From Amaricoccus macauensis (GTDB taxonomy: Bacteria > Pseudomonadota > Alphaproteobacteria > Rhodobacterales > Rhodobacteraceae): a stretch of 64,000 bases of DNA. A program made the translations under genes and the position numbers. Where the stretch lies: assembly GCF_014201905.1 (NCBI RefSeq), contig NZ_JACHFM010000002.1, forward strand, positions 186,001-250,000, given 5' to 3'. The notes under the pieces were generated by a model. It searched no databases. It had not been told where the DNA came from and worked only from the letters and a program-made list of their open reading frames with translations. Positions within the stretch are counted from its first letter, which is position 1; the number at the start of each line of letters is the position of its first letter. Shown here one piece after another: positions 1 to 64,000 of this stretch.

Positions 1-597
1 GCCACGGCGATCGCCGTCGGCAAGATCTTGATCTCCATCACTTCGGCCTATGCCATCGTGTTCTTCCGCTTTCCGCTGCGGATGGTGTTCTTCTGGCTGA
101 TCTTCATCACGCTGATGCTGCCGGTCGAGGTGCGGATCCTGCCGACCTACAAGGTGATGGTCGATCTCGGGCTGATCGACACCTATGCTGGGCTGATCCT
201 GCCGCTCATCGCCTCGGCGACCGCGACGCTGCTCTTCCGGCAGTTCTTCATGACGATCCCGAACGAGCTGCTGGAGGCCGCGCGGGTCGATGGCGCGGGG
301 CCGTGGCGGTTCTTCAAGGACATCCTGCTGCCGCTGTCGGCGACGAACATCGCGGCGCTCTTCGTCATCCTCTTCATCTACGGCTGGACGCAGTACCTCT
401 GGCCGCTGCTGGTGACGAACTCCAATTCGATGAACACCATCGTCATCGCGCTCCGGAAGATGATCTCCTTCGCCGATGCCGATACCCCCTGGCACTTGGT
501 GATGGTGACCTGCGTCCTCGCGATCCTGCCGCCGATCCTCGTCGTCGTGCTGATGCAGCGGTGGTTCGTGAAGGGCCTCGTGGAAACGGAGAAATAG
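1..597 (+). CDS. ugpE: sn-glycerol-3-phosphate ABC transporter permease UgpE (5' truncated)
   Basis: This is the inner-membrane permease of a carbohydrate/polyol ABC importer of the UgpE (MalG-like) family. The reading frame is open at base 1, so the start lies outside the window; about 198 C-terminal residues are visible. They contain four or so hydrophobic segments and a clear EAA loop ([10 protein letters not shown], then FFKDILLP), which docks onto the ATPase. The stretch [12 protein letters not shown] and the end [13 protein letters not shown] match UgpE closely from memory of the E. coli protein. The ATPase gene follows after two bases, which fits a ugp operon whose ugpB and ugpA would lie upstream. 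The substrate (glycerol-3-phosphate or its diesters) is inferred from family, not shown here. Confidence 0.85.
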
Positions 598-599
598 CC

Positions 600-1637
600 T
601 TGGCCACCGTCACGCTTCAGGACATCCGCAAGAGCTACGGGCCGACGGAGGTGATCCACGGCGTCTCGATCGACATCGCCGACGGCGAGTTCGTGGTCCT
701 CGTCGGGCCGTCCGGGTGCGGCAAGTCGACGCTGCTGCGCATGGTGGCGGGGCTCGAGAGCGTGACATCGGGCACGCTGCGCATCGGTGAGCGGGTGGTG
801 AACGACCTCGAACCCGCCGAGCGCGACATCGCCATGGTGTTCCAGAACTACGCGCTCTATCCGCACATGTCGGTCCGGAACAATCTCGCCTACGGGCTGA
901 AGAACCGCGGCTTTGCGCGCGCCGAGATCGACCGGCGGGTGGCGGAGGCGGCGGCGATGCTGGAGATCGCGCCCTATCTCGACCGCAAGCCCGGACAGCT
1001 TTCCGGTGGCCAGCGCCAGCGGGTCGCCATGGGCCGGGCGCTGGTGCGCGAGCCGGCGGCGTTCCTGTTTGACGAGCCGCTCTCAAACCTCGACGCGAAG
1101 CTCAGGATCCAGATGCGGGTCGAGATCCGGCGGTTGCAACGGCGGGTGGGCACGACGTCGCTCTACGTGACGCATGACCAGATCGAGGCGTTGACGCTGG
1201 CGGACCGCCTGGTGGTGCTGAACGGCGGCGTGGTGGAGCAGATCGGCACCCCGGAGGAGGTGTTCGACCGGCCGGCGACGATCTTCGTTGCAGGCTTCAT
1301 CGGGACGCCGCCGATGAACATGGTTCCGGTCGACTGGCTGCGGGGAAAGGGTGAGCTCGACGCGGTGCCGGCGGCGGCCGATGTCGTGGGGATCCGGCCC
1401 GATGATCTCGATCTCGAGGCGCCGCCCGGGTCGCATCTGACGCTGCCCGCGACGCTTGAGCTGCTGGAGCCGGCGGGGGCTGAGTCGCACCTCTACGTGC
1501 GGCTCGACGGGCTCGATCAGCCGGCGACAGTGCGCACGCAGGGCCGGCCGGCGCTGGCGGACGGGGCGCGGCTCGCGCTCCATGTCCGGCCGGAGGCGCT
1601 GCATCCGTTCGTGAAGGCGACCGGGCGGCGGGCGTAG
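600..1637 (+). CDS. ugpC: sn-glycerol-3-phosphate ABC transporter ATP-binding protein UgpC
   Basis: Cytoplasmic ATPase of the same importer, 345 residues, about the usual length (E. coli UgpC is 356). I chose the TTG at 600 because it sits two bases after the ugpE stop, has GGAGA about 8 bases upstream, and gives the normal N-terminus ([14 protein letters not shown]). The frame stays open upstream but only as a shadow of ugpE. Visible motifs are Walker [10 protein letters not shown] at residues 36-44, signature [15 protein letters not shown] near 134, Walker [12 protein letters not shown], the switch VTHDQ, and a C-terminal TOBE-type domain typical of the MalK/UgpC class. The family assignment is firm; the substrate is inferred from the neighbouring ugpE. 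Confidence 0.82.
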
Positions 1638-1697
1638 CCGACCTTGCCGCGCGGCCGAGGCAATGCGCCGCCGGGCCATTTCAGAGGCGGTGACGAG

Positions 1698-1790
1698 CGA
1701 CGGATTTGGCGGAGACAAATCCGTCCGCGACTGCCCCTGCGGGGGGCAGGCGCGATTCCGCGCCAGCCGGGGCAGTCACCGACGGATTGG
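1698..1790. repeat. Nested inverted repeats between ugpC and the catalase gene
   Basis: This lies in the 295-base convergent gap after ugpC. ACGGATTTG (1700-1708) pairs perfectly with CAAATCCGT (1716-1724) over a 7-base loop. GACTGCCCC (1729-1737) pairs with GGGGCAGTC (1769-1777), and the first of these can also pair with GGGGCAG at 1743-1749. CGACGGATT recurs at 1698 and 1780. No T-run follows any stem. It may act as a bidirectional terminator or be a small palindromic repeat element; nothing else recognisable lies in 1638-1932. Confidence 0.5.
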
Positions 1791-1932
1791 CGCGCTTCCG
1801 CGGAAATCTTCGCCCTTTTCCGGCTTCCGCGCGTCCCGCGCTCCCTGCCCGCGGCCCGGCGAACGCGGTGCGTTCGCTTGTCGGGCCGGGACTCGCGCGG
1901 GCCTTTGGCCCGCGCTTTGGTCGATGAGGCGC

Positions 1933-4032
1933 TCAGGCCACCCGGTCCCAGAACCGGAGTTTGCCGCAGGCGGTGACGAACGGTTCCGCGCCCTTCTCGA
2001 GGTCGAAGAAGCCGTCGTCGCGCCCGGTGACGCCGGCGGCGTCGAAGAGTTGACCGGCGGCGCCACCGAGGCCGATGAACTTGGCGTGGGCGAAAGCATC
2101 CGCCGCGAAGCCTTTCGCCGGGTGGCTGGCGACGAGATCGGCGATGCCGGCGTCGCTTGCGATGACCGCCACCGCGTCGAAGACCACCGACGGCGCGCCG
2201 TTGATCTGGTGCTTTGCCTCGATGGTCTTGCCGCCCGCGTCGGTGACGCCGCCGACCTTCGCGGCGATCACCTCGACCACGGCGCCCGCGCCCTCGAACG
2301 CGGCCGTCACGTCCTCGACGAGCTTCGCCTCGACGCCGTCGCTCAGAAGCAGGCCGAGCTTGCGGCCCGTGAAGGCGCCGGGGCCGTTCTTCAGGATCGA
2401 GAGCGCGTCGGAGGGGGGCAGGTCCACCGGCTTCACCGCCGGCTCGTGCGGCTTCGGCTGCTTCGCGAGGCCGAGACCCTCGACGACGCGGGCCGCGAGT
2501 TCCTCGTCGATGTTCGGCAGGTGCGCGGCCACGCGCTCGCGGATCGCCAGGGTCTCGACCTTGGAGAGCTCGAAGGTGATCGCATCGGCGATGTGCTGCT
2601 GCTCCACCGGGGTCTGGCTGCGGTAGAACAGCCGTGCCTGGCTGTAGTGGTCGGCGAAGCTCTCGGGGCGCAGCTTGCGCTTCTCGCCGGACACCTGCTC
2701 GGGGAAGCTGCGAAAGCCGGTCTTCGGGTCGGCGCGCGGGCCGCCCTCGGTCCATGAGTTCGGCTCGTAGTTCGCCCGTCCCTTCGGGCCGCGGGTCTGC
2801 ATGTGGCCGTCCTGCTGGAAGTGGAGCACCGGGCAGCGCGGGGCGTTGATCGGCAGGTGAGTGAAGTTCGGGCCGCCCAGTCGTTTGATCTGGGTGTCGA
2901 GGTAGGAGAAGTTGCGCCCCTGAAGCAGCGGGTCGTTGGTGAAGTCGATGCCGGGGATCACGTTCTGGGTGCAGAAGGCAACCTGCTCGGTTTCGGCGAA
3001 GAAGTTGTCCACCATGCGGTCGAGCACGAGCCGGCCGACGACGCGGATTGGCAGTTCCTCTTCGGGAATGATCTTGGTGGGGTCGAGTATGTCGAACGCG
3101 AAGTTGTCGGCGAACTCATCATCGAAGATCTGAAGGCCGAGCTCCCACTCGGGGAAGTCTCCGGACTGGATCGCATCCCAGAGGTCGCGGCGGTGGAAGT
3201 CGGGGTCCGCGCCGTTGATCTTGACCGCCTCGTCCCAGACAACCGATTGCAGACCGAGCTTCGGCTTCCAGTGGAACTTCACGAAGGTGGACTTGCCCTC
3301 GGTATTCACCAGTCGGTAAGTGTGAACTCCGAAGCCCTCCATGAACCTGAACGAACGCGGGATCGCCCGGTCCGACATCGCCCACATGATCATGTGCAGC
3401 GATTCCGGCATCAGCGAGATGAAATCCCAGAAGTTGTCGTGGGCGCTCGCCGCCTGCGGGAAGCCGCGGTCCGGCTCGTCCTTCACGGCATGGACAAGGT
3501 CCGGGAACTTCATCGCATCCTGGATGAAGAACACCGGCATGTTGTTGCCGACGATGTCCCAGTTGCCGGCGTCGGTGTAGAGCTTGACGGCAAAGCCACG
3601 GACGTCGCGCACCACGTCGGCCGAGCCCTTGTTGCCGGCAACGGTCGAAAAACGGACGAAGGCCGGCGTGCGCTTGCCCTTCTCCTGCAGCGGCGCGGCC
3701 ATGGTCAGGTCCGAGAGATCTTCGGTCGCCTCGAAGTAGCCGTGGGCGCCGTAGCCGCGGGCGTGGACGACGCGCTCGGGAATGCGCTCGTGGTCGAAGT
3801 GGAAGACCTTTTCGCGGAAGGCGAAGTCTTCGAGCAGGGTCGGGCCGCGTGCGCCGGCCTTCAGCGAATTCTGGTTGTCGGAAACGACACCGCCCTGTGC
3901 GGTCGTCATGGCGCCGTGGTCGGGGGCCTGCTGCGTCTCGCCGCCGTTGCCCGGATGGCGCGGTCGCTCGGTCGTGGCGTTCGAGCTCTGGGTGTCGACG
4001 GTGGGGTCGAAGAGTGGCTTTTCGTCGGGCAT
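1933..4032 (-). CDS. katE: Large-subunit (HPII-type) monofunctional catalase KatE
   Basis: Heme catalase that converts hydrogen peroxide to water and oxygen, 699 residues, the large-subunit clade (E. coli HPII has 753). The active-site set is complete: His90 in RVVHARG, Asn163 in VGNNMPVFF, and proximal heme ligand Tyr377 in RNFSYLDTQ, with spacings equal to those of HPII. Residues from about 555 form the extra flavodoxin/DJ-1-like C-terminal domain (starts [11 protein letters not shown]) that defines this clade. I chose the ATG at 4032 ([10 protein letters not shown]) because AGGAGAG lies 7 bases upstream; a 21-residue longer reading has no such site and runs through a hairpin. Large-subunit catalases are usually stress or stationary-phase induced; no operator is evident here. 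Confidence 0.94.
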
Positions 4033-4058
4033 TGCTGGCTCTCCTCGGAAAGACGAGA

Positions 4059-4084
4059 GCGCCGGCAGCGGGGGCTGCCGGCGC
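4059..4084 (-). terminator. Perfect hairpin between sugar-transport operon and katE
   Basis: An 11-bp perfect stem (4059-4069 with 4074-4084) closes a GGGG loop. Read leftward it follows the last gene of the sugar-import operon and is trailed by CTCTCGTCTTTCC, so it may terminate that operon. It ends about 20 bases before the katE ribosome binding site, so it could also sit in the katE leader. Confidence 0.5.
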
Positions 4085-4135
4085 CCATCCATCAATCAAC
4101 CGCGAGGGGCCGGTTCCGTTCCCGGGGTGCGACGC

Positions 4136-5083
4136 TCAGTCGTAGAGGACGGCGGCGATCTCGGGGCTGTCGATATTCGTCTTGTCGAACCAGTAGAAGC
4201 CGGTGTCGATCACCTTCTCGACCGGCTCGCCCTTCGCCGCGGCGACGGCGGCCTTCACCGTCTCGTAGCCGATGCCGATGGGGTTCTGGGTGATGGCGCC
4301 GGCCATGACGCCCGACTTGATGGCGGCCTTCTGGGCGGCGCCGGAGTCGTAGCCGATGATCACCACGTCCTTGCGGCCGAGTTCGGTCACGCCGTTGACG
4401 ACGCCGATCGCCGAGCCTTCGTTCGCGCCGAAGATGCCCTTCAGGTCTGGGTTCGCGGTCAGGATCGCCTTGGTGATCTCGGTCGACTGGAGCTGGTCGC
4501 CGGCACCGTACTGGATATCGACGATCTCGACCTCCGGGTGCTTCTCCCGCATCTGGTTCACGAAGCCGTCGCGGCGATCGACGCCGGTGCGCGAGGTCTG
4601 GTCGTGGACGACGAGGGCGACCTTGCCCGAGCCGCCGATGAGCTCGGCCATCTTGTCCGCGGCGAGGGCGGCGGCGGCGAGGTTGTCGGTGGCGGCGGTG
4701 GCGACGGGGATGTCGCTGTCGACGCCGGAGTCAAAGGCGATGACCGGGATCTTGTTTTCCTGCGCCTGCTTCAGAAGCGGGATCGCGGCCTGGCTGTCGA
4801 GGGCGGCGAAGCCGATCGCGGCGGGCTTCTTGGCGAGGGCGGCCGCGAGCATGTCGATCTGGCGGTCGACCTGGGTCTCGTTGTCCGGGCCCTCGAAGGA
4901 GACCTCGACGCCAAGCTCGGTCCCGGCCTTGTCGGCGCCGGTCTTCACGGCCTGCCAGAACTGGTGCTGGAAGCCCTTGGAGATCAGTGGGATGTAGAGC
5001 TTGTCCTGGGCCTGGGCGAAGCCCGCCCCCGCGAGCAGTGCCGCGGCGCTGAGGGCGCCGAGCAGGGTGCGTCTTGCGATCAT
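4136..5083 (-). CDS. Sugar ABC transporter substrate-binding protein (RbsB class)
   Basis: Periplasmic binding protein of a ribose-class sugar importer, 315 residues. The N-terminus (MIARRTLLGALSAAALLAG, then AQAQ) is a signal peptide with an Arg-Arg pair, so export by Sec or Tat is possible. The rest follows the Peripla_BP_4 fold, with strands such as LYIPLISKG at the start, IPVIAFDSGVD mid-protein and VVIIGYDSG late. The start ATG is preceded by GGGAGAG. It is the last gene of the leftward operon SDR, ATPase, permease, binding protein. Specificity cannot be read from the sequence; the adjacent SDR hints at a sugar oxidised early in catabolism. Confidence 0.9.
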   Translation of the reverse strand: MIARRTLLGALSAAALLAGAGFAQAQDKLYIPLISKGFQHQFWQAVKTGADKAGTELGVEVSFEGPDNETQVDRQIDMLAAALAKKPAAIGFAALDSQAAIPLLKQAQENKIPVIAFDSGVDSDIPVATAATDNLAAAALAADKMAELIGGSGKVALVVHDQTSRTGVDRRDGFVNQMREKHPEVEIVDIQYGAGDQLQSTEITKAILTANPDLKGIFGANEGSAIGVVNGVTELGRKDVVIIGYDSGAAQKAAIKSGVMAGAITQNPIGIGYETVKAAVAAAKGEPVEKVIDTGFYWFDKTNIDSPEIAAVLYD

Positions 5084-5113
5084 GTGAGTTCTCTCCCTGG
5101 GTGATCGTCGTTG

Positions 5114-6112
5114 TCAGACCGCCGACTTGTCCCGGCGCAGCATGTCGAGGTAGACGGCGGCGATGATGATGATGCCCGTCACCACCGTCTGCCATTCCTG
5201 CGCCACCGAGAGGATGCGCAGGCCATTCAGCAGCACCGCCATGATCAGCGCGCCAATCACCGTGCCGAGGATCGAGCCCCGGCCGCCGGCGAGCGAGGTG
5301 CCGCCGATGACGACGGCGGCGATGGCGTCGAGCTCGTAGCCGAGGCCGAGCGCGGGCTGCGCCGAGTTGAGGCGCGAGGAGATGAGCAGGCCGGCAATGC
5401 CGCAGATCCCGCCGCCGAGTGCGTAGATCGCGGTCTTCCAGCGGGTGGTGTTGACGCCCGAGAGCCGGACGGCTTCTTCGTTCGAGCCCATGGCGAAGCA
5501 GTAGCGCCCGAGCACGGTCCGGTTCAGCACCCATGCCATGACGAGCGCCACCAGAAACAGGATGAGCACGCCGTTCGGCACCGGCACCGCCGGGAAGATG
5601 TCGCCGATGAGCGAGCCCTGGGCGATCTCGGTGTAGCCGGGGGTGTCGTTGAAGTAGATCGGCCGGGTGCCGGAGACGACGAGCGAAAGGCCCTTCAGGA
5701 TCAGCATCATGCCCAGCGTGGCGATGAAGGGCGGGATGCGCATCCGGGTGACGAGGGTGCCCGAGATCAGGCCGCAGAACGCCCCCATGCCGATGGCGCC
5801 GAGCACGCCGAGCGGCAGCGGCAGGCCCCAGTTGGTCAGGATCATGCCGGCGGTGACGGCGGTGAAGGTCATCAGCGTGCCGATCGAGAGATCAATGCCG
5901 CCGGTGATGATGATCATGGTGACGGCGATGGCGAGCACGCCGTTCACCGCCGTCGCCTGCAGCACCGCGAGGATGTTCGTGGTCTGAAGGAAATTCGGCG
6001 AGGCGATGGAGAAGAAGACGAGGAGCACGATGAGGCTCGCGAACGCCCAGATCTTCTGCTGCGCCCCGAGGCCGCGGCTGGCGGGCTTCGGCGCGGTGGC
6101 GGCGTCGCTCAT
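5114..6112 (-). CDS. Sugar ABC transporter permease (RbsC class)
   Basis: Inner-membrane permease, 332 residues with about nine to ten hydrophobic helices. Family landmarks are the cytoplasmic N-terminus ending in [22 protein letters not shown] in the first third, [16 protein letters not shown], and [17 protein letters not shown] near the end, all typical of RbsC/AraH-type permeases. The ATG at 6112 overlaps the ATPase stop as ATGA, which indicates translational coupling and fixes the start over a longer reading. One permease gene implies a homodimeric channel. It exports nothing itself; it works with the upstream ATPase and the downstream binding protein. Confidence 0.91.
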
Positions 6113-7632
6113 GCGGCGGCTCCCTCGGAGGTGATGTCGGGACGGAGGGTCGCGAGATGCATGATTTCCTCCTGTGTCGTGGCCGGGCCACCGGGCAGGA
6201 AGCCGGTGAGGCGGCCCTCGCACATCACCGCGATGCGGTGCGAGAGGCGCAGCACCTCGGGCAGTTCCGAGCTGATGACGATGATCGCCTTGCCATCAGC
6301 GGCGAGGCGCTGGAGCAGGCGGTAGATCTCGGCCTTGGCACCCACGTCGATGCCGCGCGTCGGCTCGTCGAAGATCAGGATGTCGCAGTCCCGCAGCAGC
6401 CACTTGGCGATCACCACCTTCTGCTGGTTGCCGCCCGAGAGCAGGCGGACCTCCTGACGGTCGGACGGGGTGCGGATGCGCAGGGTGGCGATGTAGTCGC
6501 GTGCGTGTGCCGCGAGGGCCGCCTCGTCGAGCTGGCCGAGCCGGCCGGTGTGGCGCGACAGGCTCGCCATCGCGATGTTGGCGCGCACGTCCATGCCGAG
6601 GGCGAGGCCGAAGTGCTTGCGGTCCTCCGACAGGTAGCCGATGCCGGCGCGCACCGCGTCCTGCGGCCGTTGAATGGCGACGGGTCGGCCGTGGACGAGG
6701 ATCTCGCCCGCATCCCGAGGGTCGGCGCCGAAGATCGCGCGGGCAAGCTCGGTGCGGCCCGCGCCCATCAGGCCGGCGAAGCCGAGGATCTCGCCCTTCT
6801 TCAGGCTGAAGCTGATGTCCCTGAGTTCCCGGCCCCGCCGGATACCGCGCACCTCCAGCGCCGTCTCCGCGCCGGAAAGGTCGGGGATCTCGGCGGTCTC
6901 GTCGGTCAACTCGCGGCCGACCATCATGGCGATGATCTTGCCGATGGGCGTGCCGGCGGCGTCCACCGTCCCGACGTAGGCGCCATCGCGCATCACCGTC
7001 ACCCGGTCGGCGATTCGGCGGATCTCGTCCATCTTGTGGCTGATGTAGACGATGCCGACGCCCTCGGCCCGAAGCTGGCGGATGATGGTGAAAAGTTCGG
7101 CGATCTCGGCGTCGTTCAGGGCTGCCGTCGGCTCGTCCATGACGAGGACGCGGGAGCGGAAGGAGAGGGCCTTGGCGATCTCCACCATCTGCTGCCGGGC
7201 GATCGTCAGGCCCTCCACCGGGGTCGTGGGGTCCATGGCGATGTTCATGCCGGCGAAGAGTGCCGCGGTATCGGCGTTGAGCTTGCCTTCGTCGAGGCGG
7301 CCGAAGCTGCGGCGCGGCTCGCGGCCGATCCAGATGTTCTGCGCGACCGTCAGATCCTTCATGAGCGCGAGCTCCTGATGGATGATGCCGATGCCGTGGT
7401 CCTGCGCCGCCTTCGGGCTGGGCAGGTCCACCTCCGCGCCGTCGATCTCGATGCGCCCGCCGTCAGGCTGGTAAACCCCGGCGAGGCATTTCATCAGCGT
7501 CGACTTGCCCGCGCCGTTCTCGCCCATGAGCGCATGCACCTCGCCCGGGGCAAGATCGAAGTGCACCGCGCGGAGCGCGTGGACGCCGGGGAAGCGCTTG
7601 TCGATCGCCTGCATCCGCACGAGGTCGGCCAT
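6109..7632 (-). CDS. Sugar ABC transporter ATP-binding protein (RbsA/MglA class, duplicated)
   Basis: Fused double ATPase of the ribose-class importer, 507 residues, the normal size. The first half has Walker [10 protein letters not shown] near residues 37-45, a signature-like stretch around [13 protein letters not shown] and Walker [14 protein letters not shown]. The second half has the usual degenerate P-loop ([16 protein letters not shown]), [16 protein letters not shown] and [12 protein letters not shown]. It is separated from the SDR gene by 13 bases and overlaps the permease by four. Such enzymes hydrolyse ATP mainly at the second site; that is family knowledge, consistent with the intact second signature here. 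Confidence 0.94.
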
Positions 7633-7645
7633 GCTCGCCCCCGCG

Positions 7646-8380
7646 TCAGATCGTCACGCCGCCATCCACCAGCATCGACTGCCCCGTGACGAAGCGGCTT
7701 TCGTCGGAGAGCAGGTAGACCACCATCGGCGTCATGTCGTCGACGGTGGCGAGGCGCCCCATGGGCTGGCGGGCGATGAAGTCCTTTTCCGCCTGCACCG
7801 GATCGGCCGAGGCGGCGATGCGGCCGCGCAGCGAGGGCGTGTCGACGGTGCCGGGGCACAGGCAGTTGCAGCGGATGCCCTGCTTCACGTAGTCCGCCGC
7901 GATCGCCTTCGTGAGGCCGATTACCGCCGCCTTCGAGGCGCCATAGGCGCAGCGGTTGGGGAAGCCCTTCACCGACGACGCCATGGACGCCATGTTGAGC
8001 ACCGACGCGGTGCCCGTCTCCTGCGCCCGCGCGAGCATTCCGGGCAGCACGGCGCGGGTCAGCCGCATCATGGCGGTGACGTTGAGCGCGAAGGCGAAAT
8101 CCCAGTCCTTGTCCTCGATGTCGAGGAGCGCGCCGTTGTGCACGACGCCGGCGCAGTTGAAGACGCCGTCGAGCGGGCCGACGGCGGCGGCGATCTCCGC
8201 CACAGCGGCGCTGTCGGTCACGTCGAAGGGTCGGGTTTCCATGTCGAGGCCATCAAGAAGGTCGGCGCGGAGGTCGGTCGCGATCACCCGGGCACCTTCG
8301 GCGGCGAGCGCGATGGCGCTGGCCCGGCCAATGCCCTGTCCCGCGGCGGTGACGAGAATCGTCTTGTCCTTGAGCCGCAT
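7646..8380 (-). CDS. SDR-family sugar-acid dehydrogenase (2-keto-3-deoxy-L-fuconate dehydrogenase / BDH2-like)
   Basis: NAD(P)-dependent short-chain dehydrogenase, 244 residues. It shows the dinucleotide motif TAAGQGIG (11-18), NCAG (75-78), the catalytic Ser within [10 protein letters not shown], and YGASK with Tyr146 and Lys150. Segments such as [17 protein letters not shown] and the DKDWDF-type stretch are very close to human BDH2 and to bacterial 2-keto-3-deoxy-L-fuconate dehydrogenases. The ATG at 8380 is the start; a longer frame upstream reads through the ubiB terminator. As the first gene of the sugar importer operon it probably oxidises a catabolite of the imported sugar, perhaps a deoxy-sugar acid; the exact substrate is inference. 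Confidence 0.85.
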
Positions 8381-8427
8381 TCCTTCTTCCCCCCATGCGT
8401 CTTCGCTGGGGAATTGTGTATCTGGAT

Positions 8428-8453
8428 AAAAAACTACCGCAAGGGGGTTTGCG
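8428..8453 (-). terminator. Rho-independent terminator of ubiB
   Basis: Leftward, a few bases after the ubiB stop, CGCAA and TTGCG (8438-8442 and 8449-8453) form a 5-bp stem with a C-rich loop. It is followed by GTAG and six T residues (8428-8433). It also sits in the only 76 bases available for the promoter of the sugar-importer operon. A TTGCGG element, then TACACA 16 bases further on, is a weak candidate promoter overlapping the terminator. Confidence 0.7.
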
Positions 8454-8456
8454 CGA

Positions 8457-9986
8457 TCAGCCGAGCAATGCGCCGAGCGCCACGAGCCCCGCGCCGAGCA
8501 CGACCCCGCCGAGACCCCACGCCCAGCCGGGAATGGCGCGCGCGGCACTCTTTGGAGAAGGAGTGTTGACCTGGACCAGCGCCGCCTCGGCAAGCTGCGG
8601 CAGGCGCGGCCCGATGCGCGAGAGAATCCGCGCCGCGTTCGCCAGATCGCGGGCGACGGCGGCGGGGCCGAGGTTCGACTTGATGTACTCGGTGACCACC
8701 GGCCGCGAGGTCTCCCACATGTTCATCTGTGGGTTCAGGCTGCGCGCCACCCCCTCGACGACGACCATGGTGCGCTGGAGCAGGATAAGCTCCGTGCGGG
8801 TCTGCATGCCGAAGCGCTCGGTCACCTCGAAGAGATGGCCGAGGAGGCGCGCCATGGAGATGCGCGTGGCGTCCTGTCCGAAGATCGGCTCGCCGACGGA
8901 GCGCAGCGCCTGGGCGAAGGCGGCCGGGTCGCGGTCGCGCGGCACGTATCCCGCCTCGAAATGCACCTGGGCGACGCGCTCGTAGTCGCGGTGCAGGAAG
9001 CCGATGAGGATCTCGGCGTAGACCCGGCGCGTGTAGGCGTCGATCCGGCCCATGATGCCGAAGTCGAGGGCGACGATGGCGCCGTCCGGCCCGATCTTCA
9101 GGTTGCCCTGATGCATGTCGGCGTGGAAGAAGCCGTCGCGCAGCGCATGGGTGAGGAAGGTCTGGATCACCCGCTCCGAGAGGCGCACGAGGTCGGCGCC
9201 GCTGTCGCGCAGGGCGTCCACGTCGCCCATTGGAATCCCTGAGACCCACTCGAGCGTCATCATCCGACGGCCCGACGCGGCCCAGGCGACCGCGGGGACC
9301 CGGAAGCCCGGATCATGCTCGGTGTTCGAGCGGAACTCTGCGGCGGCCGAGGCCTCCATTCGCAGGTCGAGTTCGCCCTCGACGACGCCGGCGAAATGCT
9401 CGATCACCGCCCGTGGCCGCAGGCGACGGGCGAATGGCGCAAGGGACTCGATCATCGAGGCGGCGAAATAGAACGCGTCGACGTCGCGCATGAACGCCCG
9501 CTCGATGCCCGGGCGCAGCACCTTCACCGCGACGACCTGTCCGGTCTCGCGCAGGCGCGCGCGGTGGACCTGCGCAAGCGAGGCGGCGGCGACCGGCGGA
9601 TCGAACTCGGAGAAGATCGCATCGACCGGCTGGCCGAGTTCGGACTCGATGGTGGCGCGCGCTTCCTCGACGGAAAACGGCGGCAGCTTGTCCTGCAGCA
9701 CGCGGAGCTCGTTGGCGAGCTCGGGCCCCACCACGTCCGGACGAGTGGAGAGAAGCTGCCCGAACTTGATGTAGGCGGGGCCGAGGGCCGTGATCGCGCG
9801 CAGGACCGGCGGCTGGCTCGGATCGCCCTCGAGCCCGATCCACTGGAACGGCCAGCCGAGCACGCGGGCGGCGATGCGCGCGGCGGGCGGCGCGTCGAAG
9901 GCTTCGAGCGCCTGCGCCATGGCGCCGGTGCGCTCGAAGGTCGCGCCGGTGCGGATCAGGCGCCAGATGTTGTGCGGGCCACGCAT
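8457..9986 (-). CDS. ubiB: UbiB-family protein, ubiquinone biosynthesis
   Basis: Atypical kinase-like (ABC1/ADCK) protein needed for ubiquinone synthesis, 509 residues. Defining features are present: the KxGQ motif YIKFGQLLSTRPD, the Ala-rich nucleotide loop AAASLAQVH in place of a Gly-rich loop, the lysine in VAVKVLRPG, the catalytic-loop HADMHQGNL and the metal site ALDFGIMG. The last 25 residues are strongly hydrophobic, a C-terminal membrane anchor. It starts four bases after ubiE and is co-transcribed with it. UbiB is thought to be an ATPase that helps lipid intermediates reach the Ubi enzymes rather than a hydroxylase, despite the older name. Confidence 0.93.
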   Translation of the reverse strand: MRGPHNIWRLIRTGATFERTGAMAQALEAFDAPPAARIAARVLGWPFQWIGLEGDPSQPPVLRAITALGPAYIKFGQLLSTRPDVVGPELANELRVLQDKLPPFSVEEARATIESELGQPVDAIFSEFDPPVAAASLAQVHRARLRETGQVVAVKVLRPGIERAFMRDVDAFYFAASMIESLAPFARRLRPRAVIEHFAGVVEGELDLRMEASAAAEFRSNTEHDPGFRVPAVAWAASGRRMMTLEWVSGIPMGDVDALRDSGADLVRLSERVIQTFLTHALRDGFFHADMHQGNLKIGPDGAIVALDFGIMGRIDAYTRRVYAEILIGFLHRDYERVAQVHFEAGYVPRDRDPAAFAQALRSVGEPIFGQDATRISMARLLGHLFEVTERFGMQTRTELILLQRTMVVVEGVARSLNPQMNMWETSRPVVTEYIKSNLGPAAVARDLANAARILSRIGPRLPQLAEAALVQVNTPSPKSAARAIPGWAWGLGGVVLGAGLVALGALLG

Positions 9987-9990
9987 TGCC

Positions 9991-10746
9991 TCAGAGCTTC
10001 CAGCCGGAGTGCAGCGCGGCGATGCCCATGGAGAAGTTGCGGTAGCGCACCTGCTCGAAGCCGGCGTCGCGGATCATGCCCGCGAAAGTTTCCTGATCAG
10101 GAAAGCGCCGGATCGATTCGACGAGGTACTGATAGCTTGCCCGGTCGCCGGCGAGAAGCTGGCCGAGGGGCGGGATGACGTTGAAGGAATAGCGGTCGTA
10201 GAGCCACTGCAACGCCGGCTCCGGCATCTGGCTGAACTCCAGCACGAGGAGCCGCCCGCCGGGCTTCAGCACGCGGAACGCTTCCGAGAGCGCGTCCGCG
10301 ATGCGGGTGACGTTCCGGATCCCGAAGGAGATCGTGTAGGCGTCGAAGGTGTTCGCCTCGAACGGCAGCGCCATGGCGTCGCCCACCACCCAGTCGAGCC
10401 GGTCGGCGAAGGTGGTGGCCTCAGCGCGGCGCTGGCCCTCGACGAGCATGTCCTCGGTCATGTCGAGCACGGTCGCGCGGCCATCGCCGTCCACGCGCTC
10501 GAGGAAGCGGAAGGCAATGTCTCCGGTGCCGCCGGCCACGTCGAGCAGGTGCATGCCGGGTCGCGGCGCGAACCAGTCCATCATCGCGTCCTTCCAGACG
10601 CGGTGGATGCCGAGGCTCATGGCGTCGTTCATCAGGTCGTAGCGCGAGGCGACCGAGGAAAACACGCCGTGGACCCGGCCGGCCTTCTCGGCCTCCGGCA
10701 CGGTCTCGAAGCCGAAGTGGGTGGTGCGCGTCTCGTCGTCCGACAT
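9991..10746 (-). CDS. ubiE: Ubiquinone/menaquinone C-methyltransferase UbiE
   Basis: SAM-dependent methyltransferase of ubiquinone (and, where present, menaquinone) synthesis, 251 residues, the normal size. The SAM motif is [15 protein letters not shown]; family signatures [17 protein letters not shown] and [13 protein letters not shown] are intact, as is the C-terminal [17 protein letters not shown]. It acts in the cytoplasm on a membrane-bound benzoquinol. It leads a two-gene operon with ubiB and diverges from mutM across a 79-base gap, an order familiar in alphaproteobacteria. Confidence 0.96.
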
Positions 10747-10775
10747 GCCGGCCTTCCGATGAACCTCGGGCTTGC

Positions 10776-10783
10776 CTTATAAG
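10776..10783. promoter_or_regulatory. CTTATAAG palindrome in the ubiE-mutM divergent promoter region
   Basis: The 79-base gap between the two divergent starts contains one AT-rich element, a perfect CTTATAAG palindrome. It could serve as the -10 region for both directions. No good -35 hexamer can be fixed for either, so this is only a candidate. Confidence 0.3.
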
Positions 10784-10825
10784 CCCCGGGCAGCCGGCTG
10801 CAACCGGCGAGGAGGGGGCGGGCGC

Positions 10826-11674
10826 ATGCCGGAACTACCCGAAGTCGAAACCGTGCGGCGCGGACTGGAGCCTGTGCTGGCCGGACGGCGGATCGTGCGG
10901 GCCGATGTGCGCCGGCCAGACCTGCGCTGGCCGTTCCCGCCGGGGTTCGCCACACGGCTGACCGGGGCGCGGATCATGGCGCTGCGGCGGCGCTCGAAGT
11001 ACCTGCTCGCCGATCTCGACAGCGGCGAGACGCTGATTGCGCATCTCGGCATGTCGGGGCGGATGCTGATCTCCGGCGCCGCGGTGGGCGAATTCCACCA
11101 CGAGCACCCGGCGCCGGCGAAGCACGATCACGTGGTGCTCGACATGGAGGGCGGTGCGCGCGTCACCTTCAACGACGCGCGCCGCTTCGGGGCGATGGAC
11201 CTCTGGCCGACGGCGGACCTCGCGAGCCACCGCCTGCTGGCCGGCCTCGGGCCGGAACCGCTCGGCAACGCGTTCTCCGCGGCGATACTCCTTGCCCGCC
11301 TGGACGGCAGGGTAACGCCGGTGAAGGCGGTGCTCCTCGACCAGCGCGTCGTTGCGGGGCTCGGCAACATCTATGTCTGCGAGGCACTCTGGCGCGCGCG
11401 GATCTCGCCGCTCCGCCTCGCGCGTGACGTGAGCGCCACCGAGGCCGACGAACTGGCGGCGGCGGTGCGACAGGTCCTGCTCGACGCCATTGCCGCGGGA
11501 GGCTCGTCGCTGAAGGACTACCGTCAGGCGGACGGCGAACTCGGCTATTTTCAGCACAGCTTTGCCGTCTACGGTCGCGAGGGCGAGCCCTGCCGCCGTG
11601 ACGACGGCGGCACCATCGCAAGAATGGTCCAGTCCGGCCGGTCGAGCTTCTTCTGCCCGGCCTGCCAGCTCTGA
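10826..11674 (+). CDS. mutM: Formamidopyrimidine-DNA glycosylase (Fpg/MutM)
   Basis: Bifunctional DNA glycosylase/AP lyase that removes 8-oxoguanine and formamidopyrimidines, 282 residues. The catalytic N-terminus PELPEVE (Pro2, Glu3) is intact, as are RRSKYLL, the helix-two-turn-helix segment [14 protein letters not shown] and [14 protein letters not shown] took the ATG at 10826 because it places PELPEVE directly after Met; a purine-rich GGAGGGGGC precedes it. The C-terminal zinc finger is unusual: Cys256, Cys277 and Cys280 are present, but the fourth ligand position, just before Gly-Gly-Thr, is Asp260 (and 259 is Asp). Family members normally have four cysteines there. Confidence 0.95.
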
Positions 11675-11744
11675 CCGGCCTGCGGCATCTGGCGCGACCC
11701 CGGTATTCATACTGGCGGAAACCCTATCGGGCAGGAACGAGGGG

Positions 11745-11762
11745 CCCCGCCAACAGGCGGGG
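11745..11762 (+). terminator. Hairpin downstream of mutM, first of a hairpin cluster
   Basis: CCCCGCC-AACA-GGCGGGG forms a perfect 7-bp stem about 70 bases past the mutM stop and is followed by AGAATCTTCCC, only weakly T-rich. Two more perfect hairpins follow, ACGGGC-GAA-GCCCGT (11776-11790) and GGGAGCC-TGCAAA-GGCTCCC (11842-11861). They fill the gap between the convergent mutM and dehydrogenase genes, so together they probably terminate both. Confidence 0.5.
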
Positions 11763-11881
11763 AGAATCTTCCCTCACGGGCGAAGCCCGTTCCGCCGGAG
11801 CGGAGCCGCAAAGGCGGCGGAGCGCCAAGCGGTGGCCGAGCGGGAGCCTGCAAAGGCTCCCCGAGGGCGCCGCTCGCCCGG

Positions 11882-13183
11882 TCAGGCAGCCGTCACCCGC
11901 CAGATCACGTCGCCCACGTCGTCCGCGACGAGAAGCGAGCCGTCCGGTCCCGGCGTCACGCCCACCGGGCGGCCCCAGGAGTCCTTCTCGTCGGGCGAGA
12001 GGAACCCCGAGAGGATGTCGCGCGGCGCCTCGCCCGAAGGCTTGCCGTCGGCGAACGGCACGAAGATCACCCGGTAGCCGCTGAGGTTCGAGCGGTTCCA
12101 TGAGCCGTGCTGCCCGATCGCCATGCCTTCGGGCCAGCCGGGGAAGTATCCCGCCGGCAGCCAGCAGAGCCCGAGCGACGCGGTGTGCCCGCCAAGCGCG
12201 TAGTCGGGGGTGAGCGCGGTGGCGACCTGCTTCGCGTCCTGCTTCACCCGGTCGTCGACGGTCTGGCCCCAGTAGCAATAGGGCCAGCCGTAGAAGCCAC
12301 CCTCCCGGACCGACGTGAGATAGTCGGGCGGCGTCTCGTCGCCGAGACCGTCGCGCTCGTTCACCACGGTCCAGAGCGTTTCGGTCCCGGGCTCCCACGC
12401 GAGGCCCACCGGATTGCGCAGGCCGCCGGCGAAGACCCGGGCGGCGCCGGTTTCGAGATCGACCTCCCAGACGGCGGCGCGGCCTTCCTCGGCGGCCATG
12501 CCCTGATCGGCGATGTTGGTGAGCGAGCCGACGCCGGCGTAGAGCCGCTTGCCGTCGGGGCTCGCGAGCAGGCTGCGCGTCCAGTGGCCGCCGGGTTTGA
12601 ACTCGGCGATCCGGCGTCCTTCACCCTCGAGACGCGTGGCACCCGGCACGAAGGGGAAGGCGAGGATGCCGTCGGTGTTGCCGACGTAGAATGTGTCACC
12701 GACCAGCGCCATGCCGAACGGCTGGCGCAGCCCCGCGCGGTAGACCTCGCGCACCTCGGCCGCGCCGTCGCCGTCGGCGTCGCGCAGCAGCGTGATCCGG
12801 TTCGGGCTCGGGCCGACCGCGGCGGCGCGCTTCATGGTCGAGAACATCGCGTAGTCGAAGGCGGAGCGTACCTTGCCGAAATCCTGCAGTGCCTCGGCGG
12901 TCAGCACATCGCCGTTCGGCAGCACATGGATCCAGCGCGGATGCTTCAGGCCGGCGGCGAAGGCGTTGACCTTGAGGCCGGGCGCCGCGACCGGCGTCTG
13001 TCCGCCGCTCCAGCCCTTTGCCGTCGGCATCTTCAGCGTGGGGATCCCCTGCGGCTTCCCCTCCGGGATCGTCGGACTGCCGCCGATGGCGGGCACATGC
13101 GGCGTCGCGCCCCAGCGCCGGGCGAGGATTGCGGCCGATCCGATCACCGCCACGCCGCGTGCGAACACGTCGGAAAATGCCAT
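11882..13183 (-). CDS. PQQ-dependent sugar dehydrogenase family protein (sorbosone dehydrogenase-like)
   Basis: 433 residues with the six-bladed beta-propeller layout of the soluble glucose/sorbosone dehydrogenase family. Repeating blade motifs are visible: HPRWIHVLPNGDVLTAE, LRQPFGMALVGDTFYVGN, LLASPDGKRLYAGVGS, LRNPVGLAWEPG, EGGFYGWPYCYWG and GRPVGVTPGPDGSLLVADD. The N-terminus has a hydrophobic stretch (VAVIGSAAILA) that may be a signal or anchor, so a periplasmic location is likely. AAGGGGA precedes the ATG. It would oxidise a sugar or aldehyde and pass electrons to the respiratory chain if PQQ is available; no pqq genes are in the window and the substrate is unknown. Confidence 0.8.
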   Translation of the reverse strand: MAFSDVFARGVAVIGSAAILARRWGATPHVPAIGGSPTIPEGKPQGIPTLKMPTAKGWSGGQTPVAAPGLKVNAFAAGLKHPRWIHVLPNGDVLTAEALQDFGKVRSAFDYAMFSTMKRAAAVGPSPNRITLLRDADGDGAAEVREVYRAGLRQPFGMALVGDTFYVGNTDGILAFPFVPGATRLEGEGRRIAEFKPGGHWTRSLLASPDGKRLYAGVGSLTNIADQGMAAEEGRAAVWEVDLETGAARVFAGGLRNPVGLAWEPGTETLWTVVNERDGLGDETPPDYLTSVREGGFYGWPYCYWGQTVDDRVKQDAKQVATALTPDYALGGHTASLGLCWLPAGYFPGWPEGMAIGQHGSWNRSNLSGYRVIFVPFADGKPSGEAPRDILSGFLSPDEKDSWGRPVGVTPGPDGSLLVADDVGDVIWRVTAA

Positions 13184-13274
13184 GAGAGTCCCCTTGCCGA
13201 CCGGTCACGCGCCGGCCGCCGGCACGCTAGCCGATGCGCGCGAGCGGGGAAACCCCGCCCGCTTTCGCCGTCGC

Positions 13275-14084
13275 TCAGCGCTCGAGGAAGTCGAGGAGTG
13301 CCCGGTTGAAGGTGTCCGGGTGGCTGGTGGTGCAGCCGTGCGGCGCGCCGCGAAGCACGACGAGGCGGCTGCCGGGGATCCTCTCGTGGGTGAGCGCGCC
13401 CGAGCCTTCGATCGGCACGATCGAGTCCGAGTCGCCGTGGATCACGAGGGTCGGAACGGTCACGCGCTCGAGATCGTCCCGGAAGTCCGTGGTGCCGAAC
13501 GCCTGCATGCAACCGAGCGCCGCGGTCTGGTCGGACTGCCGGCAGAGGGCGATCGCCTTCTGCAGGTCTTCCTCGCTCACCTTCAGCTCATCGCTGACGG
13601 AGAAGAACGCGCGGGCGAAGCCGTCGAAGAAGCCGTCGCGGTCGGCGCGAAGCTGGCTCTCCATTTCCTTCGCGGCCTCTTCCGCCAGCGGCCCGGCGGG
13701 ATTGTCCGGGGTTTTCAGCATGTAGGGCGGAATCGCGGCGGCGAAGACCACGGCGGCGAGCCGGTCCTCGCCGTGATTCGCCACGTAGCGCGCGACCTCG
13801 CCGCCGCCCATGGAGAACCCGACGAGCGTCACGTCCGAGAGATCCCGCTCGGCAAGGATGCCTTCGAGATCCGCCGCGAGCGTATCGTAGTCAAAGCCTG
13901 AGTCGGGCTTCTCCGACTGGCCGAAGCCGCGCCGGTCGTAGGTGATGACGCGAAAGCCCGCGTCGGTCAGCGGCCCGACCTGCTTTTCCCACGCCGCGCC
14001 GGAGAGCGGCCAGCCGTGGATCAGCACGACCGGCCGCCCGGACCCGCCGGAGTCCTCCACGTGAAGTTTGACGCGCTCGGCCAT
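13275..14084 (-). CDS. Alpha/beta hydrolase (non-heme chloroperoxidase-like)
   Basis: 269-residue alpha/beta hydrolase. The oxyanion HGW is at 23-25, the nucleophile elbow GFSMGG places Ser91, the acid is in HGDSDSIVP (Asp218 or Asp220) and the general base is His249 in APHG. TYDRRGFGQSEKP and the cap region resemble cofactor-free haloperoxidases and aryl esterases, which also show perhydrolase activity. GGAGAT lies before the ATG. Its neighbours, a sugar dehydrogenase on the same strand 91 bases downstream and uvrA divergent, say little about its role. The true substrate is unknown. Confidence 0.85.
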   Translation of the reverse strand: MAERVKLHVEDSGGSGRPVVLIHGWPLSGAAWEKQVGPLTDAGFRVITYDRRGFGQSEKPDSGFDYDTLAADLEGILAERDLSDVTLVGFSMGGGEVARYVANHGEDRLAAVVFAAAIPPYMLKTPDNPAGPLAEEAAKEMESQLRADRDGFFDGFARAFFSVSDELKVSEEDLQKAIALCRQSDQTAALGCMQAFGTTDFRDDLERVTVPTLVIHGDSDSIVPIEGSGALTHERIPGSRLVVLRGAPHGCTTSHPDTFNRALLDFLER

Positions 14085-14332
14085 GACATCTCCGTTCCTG
14101 CGTGTGGGACATGCAGTTCCAACAGGGCAGGCGCCGCTCCGTTCCTGCAGAAGCGGGGCGTGAGGCGGAAAGGCGCCGTCCGATGCCCGAAAGGCGGCTG
14201 CGCTAAACGGGCAGGGGCGGGGAGCGGGGTCGCGCCGGTCTTGTGGACGATCCCGTTTTGTTCTAGTTACCGTGGGACTCGCATCTGCCGCGGGGCACGC
14301 TATCTATCGCCTTTCGGCGGGGACGGGCATGC

Positions 14333-17209
<2,877 letters not shown>

Positions 17210-17230
17210 CTGTGCGCCGCCCGCCCGGAT

Positions 17231-17247
17231 CGGCTCCGGCAGAGCCG
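17231..17247 (+). terminator. Hairpin after uvrA
   Basis: CGGCTC-CGGCA-GAGCCG, a 6-bp perfect stem 22 bases after the uvrA stop, without a T-run. It may be a Rho-independent-like stop or an RNA-stabilising 3' end. Confidence 0.4.
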
Positions 17248-17425
17248 GGGTGACCGCTGGCGGGGCGGGCGGCGCGGGTGCGGGCGCGGGGGCGCGCACC
17301 GATCAACCAGTCACTCAAACTCTCGTCAGTCCCCGCGCCGCCCGAGCAGCATATAGTCGAGCGACGTATGTAACGTCTCATCACGGCTTCTTGTGCGCCG
17401 GTTTCCGCCGTCCGCGGGGGTGCTG

Positions 17426-19816
17426 ATGACGCTGCCCGAGCCCTTTGCCTCGTGGTTCGCGCGGCGGGACTGGACGCCGCATCCGCATCAGCTCGAGCTT
17501 CTCGCCCGCTCCGGCGATGCCTCGACGCTGCTGATCGCGCCGACGGGCGGCGGCAAGACGCTGGCGGGGTTTCTCCCCAGCCTCGTCGCGCTTGGCACCG
17601 CACCGCCCCCGGGGCTGCACACGATCTATGTCTCGCCGCTGAAGGCCCTTGCCGCCGACATCCGCCGCAATCTCATGCAGCCGCTGGCCGAGATGGGACT
17701 TGGCATCCGGGTGGAGGACAGGACAGGCGACACGGGCGCCGGGGCGCGCGCGCGCCAGCGGGTGGACCCGCCGCACATCCTGCTGACGACGCCGGAGTCG
17801 CTGGCGCTCATGCTCTCCTATGAGGAGGCGCCGCGGATTTTCGGCTCGCTGACGCGGGTCATTGTCGACGAGATCCATGCGCTCGCCGAGTCAAAGCGCG
17901 GTGACCAGCTCATGCTCTGCCTCGCGCGCCTCCAGACGCTCGCGCCGGGCCTCGCGCGCGTCGGGCTCTCGGCGACGGTGGAGGATCCGCCGGCGCTCGC
18001 GGGGTGGCTCGGAGCGGGGACACAGATCCTGATGGCGGAGGCCGGGCCGGAGCCCGACATCTCGATCCTCGAGACCGAAACGCCGCCGCCCTGGGCCGGC
18101 CAGACCGCGACCTATGCCGCGCCGGCGGTCATGGAACTGATCCGCAAGGCGCGGACCACGCTGGTCTTCATCAACACCCGGGCGCAGGCGGAGGTGTTCT
18201 TTCAGCACCTCTGGGCCGCGAACGACGAGACCCTGCCGATCGCGCTCCACCACGGCTCGCTGTCGCGCGAGGCCCGGGGCAAGGTCGAGGCGGCGATGGT
18301 TGCGGGCGAGCTGCGCGCCATCGTCGCCACCGGCTCGCTCGATCTCGGCATCGACTGGGGCGACGTGGATCTGGTGATCCAGGTGGGCGCGCCGAAGAAC
18401 GTCAAGCGCCTCGTGCAACGCATCGGCCGGGCGAACCATCGCTACAACGCGCCCTCGCGCGCCGTGCTCGTGCCGTCGAACCGCTTCGAGGTGCTCGAAT
18501 GCCGCGCGGCGCTCGACGCCGTGCGTGAGCACGCGCTAGACGGCGAGCCGCGCGGTCCGGGTCCGCTCGACGTGCTCTGCCAGCACATCCTTCTCACCGC
18601 CTGCGCCGGGCCGTTCGAGGCCGACGGGCTGTTCGCCGAGGCGCGACGGGCGGGGCCCTATGCCGCGCTGTCACGGGTCGATTTCGACGCCTGCCTCGAG
18701 TTCTGCGCCACCGGCGGCTATGCGTTCCGGGCCTATGACCGCTGGCAGCGGCTGGTGGAGCGTGACGGCCGCTGGCAGCTCCGCGACCCGCGCCGGGCGC
18801 GGACGATCCGCATGAACGTCGGCACCATCGTCGCGACGGAACTGCTGAAGGTGCGGCTGAGGGGCAGGGGTGGTGCCCCCCTCGGCGAGGTCGAGGAGGA
18901 TTTCGCGGCGACGCTCGCGCCGGGCGACACCTTCCTCTTCGGCGGCGAGACGGTGCGCTTCGAGAGCCTGCGCGAGATGTCGGTGGAGGTGACGCGGCAG
19001 GTATCGGTCAATCCGCGCATCGCCATGTATGCCGGGACCAAGTTCGCCACCTCGACGCTGCTCTCGCATCGGGTGATTGCCCTTCTCTCCGATCCCGCGG
19101 CGTGGGCGGGTCTGCCCGGCCATGTCCGCGACTGGCTCGCGTTGCAGGCCGAGGTGAGCCGGCTGCCGCGTCCGGGGTATCTGCTGGCCGAGACCTTCCG
19201 GCGCGGGCCGCACCAGCACCTTTGCCTTTACGGCTTCGCCGGGCGGAACGCGCATCAGACGCTGGGCCTGCTTGTCACGCGCCGGATGGAGACGGCCGGG
19301 CTGCATCCCCTGTCGTTTGTCGCGAACGACTACGCGCTGCTGGTGAGCGGTCTCGAAGAGGTGACCGATCCGGGCGCCTTGCTGGTGCCCGAGATGCTGC
19401 GCGATGATCTGGAGGGCTGGCTCGGCGAGAACGCGGTGATGAAGCGCACCTTCCGCGACGCGGCGACGATCGCCGGGCTCATCGAGAAGAACCTGCCCGG
19501 ACGGCGCAAGACCGGCCGGCAGGCGACGTTCTCGACGGATATCCTCTACGACACGCTGCGCCGTTACGACCCGGGCCACCTGTTGCTGCGGATAACCCGC
19601 GCCGAAGCCGGGCGCGGGCTGGTGGATTTTGGCCGGGTCGAGGAGATGCTGGCGCGCAGTCGCGGCCGGATCGACGTGGTGCGGGCGCCGCATGTGACAC
19701 CGCTGGCCGCGCCGCTCTTTCTCGAAATGGGGCGCGTGCCGATCCGGGGCCGGGCGGAAGCGCGGCTCGTCGCCGAGGCGGCGGCCGCGCTGCTGGCCGA
19801 GGCGGGGCTGGACTAG
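17426..19816 (+). CDS. Lhr-family DEXH helicase (ligase-associated DNA damage response type)
   Basis: 796-residue superfamily 2 helicase of the Lhr-core group. Motifs: APTGGGKT (38-45), YVSPLKALAADI, TTPESLALML, VDEIHALAESKRG near residue 148, GLSATVEDP, TTLVFINTRAQAE, ATGSLDLGIDW and QRIGRANHRYN. After the helicase core comes the long C-terminal half (winged-helix and beta-barrel region) typical of Lhr proteins, so size and order match the ligase-associated helicases of alphaproteobacteria. I chose ATG 17426; the frame continues 11 codons upstream without clear support. Usual partners (ATP-dependent ligase, exonuclease, PdeM endonuclease) are not adjacent. Its stop overlaps the convergent flavoprotein stop in a shared CTAG. 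Confidence 0.86.
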   Translation: MTLPEPFASWFARRDWTPHPHQLELLARSGDASTLLIAPTGGGKTLAGFLPSLVALGTAPPPGLHTIYVSPLKALAADIRRNLMQPLAEMGLGIRVEDRTGDTGAGARARQRVDPPHILLTTPESLALMLSYEEAPRIFGSLTRVIVDEIHALAESKRGDQLMLCLARLQTLAPGLARVGLSATVEDPPALAGWLGAGTQILMAEAGPEPDISILETETPPPWAGQTATYAAPAVMELIRKARTTLVFINTRAQAEVFFQHLWAANDETLPIALHHGSLSREARGKVEAAMVAGELRAIVATGSLDLGIDWGDVDLVIQVGAPKNVKRLVQRIGRANHRYNAPSRAVLVPSNRFEVLECRAALDAVREHALDGEPRGPGPLDVLCQHILLTACAGPFEADGLFAEARRAGPYAALSRVDFDACLEFCATGGYAFRAYDRWQRLVERDGRWQLRDPRRARTIRMNVGTIVATELLKVRLRGRGGAPLGEVEEDFAATLAPGDTFLFGGETVRFESLREMSVEVTRQVSVNPRIAMYAGTKFATSTLLSHRVIALLSDPAAWAGLPGHVRDWLALQAEVSRLPRPGYLLAETFRRGPHQHLCLYGFAGRNAHQTLGLLVTRRMETAGLHPLSFVANDYALLVSGLEEVTDPGALLVPEMLRDDLEGWLGENAVMKRTFRDAATIAGLIEKNLPGRRKTGRQATFSTDILYDTLRRYDPGHLLLRITRAEAGRGLVDFGRVEEMLARSRGRIDVVRAPHVTPLAAPLFLEMGRVPIRGRAEARLVAEAAAALLAEAGLD

Positions 19817-22260
19817 AGTTTCACCCGTTCGGAGCGCGGGTCGTAGAGCGGCGCGAGGGATGCATCCGCCGGGCAGAGGCGCCCGGCGATGTCGATGGCG
19901 TAGGTCGAGGCCAGCATCTCGGCTCCGGTCTCGCCGGGCGAGCAGGGGACATAGCCGAGGCCGATGGCGCCACCGAGCGCGTGGCCGTAGTTGCCCGAGG
20001 TCACGTGCCCGACGACCTTGCCGTCGCGCAGGATCGGCTCGCCGTGGTAGAGCAGCGCCTCCGGGTCGGTCAGGCGGAATTGCATCAGCCGGCGGGAGAG
20101 GCCGGTCTCGCGGACCTTGAGGATCGCGTCGCGGCCGATGAAGTCGCCCTTGCCCGTCCTGACCGCGAAGCCGAGGCCCGCCTCCAGCACGTGGTCCTCG
20201 TCGGTGATGTCGTGGCCGAAGTGGCGGAAAGCCCTCTCGATGCGGCAGCTGTCCATGGCGTGCAGGCCGCAGAGCCGGAGCCCCACTTCCGTTCCGGCCT
20301 CGACCAGCGTCTCGAAGACGTGGGCTGCCTGCTCCGTGGGGACGTAGAGCTCCCAGCCGAGTTCGCCCACGTAGCTCACACGATGCGCGCGGGCGAGGCC
20401 CATGCCGATCTCGATCTCCCGCGCCGTCCCGAACGGGAAAGCGCCGTTCGAGAAGTCGTCCGGTGAGACCAGTGCCATGAGATCGCGCGCCTTCGGTCCC
20501 ATGAGCGGCAGCACCGCCTCGCCGGAGGAGACGTCGGTGACGACGGCGGCCGCGTCGCCCAGATGCCGGCGCAGCCAGTTCAGGTCGCGCTGCAACGTGG
20601 CGCCGGGCACCACGAGCAGGAAGGCGGTCTCGGAGAGGCGCGTCACCGTGAGGTCGCTCTCGATGCCGCCCCGCGCGTTCAGCATCTGGGTGTAGACGAT
20701 GCGGCCCGCCGCGACGTCCATGTCGTTGGCGCAGAGAGTCTGCAGGACCGCGAGCGCGTCGCGGCCCTCGACGCGGATCTTGCCGAAGGAGGTCATGTCG
20801 AGGAGGCCGACGCCCTCGCGCAGGGCCATGTGCTCGGCGCGCTGGTTGTCGAACCAGTTCGCCCGGCCCCAGGTGTAGCGGTATTCGGCTGGCTGGCCGG
20901 CGTCGGCGAACCAGTTCGCCCGCTCCCAGCCGGCGACCTCGCCAAAGACCGCGCCGCGCGCCTTCAGGTGCTCGTGCAGCGGTGAGCGGCGAATGCCGCG
21001 GCTGCTCGCCATCTGGCGGTAGGGGAAGTGGTCGGCGTAGAGCAGGCCGAGGGTCTCGCTCACCCGCTCGCGCAGGTAGCGGCGGTTCTTCTGGAACGGC
21101 TGGGCCCGGCGGACATCGACCTCCCAGAGATCGAACGGCGGGGCGCCGTCGGTCATCCAGCGGGCGAGTGCCATGCCCGCACCTCCCGACGAGGCGATGC
21201 CGATCGAATTGTAGCCCGCCGCGACCCAGTAGCCGCGCAGCTCCGGCGCCTCGCCGAGGTAGTAGCGATCATCCGGCGTGAAGCTCTCCGGGCCGTTGAA
21301 GAAGGTGTGGATCCCGGCCTCGGCCAGCATCGGCATCCGGTGGATCGCCTTCTCGAGGATCGGCTCGAAGTGGTCGAAGTCTTCCGGCAACTGGTCGAAG
21401 CAGAAGTCCTCGCGGATGCCGTCCATCCCCCAGGGCTTGGCCACCGGCTCGAAGGCGCCGAGCAGGATCTTGCCTGCGTCTTCCTTGAAGTAGGCGCATT
21501 CCTCGGGGACGCGCAGGACGGGCAGCCGCTGCAGTTCCGGGATCGTCTCGGTGACGATGTAGAAGTGTTCGCAGGCGTGGAGTGGCACGGTGACGCCGTT
21601 CCGCGCGGCAAGATCGCGCCCCCACATGCCGCCGCAGTTCACCACGTGCTCGGCGGCGATGTGGCCGCTTTCCTCGCCGCTCTGCCAGTCGACGCCGGTG
21701 ACGCGGCCGCCCGCGGTGGTGACGGTGCTCACCTTGACGTTCTCGACGATGCGTGCGCCGCGCATCCGGGCGCCCTTCGCGAGCGCCAGCGCGACGTTGC
21801 CCGGATCGGCCTGACCATCCTTGGGCAGGTGCACGCCGGCGACGACGCCGTCGAGGTTCAGGTGGGGGTGCATCGCGCCGACCTCGGAGGGCGTCAGCTC
21901 GTGGACCTCGACCCCGAAGGCACGGGCCATGCCGGCGAGGCGCAGGATCTCCTCCCGACGCTCGGTGCTGAGCGCGACGGTCATCGAACCGCACTGGCGA
22001 AAGCCGGTGGCAAGGCCGGTCTCGGCTTCCAGCCGCATGTAGAGATCGGCGGAGTACTTCGCGAGACGGGTGCGGTTCTGGGTGCTCTGGAGCTGACCGA
22101 CGAGCCCGGCCGCGTGCCAGGTGGTGCCGGACGTGAGCTGCTTGCGCTCCAGCAGCACGATGTCGGTCCAGCCGAGTTCGGCGAGGTGATAGGCAACGGA
22201 ACAGCCGGAGATGCCGCCACCGATGATGACGACGCGGGCGGCGGAAGGCAGGTCGGGCAT
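19813..22260 (-). CDS. Dimethylglycine/sarcosine dehydrogenase-like FAD protein with GcvT domain
   Basis: 815 residues in the DMGDH/SARDH layout. The N-terminal FAD oxidoreductase starts VVIIGGGISGCSVAYHL, with TTWHAAGLVG carrying the histidine that binds FAD covalently in the mammalian enzyme. A FAO_M linker follows near 390-450 (FFNGPESFTPD, GYNSIGIASSGG), then a GcvT-like folate-binding domain and its C-terminal barrel. It would demethylate an N-methylated glycine and pass the one-carbon unit to tetrahydrofolate. I took the ATG at 22260, which starts directly at the FAD fold; the 111-residue longer reading runs through the divergent promoter. The neighbouring XRE-cupin gene is its probable regulator. 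Confidence 0.87.
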   Translation of the reverse strand: MPDLPSAARVVIIGGGISGCSVAYHLAELGWTDIVLLERKQLTSGTTWHAAGLVGQLQSTQNRTRLAKYSADLYMRLEAETGLATGFRQCGSMTVALSTERREEILRLAGMARAFGVEVHELTPSEVGAMHPHLNLDGVVAGVHLPKDGQADPGNVALALAKGARMRGARIVENVKVSTVTTAGGRVTGVDWQSGEESGHIAAEHVVNCGGMWGRDLAARNGVTVPLHACEHFYIVTETIPELQRLPVLRVPEECAYFKEDAGKILLGAFEPVAKPWGMDGIREDFCFDQLPEDFDHFEPILEKAIHRMPMLAEAGIHTFFNGPESFTPDDRYYLGEAPELRGYWVAAGYNSIGIASSGGAGMALARWMTDGAPPFDLWEVDVRRAQPFQKNRRYLRERVSETLGLLYADHFPYRQMASSRGIRRSPLHEHLKARGAVFGEVAGWERANWFADAGQPAEYRYTWGRANWFDNQRAEHMALREGVGLLDMTSFGKIRVEGRDALAVLQTLCANDMDVAAGRIVYTQMLNARGGIESDLTVTRLSETAFLLVVPGATLQRDLNWLRRHLGDAAAVVTDVSSGEAVLPLMGPKARDLMALVSPDDFSNGAFPFGTAREIEIGMGLARAHRVSYVGELGWELYVPTEQAAHVFETLVEAGTEVGLRLCGLHAMDSCRIERAFRHFGHDITDEDHVLEAGLGFAVRTGKGDFIGRDAILKVRETGLSRRLMQFRLTDPEALLYHGEPILRDGKVVGHVTSGNYGHALGGAIGLGYVPCSPGETGAEMLASTYAIDIAGRLCPADASLAPLYDPRSERVKL

Positions 22261-22314
22261 GGGCTGATCCGGGAATCGGGGGGCGATGGTTGGTGGCAGT
22301 GAGCCAGCTTTGCG

Positions 22315-22367
22315 TGAAATTTTCAAACATAATTTCATGATTGCCGCGCACGAGCAAAAATATTTCA
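22315..22367. promoter_or_regulatory. Candidate operator: repeated TGAAA/TTTCA half-sites between flavoprotein and XRE-cupin genes
   Basis: This AT-rich stretch lies in the 168-base divergent gap. TGAAATTTTCA (22315-22325) is a perfect palindrome about one base. TGAAATT (22315-22321) also pairs with AATTTCA (22331-22337). A third half-site, ATTTCA, recurs at 22362-22367, exactly 30 bp (about three helical turns) after the copy at 22332. Repeats on one helix face between a target gene and a DNA-binding protein gene are what an autoregulated operator would look like. Confidence 0.5.
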
Positions 22368-22428
22368 CTCGGTGCGTTGACCTGGGTGCTCGGGAGCGGT
22401 TGAGCTTGGCACCGGAGGGAGTGTCGCC

Positions 22429-22983
22429 ATGGCAGGGCAGATCGGGACGGACATCAGGGCGCTGCGCAAGGCGCGCGGCATCACCCTCGTCGGACTTGCC
22501 GGCGCCGTCGGGCGCTCGGTCGGGTGGCTCAGTCAGGTTGAGCGCGGGCTCGCCGAACCGTCGGTGCGCGACCTCGGGCGCATCGCCGAACAACTGGGCA
22601 TCAGTCTCAGCCTGTTTTTCCGGTCCGCCTCGAAACGCCCGGAGGAGCGCGGCCTCGTCCTCAGGGCCGAAGACCGCGTCGCCATCGGCTCAAGCGACAC
22701 CGGGCTCGCGGAGGAACTGCTGTCCCCCTCGCTCAGCGGCTCGTTCGAGATGATCCGCTCGACCATCGCCCCGGGTGCCACCAGCGGCGGCCGGTGCTCC
22801 GGCCGGGGGCGGGAGGACGGCGGCGTCCTGCTGACCGGCCGCCTGAGGCTCACCATCGGTGACACGGAATTCGACCTCGGCCCGGGAGACAGCTTCCAGT
22901 TCGCCGATCGCGACTACGCCTGGCGCAACGACGGCGACACGACGACAGTGGTGCTCTGGATCATCGCCCCGCCGGTCTACTGA
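22429..22983 (+). CDS. XRE-family transcriptional regulator with cupin domain
   Basis: 184 residues: an N-terminal helix-turn-helix (about 10-64; IRALRKARGITL, SVGWLSQVERGLAEPS) followed by a cupin_2 barrel (about 110-180; GVLLTGRLRLTIGD, LGPGDSFQFADRDYAWRN). This architecture is common in repressors of amine, polyamine and amino-acid catabolism, where the cupin senses the ligand. It is divergent from the dimethylglycine dehydrogenase-like gene, so control of that gene is the simplest reading. The tRNA-Gly gene follows on the opposite strand 17 bases later. Confidence 0.9.
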   Translation: MAGQIGTDIRALRKARGITLVGLAGAVGRSVGWLSQVERGLAEPSVRDLGRIAEQLGISLSLFFRSASKRPEERGLVLRAEDRVAIGSSDTGLAEELLSPSLSGSFEMIRSTIAPGATSGGRCSGRGREDGGVLLTGRLRLTIGDTEFDLGPGDSFQFADRDYAWRNDGDTTTVVLWIIAPPVY

Positions 22984-23000
22984 CGCGGGAAGGGGGATGG

Positions 23001-23074
23001 TGGAGCGGGTGATGGGAATCGAACCCACGTATTCAGCTTGGAAGGCTGCTGCTCTACCATTGAGCTACACCCGC
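23001..23074 (-). tRNA. tRNA-Gly (anticodon UCC)
   Basis: The leftward strand folds into a full cloverleaf. Acceptor GCGGGTG pairs with CACCCGC, the D-loop is in TAGCTCAATGGTAGAGC, the anticodon loop is CTTCCAA with anticodon TCC, and the T-arm is GTGGGTTCGATTCCCAT. The discriminator is U and CCA is encoded (23001-23003). It reads GGA (and by wobble GGG) glycine codons. Confidence 0.97.
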
Positions 23075-23115
23075 GCGCCGGTTGTTATAGGCGGGCGCGC
23101 GGGGGGGCTGCAAGG

Positions 23116-24123
23116 TCAATGCGCCTCGGCGGGACCGGTCCGGGTCGTTTCGCCGTGGTCGGGGATCTGGGCGGCGGCGCGGCGGCGGCGGTAGGCGTCG
23201 AACTGCTGGTCGGCGAGGACACCGATCAGGATCACCGAGCCCATGACGGCGAAGTTGAGCGAGCTCGGGATGCCGAGCAGGTTCACGAGGTTCTGCAACA
23301 TCTGCAGCAACACCGCGCCGAGGACGACGCCGATGATCGAGCCTTCGCCGCCGCGCAACGAGAAGCCGCCGAGCACCGCCGCGGCGATGGCGTAGAGCTC
23401 GTAGAAGTTGCCGTGGGACGAGGGCGAGATCGACTTCGTGTACATGGCGAAGAAGATCGCGGCGATGGCGGTCAGCACGGCACAGATCACGTAGGCGGCG
23501 ACGATCACCTTGCCGGTCGGCACGCCGGCATAGCGCGCGGCCTCCTCATTCTTGCCGACGGCGAAGAGATAGCGTCCGAAGACCGAGCGGTGCAGCACCA
23601 CCCACATGATCGCGGCGATGACCAGCATGGCGATGAGCGAATGCGGCACGCCGCCGGTGCGGCCGATCGTCAGCCAGTCGAGCGTCGGGAAGCTCTGGCC
23701 GAAGGCGAAGCCCACGGTGCCGTCGGCGGTGTACCACCGGGCGATACCCCGGTAGATCAGCAGGCCGCAGAGCGTGACGATGAACGGCTGCATGTCGAGC
23801 CGGGTGATGAGCAGCCCGTGGGCGAGACCGATCAGCGCGCCGATCACCAGCATCAGGGCGAGCGCCGCCGGCCACGGCACGCCGTAGGTGGCGATCAGGT
23901 CGACGAAGAGCACGCCGAGCAGCGCAATCACCGAGCCGACGGAGAGCTCGATGCCGCCGGTGATGATCACGAACCCCTGGCCGATGGCAAAGAGCCCGAA
24001 GAGCCCGATGAGGTTCGCGGTGTTCGCGAGGTTGATCGGCGAGAGAAAGCGCGGGTTGATGAAGGCGACCACCGCCCCCACCACGAGGATCAGCACCAGG
24101 AGGCCGATGTCCTTCTTCTGCAT
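23116..24123 (-). CDS. Second sugar ABC importer: permease (RbsC class)
   Basis: 335-residue inner-membrane permease with about ten hydrophobic helices. Landmarks are VIITGGIELSVGSVIAL, ITRLDMQPFIVTLCGLL, VGKNEEAARYAGVPTGK and IAAAVLGGFSLRGGEGS. It differs enough from the permease at 5114-6112 that the two are separate systems, not a recent duplication. It is three bases downstream of its ATPase gene, so tightly coupled. The C-terminal tail (YRRRRAAAQIP) is basic and cytoplasmic. The substrate is unknown. Confidence 0.91.
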   Translation of the reverse strand: MQKKDIGLLVLILVVGAVVAFINPRFLSPINLANTANLIGLFGLFAIGQGFVIITGGIELSVGSVIALLGVLFVDLIATYGVPWPAALALMLVIGALIGLAHGLLITRLDMQPFIVTLCGLLIYRGIARWYTADGTVGFAFGQSFPTLDWLTIGRTGGVPHSLIAMLVIAAIMWVVLHRSVFGRYLFAVGKNEEAARYAGVPTGKVIVAAYVICAVLTAIAAIFFAMYTKSISPSSHGNFYELYAIAAAVLGGFSLRGGEGSIIGVVLGAVLLQMLQNLVNLLGIPSSLNFAVMGSVILIGVLADQQFDAYRRRRAAAQIPDHGETTRTGPAEAH

Positions 24124-24126
24124 GGT

Positions 24127-25626
<1,500 letters not shown>

Positions 25627-25645
25627 TCGCGTCAGGGAAGTGGCC

Positions 25646-25661
25646 CCGCGCCCGTGCGCGG
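25646..25661 (-). other. Intercistronic hairpin between binding-protein and ATPase genes
   Basis: CCGCGC and GCGCGG form a 6-bp perfect stem with a 4-base loop in the 59-base gap after the binding-protein stop. Such stems often stabilise the upstream message, so the binding protein is made in excess over the membrane parts. It lacks a T-run. Confidence 0.4.
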
Positions 25662-25685
25662 AGCCGCCCCGGTGCCCTGTGCCGG

Positions 25686-26648
25686 TCAGCCCGCCGACGC
25701 CGAGTCGATCTTTGCCTTCAGGTCAGCCTGGAATTCGTCGACGTTGGCCTGATTGACGACCTTGGTCGGGATGATGATGAGCCCGTCCGCGGGGATCTGC
25801 GACTTGTCGCCGCCGAGATAGGCCGCCATCAGCTTCATGCCCTGATAGCCCCACTCGAAGGGCTGCTGCACCACGGTGCTGACGAAGGAGCCTTCCTTCA
25901 CGGCGCCGAGGGTCACCGGGTCCTCGTCGAAACCGACGACGGTGATCGAGCCGAGCTTGCCGGCCGCCTGCAGCGCCTCGTAGATTTTCGGCGAGTTGTA
26001 GGAATAGAAGCCGACCATGCAGGTGATCTCGGGGTTGGCCGCCAGCACGTCGTCGACGTTCGAGCGGGCGCGGGCGAAGTCCACGTCGTCGCCGCGCACA
26101 TCGACGAGCTCGACCTTCGAGCCCTCCACCGCCTTGCGGAAGCCCTCGATGCGCTCGCGGGCGTTGTCGGCGCCGAGATAGCCCACGAAACCCATGCACT
26201 TGCCGCCATCGGGCAGCGCCTGCACCATTTCCTTGCCGGCCTGCTCGCCCGCTTCGGTGTTCGACGACCCGAGATAGGCGATGCGGTTCGACTGCGGTGC
26301 GTCGGAGTCGGTGGTGAAGAGCGGGATCTGGGCCGCGATGCGGTTGAAGGCATCGGTCGAGGTCTTCGGATCGACCGACGAGATCATCAGCGCGTCGGTG
26401 CCGGCCGCGACGAGATCGTCCATCAGGGCGTTCTGTGCCGCGGCCGTGCCCTGCGCGGGATAGCGCAGTTCCATGTCATAGTCGGGCAGCTCGGCATTGG
26501 CCTTCTTGATGCCGGCCTCGGCGAGCTTCCAGAAGTCGGAGGCGGCGTTCACGACGAAGGAGAGCTTGTGGCCTTCCTCCGCCTGGGCCGCGAGGCCGGT
26601 TCCCATGGCGAGCGAGGCAGTCACCGCGGCCATCACGATGCGATTCAT
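25686..26648 (-). CDS. Second sugar ABC importer: substrate-binding protein
   Basis: 320-residue periplasmic binding protein of the ribose class. The signal peptide is MNRIVMAAVTASLAMGTG followed by AAQAEE. The mature fold shows LSFVVNAASDFWKL, the hinge stretch ALMISSVDP, IPLFTTDSDAP and a late strand ITVVGFDEDPV. The ATG at 26648 has GGGAGG about nine bases upstream; a 24-residue longer reading lacks such a site and crosses the promoter region. It is first in the operon and divergent from a LacI-type regulator, which is the usual layout for inducible sugar importers. The ligand cannot be read from sequence. Confidence 0.91.
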   Translation of the reverse strand: MNRIVMAAVTASLAMGTGLAAQAEEGHKLSFVVNAASDFWKLAEAGIKKANAELPDYDMELRYPAQGTAAAQNALMDDLVAAGTDALMISSVDPKTSTDAFNRIAAQIPLFTTDSDAPQSNRIAYLGSSNTEAGEQAGKEMVQALPDGGKCMGFVGYLGADNARERIEGFRKAVEGSKVELVDVRGDDVDFARARSNVDDVLAANPEITCMVGFYSYNSPKIYEALQAAGKLGSITVVGFDEDPVTLGAVKEGSFVSTVVQQPFEWGYQGMKLMAAYLGGDKSQIPADGLIIIPTKVVNQANVDEFQADLKAKIDSASAG

Positions 26649-26732
26649 GGCTATCAACCTCCCGTTTTGCTCCGAGCCCGCGCGATGCCCGCGGGCTGCG
26701 TGGCCGGCCCGTTCGGGCATTCGGCTGGCAAT

Positions 26733-26806
26733 ATGCTAATATCAAGTTAAGGCTTCAGGCAACGCATAAGAAAACTTGACTTATCAATAGGGTAATGATG
26801 CTAATA
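26733..26806. promoter_or_regulatory. Divergent promoter/operator region of the LacI-controlled importer
   Basis: This AT-rich island lies in the 194-base gap between the importer operon and the lacI-type gene. The nonamer ATGCTAATA occurs twice in the same orientation (26733-26741 and 26798-26806), 65 bp apart, about six helical turns. Between them TCAAGTT (26742-26748) and AACTTGA (26773-26779) form an inverted pair. TTGACT (26776-26781) with TGcTAATAC further right is a plausible rightward promoter. The arrangement fits two operator sites bridged by a LacI-family dimer of dimers; which repeat is the operator is not decided. Confidence 0.55.
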
Positions 26807-26842
26807 CGCTGAAGAGCGCAACCGGAGGCGCCGGAGTGTCCA

Positions 26843-27904
26843 ATGGGCAACGACAGGGGAGGGGGCGAGACTGAGGGGCGCGCCGCACGTCCGCCCACCA
26901 TGATGGACGTGGCCGCCGCCGCCGGGGTCTCGCAGACCACGGTCTCGCTGGTTCTGAATGACACCGTCGGGGCGCGATTGTCTCAGGACACCCGGATGCG
27001 GGTGCGCGAGGCAGCACGGACGCTCGGCTATACCCTGTCGCGGCCCCAGTCAGCGACGGGCCATGCGGGCTCCACGGTGCTGGGCTTTCTCGCCGAGGAG
27101 ATTTCGACCGATCCCTGGTGCGCGATCCAGCTCGAAGGCGTGCGGCAGCGCGCGTGGGAGAGCGGGTTCACGGTGGTGGCGGGTGTCAGCCACGGCGACC
27201 CGGACCTCGAGGCCGCGACGCTCGCGAGCCTCAGTCGGCAGCCGCTCGCGGGCCTGATCTACGCGACCATCGTCACGCGCCGCGTCTGTCCGCCGGCGAC
27301 TCGGGTGCCGACCGTGCTGCTCAACTGCTTCGTGCCGGACCACAGCCTCGTCTCGGTGGTGCCGGCCGAGCTGCTCGGGGGCTATGCCGCGACCCTGCGG
27401 CTGATCCGCGCCGGCCATCGCCGCATCGGTCACATCGCCGGTCAGGCGGGGGTCGATCCCACGCGGGACCGGCTGCGCGGCTACCAGCGCGCCCTCGCCG
27501 AGCATGACATCCTCTTCGACCGCGACCTCGTGCGCCCGGGCAACTGGGAGCCGCCCACGGGCTATCAGGCAATCCACGCCCTCATGGCGCTGCCCGAGCC
27601 GCCGACGGCGATCTTCGCGTCGAGCGACATGATGGCGATGGGTGCCTACGAGGCGCTGCGCGAGCTGGGCATGCGGGTGCCGCACGATGTCTCGGTGATC
27701 GGCTACGACGACCGGGAGATTGCGCAATTCCTCCGCCCGGGCCTCACCACGCTCCTCTTGCCACACCACGAGATGGGGATGCAGGCGGCGGCCGCGCTCA
27801 TCGACGGCCAGCTCCGCCCATCGGGCCGCCAGCCGCAGATCAAGGTGGAATGTCCCGTCGTCGAGCGAGATTCGGTCGGGCCGCCGCGGCGGGGTCAGCG
27901 GTAG
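26843..27904 (+). CDS. LacI-family transcriptional regulator
   Basis: 353 residues. After a short non-conserved N-terminal extension (about 18 residues) comes the helix-turn-helix MMDVAAAAGVSQTTVSLVLN (20-39), the hinge helix region, then a periplasmic-binding-protein-like ligand domain (LGFLAEEIS, ELLGGYAATLRLI, AIFASSDMMAMGAYEALRE, VIGYDDREIAQFLRP). It is divergent from the second importer and most probably represses it until the imported sugar binds. An internal ATG (Met20/21) could also be used, but the ATG at 26843 gives full coverage. Its 3' end overlaps the convergent hydrolase gene by 10 bp. Confidence 0.91.
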   Translation: MGNDRGGGETEGRAARPPTMMDVAAAAGVSQTTVSLVLNDTVGARLSQDTRMRVREAARTLGYTLSRPQSATGHAGSTVLGFLAEEISTDPWCAIQLEGVRQRAWESGFTVVAGVSHGDPDLEAATLASLSRQPLAGLIYATIVTRRVCPPATRVPTVLLNCFVPDHSLVSVVPAELLGGYAATLRLIRAGHRRIGHIAGQAGVDPTRDRLRGYQRALAEHDILFDRDLVRPGNWEPPTGYQAIHALMALPEPPTAIFASSDMMAMGAYEALRELGMRVPHDVSVIGYDDREIAQFLRPGLTTLLLPHHEMGMQAAAALIDGQLRPSGRQPQIKVECPVVERDSVGPPRRGQR

Positions 27905-28587
27905 AAGACGTTGCCGCCGATGGTGCCGAGCTTCTTGCGGCTAGAGAAACCGGATTTCGCCTTGGCCGAGTGGAAGAACAGCGCGCCGCGGGTGATGTCG
28001 GGGGCGCCCTCGAGCACGGTCTGTGCGACCTTGTAGGCACGGGCGCGGGCCGCCTTGTCGGCGAGCGTGTCCGAGCGGCCATCGCAGCGATAGGAGAACT
28101 GGCAGCCGTCGTGGACCACGCCGCAGACCGAGTCCGGGAAGGAGTCGGACTTCGCGCGGTTCACCACTACATGGGCCACTGCGGTCTCGCCTTGCGTGCC
28201 GGTGCCGCGCGCCTCGAAGTAGACTGCTTCGGCAAGGCAGGCCAGATCGCCGTTCTGCCGGGGAATCGCGGACTCGACCACGTCCGAGCGATCAGGCTCG
28301 CGATCAGGCTCGGAGCGGGCGTTCGATCGGGAGAACTCCTCGGGACGGGCCGCGGGCCGTCCGGCCGCCTCTGCGGACCGGACGGGCGCGAGCGCACCGA
28401 TCCCCGTTGCAACCGACTCTGGCAGGTGTTGCGTCAGGGTTCTGACGAACGGTGTCGCAGGTGCGTAAGCGAGGGCGAGCAATGCGACGATGCCAAGTGC
28501 GGTGCGCGGTCTGATTCCCAACGTGCAGGTCCGGAACTGTTTCGGGTCGGTTTTTGTCGCATGGCGCCGGGTGCCGTTGCCATACAT
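27895..28587 (-). CDS. Cell wall hydrolase, SleB domain
   Basis: 230 residues from the ATG at 28587 (MYGNG). A single hydrophobic segment (TALGIVALLALAYAPATPFV) serves as signal or anchor, then a low-complexity linker, then the Hydrolase_2/SleB domain: LAEAVYFEARGTGTQGE with the likely catalytic Glu in YFEARG, VVNRAKSDSFPDSVCGVV, QFSYRCDG and the end TIGGNVFYR. In alphaproteobacteria such proteins act on periplasmic peptidoglycan during growth, not in spore germination. The start is uncertain: no clear ribosome binding site is seen and the frame is open for 38 more codons. The 3' end overlaps the LacI-type gene. Confidence 0.8.
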   Translation of the reverse strand: MYGNGTRRHATKTDPKQFRTCTLGIRPRTALGIVALLALAYAPATPFVRTLTQHLPESVATGIGALAPVRSAEAAGRPAARPEEFSRSNARSEPDREPDRSDVVESAIPRQNGDLACLAEAVYFEARGTGTQGETAVAHVVVNRAKSDSFPDSVCGVVHDGCQFSYRCDGRSDTLADKAARARAYKVAQTVLEGAPDITRGALFFHSAKAKSGFSSRKKLGTIGGNVFYR

Positions 28588-28685
28588 CCGTGCTGCATGA
28601 GCGAAATGTCGCCGACAGGCGAACTTGCCGGGGATGCCGGGCGTTGGGTCAGCGGTTGCCGCGTCGGGGCCGGAGGGAGGGTCGC

Positions 28686-29651
28686 TTGGCTGAAGGCTCA
28701 CGGTTCGTCGTCATCGCGGCGCTCCTCGGAAACGGCGCGATCGCGGTGACGAAGTACATCGCTGCCGGGTTCACCGGCTCGTCGGCGATGCTGGCCGAGG
28801 CGGTGCATTCGACCGTGGACACCGGCAACCAGATCCTGCTCCTCGTCGGACTGCATCGTGCCGCGCGTCCCGCCGATCGGGGCCACCAGTTCGGCTATGG
28901 CATGGAGCTCTATTTCTGGGCGTTCGTCGTCGCGATCCTGCTCTTCGGCCTTGGCGCCGGCGTGGCGATCTATGAGGGAATCCTGAAGCTGCTCGACCCG
29001 CATCCGATCCGTGATGCCGGCTGGAACTACGCGGTGCTGGGGGCCGCGATGGTGTTCGAGGCGCTGTCCTTCACCGCCGCGTGGCGCGAGTTCGCCCGGG
29101 TGCGCGGCAAGGCGCCGTTCCTGCGGGCGCTGCGGCAGTCGAAGGATCCGGCGCTCTTCACGGTGCTTTTCGAGGATTCAGCCGCGCTCGCGGGCCTTTG
29201 CATCGCGTTCGCGGGGGTGTTTCTCTCGGACCGGATGGGCTTGCTGTGGGGGGACGGGGCCGCGACGCTGGCGATCGGAATCATGCTGGCGCTGGCCGCG
29301 CTCGCGCTCGCTGTCGAGACCAAGAGCCTGCTGATCGGCGAGGCGGCAAATCCGGCGATGGTCGAGGACATCATCCGCACCGCGCTGCGCGCGCCTTTCG
29401 TCGAGGCGGTGAACGAGGTGCGCACCATGCACTTCGGCCCGGCGGACATCCTCGTCAACCTGAGCGTGGATGCCCGCGACGACCTGACGGCAGGCGAGAT
29501 CGAACGCGGGGTCGCGGCACTCGAGGACGAGCTGAAGGCGCGGCACGAGAGGGTCACCCGGGTCTTCATCGAGGTCGAGTCGGCGGCCGAGAGCGCCCGC
29601 GAGATCCCGCAGGGTGACACGGGCGGCGATCCCGGAGTGAGCGCAACATAG
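28686..29651 (+). CDS. Cation diffusion facilitator family transporter (ZnT9-like)
   Basis: 321-residue CDF transporter. I chose TTG 28686 because GGAGGGAGGG lies just upstream and it starts the first membrane helix; upstream codons in frame are not protein-like. About five to six helices are seen. The second carries AEAVHSTVDTGNQ with the HxxxD metal pair (His41, Asp45); the fifth carries LFEDSAALAG, the ED variant seen in ZnT9-like members. The soluble C-terminal domain (VEAVNEVRTMHFGPADILV) is of the CDF kind. It probably exports Zn2+ or another divalent metal in exchange for protons; the ion is not certain because the ZnT9 branch differs at the metal site. Confidence 0.85.
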   Translation: MAEGSRFVVIAALLGNGAIAVTKYIAAGFTGSSAMLAEAVHSTVDTGNQILLLVGLHRAARPADRGHQFGYGMELYFWAFVVAILLFGLGAGVAIYEGILKLLDPHPIRDAGWNYAVLGAAMVFEALSFTAAWREFARVRGKAPFLRALRQSKDPALFTVLFEDSAALAGLCIAFAGVFLSDRMGLLWGDGAATLAIGIMLALAALALAVETKSLLIGEAANPAMVEDIIRTALRAPFVEAVNEVRTMHFGPADILVNLSVDARDDLTAGEIERGVAALEDELKARHERVTRVFIEVESAAESAREIPQGDTGGDPGVSAT

Positions 29652-29662
29652 GAGACGGAGCC

Positions 29663-30031
29663 ATGCACCGCAGTCGCCTTGCCGGCATCATCATCGACTG
29701 CCGGACCGACGATCTCGGGGCCGCCGGGGCCTTCTGGGCCGCGGCCTTCGGCGACGACCTGCCGCCCGAGGCCGAGGAGAATTACGTGAAGCTGGCGCGG
29801 CAGGGCGGCTTCAACACCGAGGTGCAGCTCGTCGAGCATCCCTCGCGGGTGCATCTCGACATCGAGAGCGACGACATCGAGGCCGAGGTGGCGCGCCTCG
29901 AGGCGCTGGGCGCCACCCGGGTCGCGAACGTCAAGCACTGGGTGGTTATGGAGGCGCCGACCGGCCATCGCTTCTGCGTGATACGGGCCCAGACGCCGGA
30001 CTTCGAGGAGAAGGCCAACACCTGGCCGTGA
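29663..30031 (+). CDS. VOC-family glyoxalase-like protein
   Basis: 122 residues with the vicinal-oxygen-chelate fold in its glyoxalase-like variant. The beta-alpha-beta unit begins LAGIIIDCRTDDLGAAGAFW; the second half has RVHLDIESDDIEAEVARLEALGA and ends with APTGHRFCVIR. It starts 11 bases after the transporter gene and may be co-transcribed. Members of this subfamily have no settled function; they bind small molecules or confer resistance in some cases. Confidence 0.8.
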   Translation: MHRSRLAGIIIDCRTDDLGAAGAFWAAAFGDDLPPEAEENYVKLARQGGFNTEVQLVEHPSRVHLDIESDDIEAEVARLEALGATRVANVKHWVVMEAPTGHRFCVIRAQTPDFEEKANTWP

Positions 30032-30040
30032 GGGGCGGCG

Positions 30041-30487
30041 TTACGCCGCCGCCATCGCCTCGTCGAAGGCCGCGAGCGTCGCGTCCCACGCGAGCAGGAT
30101 CGAGGCGTGCCGGTTGCGGAAATCCTTGGCCGGCTCAAGGACTTCGAGGTCATCGAACGGCGCGCCGGGCACCGGGCCGCCAGACTTCAGCATTGCCTCC
30201 AGCGCGTTGCGCGTGGCCTCGATCTCGCTGCGGCTGGCGCCGACCACGTGCCGGCCAAGCACCGCGGCCGAGGCCTGTCCCAGCGCGCAGGCCTTCACGT
30301 CCTGCCGGAAGTCGGCGATGCGCCCGTCGTCGCCCAGCATCAGGTCGACCGTCACCGTCGAGCCGCAAAGCGGCGAGCGGCGCTTGGCGCTGACCTGCGG
30401 ATGGGCCAGCCGGCCGCTCAGGGGGATATCGGCCGCGAGCGCAAGGATGCGCTGCGAATAGAGCCGGATCATATCCTCGTCTGGCAT
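30041..30487 (-). CDS. NifU/IscU-like iron-sulfur cluster scaffold protein
   Basis: 148 residues with the N-terminal NifU/IscU fold. Two cysteine ligands are in place, Cys41 (SPLCGS) and Cys67 (KACALGQ), with the same 26-residue spacing as in IscU. The third IscU cysteine is not there: the matching region reads RNRHASILLAW, leaving His127 as the likely third ligand. This variant is, as far as I recall, common in alphaproteobacterial relatives, which sit apart from the suf genes. It may hold or transfer Fe-S clusters, but scaffold activity is not assured. It lies between the VOC gene (convergent) and hisI (divergent). Confidence 0.8.
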   Translation of the reverse strand: MPDEDMIRLYSQRILALAADIPLSGRLAHPQVSAKRRSPLCGSTVTVDLMLGDDGRIADFRQDVKACALGQASAAVLGRHVVGASRSEIEATRNALEAMLKSGGPVPGAPFDDLEVLEPAKDFRNRHASILLAWDATLAAFDEAMAAA

Positions 30488-30565
30488 TCCCCGCCCGTCC
30501 TTTGCTTTCCCCCTGTGCTCCCCTAGATAGGCCGCGCATCGTGCGCAGGAAAGGGAGACCTTTGC

Positions 30566-30918
30566 GTGGCCTTCGACATCACCAGCCTTGTCTTCGACGC
30601 CCGCGGTCTCATCCCGGCGATTGCCCAGTCCCGGGACGGCGAGGTGCTGATGCTCGCCTGGATGAACGCGGAAAGCATCGCCGAGACGCTTGCCACCGGG
30701 CAGGTCACCTACTGGTCACGCTCCCGCTCGGCGTTCTGGCGCAAGGGTGAGACCTCCGGCCACGTGCAGAAGCTGGTGGAGTTGCGCATCGACTGCGACC
30801 GCGACTGCCTGCTGTTGGTCGTAGACCAGACCGGTCCGGCCTGTCACACGAACCGGCGCAGCTGCTTCTACACTGCTGTGCGCGAAGGCGAAGAGATCGT
30901 GCTCTGCGAGCCGATCGC

Positions 30919-30922
<4 letters not shown>
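30566..30922 (+). CDS. hisI: Phosphoribosyl-AMP cyclohydrolase
   Basis: Third step of histidine biosynthesis, opening the adenine ring of phosphoribosyl-AMP. 118 residues, starting at GTG 30566 with AAGGGAG upstream; the monofunctional HisI size. Metal and active-site segments are intact: [42 protein letters not shown] and [10 protein letters not shown], which hold the zinc cysteines and magnesium aspartates. It stands alone, away from other his genes, which is usual in this group. Its TAG stop overlaps the convergent gluQ stop in a shared CTAG. Confidence 0.95.
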
Positions 30923-31754
<832 letters not shown>

Positions 31755-31758
<4 letters not shown>

Positions 31759-31964
31759 TCGCGCCGTTCGAGCCGCCGGACCCGGCGCTCCTCGCCGCCC
31801 TGATAGATCAGGATCCAGGCGAGCGCGATGAACATCGGGTGGGTGAGACCGCCCGAGAAGATGACCGCGGGGATCCAGATCAGGAACGTCAGGATCGCCA
31901 CGAACGGGCGGCCTGCGAGCAGGATCGAGAGCGGCGGCAGGAAGAGGGCGAGGACATAATTCAT
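31755..31964 (-). CDS. Small membrane protein, YqaE/Pmp3-like
   Basis: 69 residues from the ATG at 31964. The segment YVLALFLPPLSILLAG followed by a second hydrophobic helix with LIWIPAVIFSG resembles the YqaE/Pmp3 family, small two-helix membrane proteins linked to membrane-potential and salt stress. A hydrophobic ALAWILIYQ and a basic tail (ERRVRRLERRD) follow, longer than standard YqaE. The alternative ATG at 32015 would add 17 residues; neither start has a convincing ribosome binding site. The stop overlaps the probable gluQ start, so gluQ translation may depend on it. Confidence 0.65.
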
Positions 31965-32074
31965 GGCCGGATTGAAGTAGGGAGCGTTGCCGCCCCGTGC
32001 AAGATCTGCGGCCATATCCCTGACCGTGCGACGTAGCGGTCCAACGCGGGCGCCATGGTCGCGCGTGCCATGCT

Positions 32075-32114
32075 GCGCAACCGTGTTGCGCCGGCTGGCG
32101 AAACATACTTGCGC
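32075..32114 (+). promoter_or_regulatory. Candidate operator upstream of cstA
   Basis: The gap before cstA (to 32304) has no gene. It contains GCGCAA (32075-32080) and TTGCGC (32086-32091), a perfect inverted repeat around 5 bases, and a third copy TTGCGC at 32109-32114, 23 bp after the second. CGATCACGTGACCG just beyond is a near-palindrome. These are candidate binding sites for a regulator of cstA; no promoter hexamers stand out. Confidence 0.35.
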
Positions 32115-32304
32115 CGATCACGTGACCGAGATCATAGTCGCAAAGCGGGAGACCGTTCCGGCGTATTTTCGCTCAGGTTGAACGGAGGGAAATCCGAAGC
32201 GCCGCCGTCACTCGTCTCGCCGTGTCGGGCTGAAATTGTGCCCGGGCAGTCATGAAAATCACCGGTAAGGTTCGCCGACGCCGGCGTGAAGGGACAGGTT
32301 CACC

Positions 32305-34401
32305 ATGGCCAATACAACGGCGCCACGGCGCAAAGCACTCGATCACTGGCTCGTCTGGGCAATACTGGCGGTTCTTGCTGCCACCGGTCTCGCGCAGGTC
32401 TCGATCGCTCGTGGCGAGCATGTGAACGCGCTCTGGATGGTGGTGGCATCGGTTTCGATCTACCTGATCGCCTACCGCTTCTACAGCCGCTTCATCGCCC
32501 GGAAGGTGATGCAGCTCGATCCGACGCGGCCGACCCCGGCGCATCGCTTCAACGACGGTCTCGACTACGTCCCGACCAACCGGTACGTCCTCTTCGGCCA
32601 CCATTTCGCCGCAATCGCAGGCGCCGGGCCGCTGGTCGGGCCGGTCCTCGCGGCGCAGATGGGCTACCTGCCCGGAATGCTCTGGATCCTCGCGGGCGTC
32701 GTTCTCGCCGGCGCGGTGCAGGACTTCATGGTGCTCTTCGTCTCCATGCGGCGCGACGGGCGCTCGCTCGGGGATCTGGTGCGCTCGGAGCTCGGGCCGG
32801 TGCCGGGGCTCATCGCGCTGGTGGGCACCTTCCTCATCATGGTCATCATTCTCGCCGTCCTGGCGCTCATCGTGGTGAAGGCGCTCGCCGACAGCCCGTG
32901 GGGCATGTTCACCGTGTCGATGACCATCCCGATCGCGGTCATCATGGGCATCTACATGCGCTACATCCGTCCGGGTGCGGTGGCGGAAGCCTCGATCGGC
33001 GGGTTCATTGCGCTGATGCTGGCGATCGTCTTCGGTGCGAACGTCGCCGCGAGCCCGACCTGGGCGCCGGTCTTCACCTTCACCCCGACGCAGCTCTGCT
33101 GGCTGCTGATCGGCTATGGCTTTGTCGCGTCGACGCTGCCGGTCTGGCTGGTGCTCGCGCCGCGGGACTACCTGTCGACGTTCCTCAAGATCGGTGCGAT
33201 TGCAGCGCTCGCGCTCGGGATCCTCGTCGTCGCCCCGGACCTGAAGATGCCGGCGGTCACGCGCTTCATCGACGGAAGCGGCCCGGTCTGGTCGGGCAAC
33301 CTCTTCCCGTTCCTCTTCATCACCATCGCCTGTGGCGCCGTCTCCGGCTTCCATGCGCTCATCTCGTCGGGCACCACGCCGAAACTCATCGACAACGAGA
33401 CCGACGCGCGGTTCATCGGCTTCGGCGGGATGCTCATGGAGAGCTTCGTCGCGATGATGGCGCTGGTCGCGGCGTCGATCATCGACCCGGGCGTCTACTT
33501 CGTGATGAACAGCCCGGCGGCGGTGATCGGTACCACCCCGGAAAGCGCCGCCGCGACGGTGTCGGAATGGGGCTTCCAGATCACGCCCCAGCAGATCACC
33601 GAGGCCGCGACCGACGTTGGCGAGACGACGATCATCTCGCGCGCCGGCGGCGCCCCGACGCTGGCGGTGGGCATGGCGCAGATCTTCTCGAACCTTGTCG
33701 GCGGCAAGGCGATGATGGCGTTCTGGTACCATTTCGCCATCCTGTTCGAGGCGCTGTTCATCCTGACGGCGGTGGATGCGGGGACACGGGCAGGGCGGTT
33801 CATGTTGCAGGATCTGCTCGGCGTCTTCATGCCCGCCATGCGCAAGACGTCCTCCCTCGGCGGCAACATCATCGCCACGGGGCTCTGCGTCGCGGCCTGG
33901 GGGTTCTTCCTCTATCAGGGCGTTACCGACCCGCTCGGAGGCGTCAACACGCTCTGGCCGCTGTTCGGCATCGCGAACCAGATGCTGGCGGCAATCGCGC
34001 TCATGCTCTGCACGGTGGTCCTCTTCAAGATGAAGCGTGAGCGCTATGCCTTTGTCACGCTTGTGCCTTCGGCGCTCCTCGTCATCGTCACGCTGACGGC
34101 GGGTTTCCAGAAGGTGTTTTCGAGCGTGCCCTCGGTCGGCTTCCTCGCCCACGCCGGGCGCTACCGCGAGGCGGCGGCCGCAGGTGAAGTGCTGGCGCCG
34201 GCAAAGGACATGGGGCAGATGCAGCAGATCATCTTCAACGACATGGTCGACGCGACGATGGCCTTCATCTTCGTCGCCCTCGTCATCAGCATGATCTACT
34301 TCAGCGTCCGGGCCTGCATCGAAGCCTATCGTGCCCGCGGCTGGACCGCGCGCGAGTTGCCCGAGGAACTGAACGGCCGCGATGCCGTTCCGGCGGAGTG
34401 A
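32305..34401 (+). CDS. cstA: Carbon starvation protein A (CstA/BtsT family pyruvate or peptide transporter)
   Basis: 698-residue inner-membrane protein with some 16 to 18 hydrophobic helices, the normal size. Signature segments: FGHHFAAIAGAGPLVGPVLA, VLAGAVQDFMVLFVSMRRDG, GAVSGFHALISSGTTPK and TLWPLFGIANQMLAAIALML. CstA was described as a peptide transporter and the BtsT branch as a high-affinity pyruvate/H+ symporter; which applies here is not settled by sequence. A YbdD-type gene follows after five bases, the usual partner. A repeat-bearing 289-base gap precedes it. Confidence 0.93.
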   Translation: MANTTAPRRKALDHWLVWAILAVLAATGLAQVSIARGEHVNALWMVVASVSIYLIAYRFYSRFIARKVMQLDPTRPTPAHRFNDGLDYVPTNRYVLFGHHFAAIAGAGPLVGPVLAAQMGYLPGMLWILAGVVLAGAVQDFMVLFVSMRRDGRSLGDLVRSELGPVPGLIALVGTFLIMVIILAVLALIVVKALADSPWGMFTVSMTIPIAVIMGIYMRYIRPGAVAEASIGGFIALMLAIVFGANVAASPTWAPVFTFTPTQLCWLLIGYGFVASTLPVWLVLAPRDYLSTFLKIGAIAALALGILVVAPDLKMPAVTRFIDGSGPVWSGNLFPFLFITIACGAVSGFHALISSGTTPKLIDNETDARFIGFGGMLMESFVAMMALVAASIIDPGVYFVMNSPAAVIGTTPESAAATVSEWGFQITPQQITEAATDVGETTIISRAGGAPTLAVGMAQIFSNLVGGKAMMAFWYHFAILFEALFILTAVDAGTRAGRFMLQDLLGVFMPAMRKTSSLGGNIIATGLCVAAWGFFLYQGVTDPLGGVNTLWPLFGIANQMLAAIALMLCTVVLFKMKRERYAFVTLVPSALLVIVTLTAGFQKVFSSVPSVGFLAHAGRYREAAAAGEVLAPAKDMGQMQQIIFNDMVDATMAFIFVALVISMIYFSVRACIEAYRARGWTARELPEELNGRDAVPAE

Positions 34402-34406
34402 GGAGC

Positions 34407-34643
34407 ATGAAAGCAGTGACCACGAACGTCACCATGAACCTGACGGATGCCCTGGCCTCCTGCAGCAAGCGGCTGCGTGAGGGGGCCCGGCTGATGATCG
34501 GGGTGCCCGACTACGACACCTATCTGGCCCACCGGCGCGAAGCCCATCCCGGCGAGCCAGTGATGAGCTATGCGGAGTTCTTCCGCGAGCGGCAGGCCGC
34601 GCGCTACGGCGAAGGTTCGACGCGCGGCTTCCGCTGCTGCTGA
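34407..34643 (+). CDS. YbdD/YjiX family small protein
   Basis: 78-residue cytoplasmic protein of the YbdD (DUF466) family. The hallmark is the C-terminal half: GVPDYDTYLAHRREAHP, MSYAEFFRERQAARYG and the ending GFRCC. GGAG lies upstream of the ATG at 34407. It is encoded beside cstA or btsT in most proteobacteria, and in E. coli the YjiX partner helps BtsT function. It is five bases downstream of cstA here and surely co-transcribed. Confidence 0.88.
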   Translation: MKAVTTNVTMNLTDALASCSKRLREGARLMIGVPDYDTYLAHRREAHPGEPVMSYAEFFRERQAARYGEGSTRGFRCC

Positions 34644-34650
34644 TGTGCGG

Positions 34651-34676
34651 GGCGGGCGGCCACACGGCTGCCCGCC
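34651..34676 (+). terminator. Hairpin downstream of the cstA operon
   Basis: GGCGGGCGGCC and GGCTGCCCGCC form an 11-bp stem (one G-T pair) around ACAC, eight bases after the YbdD stop. No T-run follows. The rest of 34677-34923 holds no gene; it must contain the nuo promoter, where TTGACG (34830-34835) and GATAAG (34851-34856) are only 15 bases apart, a weak candidate. Confidence 0.5.
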
Positions 34677-34923
34677 TCGCCTTCCGGGAACCGGGAACCA
34701 GCCCCGGGGACAAGAACGTTCGACGCCCGGCCCGGCCCCGGTCCGGAGGTCGAAAGAAGCGGTCCTCGGACGGGTTGCGCGTCCCGTGGATTCTCTTCAA
34801 AGTCGCAAGCGCTGGGCGCGTCCGTTCGGTTGACGTTGTGCGCTGCGGCAGATAAGCCTCGCTTCGGGCCGGAGGAAGCCAGTCCGGAGTGGATTATTAT
34901 TCTGAGACAGAGGGAGTGCGGAG

Positions 34924-35888
<965 letters not shown>

Positions 35889-35930
35889 ACGCGGACACAG
35901 GCAAGCCAGACTGCGAGCCAGAGGAACGAG

Positions 35931-36539
35931 ATGGACACGACGGCGCTTCAGGAGCTTGGCGAGGTGATCGGCACGCGGCGCGAAGGCGCGGTGATCGCGA
36001 GCAAGGTGGCCTATGGCGAACTCACCGTCGAGGTGGCGGCGAGCACGCTTCCCGAGTTCATCGCGTGGCTCAAGACCGACAGCACCTGCCGCTTCACGAC
36101 GCTCGTCGACATCACCGCCGTCGACTGGCCGTCGCGGGAGCGGCGCTTCGACATGGTCTATCACTTCCTGTCGATGCACCTGAACCAGCGCATCCGCGTG
36201 AAGGCCGAGGTGCGCGAGGACGAACTCGTCCCGTCGATCATCTCGGTGCATCCGAGCGCGGAATGGTTCGAGCGCGAGGTCTTCGACATGTACGGGGTCC
36301 TGTTCTCGGGACACCCGGACCTGCGACGCATCCTCACCGATTACGGCTTCCGCGGCCACCCGCTCAGGAAAGACTTCCCGACCACCGGCTATGTCGAGCT
36401 CCGCTATGACGAGGAGCAGAAGCGCGTGGTTTACGAGCCGGTGAATCTCACGCAGGAGTATCGCCAGTTCGACTTCATGAGCCCGTGGGAGGGTGCCGAG
36501 TACATTCTCCCGGGCGACGAGAAGAAGGCGCCGAAATGA
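35931..36539 (+). CDS. nuoC: NADH-quinone oxidoreductase subunit C
   Basis: 202-residue 30-kDa-type subunit of the peripheral arm. Signatures: [39 protein letters not shown] and [19 protein letters not shown]. It is separate from nuoD, unlike the fused NuoCD of enterobacteria. Its stop overlaps the nuoD start as ATGA. Confidence 0.97.
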
Positions 36540-37750
36540 TGGACGGCAACGGCCACGACGTGCTCGCCGGCGAGCAGAAGATCCGCAACTTCAACATCAA
36601 CTTCGGGCCGCAGCACCCGGCGGCGCATGGCGTGCTGCGCCTCGTGCTGGAACTCGACGGCGAGATCGTCGAGCGCTGCGATCCGCACATCGGGCTGCTG
36701 CATCGCGGCACCGAAAAGCTGATGGAGAGCCGCACCTATCTCCAGAACCTGCCGTATTTCGACAGGCTCGACTACGTGGCGCCGATGAACCAGGAGCATG
36801 CCTGGTGCCTCGCCATCGAGCGGATGTCCGGGACAGAGATCACCCGGCGTGCGTCGCTCATCCGCGTGCTCTACTCCGAGATCGGCCGCATCCTGAACCA
36901 CCTGCTCAACGTCACGACGCAGGCGATGGACGTGGGCGCCCTGACCCCGCCGCTCTGGGGCTTCGAGGAACGCGAGAAGCTCATGGTGTTCTATGAGCGG
37001 GCGTGCGGCGCGCGGCTGCACGCGGCGTATTTCCGGCCCGGCGGCGTGCATCAGGATCTGCCGCAGGACCTGATCGACGATATCGTCACGTGGGCGCGGA
37101 GTTTTCCGCAGGTGCTCGACGACATCGAGATCCTGCTCACCGAGAACCGCATCTTCAAGCAGCGCAACGTCGACATCGCGGTCGTGAGCCAGGAGGAGGC
37201 CCAGATGCTCGGCTTCTCCGGCGTCATGGTGCGCGGCTCGGGCATCTCGTGGGATCTGCGGCGGTCGCAGCCCTACGAGTGCTACGACGAGTTCGACTTC
37301 CAGATCCCCCTCGGCAAGAAGGGGGACTGCTATGATCGCTATCTCTGCCGCATGTGGGAGATGCGCGAGTCGACGAAGATCATCCTGCAGGCCTGCGAGA
37401 AACTCGACGACTGCCGCGGCGAGGACGTGCTGGTGCGTGGCAAGCTCGCGCCGCCGCGCCGCGCCGAGATGAAACAGTCGATGGAAGCGCTGATCCACCA
37501 CTTCAAGCTCTACACCGAGGGGTTCCGCGTTCCGGCGGGCGAGATTTATGCCGCGGTCGAGGCCCCGAAGGGCGAGTTCGGCGTCTATCTGGTCTCCGAC
37601 GGCACCAACAAGCCCTACAAGGCCAAGCTCCGCGCTCCCGGTTATCCGCACCTTGCGGCGATGGACTATCTCTGCAAGGGCCACATGCTCGCCGACGTCT
37701 CTGCTGCGCTCGGCTCCCTCGATATCGTCTTCGGAGAGGTCGATCGCTGA
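36536..37750 (+). CDS. nuoD: NADH-quinone oxidoreductase subunit D
   Basis: 404-residue 49-kDa subunit, which with NuoB forms the quinone pocket. [20 protein letters not shown] contains the conserved histidine of the quinone site loop, and [20 protein letters not shown] follows. The end [12 protein letters not shown] is the family terminus. The first of two adjacent ATGs (36536) forms the ATGA overlap with nuoC. Its stop in turn overlaps the nuoE start (TGATG). Confidence 0.97.
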
Positions 37751-38820
37751 TGCTGCGCCGCCTTTATCACGAGCAGCCCGAGAGCTTCGCCTTCACCCCG
37801 GCGAACCTCGAATGGGCGAAGGGCCAGATCGCGAAGTATCCCGAGGGCCGGCAGGCTTCCGCGGTGATCCCGCTGCTCTGGCGTTCACAGGAACAGGAAG
37901 GCTGGGTCACGAAGCCCGCCATCGAAGAGATCGGGCGGATGCTCGGCATGGCGTATATCCGCGTGCTCGAGGTCGCGACCTTCTACTTCATGTTCCAGCT
38001 GCAGCCGACGGGTTCGGTCGCGGTGGTGCAGGTCTGCGGTACGACCACGTGCATGATCTGCGGATCCGGCGACCTGATCCGGGTCTGCAAGGAGAAGATT
38101 GCTCCGCGCCCGCATGAGATCTCGGCCGATGGCAAGTTCTGCTGGGAAGAGGTCGAGTGCCTCGGCGCCTGCTCGAACGCGCCGATGGTGCAGATCGGCA
38201 AGGATTTCTACGAGGATCTGACCGGCGAGCGGCTGGGCGAGATCATCGACTCGATCCGTGCGGGCGAGATCCCGACGCCCGGACCGCAGAATGGCCGGTT
38301 CTCGTCGGAGCCGCTCGGCGGGCCGGTGGCGCTGGCCGGCGCGCGCGACATCGACATGAATGCCTCGGTGCTGCTCGCCACCCGGATCGGCGACACGGTG
38401 AAGCGGATCACCGGCGACGAGATGGACGCGCGAACCGCGGTTGGAAGTGGGGCGACGAAGCCGCGGATCAGCCGGCCGGCCGAGAGCGCGCCGACGACGG
38501 ACGCGGCGCAGGTCACGCCGACGCCGGACGTGGGACAGGTCGCGCCGCAGACGCTGTCGGCGCCGATCGGCGATCGCCCGGACGATCTGAAACTCATCAA
38601 GGGCGTGGGGCCGGAGCTTGAGCGGATGCTCCATGGCCTCGGCTTCTTCCATTTCTCGCAGCTTGGCTCGTGGACGCCGGAAGAGGTGGCGTGGGTCGAT
38701 GCGCACATGGAAGGGTTCCATGGCCGGATCGAGCGCGAGGGTTGGGTCGAACAGGCGCGGCAGCTTGCCAATGAGGGCGAGACACCGCATTCCGGCAAGA
38801 AGATCCGGCTGGACGAGTAA
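37750..38820 (+). CDS. nuoE: NADH-quinone oxidoreductase subunit E with C-terminal helix-hairpin-helix-like extension
   Basis: 356 residues, about twice the size of E. coli NuoE. Residues 1 to about 170 are the 24-kDa subunit: [11 protein letters not shown] and the 2Fe-2S ligands in [12 protein letters not shown] and [13 protein letters not shown] (cluster N1a). A variable linker follows, and residues 278-356 form an added domain starting [20 protein letters not shown], with [19 protein letters not shown], resembling helix-hairpin-helix modules. The same domain ends the next gene product. Long NuoE proteins of this sort are known to me from Rhodobacterales; the role of the tail is not known. 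Confidence 0.95.
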
Positions 38821-38838
38821 GGGCGACGGGAGGTCAGA

Positions 38839-39591
38839 ATGGCGACGGTATCGGAAAAAGACGGAATCTTCTGGTCACTGGTGGCCTGGGGCGGCGGCAT
38901 TGTCGCGTTCTTCGTGGTCTACTGGCTGGTCAGGGGACTCTTCGGTGGTACGGCGCCGGACGGTCTTGTCTTTGGCGGAGTGGCCTTCATCCTGGTCGGC
39001 GGCATCCTGACCGTCCGCATCGGGCCGAAGGACACTGCGCCGGTGGCCCAGTACCACGCGGCTCCGGCCGCGGCCTCGAAGCCCGCCGCCGCGCCGAAGC
39101 CGGTCACGCCCTCTGCAACGGCCACGCCTGCCGCAACGGCCACGCCTGTCGCACCGGTTGCGGCTCCCGTCGCGGCCCCGATCGCGGCTGCTGCGGCGGC
39201 AACGCCGGCACCTGCGCCGACCGACACCCACAGCGAGCGGGTGAGTGAGGCCGCTCGCGAGGCGGCGCGGCTCGCCGCGGACCTCGACGCCCCGGTTGCT
39301 GCGCCGAAGCGCCCCGAGCGGCTCGATGCGCCGCGTCTCGGCACCGCGGACGACCTGAAGCGGATCAAGGGCGTGGGGCCGAAGCTCGAAGAGCTGCTCC
39401 ACAAGCTCGGCTACTATCACTTCGACCAGATCGCCGCGTGGACACCCGCGGAGATCGCCTGGGTCGATACGAACATCGAGGATTTCCCCGGTCGGGCGAC
39501 GCGCGACGACTGGGTTGGCCAGTCGAAGGTCCTGATGACCGGCGGAACGACGGAGTTCTCGCAGCGGGTTGATCGCGGCGAGGTTTATTGA
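38839..39591 (+). CDS. Membrane-anchored protein with NuoE-tail-like domain
   Basis: 250 residues, not a core complex I subunit. Two N-terminal hydrophobic helices (GGGIVAFFVVYWLVRGLF and GGVAFILVGGILTV) are followed by an Ala/Pro/Thr-rich linker of about 80 residues. The domain at 171-250 begins DDLKRIKGVGPKLEELLHKL and includes WTPAEIAWVDTNIEDFPGR. That domain is clearly homologous to the tail of NuoE encoded just upstream. It is in the middle of the nuo operon, 18 bases after nuoE. A role in assembly or in tethering the NADH module to the membrane is my inference; no function is known to me. Confidence 0.85.
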   Translation: MATVSEKDGIFWSLVAWGGGIVAFFVVYWLVRGLFGGTAPDGLVFGGVAFILVGGILTVRIGPKDTAPVAQYHAAPAAASKPAAAPKPVTPSATATPAATATPVAPVAAPVAAPIAAAAAATPAPAPTDTHSERVSEAAREAARLAADLDAPVAAPKRPERLDAPRLGTADDLKRIKGVGPKLEELLHKLGYYHFDQIAAWTPAEIAWVDTNIEDFPGRATRDDWVGQSKVLMTGGTTEFSQRVDRGEVY

Positions 39592-39615
39592 CCGGTCGAC
39601 CAACGATCACGGGAG

Positions 39616-39665
39616 GGCGCTAGCGCCATCCCGGCACCTGAAACGAAGCCCCGGCGGCCGCCGGG
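39616..39665. repeat. Two perfect palindromes in the gap before nuoF
   Basis: GGCGCTAGCGCC (39616-39627) and the 16-bp CCCGGCGGCCGCCGGG (39650-39665) lie in the 92-base gap between the membrane-anchored protein gene and nuoF. Both can form stems in the message. They could mark an RNA processing site or a partial terminator inside the operon; no T-run is present. Confidence 0.45.
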
Positions 39666-39683
39666 CACGGAGGCACTGGACGC

Positions 39684-40979
<1,296 letters not shown>

Positions 40980-40983
40980 CGCG

Positions 40984-41484
40984 ATGCAGCCGGGGGGCAC
41001 CCATCTCGCGCAACTGAACGTCGGCCGGCTCCAGGGCGAGCCGGACGATCCGCGCGTGGCCGAGTTCATGGCGGCAATCGATCGGGTGAACGGCCTCGGC
41101 AAGCGGATGCCCGGCTTCGTCTGGATGATGGAAGGCTCGGGTGGCCCGAACACCGGCAACACCGATACGCACATCGACGGCGACCCGCGGTTCGTCACGA
41201 ACCTCACCGTCTGGAAGGACGTGGAGAGCCTCGAGCACTTCGTCTGGAATACCGTGCACCGGCAGTTCTACGAGCGTCGGAGCGAGTGGTTCGAGCTTCT
41301 CGGCGAGCAGCACTTCGTGATGTGGTGGGTGCCCGCGGGGCATCGGCCGACCCTCGATGAGGCGCTGGCGCGGCTCGCGCACCTGCGCGAGCATGGCGAC
41401 GGCGAGCATGCGTTCGGCTGGGCGCAGCTCGAGGCGGCGCGGCTCTGGCGCGAGAAGAGCTGCAACCCGGTGGCGGCGGAGTAG
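40984..41484 (+). CDS. DUF3291 domain protein inside the nuo operon
   Basis: 166-residue soluble protein of the DUF3291 family: LAQLNVGRLQGEPDDPRVAEF at the start, then PGFVWMMEGSGG, FVTNLTVWKDVESLEHFVW, HRQFYERRSEWFE and MWWVPAGHRPTLDEALARL. It is reminiscent of small alpha/beta-barrel monooxygenase-like folds, but I see no cofactor motif and assign no reaction. It is packed between nuoF (4-base gap) and a small membrane protein gene (4-base gap), so it is made together with complex I. Such proteins are usually encoded away from nuo genes. Confidence 0.85.
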   Translation: MQPGGTHLAQLNVGRLQGEPDDPRVAEFMAAIDRVNGLGKRMPGFVWMMEGSGGPNTGNTDTHIDGDPRFVTNLTVWKDVESLEHFVWNTVHRQFYERRSEWFELLGEQHFVMWWVPAGHRPTLDEALARLAHLREHGDGEHAFGWAQLEAARLWREKSCNPVAAE

Positions 41485-41488
41485 GTCC

Positions 41489-41710
41489 ATGGAAACCACG
41501 ACGGTCGAGACCACGAGCTACTATGGACAGGTCGGGCTCATCCCGCTCCTGATCGTGCTGGTACTGGCGGTGATCCCGTACTGGAAGATCTGGTCGCGTA
41601 CCGGTCACTCGGGGGCATGGGCGCTCCTGATGCTGGTGCCGGTCGTGAACCTGATTTCCCTCTGGGTGCTTGCCTTCAAGGACTGGCCGGCACTGCGGGG
41701 GCGGCGGTGA
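41489..41710 (+). CDS. Small two-helix membrane protein inside the nuo operon
   Basis: 73 residues from the ATG at 41489. Two hydrophobic helices ([17 protein letters not shown] and [20 protein letters not shown]) flank a short loop [11 protein letters not shown]; the tail [10 protein letters not shown] is basic. The GHSG-WALL-PVVNL pattern recurs in many small bacterial membrane proteins of unknown role. Longer readings upstream are a shadow of the DUF3291 gene. It sits 55 bases before nuoG. No function is assigned. Confidence 0.75.
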
Positions 41711-41765
41711 AGATGAATTGCCTCATGGGGGCCGGGCTTGGCGCCGGTCCGGGGGAAGGATGACT

Positions 41766-43781
41766 ATGGACCTGCGCAAGCTCATCATTGACGACGTCGA
41801 GATCGAGGTCGATCCGCGGCTGACCCTGCTGCAAGCCTGCGAGCAGGCGGGGGTCGAGATCCCGCGCTTCTGTTACCACGAGCGGCTCTCGATCGCCGGC
41901 AACTGCCGCATGTGCCTCGTCGAGGTCGTGGGCGGCCCGCCGAAGCCGGCCGCGTCCTGCGCGATGCAGGTGCGCGATCTCCGCCCGGGGCCCGAGGGCC
42001 AGCCGCCGCAGGTGAAGACCAAGTCACCGATGGTGAAGAAGGCCCGCGAAGGGGTGATGGAGTTCCTGCTCATCAACCACCCCCTCGACTGCCCGATCTG
42101 CGACCAGGGCGGCGAGTGCGACCTGCAGGACCAGGCGATGGCTTACGGCGTCGACTTCAGCCGCTACCGCGAGCCGAAGCGGGCGGCGATCGACATGGAT
42201 CTCGGGCCGCTCGTCGGCACCTGCATGACGCGCTGCATTTCCTGCACCCGCTGCGTGCGCTTCATCACGGAAGTCGCCGGCATCCCCGAACTCGGCCAGA
42301 TCGGCCGTGGCGAGGACAGCGAGATCACCTCGTATCTCGGGCGGATGCTGACCTCCGAGATGCAGGGCAATGTCATCGACCTCTGCCCGGTCGGCGCGCT
42401 CACCTCCAAGCCCTACGCCTTCACCGCACGGCCGTGGGAGCTGAAGAAGACCGAGTCGATCGACGTGATGGACGCTCTCGGCTCGAACATCCGCATCGAC
42501 ACCAAAGGCCGTGAGGTCATGCGCATCATGCCGCGCAACAATGACGGCGTGAACGAGGAATGGCTTGCGGATCGGTCGCGCTTCATCTGGGACGGCCTGC
42601 GCCGCCAGCGGCTTGACCGGCCTTACATCCGGCAGGGCGGCAAGCTCGTCCCGACGTCATGGGCGGAGGCGTTTGACGCCATCGCTGCGGCGGCGAGGGG
42701 CAAGACCATCGGCGCCATCGTCGGTGATCTCGCCTCGACCGAAGCGGCCTATGCGCTGAAGTCGCTGGTCGAGGGACTGGGCGGCAAGGTCGAGTGCCGG
42801 ACCGACGGCGCGGCGCTGCCTGCCGGCAACCGCTCCGGCTACGTCGGCACCGCCCACGTCGCCGATATTGATCACGCCCTCAACATCTGCCTGATCGGCA
42901 CCAATCCGCGCCGGGAGTCTCCGGTGCTGAACTCGCGCATCCGCAAGGCGTGGCTGAACGGCGCCACGATCTCGCTGATCGGCGAGGCCGCCGATCTCAC
43001 CTACCCCTACAGCCATCTCGGCACCGGCCGGGACGCGCTCGCGAAGCTCGTTTCGGCTCCGGTCAACGAGGAGATCAAGACCGCGCCGTCGGTGGTGATC
43101 ATCGGGCAGGGCGCGCTCACCGGCGAGGACGGCGCGGCGGTGCTCGGCAACGCCATGGCGCTCGCCGAGGCCTACGGCTCCAAGCTCCTCGTCCTGCACA
43201 CCGCCGCCTCCCGCGTCGGTGCGATGGACCTTGGCTGCACGTCCGAGGGTGGGGTTGCCGACGTGCTCGGTGCTGAGGTGATCCTGAACCTTGGCGCCGA
43301 CGAGATCGACGTCCCCGCCGGGCCGTTCGTGGTCTATCAGGGCAGCCATGGCGATCGGGGCGCGCACCGGGCGGACGTGATCCTGCCGGCGGCGGCGTGG
43401 CCCGAGGAGTCGGGCATCTTCGTCAACACCGAGGGCCGGCCGCAGATGGCGAACCGCGCGGGTTTCCCGCCGGGCGAGGCGCGGGAGAACTGGGCGATCC
43501 TGCGGGCGCTTTCCCCGGCGCTCGGCCAGCAACTTCCCTTCGACTCGATGGCAGCGCTCCGGGCGTCGATGGTCGCGGAATTTCCGCACCTCGGGCGCAT
43601 CGACAAGGTGCCGGAAAATCCGTGGACGCCCGTCGCGGTCGGCGATATGTCGGGCGCGGGTGACCTCCGGTCGGCAGTGGTCTCGCATTTTCTTTCGAAC
43701 CCGATCCAGCGCGCCAGCGCGGTGATGGGCGAGCTTACCCGGCTCGCTGAATCCCGGGTTCAGCCAATGGCGGCGGAGTAG
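41766..43781 (+). CDS. nuoG: NADH-quinone oxidoreductase subunit G
   Basis: 671-residue 75-kDa subunit, the main Fe-S carrier of the NADH module. The 2Fe-2S ligands are in [18 protein letters not shown], the His/Cys cluster N5 in [19 protein letters not shown], and the N4 ligands in [14 protein letters not shown] and [11 protein letters not shown] molybdopterin-oxidoreductase-like half without a cofactor follows. I prefer ATG 41766 ([10 protein letters not shown]) because AAGGA sits five bases before it; ATG 41760 is the alternative. The short C-terminal part is normal for the alphaproteobacterial/mitochondrial type. Confidence 0.96.
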
Positions 43782-43784
43782 GCA

Positions 43785-44819
43785 ATGGGTTTCTTCGAGC
43801 ACGGCTTCGGGCTCTTCCTGCTGATCCTCGGCCAGTGCTTGCTGGTCACGGTCTTCATCCTCGTCTGCCTCGCGTTCCTGATGTACGCCGACCGAAAGAT
43901 CTGGGCCGCGGTCCAGCTTCGGCGCGGCCCGAACGTGGTCGGACCCTTCGGACTGCTGCAGTCGTTCGCCGACTTCCTGAAGTACATCGTCAAGGAAATC
44001 GTCATCCCGGCCGGCGCCGACAAGACGCTGTTCCTGCTGGCGCCGATGATCTCCTTCGTCTTGCCGGTGATCGTCTGGGCGGTGATCCCCTGGGCGCCGG
44101 GATGGGTGATTTCCGACATGAACGTCGGGATCCTGTTCATCTTCGCGATCAGCTCGCTGCACGTCTACGCCATCATCATGGGCGGCTGGGCCTCGAACTC
44201 GAAGTATCCCTTCCTCGGCTGCATGCGCTCGGCGGCACAGATGATCTCGTACGAGGTGTCGCTCGGTCTCATCATCGTCGGCGTGCTGATCTCGTCGGGG
44301 ACGCTGAACCTCAGCCGCATCGTGATGGCGCAGGACGGAAGCTGGGGCCTCTTCAGCTGGTTCTGGCTGCCGCATCTGCCGATGGTGGCGCTGTTCTTCA
44401 TCTCGGCGCTCGCCGAGACGAACCGCCCGCCGTTCGACCTGCCCGAGGCCGAGTCGGAGCTCGTCGCCGGTTATCAGGTCGAATACTCGTCGACGCCGTT
44501 CCTGCTCTTCATGATCGGCGAGCTCATGAGCGTCTTCTTCATGTGCGCCATGCTTTCCATCCTGTTCTTCGGGGGCTGGCTGTCGCCGATCCCGGGGCTG
44601 CCGGATGGCGCGATCTGGCTGTTCCTGAAGATGCTGTTCTGGTTCTTCATGTTCTCGATGGTGAAGGCCATCGTGCCGCGCTACCGCTACGATCAGCTCA
44701 TGCGGATCGGCTGGAAGGTGTTCCTGCCGCTGTCGCTGGCCTGGGTCGTTCTGGTGGGGCTTTTCGCTCAATACGGCTGGTTCTGGGGTGCCTACCAGCG
44801 CTGGGGCATCGGAGGCTGA
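43785..44819 (+). CDS. nuoH: NADH-quinone oxidoreductase subunit H
   Basis: 344-residue membrane subunit joining the peripheral and membrane arms and forming the entry of the quinone tunnel. Eight or more helices; signatures are [34 protein letters not shown], the acidic loop [20 protein letters not shown] and [20 protein letters not shown]. It starts three bases after nuoG. Confidence 0.97.
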
Positions 44820-44820
44820 T

Positions 44821-45312
44821 ATGGGAATCCCGCTGCGCCGCGCGGCCTGGTACTTCCTGCTCGGTGATTTCATCGCCGGGTTCGGGATTGGCCTGCGCTA
44901 CTTCACCAAGCCGAGGCCGACGCTGAACTATCCGTTCGAGAAGGGACCGCTCTCGCCGCGGTTCCGGGGCGAGCACGCGTTGCGCCGTTATCCGAACGGC
45001 GAGGAGCGGTGCATCGCCTGCAAGCTCTGCGAGGCGATCTGCCCGGCACAGGCGATCACCATCGACGCCGAGCCCCGCGAGGACGGGTCGCGCCGGACCA
45101 CGCGCTACGACATCGACATGACGAAGTGCATCTACTGCGGCTTCTGTCAGGAGGCCTGCCCGGTCGATGCCATCGTCGAGGGGCCGAATTTCGAGTACGC
45201 CACCGAGACCCGCGAGGAGCTCTTCTACGACAAGGCGAAGTTGCTTGCGAACGGCGATCGCTGGGAGCCCGAGATTGCGCGCAATCTCGAGCTCGACGCG
45301 CCGTATCGCTGA
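44821..45312 (+). CDS. nuoI: NADH-quinone oxidoreductase subunit I
   Basis: 163-residue ferredoxin-like subunit holding clusters N6a and N6b. Two 4Fe-4S motifs are seen, [16 protein letters not shown] and [16 protein letters not shown]. The N-terminus has a short membrane-associated helix ([18 protein letters not shown]). The ATG is one base after the nuoH stop codon. Confidence 0.97.
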
Positions 45313-45324
45313 GGAGAGGAAGCC

Positions 45325-45933
45325 ATGGCCGTTTTCGCATTCTACCTCTTCGCCATCGTCGCAGTCGTCTCGGGCGTTCTCGTCGTCTTCGCGCGGAACC
45401 CGGTCCATTCGGTGCTCTGGCTGATCCTCGCCTTCTTCTCCGCGGCGGGGCTCTTCGTGCTGCTCGGGGCGGAGTTCGTGGCGATGCTGATGCTCATCGT
45501 CTACGTGGGCGCCGTCGCGGTGCTCTTCCTCTTCGTCGTGATGATGCTCGACGTGGACTTCGCGGTGCTGCGTGCCGGCATGGCCAAGCTCCTGCCGGTG
45601 GGCCTGCTGATCGCGGTCGTGCTGCTGGTGCAGCTCGGCTTCGTCTTCGGCGGCTGGGAGGTCTCCGATCAGGCGCTGTCGCTGCGCCAGGCGGTGACGC
45701 CGGCGCCGGTGGAAATCGACAACACCACGGCGCTCGGGATGCTGATCTACACGAAGTACGTCTTCCTGTTCCAGGCGGCGGGCCTCGTGCTGCTGGTCGC
45801 CATGGTCGGGGCGATCGTGCTGACGCTGCAGAAGCGCGTTTACGTCAAGCGCCAGGACGTTCTGGTGCAGATGTATCGGGATCCGAAGGAAACGGTGCAC
45901 CTCGTCGACATCAAGCCGGGGCAGGGAGCATGA
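45325..45933 (+). CDS. nuoJ: NADH-quinone oxidoreductase subunit J
   Basis: 202-residue membrane subunit (ND6 family), five helices. The third carries the conserved [21 protein letters not shown] with its pi-bulge region, important for proton pumping in known structures. The C-terminus after the last helix is about 35 residues and polar. Its TGA overlaps an ATG (ATGA) that opens the 19-codon reading frame before nuoK. Confidence 0.96.
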
Positions 45934-45989
45934 GCGCCCTCGCGATCGGAGTGGGGATCGAACGACTGGTTCGGAGGATGAAGGCATGA
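45930..45989 (+). CDS. Possible 19-residue small ORF bridging nuoJ and nuoK
   Basis: [19 protein letters not shown]. Its ATG overlaps the nuoJ stop as ATGA and its own TGA overlaps the nuoK start as ATGA, so ribosomes could pass from nuoJ through it to nuoK without leaving. The remaining 52 bases between the two genes would otherwise be idle. It could be a coupling device, a small amphipathic peptide, or chance; there is no family to compare with. Confidence 0.35.
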
Positions 45990-46291
45990 TCGGGCTCGCA
46001 CATTATCTGACGGTGGCGGCGATCCTCTTCGTCACCGGCATCTTCGGCATCTTCGTCAACCGCAAGAATGTCATCGTCATCCTGATGTCGATCGAGCTCA
46101 TGCTGCTCGCGGTCAACATCAACCTCGTTGCCTTCTCGGCGGCGCTCGGCGATCTCGTCGGCCAGGTCTTCACGCTCTTCGTGCTGACAGTGGCCGCGGC
46201 CGAGGCTGCCATCGGACTCGCCATCCTCGTCTGCTTCTTCCGAAACACCGGAACGATCGCGGTCGAAGACATCAACGTGATGAAGGGCTGA
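45986..46291 (+). CDS. nuoK: NADH-quinone oxidoreductase subunit K
   Basis: 101-residue, three-helix membrane subunit (ND4L family), homologous to MrpC antiporter subunits. The two buried glutamates of the proton path are in [17 protein letters not shown] and [17 protein letters not shown]. An AGGA-type site (GGAGGATGAAGGC) precedes the ATG. Confidence 0.97.
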
Positions 46292-46295
46292 CGCG

Positions 46296-48458
46296 GTGGT
46301 CACGGTCATCCTCCTCGCGCCGCTGCTCGGCGCCATCCTCTGCGGGTTCGGCTATCGCTGGTTCGGCGAGAAGGCCGGCATGGTCATCGCCACCGGCCTG
46401 CTGTTCCTCGCCTGCCTGCTGTCCTGGATCGTGTTCTTCTCGTTTGACGGCACGACGCAGCATCATCCGCTGTTCCGCTGGATCGTCTCCGGCACCCTCG
46501 CCGCCGACTGGGGCGTGCGCGTCGACCGGCTGACCGCGATCATGCTGATCGTCGTCACCACGGTGTCGGCGCTCGTGCATCTCTACTCGTTCGGCTACAT
46601 GGACCACGACGACAACTTCAAGCACGGCGAGAGCTACAAGCCGCGGTTCTTCGCCTACCTGTCGTTCTTCACCTTCTCCATGCTGGCGCTGGTGACGGCG
46701 GACAACCTGCTGCAGATGTTCTTCGGCTGGGAAGGCGTCGGTGTCGCGTCCTACCTGCTGATCGGCTTCTACTACCGCAAGCAGAGCGCCGGCGCTGCGG
46801 CGATGAAGGCGTTCATCGTCAACAGGGTGGGCGACTTCGGCTTCCTGCTCGGCATCTTCACGCTCTATGTGCTGGTCGACTCGATCGACTTCACCGATAT
46901 CTTCGCGGCCGCGCCGACCATCGCGCAGACGCAGATCACCTTCCTCTGGCGTGAGTGGAACGCGGCCGAGATCGCCTCGTTCCTGCTGTTTGTCGGCGCC
47001 ATGGGCAAGTCGGCCCAGCTTCTGCTCCACACCTGGCTGCCGGATGCGATGGAAGGCCCGACCCCGGTCTCGGCGCTCATCCATGCTGCGACCATGGTGA
47101 CGGCGGGCGTCTTCCTCGTGTGCCGCATGTCGCCGGTCCTCGAGTGGGCGCCGGGGACGCTGACCTTCATCACCTTCATGGGCGCCTCGACGGCGTTCTT
47201 CGCGGCGACAGTCGGCCTCGTGCAGAACGACATCAAACGGGTCATCGCCTACTCCACCTGCTCGCAGCTCGGCTACATGTTCGTGGCGGCGGGGGTGGGC
47301 GCCTACCCGGTGGCGATGTTCCACCTCTTCACGCACGCCTTCTTCAAGGCGATGCTGTTCCTCGGGGCCGGCTCGGTCATCCACGCGATGCACCACGAGC
47401 AGGACATGCGGAACTACGGCGGCCTGCGGAAGAAGATCCCGCTCACCTTCTGGGCGATGATGATCGGTACCTTCGCGATCACCGGCGTCGGCATTCCGCT
47501 CACCCACATCGGCTTCGCCGGGTTCCTCTCCAAGGACGCGGTGATCGAGAGCGCATGGGCGGGCACGAACGGCGCGGCGGGCTATGCTTTCTGGATGCTG
47601 ATCGTCGCCGCCTGCTTCACAAGCTTCTATTCCTGGCGGCTGATCTTCCTCACCTTCTACGGCAAGCCGCGCGGCGATCACCACGCCTATGACCATGCGC
47701 ACGAGAGCCCGCGCACGATGCTGATCCCGCTGGGGGTGCTCGCTGCCGGGTCGATCTTCGCGGGCATGATCTGGTACAATCCGTTCTTCGGTGATCACGA
47801 GCGGATGAACGCCTTCTTCGGCCTGCCGCAGCACACGACCATCGAGGCGGTGGAGCCGGGTGCCGTCGAGGCCACCCACGAGGGCACGGCCGCGACCGAG
47901 GCGCCGGCGGATCACGCCGAAGCTCCGGCGGCGGAGCATGGCAACGCCATGGCGCCGGCGGGAGCGGAGCACGCCGCCACCGAGCACGCGGCGGATCACG
48001 GCGCCGGTGAGGGAGGAGCAATCTTCTTCGGTCCGGAGAACGAGACGATCGACCGCGCCCACCACGCTCCCGCCTGGGTCAAGACGGCGCCGTTCTTCGC
48101 CATGCTGATCGGCTTCGCGGTGTCGTACCTCTTCTACATCGTCAACCCGGAACTCCCGAAGTCGCTCGCGCGCACGCAGCCGGTGCTCTACCGGTTCCTG
48201 CTCAACAAGTGGTACTTCGACGAGATCTACGACTTCCTGTTCGTCCGGCCGGCCCGATGGATCGGCAACTTCCTCTGGAAGAAGGGCGACGGCACAGTCA
48301 TCGACGGCACCATCAATGAGGTCACCATGGGCTTCGTGCCCTGGATGACCCGCATCGCAGGCCGTGCCCAGTCCGGCTACCTCTTCCATTACGCCTTCGC
48401 CATGGTGATCGGCATCGTCGTGCTGACCCTGTGGCTCGGTCTTCGGAGCGTCGGTTGA
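46296..48458 (+). CDS. nuoL: NADH-quinone oxidoreductase subunit L with His/Ala/Glu-rich insertion
   Basis: 720-residue distal antiporter-like subunit with the long lateral helix (E. coli NuoL has 613). The start is GTG 46296, four bases after nuoK. Antiporter core motifs: [19 protein letters not shown] with the key Glu, [20 protein letters not shown] with the key Lys, and [13 protein letters not shown]. Residues about 519-575 form an insertion very rich in Ala, Glu and His (such as [17 protein letters not shown]) before the C-terminal lateral-helix segment [11 protein letters not shown]. Some extra length is usual in alphaproteobacteria; the histidine density is notable. Confidence 0.97.
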
Positions 48459-48459
48459 G

Positions 48460-50001
48460 ATGAACAGCCTTCTCTCGCTCATCACCTTCCTGCCGCTCAT
48501 CGGCGCCCTGGTGCTGCTCATGTTCCTGCGGGGCGATGATCCGCAGGCGCAGAAGAACGCAAAGCTGCTCGCGCTCTTCACCACCATTGCGACGTTCCTG
48601 ATCTCGCTCTTCGTGCTCGGGGGGTTCGATGCGTCGAACACCGGCTTCCAGTTCGTCGAGGATCACCCATGGGTCGGCGGCCTCCGCTACAAGATGGGCG
48701 TCGACGGGATCTCCGTGCTCTTCGTGCTGCTGACCACGTTCCTCATGCCGATCACCATCGCGGCGAGCTGGCGTGTGACGCATCGGGTCAAGGAATACAT
48801 GATCGCGTTCCTGGTGCTCGAGACGCTGATGCTCGGCGTCTTCTGCGCCCTCGACCTCGTGCTCTTCTACATCTTCTTCGAGGGCGGCCTCATCCCGATG
48901 TTCCTGATCATCGGCATCTGGGGCGGGTCGCAGCGGATCTACGCGTCGTTCAAGTTCTTCCTCTACACCTTCCTCGGCTCGGTGCTGATGCTCGTCGCGA
49001 TGATCGCGATGTACTATCAGGCGGGCACCACGGACATCCCGACGCTGCTGACTCACGTGTTCGCCTCGGACAACATCAGCGTGCTCGGCATCACCGTGGT
49101 GGGCGGGGTGCAGACGCTGATGTTCCTCGCCTTCTTCGCGTCGTTCGCGGTGAAGATGCCGATGTGGCCGGTTCACACCTGGCTGCCTGACGCACACGTG
49201 CAGGCGCCGACGGCGGGGTCGGTGATCCTGGCGGCGATCCTGCTGAAGATGGGCGGCTACGGGTTCCTGCGGTTCTCGATCCCCATGTTCCCGATCGGCT
49301 CGGCGGTGATGGCGGATTTCGTCTTCACGCTCTCGGTCATTGCCATCATCTACACGAGCGTCGTGGCGATGATGCAGGACGACATGAAGAAGCTCATTGC
49401 CTACTCGTCGGTTGCCCACATGGGCTTCGTGACCATGGGCATCTTCGCGATGAACCAGCAGGGGATCGACGGGGCGCTGTTCCAGATGATCAGCCACGGC
49501 TTCATCTCCGGCGCGCTCTTCCTCTGCGTCGGCGTGATTTACGACCGGATGCACACCCGCGAGATCGCGGCCTATGGCGGGATCGTGAACCGGATGCCGA
49601 GCTACGCGCTGGTCTTCCTGCTCTTCACCATGGGCAACGTCGGTCTGCCGGGCACCAGCGGGTTCGTCGGCGAGTTCCTCACCATGGCGGGCGCGTTCCA
49701 GGTCTCGACCTGGGTGGTGTTCTTCGCGGCCACCGGCGTGATCTTTTCCGCCTGCTATGCCCTCTGGCTCTATCGCCGGGTGATGCTGGGCGAGCTGATC
49801 AAGGAAAGCCTGAAGTCGATCAAGGACCTTTCGCGCCGCGAGAAGCTGATCTTCGCGCCGCTGGTGGCCGGCATGATCATCCTCGGCGTCTATCCGTCCT
49901 ATGTCCTCGACATCACTGGTCCTGCGGTCAAGGCGTTGGTCGAACACACAGAAACGGCGCGTGCGACGGTGGCGAACGCCACCACGTTCGCCGCGAACTG
50001 A
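48460..50001 (+). CDS. nuoM: NADH-quinone oxidoreductase subunit M
   Basis: 513-residue antiporter-like membrane subunit, 14 helices expected. The conserved Glu is in [20 protein letters not shown] and the pumping Lys in [38 protein letters not shown] follows. It starts one base after the nuoL stop codon. Confidence 0.97.
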
Positions 50002-50013
50002 GGAGCCTGAGCC

Positions 50014-51453
50014 GTGCTCGAGGGAACCCTTAACGTCGTCGCACCGGAGATCGTCCTCGCCCTCTGGTCGATGGTCGCTCTCATGTGGGGCGCCTACTCG
50101 AAGCGCGAGACCGGCGGGCCGGTCCTCTGGGCCACGGTCGTCGTTCTCACGCTCGTCGGCCTCTGGATCGGCTTTCAGCCCGAGGGCACCCGCACGGCCT
50201 TCGACGGCTCGTTCGTGTCCGACGGCTTTGCGCGGTTCTCCAAGGTGATGATCCTCTTTGGTGCCGCCGCCACGCTCGCGCTGGCGCGTGACTATCTGGT
50301 GCGGCATGCGCTGCTGAAGTTCGAATATTCCGTCCTGACGGTGCTCTCGGTCGTCGGCATGATGACGATGGTCTCGGCGCGCGATCTGATCGTGCTCTAT
50401 GTGGGGCTCGAGCTTCAGTCGCTCGCGCTCTACGTCGTCGCCTCGTTCCGGCGCGACAGCGTGCGGTCCACCGAGGCGGGCCTGAAGTACTTCGTGCTCG
50501 GCTCGCTCTCGTCGGGCCTTCTGCTCTATGGCGCGAGCCTGACCTACGGCTTTGCCGGGACGACGACCTTCACCGGGATCGCCGCGACCACCGCCGCGGG
50601 GCCGATCTCGCTCGGCCTGGTGTTCGGTCTCGTGTTCCTTGCCGCCGGCCTTGCCTTCAAGGTCTCGGCCGTGCCGTTCCACATGTGGACGCCCGACGTC
50701 TACGAGGGATCGCCGACGCCGGTGACGGCCTTCTTCGCTACGGCGCCCAAGGTCGCGGCGGCGGCGATGTTCGCCCGCCTGCTCCTTGACGCCTTCGGTG
50801 GCGCGGTGGCAAGCTGGCAGCAGATCCTGATCCTGCTCTCGGTGCTGTCGATGTTCGTCGGCTCGATCGCGGGGATCGGCCAGCGCGACTTCAAGCGGCT
50901 CATGGCCTACTCGTCGATCGCTCACATGGGCTTCGCGCTGCTCGGACTTGCGGCCGGGACGACTCAGGGTGCGCAGTCACTGCTCATCTATCTCGCGATC
51001 TACGTCACGATGAACGTCGGGACTTTCGCGTTCATCCTGAACATGGAGCGTGACGGCAAGCCCATCGTCGATATCTACTCTCTCAGCGGCTACGCCAGCA
51101 TTCAGCCCGCGCGTGCCCTGGCGATCTCGTTGCTCTTGTTCAGCCTCGCCGGCGTGCCGCCGCTCGTGGGCTTCCTCGGAAAGTTCTACGTTCTGAAGGC
51201 GGCGATCGATGCCGGGCTGATCTGGCTTGCGCTGGCCGGCGTCATCGCCAGCGTCATCGGCGCCTTCTACTATCTGCGCATCGTCTATCTCATCTACTTC
51301 GGCGAGGCGACGGCGGAGCCGCTTGGCGGCAGGATGTCGGTGGTGCACTGGGTGCTGCTTGGGATCCCGGCGCTTGCCATGGTGGTTGGAGTGGTGAACC
51401 TGTTCGGGGTCGAGGCCCTCGCTGCCTCGGCGGCAGCGACCCTCGTGCCCTGA
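50014..51453 (+). CDS. nuoN: NADH-quinone oxidoreductase subunit N
   Basis: 479-residue antiporter-like membrane subunit, last core gene of the operon. Start GTG 50014. Conserved sites: [19 protein letters not shown] with the key Glu, [20 protein letters not shown] with the key Lys, and [20 protein letters not shown]. birA follows after four bases, so the transcript continues into the next three genes. Confidence 0.97.
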
Positions 51454-51457
51454 CGCG

Positions 51458-52228
51458 ATGATCGGCGCCGCGGGCGGGGTGCCCTGCGAGATCCTCGAGG
51501 TCATCGACAGTACCAACGCCGAGGCGCTGCGCCGGGCCGCGGCGGGCGCCCGGGGTCCGCTCTGGCTGCTTGCAAAGCGCCAGGAGGCGGCGCGCGGCCG
51601 ACGCGGCCGCCCCTGGTCCATGGCACCGGGGAATTTCGCCGCGACGCTGCTCTTCAGCACCGACCGCGGACCGGCGCAACGGTCCTTCGTGGCGGCACTC
51701 GCGCTCCATGACGCGCTCGGTCAGGCTTCGGGACGCTTCTGGCTCTTCGGGCTCAAGTGGCCGAACGACGTGTTGCTCTCCGGGGGCAAGGTTGCGGGGA
51801 TCCTGCTTGAGGGCGCCGCGAACGGCGCCCTTGCGATCGGGTTTGGTGTGAATCTTGCCGAGGCGCCGGACCCGGCTGATGTGGAGCCGGGCGCGGTCCG
51901 TCCGATCAGCCTTGCCACGGGTGCCGAAGTCTGTCCGACGCCCGAGGAATTCCTGTCGCTTCTGATGCCGGCCTACGCTGAATGGGAAGCCCGCTTCCTG
52001 CGGGAAGGCTTCGCCCCGATCCGCGCGGCCTGGCTCGCCCGGGCGACCGGGATCGGCGATGAAATCGTCGCCCGTATGCCGCATCGGACGCTGACCGGTC
52101 GCTTCGAGACGGTGGATCCGCAGGGTTCGCTTGTCATCGTCACGTCGGAGGGCCGCGAGGTCCTGCCCGCGGCGGACGTGCATTTCCTGCCGCAAAACGG
52201 TGAGGTGGCTCGTGCTTCTCGCGATTGA
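51458..52228 (+). CDS. birA: Biotin-[acetyl-CoA-carboxylase] ligase (short form)
   Basis: 256-residue biotin protein ligase, which activates biotin with ATP and attaches it to carboxylase carrier domains. The biotinyl-AMP loop is RGRRGRPWSM, and LKWPNDVLLSGGKVAGIL marks the catalytic core; a small C-terminal SH3-like domain follows (GSLVIVTSEGREVLPAADV). It lacks the N-terminal DNA-binding domain of E. coli BirA, so it is an enzyme only, not a repressor. It overlaps coaX by 17 bp. Confidence 0.94.
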   Translation: MIGAAGGVPCEILEVIDSTNAEALRRAAAGARGPLWLLAKRQEAARGRRGRPWSMAPGNFAATLLFSTDRGPAQRSFVAALALHDALGQASGRFWLFGLKWPNDVLLSGGKVAGILLEGAANGALAIGFGVNLAEAPDPADVEPGAVRPISLATGAEVCPTPEEFLSLLMPAYAEWEARFLREGFAPIRAAWLARATGIGDEIVARMPHRTLTGRFETVDPQGSLVIVTSEGREVLPAADVHFLPQNGEVARASRD

Positions 52229-52979
52229 CGTCGGCAACACCAACATGGTGTTTGCGCTTCACAACGGCACGAAGGTCGTTGTGGAGTGGCGCTGCCGCAC
52301 CGAACGCCAGCGCACGGCCGACGAATACTACGTCTGGCTGCGCCAGCTCATGGAACTGAACGGGATACCGCCCAAGGTCCGCCGGGTGATCATCTCATCG
52401 GTGGTGCCGCAGGTGGTCTTCAACCTCCGGGTGCTCTCGGACCGCTATTTCTCGACACGGCCGCTGGTGGTCGGCAAGCCGGAGGTCAACATCGGACCGC
52501 TGCCGCGGGTCGATCCGACCGCGGTGGTGGGCGCCGACCGCATCGTCAATACCGTCGGCGCGTTCGATCGCTACGGTGGCGATCTGATCGTTGTGGATTT
52601 CGGTACTGCGACCACGCTCGATGTGGTGGGCGAGGACGGTGCCTACGAGGGCGGGGTCATCGCGCCCGGTGTCAACCTTTCGCTCAAGGCGCTGCACGAA
52701 GCCGCCGCGGCGCTACCGTTCATCGATGTGACCAAACCTGATGGCGTCATCGGCACCAACACCGTCGCCTGCATGCAGTCAGGTATCTACTGGGGCTATA
52801 TCGGACTTATCGAGGGGATCTGTGCCCGTATCCGCGCCGAGCGGATGCGGCAGATGACCGTCGTCGGAACCGGGGGACTGTCCACCCTTTTTGCGCAAGG
52901 GACAGATGTACTGCAAGAGATCGATACCGACCTGACAATCCACGGTCTCGTCGTCATCGATCGTCTGAACAGGGAGTGA
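52212..52979 (+). CDS. coaX: Type III pantothenate kinase
   Basis: 255-residue CoaX, first step of coenzyme A synthesis, of the ASKHA fold. Start GTG 52212 inside the end of birA, with GAGGTGG upstream, gives the proper N-terminus MLLAIDVGNTNMVFAL with the phosphate loop. Further motifs are VGADRIVNTVGAFDRYGGDL, VVDFGTATTLDVV and GGVIAPGVNLSLKALHEAAA. Longer readings run as a shadow of birA. The birA-coaX-rnj run after nuoN is a conserved order in Rhodobacterales. Confidence 0.95.
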   Translation: MLLAIDVGNTNMVFALHNGTKVVVEWRCRTERQRTADEYYVWLRQLMELNGIPPKVRRVIISSVVPQVVFNLRVLSDRYFSTRPLVVGKPEVNIGPLPRVDPTAVVGADRIVNTVGAFDRYGGDLIVVDFGTATTLDVVGEDGAYEGGVIAPGVNLSLKALHEAAAALPFIDVTKPDGVIGTNTVACMQSGIYWGYIGLIEGICARIRAERMRQMTVVGTGGLSTLFAQGTDVLQEIDTDLTIHGLVVIDRLNRE

Positions 52980-52989
52980 CTTTGACCGA

Positions 52990-54663
52990 ATGGCGAAACC
53001 TGAACGGCTGATCTATCTCGCGCTTGGGGGGGCGGGCGAGATAGGCATGAACATGTACCTCTACGGCTATGGTCCGGAGGGGAACGAGCGCTTTATCCTT
53101 GTCGATATGGGTGTGACCTTTCCGACCATGGAGTCGACGCCGGGCGTCGATCTCATCATGGCCGACCCGGCCTACATCCAGGCCCGCGCCGATCGGTTGG
53201 ATGGCATCTTCATCACCCATGGCCACGAGGACCATGTGGGTGCCCTGGGCCTGCTCTGGCACAGGCTTCGGGCGCCGGTCTACGCGCGACGGTTCACCGC
53301 GGCGCTTGCCAAGGGCAAGATGGAGCGGTCCGGCCAGCCGACCGACGCGGTGCGGCAGGTCGATGCGTTCCCGCATCAGGTCCATGCGGGGCCATTCCGT
53401 GTCGGCTTCCTGCCGATCGCGCATTCGATCCCGGAAAGCTCCGCGCTCGTCATCGACACGCCGGCGGGCCGGATCCTGCACACCGGTGACTTCAAGGCCG
53501 ATCCGACGCCGCTCGTCGGCGAGCCCTTCGACCCGGCGGCGCTGCGCGCCATCGGCGAGCATGGCGTGAAGGCCATGGCCTGCGACTCGACCAACGTCTT
53601 CTCGCCGCATGCCGGCCGTTCCGAGATGACGCTCATCGAGCCGTTGAACGCGCTGATGCGCGATGCCGAGGGACTCGTCGTCGCCACGACCTTTGCCTCG
53701 AACGTCGCGCGGCTGCGCACGCTGGCCGAGGCCGGGCGGCAAGCCGGGCGCCGGGTCGTCGTCCTTGGTCGGGCGATGAACACGATGCTGAAGACCGCGC
53801 ACGCCGCGGAGGTGCTGGAGCACTTCCCCGAAGTGCTCGACCCGCTCGACATGGACAGCGTACCGCGTCGCGATCTGCTGGTGCTTGCGACCGGCAGCCA
53901 GGGCGAGCGGCGTGCGGCCACGGCGCAACTGGCACAGGGCCGCTACATGGGGCTCGAGCTGAAGCCGGGCGACACCTATCTCTTCTCGTCGCGGACAATT
54001 CCCGGCAACGAGGTTCCGGTTTCCCGTATCCTCAACCTGCTCTCCGAGCGCGGCGTGAAGGTCATCGACGATACGGACGGACTTTACCACGTTTCGGGCC
54101 ATGCCAACCGTCCGGACCTCGCGGCGATCCACGAGCTGGTGAAGCCGCAGATGCTGATTCCCATGCATGGTGAACATCGCCATCTGGTGGCGCACGCTGC
54201 GCTGGCCGCCGAGCGGGGCATTCCCGCTGCCATTGCGCCGAACGGCACGGTGGTCGATCTGACCGGTGACGCGCCGGTGCTGGCCGAGCACATCGACACC
54301 GGCCGGCTCTATCTCGATGGCACCCAGCTCATTGGCGCGCTTGACGGTATCGTCCGCGAGCGCATCCGCATGGCGCTGCGCGGGCATGTGGCGGTCAACA
54401 TCATCATCGACGAGCGGGGCAAGCCCATGGGCGGCTCCTGGGTCGAGCTGACGGGTCTGCCCGACAATCCGAAGATGCGCGACGGCCTCGCCGGCGCGCT
54501 CGAGGCAGAAATCGACCGGGTGCTTTCCCGGGCGAAACGCAACGAGCTTGCCGATGACGAGTCGCTGGACGATCTTATCCAGCGGGCCGTCTCGCGGATT
54601 TCCAACGATGCGGTGGGAAAGAAGCCGGTCTGCAAGGTGATGATTTCTCGCCTCGAAGCGTGA
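52990..54663 (+). CDS. rnj: Ribonuclease J
   Basis: 557-residue metallo-beta-lactamase/beta-CASP ribonuclease, an endo- and 5'-3' exonuclease for RNA maturation and decay. The zinc motif is FITHGHEDHVGAL, with further ligands in HSIPESSALVIDTPAGRILH(TGD) and in HVSGHANRPDL and PMHGEHRHLVAHA. The beta-CASP insert and a C-terminal domain (VAVNIIIDERGKPMGGSWVE) are present; the length is typical. GGGAG is about 12 bases before the ATG, inside the coaX end. It closes the operon and is followed by a strong hairpin. Confidence 0.94.
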   Translation: MAKPERLIYLALGGAGEIGMNMYLYGYGPEGNERFILVDMGVTFPTMESTPGVDLIMADPAYIQARADRLDGIFITHGHEDHVGALGLLWHRLRAPVYARRFTAALAKGKMERSGQPTDAVRQVDAFPHQVHAGPFRVGFLPIAHSIPESSALVIDTPAGRILHTGDFKADPTPLVGEPFDPAALRAIGEHGVKAMACDSTNVFSPHAGRSEMTLIEPLNALMRDAEGLVVATTFASNVARLRTLAEAGRQAGRRVVVLGRAMNTMLKTAHAAEVLEHFPEVLDPLDMDSVPRRDLLVLATGSQGERRAATAQLAQGRYMGLELKPGDTYLFSSRTIPGNEVPVSRILNLLSERGVKVIDDTDGLYHVSGHANRPDLAAIHELVKPQMLIPMHGEHRHLVAHAALAAERGIPAAIAPNGTVVDLTGDAPVLAEHIDTGRLYLDGTQLIGALDGIVRERIRMALRGHVAVNIIIDERGKPMGGSWVELTGLPDNPKMRDGLAGALEAEIDRVLSRAKRNELADDESLDDLIQRAVSRISNDAVGKKPVCKVMISRLEA

Positions 54664-54681
54664 GGCCCGGCACGGGATTTG

Positions 54682-54710
54682 AGGGGCCCCGCGGCAGACG
54701 CGGGGCCCCT
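54682..54710. terminator. Strong hairpin between the convergent rnj and pepT genes
   Basis: A 12-bp perfect stem (54682-54693 with 54699-54710) with loop GCAGA, 18 bases after the rnj stop and nine before the pepT stop. Only short T/A runs flank it. As the sole structure in a convergent gap it very likely terminates both transcripts. Confidence 0.75.
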
Positions 54711-54719
54711 TCGACATGG

Positions 54720-55958
54720 TCAGCGTTCGTTTCCCCAAAGCTCGACGAGCCGCAGGACCATCCGCGTGGAGGCGGCCATGTCCTGCACGCTGATCCATTC
54801 CCGCGGGCCGTGGATCATCTGCATACCGGTGAAGAGGTTGGGGCAGGGGATGCCCATCTCGGTCAGGCGCGACCCATCCGTCCCGCCGCGGATCGGCTCG
54901 GAGTAGGGCTCGACGCCAACATCCCGGCAGGCCTGTCGCGCCAGCTCGACGGGGCGCATGTCCTTTTCGAGCCAGTAGCGCATGTTGCGGTACTGCGGGG
55001 TGATCGTCACCTCGATCTCGGCACGCGGCTCTGTTGCCGCCACCGCTTCGGCGACCTGCCGCACCAGCGCGCCGTGCGCGGCGAGACCGTCAAGCTCGAA
55101 GTCGCGCAGGATGAAGTGGAGTTCCGCCTCGGCGGCGGAGCCCGTCATCTCGTAGAGATGGATGAAGCCGTCGCGGCCGTCCGTGGTCTCGGGGGTGCGG
55201 GTTGCCTGCGGCAACGTATCGACGATCTTCGCGGCGAGATGCAGCGCGTTGACGAGCTTGCCCCTCGCCCAGCCGGGGTGGATCGAGACGCCGCGGATCG
55301 TCACCACCGCCTTGTCGGCCGAGAAGCTTTCGTAGCAGATTTCGCCCCGGTCGGCGCCGTCGAGCGTATAGCCCACGGCGGCGGCGAGGTCCTTCGGAAG
55401 CTCGGGATGCACGCCCCGGCCGATCTCCTCATCTGGCGTGAAGGCAATCCGCAGCGGCCCCCGGGCGATCGTGGGGTCGGCGAGCAGGTGGCCGGCGACG
55501 GTCATGATGATCGCCACGCCCGCCTTGTCGTCCGCGCCGAGAAGTGTCTTGCCGCTCGCCGTGATGATGTCGTCCCCGACGCGGTCTGCCAGATAGGGGC
55601 ATTCGGTCGGCGAGAGTGTCAGTGCCTGGGCGTCGGCGAAGCCGATCGTCCCGCCGTCGTAGCTGCGGTGCACCACCGGCTTCACCCCGGAGGCGTGGAA
55701 CTGCGGTGCGGTATCCACATGGGCGAGAAGCGCGATGGTCGGCGCGCTCTGCACGGTGCCCGGAAGTGTGGCGATCACCGTCCCATAGTCGGTCAGCCGC
55801 ACGTCCGGCACACCGAGCGTCAGAAGTTCGTCCCGAAGCAGGCGGAGCAGAACGAGTTGGCGCTCGGTGCTGGGTGAGGTGGGCGACGTCTCGTCACTCT
55901 GTGTATCGATCGCCGTATAGCGGAGCAGCCGCTCCTCCAGCTCGCGCTCCATCTCCAT
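54720..55958 (-). CDS. pepT: Peptidase T (tripeptide aminopeptidase)
   Basis: 412-residue M20-family zinc aminopeptidase that releases the N-terminal residue of tripeptides in the cytoplasm. Metal ligands and catalytic residues are visible in LLAHVDTAPQF, LLGADDKAGVAII, FTPDEEIGRG and SIHPGWARGKLVNA; the dimerisation domain is in the middle. AAGGA is eight bases before the ATG at 55958. It stands alone, convergent with rnj. Amino acids released could join those from CstA-type uptake, which is speculation. Confidence 0.94.
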   Translation of the reverse strand: MEMERELEERLLRYTAIDTQSDETSPTSPSTERQLVLLRLLRDELLTLGVPDVRLTDYGTVIATLPGTVQSAPTIALLAHVDTAPQFHASGVKPVVHRSYDGGTIGFADAQALTLSPTECPYLADRVGDDIITASGKTLLGADDKAGVAIIMTVAGHLLADPTIARGPLRIAFTPDEEIGRGVHPELPKDLAAAVGYTLDGADRGEICYESFSADKAVVTIRGVSIHPGWARGKLVNALHLAAKIVDTLPQATRTPETTDGRDGFIHLYEMTGSAAEAELHFILRDFELDGLAAHGALVRQVAEAVAATEPRAEIEVTITPQYRNMRYWLEKDMRPVELARQACRDVGVEPYSEPIRGGTDGSRLTEMGIPCPNLFTGMQMIHGPREWISVQDMAASTRMVLRLVELWGNER

Positions 55959-56621
55959 CTGGTCGATTCCTTTTCAAGGTTCCCCGAGGAGGGAAGCACA
56001 GCCCGGGGCGAGAGGCGATGCCGCACAGAGTAAATGCGTAACATTGAGCTTGACGTATGCGTAGGCCGGGAGCACCGTATCTGAAGGGTTGCCATTGGGC
56101 GACTCGGGATTAGAGAAACGCCTTCGGGGAATTTCGACCCGTTAGCTTATCGCAGTGAGTTGTTGCAGGTTTGTCTGACGTATACGAGTGCGTCTACTGT
56201 GCGAATACCGATCTGGTAGAGATGTAGTTCAAGTGAGGATCGTCCCGACGCCGACATGGTGGCGCCGGGCTCCCGTCGAAGGTCTGTTCCGATGGCCAGA
56301 GAGTCGACACCAACACCGTCATGCATCAATCAGCGGCAGCAGAACCGGCGCGTGCGAATGGCGCGACGACGGGAACCCTGTCGCGATCAGGATCAGGGAC
56401 TGGCAAGACCCGGTGCATTGGTCCGGTTGACCGAGCGAATGCCCGGGGCCCGCGCTCGATCGCTCCGACGAGGGAGATCCTGGAACGATGACGCTAGTGA
56501 GCCGGGACGTTCAGGTCACCGTCACCGTGGAGGAGGCGCTGCCGGTTCCGTCAAAACGGCGGACGCCGCGCGTGGCTGCGGCGTCCATTGCAATCGCGAT
56601 TGTTCAGTGCCCGATCAGCGC

Positions 56622-56680
56622 GGCCAGATCAGTTTGCCGTCTGATCGAGCCAGTCTGATCGAGGAGGTCTGATCTGGCCG
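56622..56680. repeat. 14-bp tandem repeat GTCTGATC flanked by an inverted repeat
   Basis: GTCTGATC occurs at 56639, 56653 and 56667, an exact 14-bp spacing; the first two units share GTCTGATCGAG. GGCCAGATCAG (56622-56632) and CTGATCTGGCC (56669-56679) form a perfect 11-bp inverted repeat that brackets the array. It lies just beyond the 3' end of the DEAD-box gene. Confidence 0.6.
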
Positions 56681-56693
56681 GAACTCCGGCCAG
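56674..56693 (-). terminator. Hairpin just after the DEAD-box gene stop
   Basis: CTGGCCGG and CCGGCCAG (8 bp, loop of 4) begin four bases after the stop codon in the direction of transcription and are followed by ATCAGACC, not a T-run. A 3'-end structure is likely; termination efficiency is unknown. Confidence 0.45.
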
Positions 56694-56697
56694 AGAG

Positions 56698-59025
56698 TCA
56701 GGCCGCTGGTGCTTCGGCCACCGCCGCCTTGGCCCGGGATCGCCGCGGGGCGCGCTTCTTCGGAGCCGGGGTGGCCTCCTCGGAGGATGCCGGGGTGGCA
56801 TCCCCGGCAACGCCAGCCGCGCTGGCTTCGGTGGGAGGCGCTTCCGCGGCAGCATTCGGTCCGGTGGGCTCTGGCTCGGCTGTGGGGACGCCGACCGGAG
56901 CTTCGGTCGGGGCATCGGCAGCCCCAGCCTCGACGTCCTGGGGGGGCGTCGTCACCGGACCCGCCGACTCGGCCTCCGGCTTCTTCACCGTTCGCCGCTT
57001 CGTTGCCGGCCGCTTCGCTGCCGGTTTCCTCGCAGCGGGCTTCTTCGCTGCCGCCACCGGCGCCTCCGCCGCCGCATCCGTCGCCACCGGCACTTCGGCC
57101 ACCGCTGGTGCGTCCGCCGCGACCGGCGCGTCTGCCGCCACCGACACTTCGGTCGTCTCTGGCGCGTCCGCCGTGACTGGCGCCTCTTCCGCCACCGGCA
57201 CTTCGGCCACCGCTGGCGCTTCCGCCGCCACCGGCACTTCGGTCGTCTCTGGCGCTTCCGCCGCGACCGGCGCATCTGCCGCCACCGGCACTTCGGTCGT
57301 CGCTGGCGCTTCCGCCGGGACTGGCGCGTCTGCCGCGACCGGCGCATCTGCCGCCACTGGCGCTTCCGCCGCAACCGGCACTTCGGTCGTCACCGGCGTT
57401 TCTGCGGCAACCGGGGCGTCGGCCGTCACCGGGGCCTTGGAGGCGACCGACGATTCGGCCGTGGCCGGGTCGGTGGTCTCGATCGCATCGTCCGAGTCCT
57501 GGCCGTCGTAGTCCGCGGCGAGCGATCCAACGCGCAAATCACGCATCAGGAACGCCGGAACGTGATCGCCCATGCCAACGACGTTGGACTCCGAGCGCGA
57601 CGGGCGGCCACGGCGCGGCTCGGCCGTCCGTGATTGCGGTTCGCGGGAATACACCTCGCGGACCATGCTCTCGCGAGGACGGGCCTCCTCTGCGGTGGCC
57701 TCGACCGGTGTCCTGGTGTCGGCTTCCGGTCGCATCCGGCGCTCACGACGGCGCTCGCCTCGGTCGGCACCGCGATCACGCTCGGTCCGGTCGCGCTCCC
57801 CACGGTCGCTGCCACGCTCATTGGCACCGTTGCGGCGGCGCTCGGCGCTCGGACGGTCAGGAAGAACCTCCTCGGAACCGAGCGGGCTCGGCATCACCTG
57901 GACGGCCTTCTTCACCAGCTCCTCGATCTTCACGAGGTATTTCTCGTCTGCCGGCAGGCAGAGCGTGAAGGATTTGCCGGAGCGCCCGGCGCGGCCGGTG
58001 CGGCCGATGCGGTGGACATAGTCCTCCGAATGGATCGGCACGTCGAAGTTGAAGACGTGGCTCACGTTCGGAATATCGAGGCCGCGTGCCGCCACGTCGG
58101 ACGCGATGAGCAGCTTCAGGTCGCCATCACGGAACCGGCTGAGGATCGCCATGCGGAGCTTCTGGTCAAGATCGCCGTGCAGCGCCTCGGCGTCGAAACC
58201 GTGTCGCTTCAGCGACTTCGCGACCACGTCAACGTCCCGCTTGCGGTTGCAGAAGACGATGCCGTTGGTGAGCGCGTCGCCCTCGCTGCGCACGAGCCGC
58301 CGCAGCACCTCGCGCTTCTCGCGGTCGGCGGTGTCCTTGCGCTTCGGCGCGTGCTTCACCACCCACTGCTCGATCGTCTCGGAGGTCGTCGCCTGACGTG
58401 CGACCTCGACCCGGATCGGGTTATGCAGGAACGTGTCGGTGATGCGGGTGATTTCCGGCGCCATCGTCGCCGAGAAGAACAGCGTCTGGCGGGTGAATGG
58501 CACCAGCTTGAAGATGCGCTCGATGTCGGGAATGAAGCCCATGTCGAGCATCCGGTCGGCCTCGTCGACCACCATGATCTGCACGCCGGTCAGCATCAGC
58601 TTGCCGCGCTCGAAATGGTCGAGCAGCCGCCCCGGAGTGGCGATCAGCACGTCGACGCCGCGGTCGATGAGCTTGTCCTGGTCCTTGAAGCTGACACCAC
58701 CGATCAGGAGCGCCATGGAAAGCTTGAGATGCTTTGAATATTTCTCGAACTGTTCCGCCACCTGCGCGGCGAGTTCGCGCGTCGGCGCGAGCACGAGGCT
58801 CCGCGGCATCCGGGCGCGGGCGCGGCCCTTGGAGAGGGCACAGAGCATCGGCAGCACGAACGACGCGGTCTTGCCGGTACCGGTCTGGGCGATGCCGAGC
58901 ACATCGCGCCCCTCGAGGGCGTGCGGGATCGCCTGGACCTGGATCGGAGTCGGCGTGGCGTAGCCGGCTTCGGTGACGGCCTGAAGGACCCGCGGGTCCA
59001 GCGAGAGGTCGGAAAACTGGGTCAT
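56698..59025 (-). CDS. DEAD-box ATP-dependent RNA helicase with long repetitive basic tail (RhlE-like)
   Basis: 775 residues. The helicase core (1 to about 375) has the Q motif region TPTPIQVQAIPHAL, AQTGTGKT (46-53), PTRELAAQV, VVDEADRMLDMGF, SAT, ARGLDIPNVSHV and HRIGRTGRAGR, closest to RhlE. A charged Arg/Glu/Asp region follows (about 400-450). Residues 530-649 are some 20 copies of a six-residue repeat such as DAPVAA and EVPVTT; then comes a Lys/Ala/Pro stretch (AAKKPAARKPAAKRPATK) like histone-H1 tails, and a basic end. Such enzymes remodel RNA in cold adaptation and ribosome assembly. A good promoter and an 85-base structured leader precede it. Confidence 0.9.
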   Translation of the reverse strand: MTQFSDLSLDPRVLQAVTEAGYATPTPIQVQAIPHALEGRDVLGIAQTGTGKTASFVLPMLCALSKGRARARMPRSLVLAPTRELAAQVAEQFEKYSKHLKLSMALLIGGVSFKDQDKLIDRGVDVLIATPGRLLDHFERGKLMLTGVQIMVVDEADRMLDMGFIPDIERIFKLVPFTRQTLFFSATMAPEITRITDTFLHNPIRVEVARQATTSETIEQWVVKHAPKRKDTADREKREVLRRLVRSEGDALTNGIVFCNRKRDVDVVAKSLKRHGFDAEALHGDLDQKLRMAILSRFRDGDLKLLIASDVAARGLDIPNVSHVFNFDVPIHSEDYVHRIGRTGRAGRSGKSFTLCLPADEKYLVKIEELVKKAVQVMPSPLGSEEVLPDRPSAERRRNGANERGSDRGERDRTERDRGADRGERRRERRMRPEADTRTPVEATAEEARPRESMVREVYSREPQSRTAEPRRGRPSRSESNVVGMGDHVPAFLMRDLRVGSLAADYDGQDSDDAIETTDPATAESSVASKAPVTADAPVAAETPVTTEVPVAAEAPVAADAPVAADAPVPAEAPATTEVPVAADAPVAAEAPETTEVPVAAEAPAVAEVPVAEEAPVTADAPETTEVSVAADAPVAADAPAVAEVPVATDAAAEAPVAAAKKPAARKPAAKRPATKRRTVKKPEAESAGPVTTPPQDVEAGAADAPTEAPVGVPTAEPEPTGPNAAAEAPPTEASAAGVAGDATPASSEEATPAPKKRAPRRSRAKAAVAEAPAA
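57079..57438 (-). repeat. 18-bp coding repeats in the DEAD-box gene
   Basis: About 20 degenerate tandem units of 18 bp encode six-residue units of the type (E/D)-A/V-P-V-A/T-A/T. Copies differ at synonymous and non-synonymous sites, so they are not freshly expanded, but slippage is expected to change the copy number between strains. The product would be a flexible, acidic, proline-rich tether. Confidence 0.8.
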
Positions 59026-59116
59026 GTAGCCTTGCGTTGGTTGCTATGCGGCGTCGGCGGCCGCAGTCTCCAAGCGGCCCCGGACTCCCGTATTGGAGCC
59101 CTATCTGAGTGCGCTG

Positions 59117-59145
59117 CATATAAACCCACCGGTTCCCAAGGTCAA
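59117..59145 (-). promoter_or_regulatory. Sigma-70-type promoter of the DEAD-box helicase gene
   Basis: Leftward, TTGACC (59145-59140) and TATATG (59122-59117) are separated by exactly 17 bases, the best housekeeping-type promoter in the window. Start of transcription would be near 59110. Confidence 0.65.
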
Positions 59146-59209
59146 CCTGACCTGAACAGGCGCGTGAGCGCCATCAGGGGAAGTATAGCAACGCGGTTCA
59201 CGACCCATG

Positions 59210-59229
59210 ATCCGGCTTTCAGGCCGGAT
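59210..59229 (-). terminator. Hairpin downstream of the efflux operon
   Basis: ATCCGGC and GCCGGAT form a 7-bp perfect stem with a 6-base loop, about 130 bases past the ABC-2 permease stop. There is no T-run, so termination is only suggested. Confidence 0.35.
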
Positions 59230-59357
59230 TTGCAGACAAGACGCGGTGAAACGCGCCCGTCGACGCAGCCCCGGGACCGACCCTGAAATCCGGTATGGTT
59301 CCTTGTCTGATTCGCCCCATGTGGACAGGCTCCCCGCAAGGGCCGTCCGGTGGTTGG

Positions 59358-60470
59358 TTAGCGCAAGAACCTGCGAAACTGGGCGAGGGCGAGGAAGAAG
59401 TAGGCCGCGCTGATGACGACGAGTGCTGCGAATTGTGGCCAGACCACGGCGAAGCCGGCGCCGCGGAACAGGATCGCCTGGGCGAGAATGACGAAGTGGG
59501 TGTTCGGCGCGGCGAGCATGATGGTCTGGATGACCTCCGGCATGCTCTCGCGCGGGGTCATCGCGCCGGAGAGGATCTGCAAGGGCATGAGGATCAGCAT
59601 CATCAGAAGTCCGAACTGAGGCATCGCGCCGGCGATCGTCGCGATGAAGATCCCCATGCAGGTGGTCGCAATGAGCTGCAGTGCCGTGGCGGCGAGAAAG
59701 AGGGTCAACGAGCCGCCGAGCGGCACCCCGAGCAGACCCTGCACCACCACCAGAAGCGAGAAGGCGGTCGCGACCCAGACGACAAGCGCCATCGACCAGA
59801 CCTTGGAGAGCATGATTTCCGTCGGGGTCACCGGCATGACGAGCAGGTGTTCGATCGTGCCGTGTTCGCGCTCGCGGATCAGCGCGGCGCCGGTCAGGAT
59901 GATCGAGAGCATCGTGACCGAAGTGATGACATTGGTGATCGCCCCGAACCAGCTCTGGTCGAGCGCCGGATTGAAGCGCGCGCGGAGCGCGAGGTCGGCA
60001 TTGGGCATGGGCGCCGAGCGATAGCGGTCCACATACTCGCGGACCTCGCTCCCGACGATCGAACTGATGTAGCCGCCGCCGGTGAAGGCCTGGGTCATCC
60101 GAGTGGCGTCGATGTTGAGCTGGACCTCCGGCATGCGGCCGGCGGCCACGTCACGCTCGAAGCCGGGCGGGATGACGAGGGCGAAGGTGTCGAGGCCCAT
60201 GTCGAGCCGCGCGTCCATCTCGTGCTCGCCGATCAGCACCGGCGGATTGAAGTGGGGCGGGTAGAAGGCGGTGGTGATCCGGGTCGAGAGCGTCGACTGG
60301 TCGCCATCGACGATCGCGAGCGCGGCGCGGTTCAGCGCGTCCGGCACCGAGCGCGACTGCATGTAGACCGCGATCGAGAAGGAATAGACGATGAGGATCA
60401 GCATCGCCGTGTCGCGGGCGAGGCCACGCAGTTCCTTGATCCCGAGGTTGAGGACGTTGGCGAGGCGCAT
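59358..60470 (-). CDS. ABC-2 type permease (YhhJ-like)
   Basis: 370-residue ABC-2 family membrane protein. One N-terminal helix (MLILIVYSFSIAVYM) leads into a large extracytoplasmic domain, then five helices near the C-terminus. The landmark is GAALIREREHGTIEHLLVMP, the ABC-2 cytoplasmic loop, followed by VTPTEIMLSKVW. It starts three bases after the RbbA-like gene and is the last of the three-gene set HlyD, RbbA, YhhJ, which is seen in many proteobacteria and probably forms an efflux or envelope-stress system; the cargo is unknown. Confidence 0.88.
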   Translation of the reverse strand: MRLANVLNLGIKELRGLARDTAMLILIVYSFSIAVYMQSRSVPDALNRAALAIVDGDQSTLSTRITTAFYPPHFNPPVLIGEHEMDARLDMGLDTFALVIPPGFERDVAAGRMPEVQLNIDATRMTQAFTGGGYISSIVGSEVREYVDRYRSAPMPNADLALRARFNPALDQSWFGAITNVITSVTMLSIILTGAALIREREHGTIEHLLVMPVTPTEIMLSKVWSMALVVWVATAFSLLVVVQGLLGVPLGGSLTLFLAATALQLIATTCMGIFIATIAGAMPQFGLLMMLILMPLQILSGAMTPRESMPEVIQTIMLAAPNTHFVILAQAILFRGAGFAVVWPQFAALVVISAAYFFLALAQFRRFLR

Positions 60471-60473
60471 TGC

Positions 60474-63212
60474 TCACCGCTCCTGCTTGCGAAGGAAGAT
60501 GGCGGCGAGCCCGAGCAGGACCGGGATTGCGAGGACGAGCGGCCAGTAGCTTGCCGCGAGATCATCGAAGCCGAGCCCCTTGGAGAAGGTGCCCCGGGCG
60601 ATCGTCGTGAAATGCGCGGCGGGGAAGATCCGGCCGATGAGCGCGCCCGCACCCTCCAGCGAGGAGACCGGGTCCATCAGGCCGGAGAACTGCATCGATG
60701 GGATGAGGGTCAGGAGCGCGGTGGCGAAGATCGCCGCGGTCTGGCTCCGCATGAAGGTCGAGATGAAGAGCCCCATCGCGGTCGCAACGAACGCGTAGAG
60801 TACCGCGCCAAGCGTCAGCGCGAGAAAGCTCCCGGTGAACGGCACCTGGAAGAAGAACACCGCGAAGGCCATGAGGAGCAGGAAGTTCAGCAGCGAGACC
60901 GCGATGTAGGGCAGTTGCTTGCCGAGCAGGAACTCAAGCCGTGTGACGGGGGTCACGTAGAAGTTCACGATGGAGCCGAGTTCCTTCTCGCGGACGATGG
61001 ACAGCACCGTGAGCATCGCCGGGATCATCAGGAGCAGCATTGGCAGGACTGCCGGTACCATGGCGATCAGGCTCTCCACGGTCGGGTTGTAGCGATAGCG
61101 GATCACCAGGTCGAAACTGCCGGGCGTCGCCGCCGCGCCATGGAGTTCACGAGCCTTTCGGGCGAGCCAGGTCGCATGCATCCCCTGCACGTAGCCGCGG
61201 ACCGTCTCGGCGCGCGACGGCATGGCGCCGTCGATCCACGCGCCGATCTCGACCGGGACGCCGCGGGCAAGGTCGCGGGCGAAGCCGGGGGGGATCTCGA
61301 GGGCGAGGCTGATCTCGCCGGCGCGCATCCGTGCGTCCATGTCGGCGTGGCCGGTGAGTGGCGTCGCCTCGATGAAGTAGGGCGATCCCGCGATGTCGAG
61401 TACGTAATCGCGGCTGATCGTCGTGTCATCGTGGTCGAGGACTGCGAAGGAGAGGTCGCGCACGTCGGTGTTGATGCCATAGCCGATGACGAACATCAGG
61501 ATCAGGCTGCCGAGGATGGCGAGAGTCGCGCGGATCGGATCCCGCCGCAGCTCCAGCGCCTCGCGCGTGGTGTAGGCGAGCATCCGTCGCGGATCGAACG
61601 CCCGGCTGCGGGTCGGGCCGGTCTCCGCGGCTTCGGCGAGAGGAGGCGGGGGTGCCGCCGTCCCGCCCTCGCCGATGGCGTCCTCGAGACAGGCGATGAA
61701 GGCGGCTTCGAGGTCGGCCGCGCCCTGGCGCTCCACGATCGCGGCCGGGGTGTCGCTGATGAGGACGCGGCCGGCGTGCATGAGCGAGATCCGGTCGCAG
61801 AGTGCGGCCTCGTTCATGAAGTGGGTGGAGACGAAGATCGTCACGCCGTCGCGCCGCGACAGTTCCCCGAGCATCTGCCAGAAGCCGGCGCGTGCCACCG
61901 GGTCGACGCCGGAGGTCGGCTCGTCGAGGATGAGGATGTCAGGCCCGTGGATCAGCGCGACCGCGAGGCTCAGACGCTGGCGGATGCCAAGCGGCAGCGC
62001 GTCGGGCAGCGCGTCGACCACGTCCGCAAGCCCGAACCGCCCGACCATCGCCTCGACGCGGCCCGGGATGTCGTCCTCCGCCATCTCGAAGAGCCGGGCG
62101 TGCAGCACGAGATTCTGGCGTACCGTCAGTTCGGTGTAGAGCGAGAAGGCCTGGCTCATGTAGCCGACGCGCCGGCGGGTCTCCATGTCGCGCGGATCGA
62201 CCTCATGCCCGAAGAGCCGGGCGGTGCCAGCGCTCGCGGGCAGGAGACCGGTCAGCATCTTCATCGTCGTGGTCTTGCCGCAACCGTTCGAGCCGAGAAA
62301 GCCGAAGATTTCCCCGCGCTCGATGCGGAAGCTGACGTTATCGACGGCGGTGAAGTCGCCGAAGCGCATGGTCAGCCCCCCGGCCTCGATCGCCGCCGTG
62401 CCGTCCGCCTGCGTCGTCCTCGGCGGGATCGCCATCCCCTCGTATCCCTCGCGCCGCTCCCTTGGCAGAAGTGCCACGAAGGCGGCATCGAGATCGGCGG
62501 TACCGGTCCGCGCCATCAGCTCCGCCGGAGTTCCCGTGGCGAGCACGTGGCCGCTGTCCATCGCGACGAGCCAGTCGAAGCGTGCCGCCTCCTCCATGTA
62601 GGCGGTGGCGACGATCACGCTCATGTCCGCCCGAGCGGACCGGATCGAGTCGATGAGCTCCCAGAACTGGCGGCGCGACAGTGGGTCGACGCCGGTCGTC
62701 GGCTCGTCGAGGATCAGCAGGTCGGGGTCATGGATCAGGGCGCAGCAAAGACCGAGCTTCTGCTTCATGCCGCCCGAGAGCTTCTGTGCCGGGCGGTCGG
62801 CGAAGGGGGCAAGCCCGGTGCTCTCGAGGAGGCGCGCGATGCGGCCCTGCCGCTCGGCCGTGTCCTGCCCGAAGAGCCGCCCGAAGAAGTCGACGTTCTC
62901 GGCGACCGAGAGCGTGGGATAGAGGTTCCTGCCGAGCCCCTGCGGCATGTAGGCGATCCGCGGCTGTACCGCGCCGCGGTGGATCACGTCGGAGATGTCG
63001 CCCCCAAGGACGGAGATCCGGCCGGTCTGCACCGCGCGGGCACCGGCGATGAGCGAAAGCAGGCTCGATTTGCCCACCCCGTCCGGCCCGATCAGCCCCA
63101 CCGTCGTGCCGGCCGGCAGATCGAGGCTCACGTCAACGAGCGCCCGGGTCCGGCCAAAGACGAGGCCGACGCCCTCGATGCGGGCGACCGGCCCGGCGGC
63201 GGCCGCGTTCAT
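60474..63212 (-). CDS. Fused ABC ATPase-ATPase-permease (RbbA/YhiH-like)
   Basis: 912 residues: two ATPase domains followed by an ABC-2 permease domain. The first has Walker [10 protein letters not shown] (42-50), [15 protein letters not shown] and [13 protein letters not shown]. The second has [19 protein letters not shown], the family's altered signature [15 protein letters not shown] and [13 protein letters not shown]. From about residue 540 the permease part shows [20 protein letters not shown] and the ABC-2 loop [17 protein letters not shown]. RbbA is named for ribosome-associated ATPase activity in E. coli, but the membrane domain argues for transport. The ATG at 63212 overlaps the upstream HlyD stop as ATGA. 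Confidence 0.91.
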
Positions 63213-64000
63213 TGCACGAGGTTCGTGGAGAGGAACTCCGGCCACTGCGCCTCGGGGTCGAGGCGAACATAGGCCATGCCCGGCAGGCCGGTCTTCACGT
63301 ACTGGATGTACCTCTGCAGCAGTTCCTTGGGCACCTGAGCGCGGACGCGGAACATGAGCTTCTGGCGCTCTTCCTCGGTCTCGACGGTCTTCGGCGTGAA
63401 CTGCGCCACGTCGGCCACGAAGCGCACCGATGCGGGCACAACCCATTGCGGCGCGGCGTCGAGCACCAGCCGCACCTCGGTTCCGATCGCCACGCGACCT
63501 GCCTCGGCCGTCGGCAGGAAGAAGGTCATGTAGACGTCGCTGAGATCGACCATGTTCAGCACGCGTCCGCCGGCCGCGACCACCTCGCCGGGCTGCGCCA
63601 CGCGAAACTGCACCCGCCCGTCGCGCGGTGCGCGCAGGGTCGAGTCGTCGATGCTCACCTGGATAGCCTCGATGGCGGCGGCGGCGGCATCGACCGCCGC
63701 CCCGGCATCGACCACGGAGGCCTGCGCCGCGCTGATCGCGGCATCGGCCGCCGCGAGCTGTGCCTCCGCCGCCGCGAGGCCGGCCGCGGTGCTTTCGGCG
63801 GCGGCGCGGTCATTGTCGAGCACCGATTGCGGAATGGTGTTCGCGTGCGCCAGGGGGATCGAGCGAGAGAGCTGGCGCTGCGTGGCGTCGTTGTCGGCGC
63901 GGCGCTGGCCGATCGTCGCCTCGGCCGCCCGCTTCTCGGCCTCGCGCTGGCGCACGAAGCTCGTCGCGGTCTCTACCCCGATCTCCGCCCGCCGCTGCTC
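63209..64000 (-). CDS. HlyD-family periplasmic adaptor (YhiI-like), N-terminus beyond the window
   Basis: The frame is open to base 64000, so the start and signal anchor are missing; 263 residues are visible. They begin inside an Ala/Gln/Arg-rich alpha-helical hairpin (coiled coil), then the lipoyl-like half [20 protein letters not shown] and the beta-barrel domain ([20 protein letters not shown]). This is the layout of membrane-fusion adaptors linking an inner-membrane pump to an outer-membrane channel. A GTG at 63955 is only an internal codon. It heads the visible efflux operon. Confidence 0.9.

Follow-up and report, generated by a model that had tools for sequence, protein, structure and literature searches.

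In a window of 64,000 nucleotides from Amaricoccus macauensis (the whole stretch of DNA analyzed here), the 739 bases separating pepT from a DEAD-box RNA helicase gene are probably an ordinary spacer. Its right end (ca. 56610 to 56694) would be the 3' trailer of the helicase mRNA, with two stable predicted hairpins and a short array that probably arose by duplication, while the other ca. 650 bases presumably hold the leader and the promoter of pepT. The gap contains no recognizable gene or known RNA, carries repeats and a predicted fold, and is longer than the same junction in two relatives. Both flanking genes are on the minus strand, with the helicase stop codon at 56698-56700 and the pepT start at 55958 (Table 1). 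The helicase matched 38 NCBIfam models, of which the 25 listed were all under their curated cut-offs. Its C-terminal tail is long, repetitive, and rich in A, P, V, and E; the tail is coded by repeats with periods of 36, 54, 90, and 144 bp (positions 57000-57430), and the length of the predicted protein varies among relatives.

TABLE 1 Features of the pepT-helicase interval (positions are those of the window)
Feature	Position	Strand	Remarks
pepT, peptidase T (tripeptide aminopeptidase)	54720..55958	-	NCBIfam NF003976 and TIGR01882 above cut-off
Gap without recognizable gene	55959..56697	.	739 bases, between pepT and helicase
AAGGA, Shine-Dalgarno-like	55968..55972	-	9 nt before the pepT ATG; read from the sequence
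Second, longer predicted hairpin	56610..56663	-	Built of inverted copies of the repeat unit
Inverted repeat, exact 12-bp arms	56621-56632 (left), 56669-56680 (right)	+ (left arm)	
Three GTCTGATC units, 14-bp spacing	56639..56680	+	Starts at 56639, 56653, and 56667
First predicted hairpin, helicase 3' trailer	56673..56694	-	9-bp stem, 3 nt past the stop, no U-tract
DEAD-box RNA helicase	56698..59025	-	Pfam DEAD and Helicase_C

The initial annotation had described the gap as 739 bases without a gene, and both its limits and its noncoding character hold. The best coding-like segment reached 9.1 bits, compared to 8.3 ± 1.6 (maximum, 13.7) in 200 shuffles and to a 5th percentile of 76 bits (minimum, 20.7) in 206 coding pieces of the same length. 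No Pfam family was found in the five gap open reading frames, and neither Pfam nor NCBIfam recognized a family in the six-frame translations, whose single PHROG match had an E value of 0.75; the earlier suggestion of a decayed gene thus found no support in any frame. At gathering scores, Rfam 15 detected only a tRNA (23004-23074) in the whole window and nothing in the gap, and the region from 55900 to 56800 gave no match at E values up to 1. Searches of phage and plasmid libraries with the gap were negative, as was the search for a second copy in its own genome (40 of 47 candidates scored). Homology searching, proposed at the outset as a way of exposing a known gene or RNA, detected none in the gap. 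Matches of 31 to 45 bases in 9 of 393 other genomes of the family (two candidates scored per genome) are taken as chance similarities. A 33-bp match to a DUF6206 gene was dropped as chance because it was merely the best of nine similar short matches over 394 genomes.

The composition of the gap had been considered unlike that of its surroundings. This stands with regard to the neighboring genes, but the gap is just mildly unlike other spacers, because its GC content is 0.608 (minimum of 0.54 at 56000-56249) versus 0.643 for intergenic DNA in the genome sample (464 kb; 0.677 overall). What argues against a plain spacer is the length, since 739 bp is long for one: the gap was the 12th longest of 329 in 464 kb, as delimited by our own crude gene caller, by which some of the longer gaps may contain missed genes, and 12 of 281 gaps in another 400-kb sample were at least 700 bp. 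In favor of a spacer, pepT has its own Shine-Dalgarno-like AAGGA. The best pepT promoter candidate in the 342 bases scanned scored 9 of 12, a value reached by 16 of 100 shuffles; a stricter scan of 55800-56900 returned no promoter, and no FNR-type site for pepT was found with up to 2 mismatches.

The three units with 14-bp spacing reported at the right end of the gap are present, with the sequence GTCTGATC and no further copy in the window on either strand. The inverted repeat around them was confirmed as well, except that its exact arms are 12 bp instead of 11, and an inverted CTGATC is found at both 56613 and 56627, in the same 14-bp register as the units. Chance can be excluded for the equally spaced triple 8-mer, because none of 200 dinucleotide shuffles of the gap held any 8-mer three times at an equal spacing of 8 to 30; an 11-bp inverted repeat was present in 6 of 200. 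The triple is not rare for this genome, because 11 noncoding or mixed entries of this kind were found in 1.264 Mb, the GTCTGATC array included (two of them adjoin in L188, and L164 looks coding by eye). We infer that the array is stem material of the trailer, produced by short tandem and inverted duplication, with replication slippage or template switching as the probable route by which its unit was copied. It resembles slippage duplications, others of which occur in the genome, in having few copies, a short period, imperfect repetition, and a position outside genes, but it differs from them in two respects: its 8-mer and period are found again at another place, and two further copies are inverted.

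The predicted fold of the trailer had a free energy of -50.7 kcal/mol over 98 nt, with a z score of -6.1 (-5.5 in a repeat estimate over 96 nt), and ranked 2nd (z -7.1, 40 shuffles) among the 244 gene ends from 41 stretches that are followed by a spacer of 98 bases or more. On the minus strand, the lowest z score in the rest of the gap was -2.7, at 56398-56497. The opposite strand of the trailer stretch likewise folds (z -4.6); therefore, the fold alone cannot tell which strand is transcribed. With a stable, GC-rich predicted hairpin 3 nt past the stop, the trailer resembles an intrinsic (Rho-independent) terminator or the 3'-end hairpin of an mRNA. It differs from an intrinsic terminator in its two consecutive hairpins, in a stem made of the 14-bp repeat, and in lacking a U-run directly past the stem, neither strand having a run of T next to the hairpins; a terminator scan of 55800-56900 gave 0 terminator-like sites. 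This lack of a U-tract speaks against a trailer and is unlike the T-rich helicase ends of two genus genomes, G008 and G009, in which we observed by eye a T-rich bidirectional hairpin between the helicase and RNase J. The most likely role of the hairpins would be to mark the transcript's 3' end, to protect it, or to assist in ending transcription.

The count of similar arrays elsewhere in the genome, advised in the initial annotation, yielded one other exact case: two GTCTGATC at 14-bp spacing matched exactly at just one other place, C2:355271-355306, which also holds three units. The first of these contains the stop codon of a predicted 265-amino-acid gene, and inverted repeats able to form a hairpin (by eye) lie downstream. 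The three tandem 14-bp units with GTCTGATC at this place (L134:5268-5310, G000:C2:355267-355309) present TGA in all three frames. With two mismatches allowed, two more places appeared in the genome and none in the backward control; one of them, C2:1096707, also starts at a gene's stop codon. Among 24 other genomes searched with up to one mismatch, there was a single further match, in G011. By a hand estimate, the exact coincidence of the second array has a chance of ca. 1 in 100 even if slippage makes arrays, and random slippage is a poor explanation for finding an identical 8-mer, identically spaced, at another gene end.

Other repeats were recorded alongside. CCGGTCTGATC occurs 10 times in the genome, and several of these copies fall within sequence that is predicted or appears to be coding. 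This genome contains 11 occurrences of the pattern GTCTGA-N(4-14)-GTCTGA, distributed over 9 places (backward control, 3), and 10 other genus genomes together contain 14 (backward control, 2). At 12 of these 23 places, a predicted gene ends with the first TGA as its stop codon; one downstream repeat is common to two of the 12, both in G003. The pairs are reported as an observation, not as a sign of function. Two genes of G003 (L215 and L221) share ca. 50 bases shortly past their stop codons, beginning with GTCTGAAGGCTTCGGCG, possibly a dispersed 3'-end repeat. A separate array with a 61-bp period and a GC-rich palindromic repeat of ca. 29 bases, at L168:3771-4226 (G000:C3:203771-204226), had no Rfam match at the gathering score and is CRISPR-like in appearance.

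The distribution of tandem duplications was quantified in 1.264 Mb. Per kb, the 60-base flanks downstream of genes held 0.55 of them and those upstream 0.32, compared to 0.27 for the remaining intergenic DNA and 0.19 within genes. For genes whose end lies 40 bases or more from the next gene, we scored whether the last 7 bases ending at the stop recur within 24 nt, which happened in 8 of 185 cases in sample 1, 1 of 178 in sample 2, and 4 of 182 in sample 3; permuted pairs gave an expectation of 0.3 to 0.5. All 1000 permutations stayed below samples 1 and 3, while sample 2 was reached by 265 of 1000; sample 1 was not blind, as two of its stretches had been picked for GTCTGATC-search matches there. 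G009 gave 2 of 188 versus 0.27 expected, and a control 7-mer located 10 bases past the stop recurred in 6 of 363 (1.31 expected; samples 1 and 2). Under an exact-run criterion (at least 10), there were 5 of 161 and 1 of 159 recurrences at stops (G009, 0 of 159) and 1 to 3, 0 to 3, and 1 to 4 further downstream. Arrays spanning stops numbered 14 among 1165 predicted genes in 1.264 Mb (one of them, L164, appears by eye to be the coding start of the next gene) and 4 among 370 in G009, whereas the 3'-flank density of 0.55 per kb predicts an estimated 18 or so in this genome. On these counts, a specificity of tandem duplications for stop codons was rejected. One published study reports no compelling evidence that additional in-frame stops are selected for in bacteria (PMC6764699).

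Among 11 genus genomes, pepT was found in 3 and the RNase J gene in 10, and 8 of the 10 other genomes have an orthologue of the helicase (84 to 90% identity). Comparison of the pepT-helicase interval among relatives, another check advised earlier, was informative for length, and conservation of the gap sequence was not seen. G003 and G010, the two other genus genomes with a pepT match, have no gap: the stop of the helicase and the start of pepT overlap there (TGATG), and this genome therefore has 739 more bases at the junction. Of the three genus genomes with pepT, just this one has the longer spacer. The helicase converges on RNase J in G005, G007, G008, and G009, at a distance of 23 to 224 bases. 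In G006 (G006:C1:44868-48693), unlike those four genomes, ca. 3.8 kb lie between the RNase J match and the helicase match, including the C-terminal part of the helicase. None of the 80 fetched loci around pepT relatives had a helicase of this kind adjoining pepT; four had a distant one (ca. 37% identity), located 1.5 kb or more from pepT.

These comparisons bear on the possibility, which we consider less likely, that the gap is what remains, decayed beyond recognition, of an insertion or of a gene that was lost once pepT and the helicase had become neighbors. The DNA is absent from the same junction in G003 and G010, pepT was found in just 3 of the 11 genomes, and 382 bases lie between the two copies (at 56294 and 56688) of an exact 12-bp direct repeat, GGCCAGAGAGTC. 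On the other hand, a deletion in the G003/G010 line would look alike, and a 12-bp repeat can be chance in ca. 1.2 kb. The lack of any family in six frames, apart from the lone PHROG match, and of phage, plasmid, or own-genome matches also weighs against a remnant. The leftover of an insertion suggested at the outset thus has two gapless same-genus genomes in its favor but no element ends or source, the repeat and library searches having given just that internal direct repeat. Such an origin would be compatible with the gap being a spacer in its present state.

An independent small RNA encoded in the gap is very unlikely. The strongly folding stretch of ca. 90 nt is what might be expected of one, but the strong folding is confined to the helicase-stop end, no promoter exceeds chance, and there is neither an Rfam match nor visible conservation; of the small RNA proposed initially, what is left is a predicted structured 3' trailer. 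It is likewise very unlikely that the array is a cluster of DNA sites bound by a regulator of pepT or the helicase. Such a cluster would fit the three exact, evenly spaced units, the two inverted CTGATC copies in register, and the second exact three-unit array, but the array lies downstream of the helicase and ca. 700 bp upstream of pepT, its counterpart overlaps another gene's stop codon, nothing points to a regulator, and the 10 other genus genomes have no paired GTCTGATC unit with up to one mismatch. Most remote of all is a reading of the GTCTGATC arrays at gene ends as a 3'-end signal peculiar to the lineage, combining repeated out-of-frame stops with a hairpin, which would end translation and stabilize or terminate the transcript.

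As the ordinary spacer that we take it to be, the gap would matter little beyond annotation. If the recurring gene-end arrays did act as a signal, they would represent a 3'-end element of a new type.
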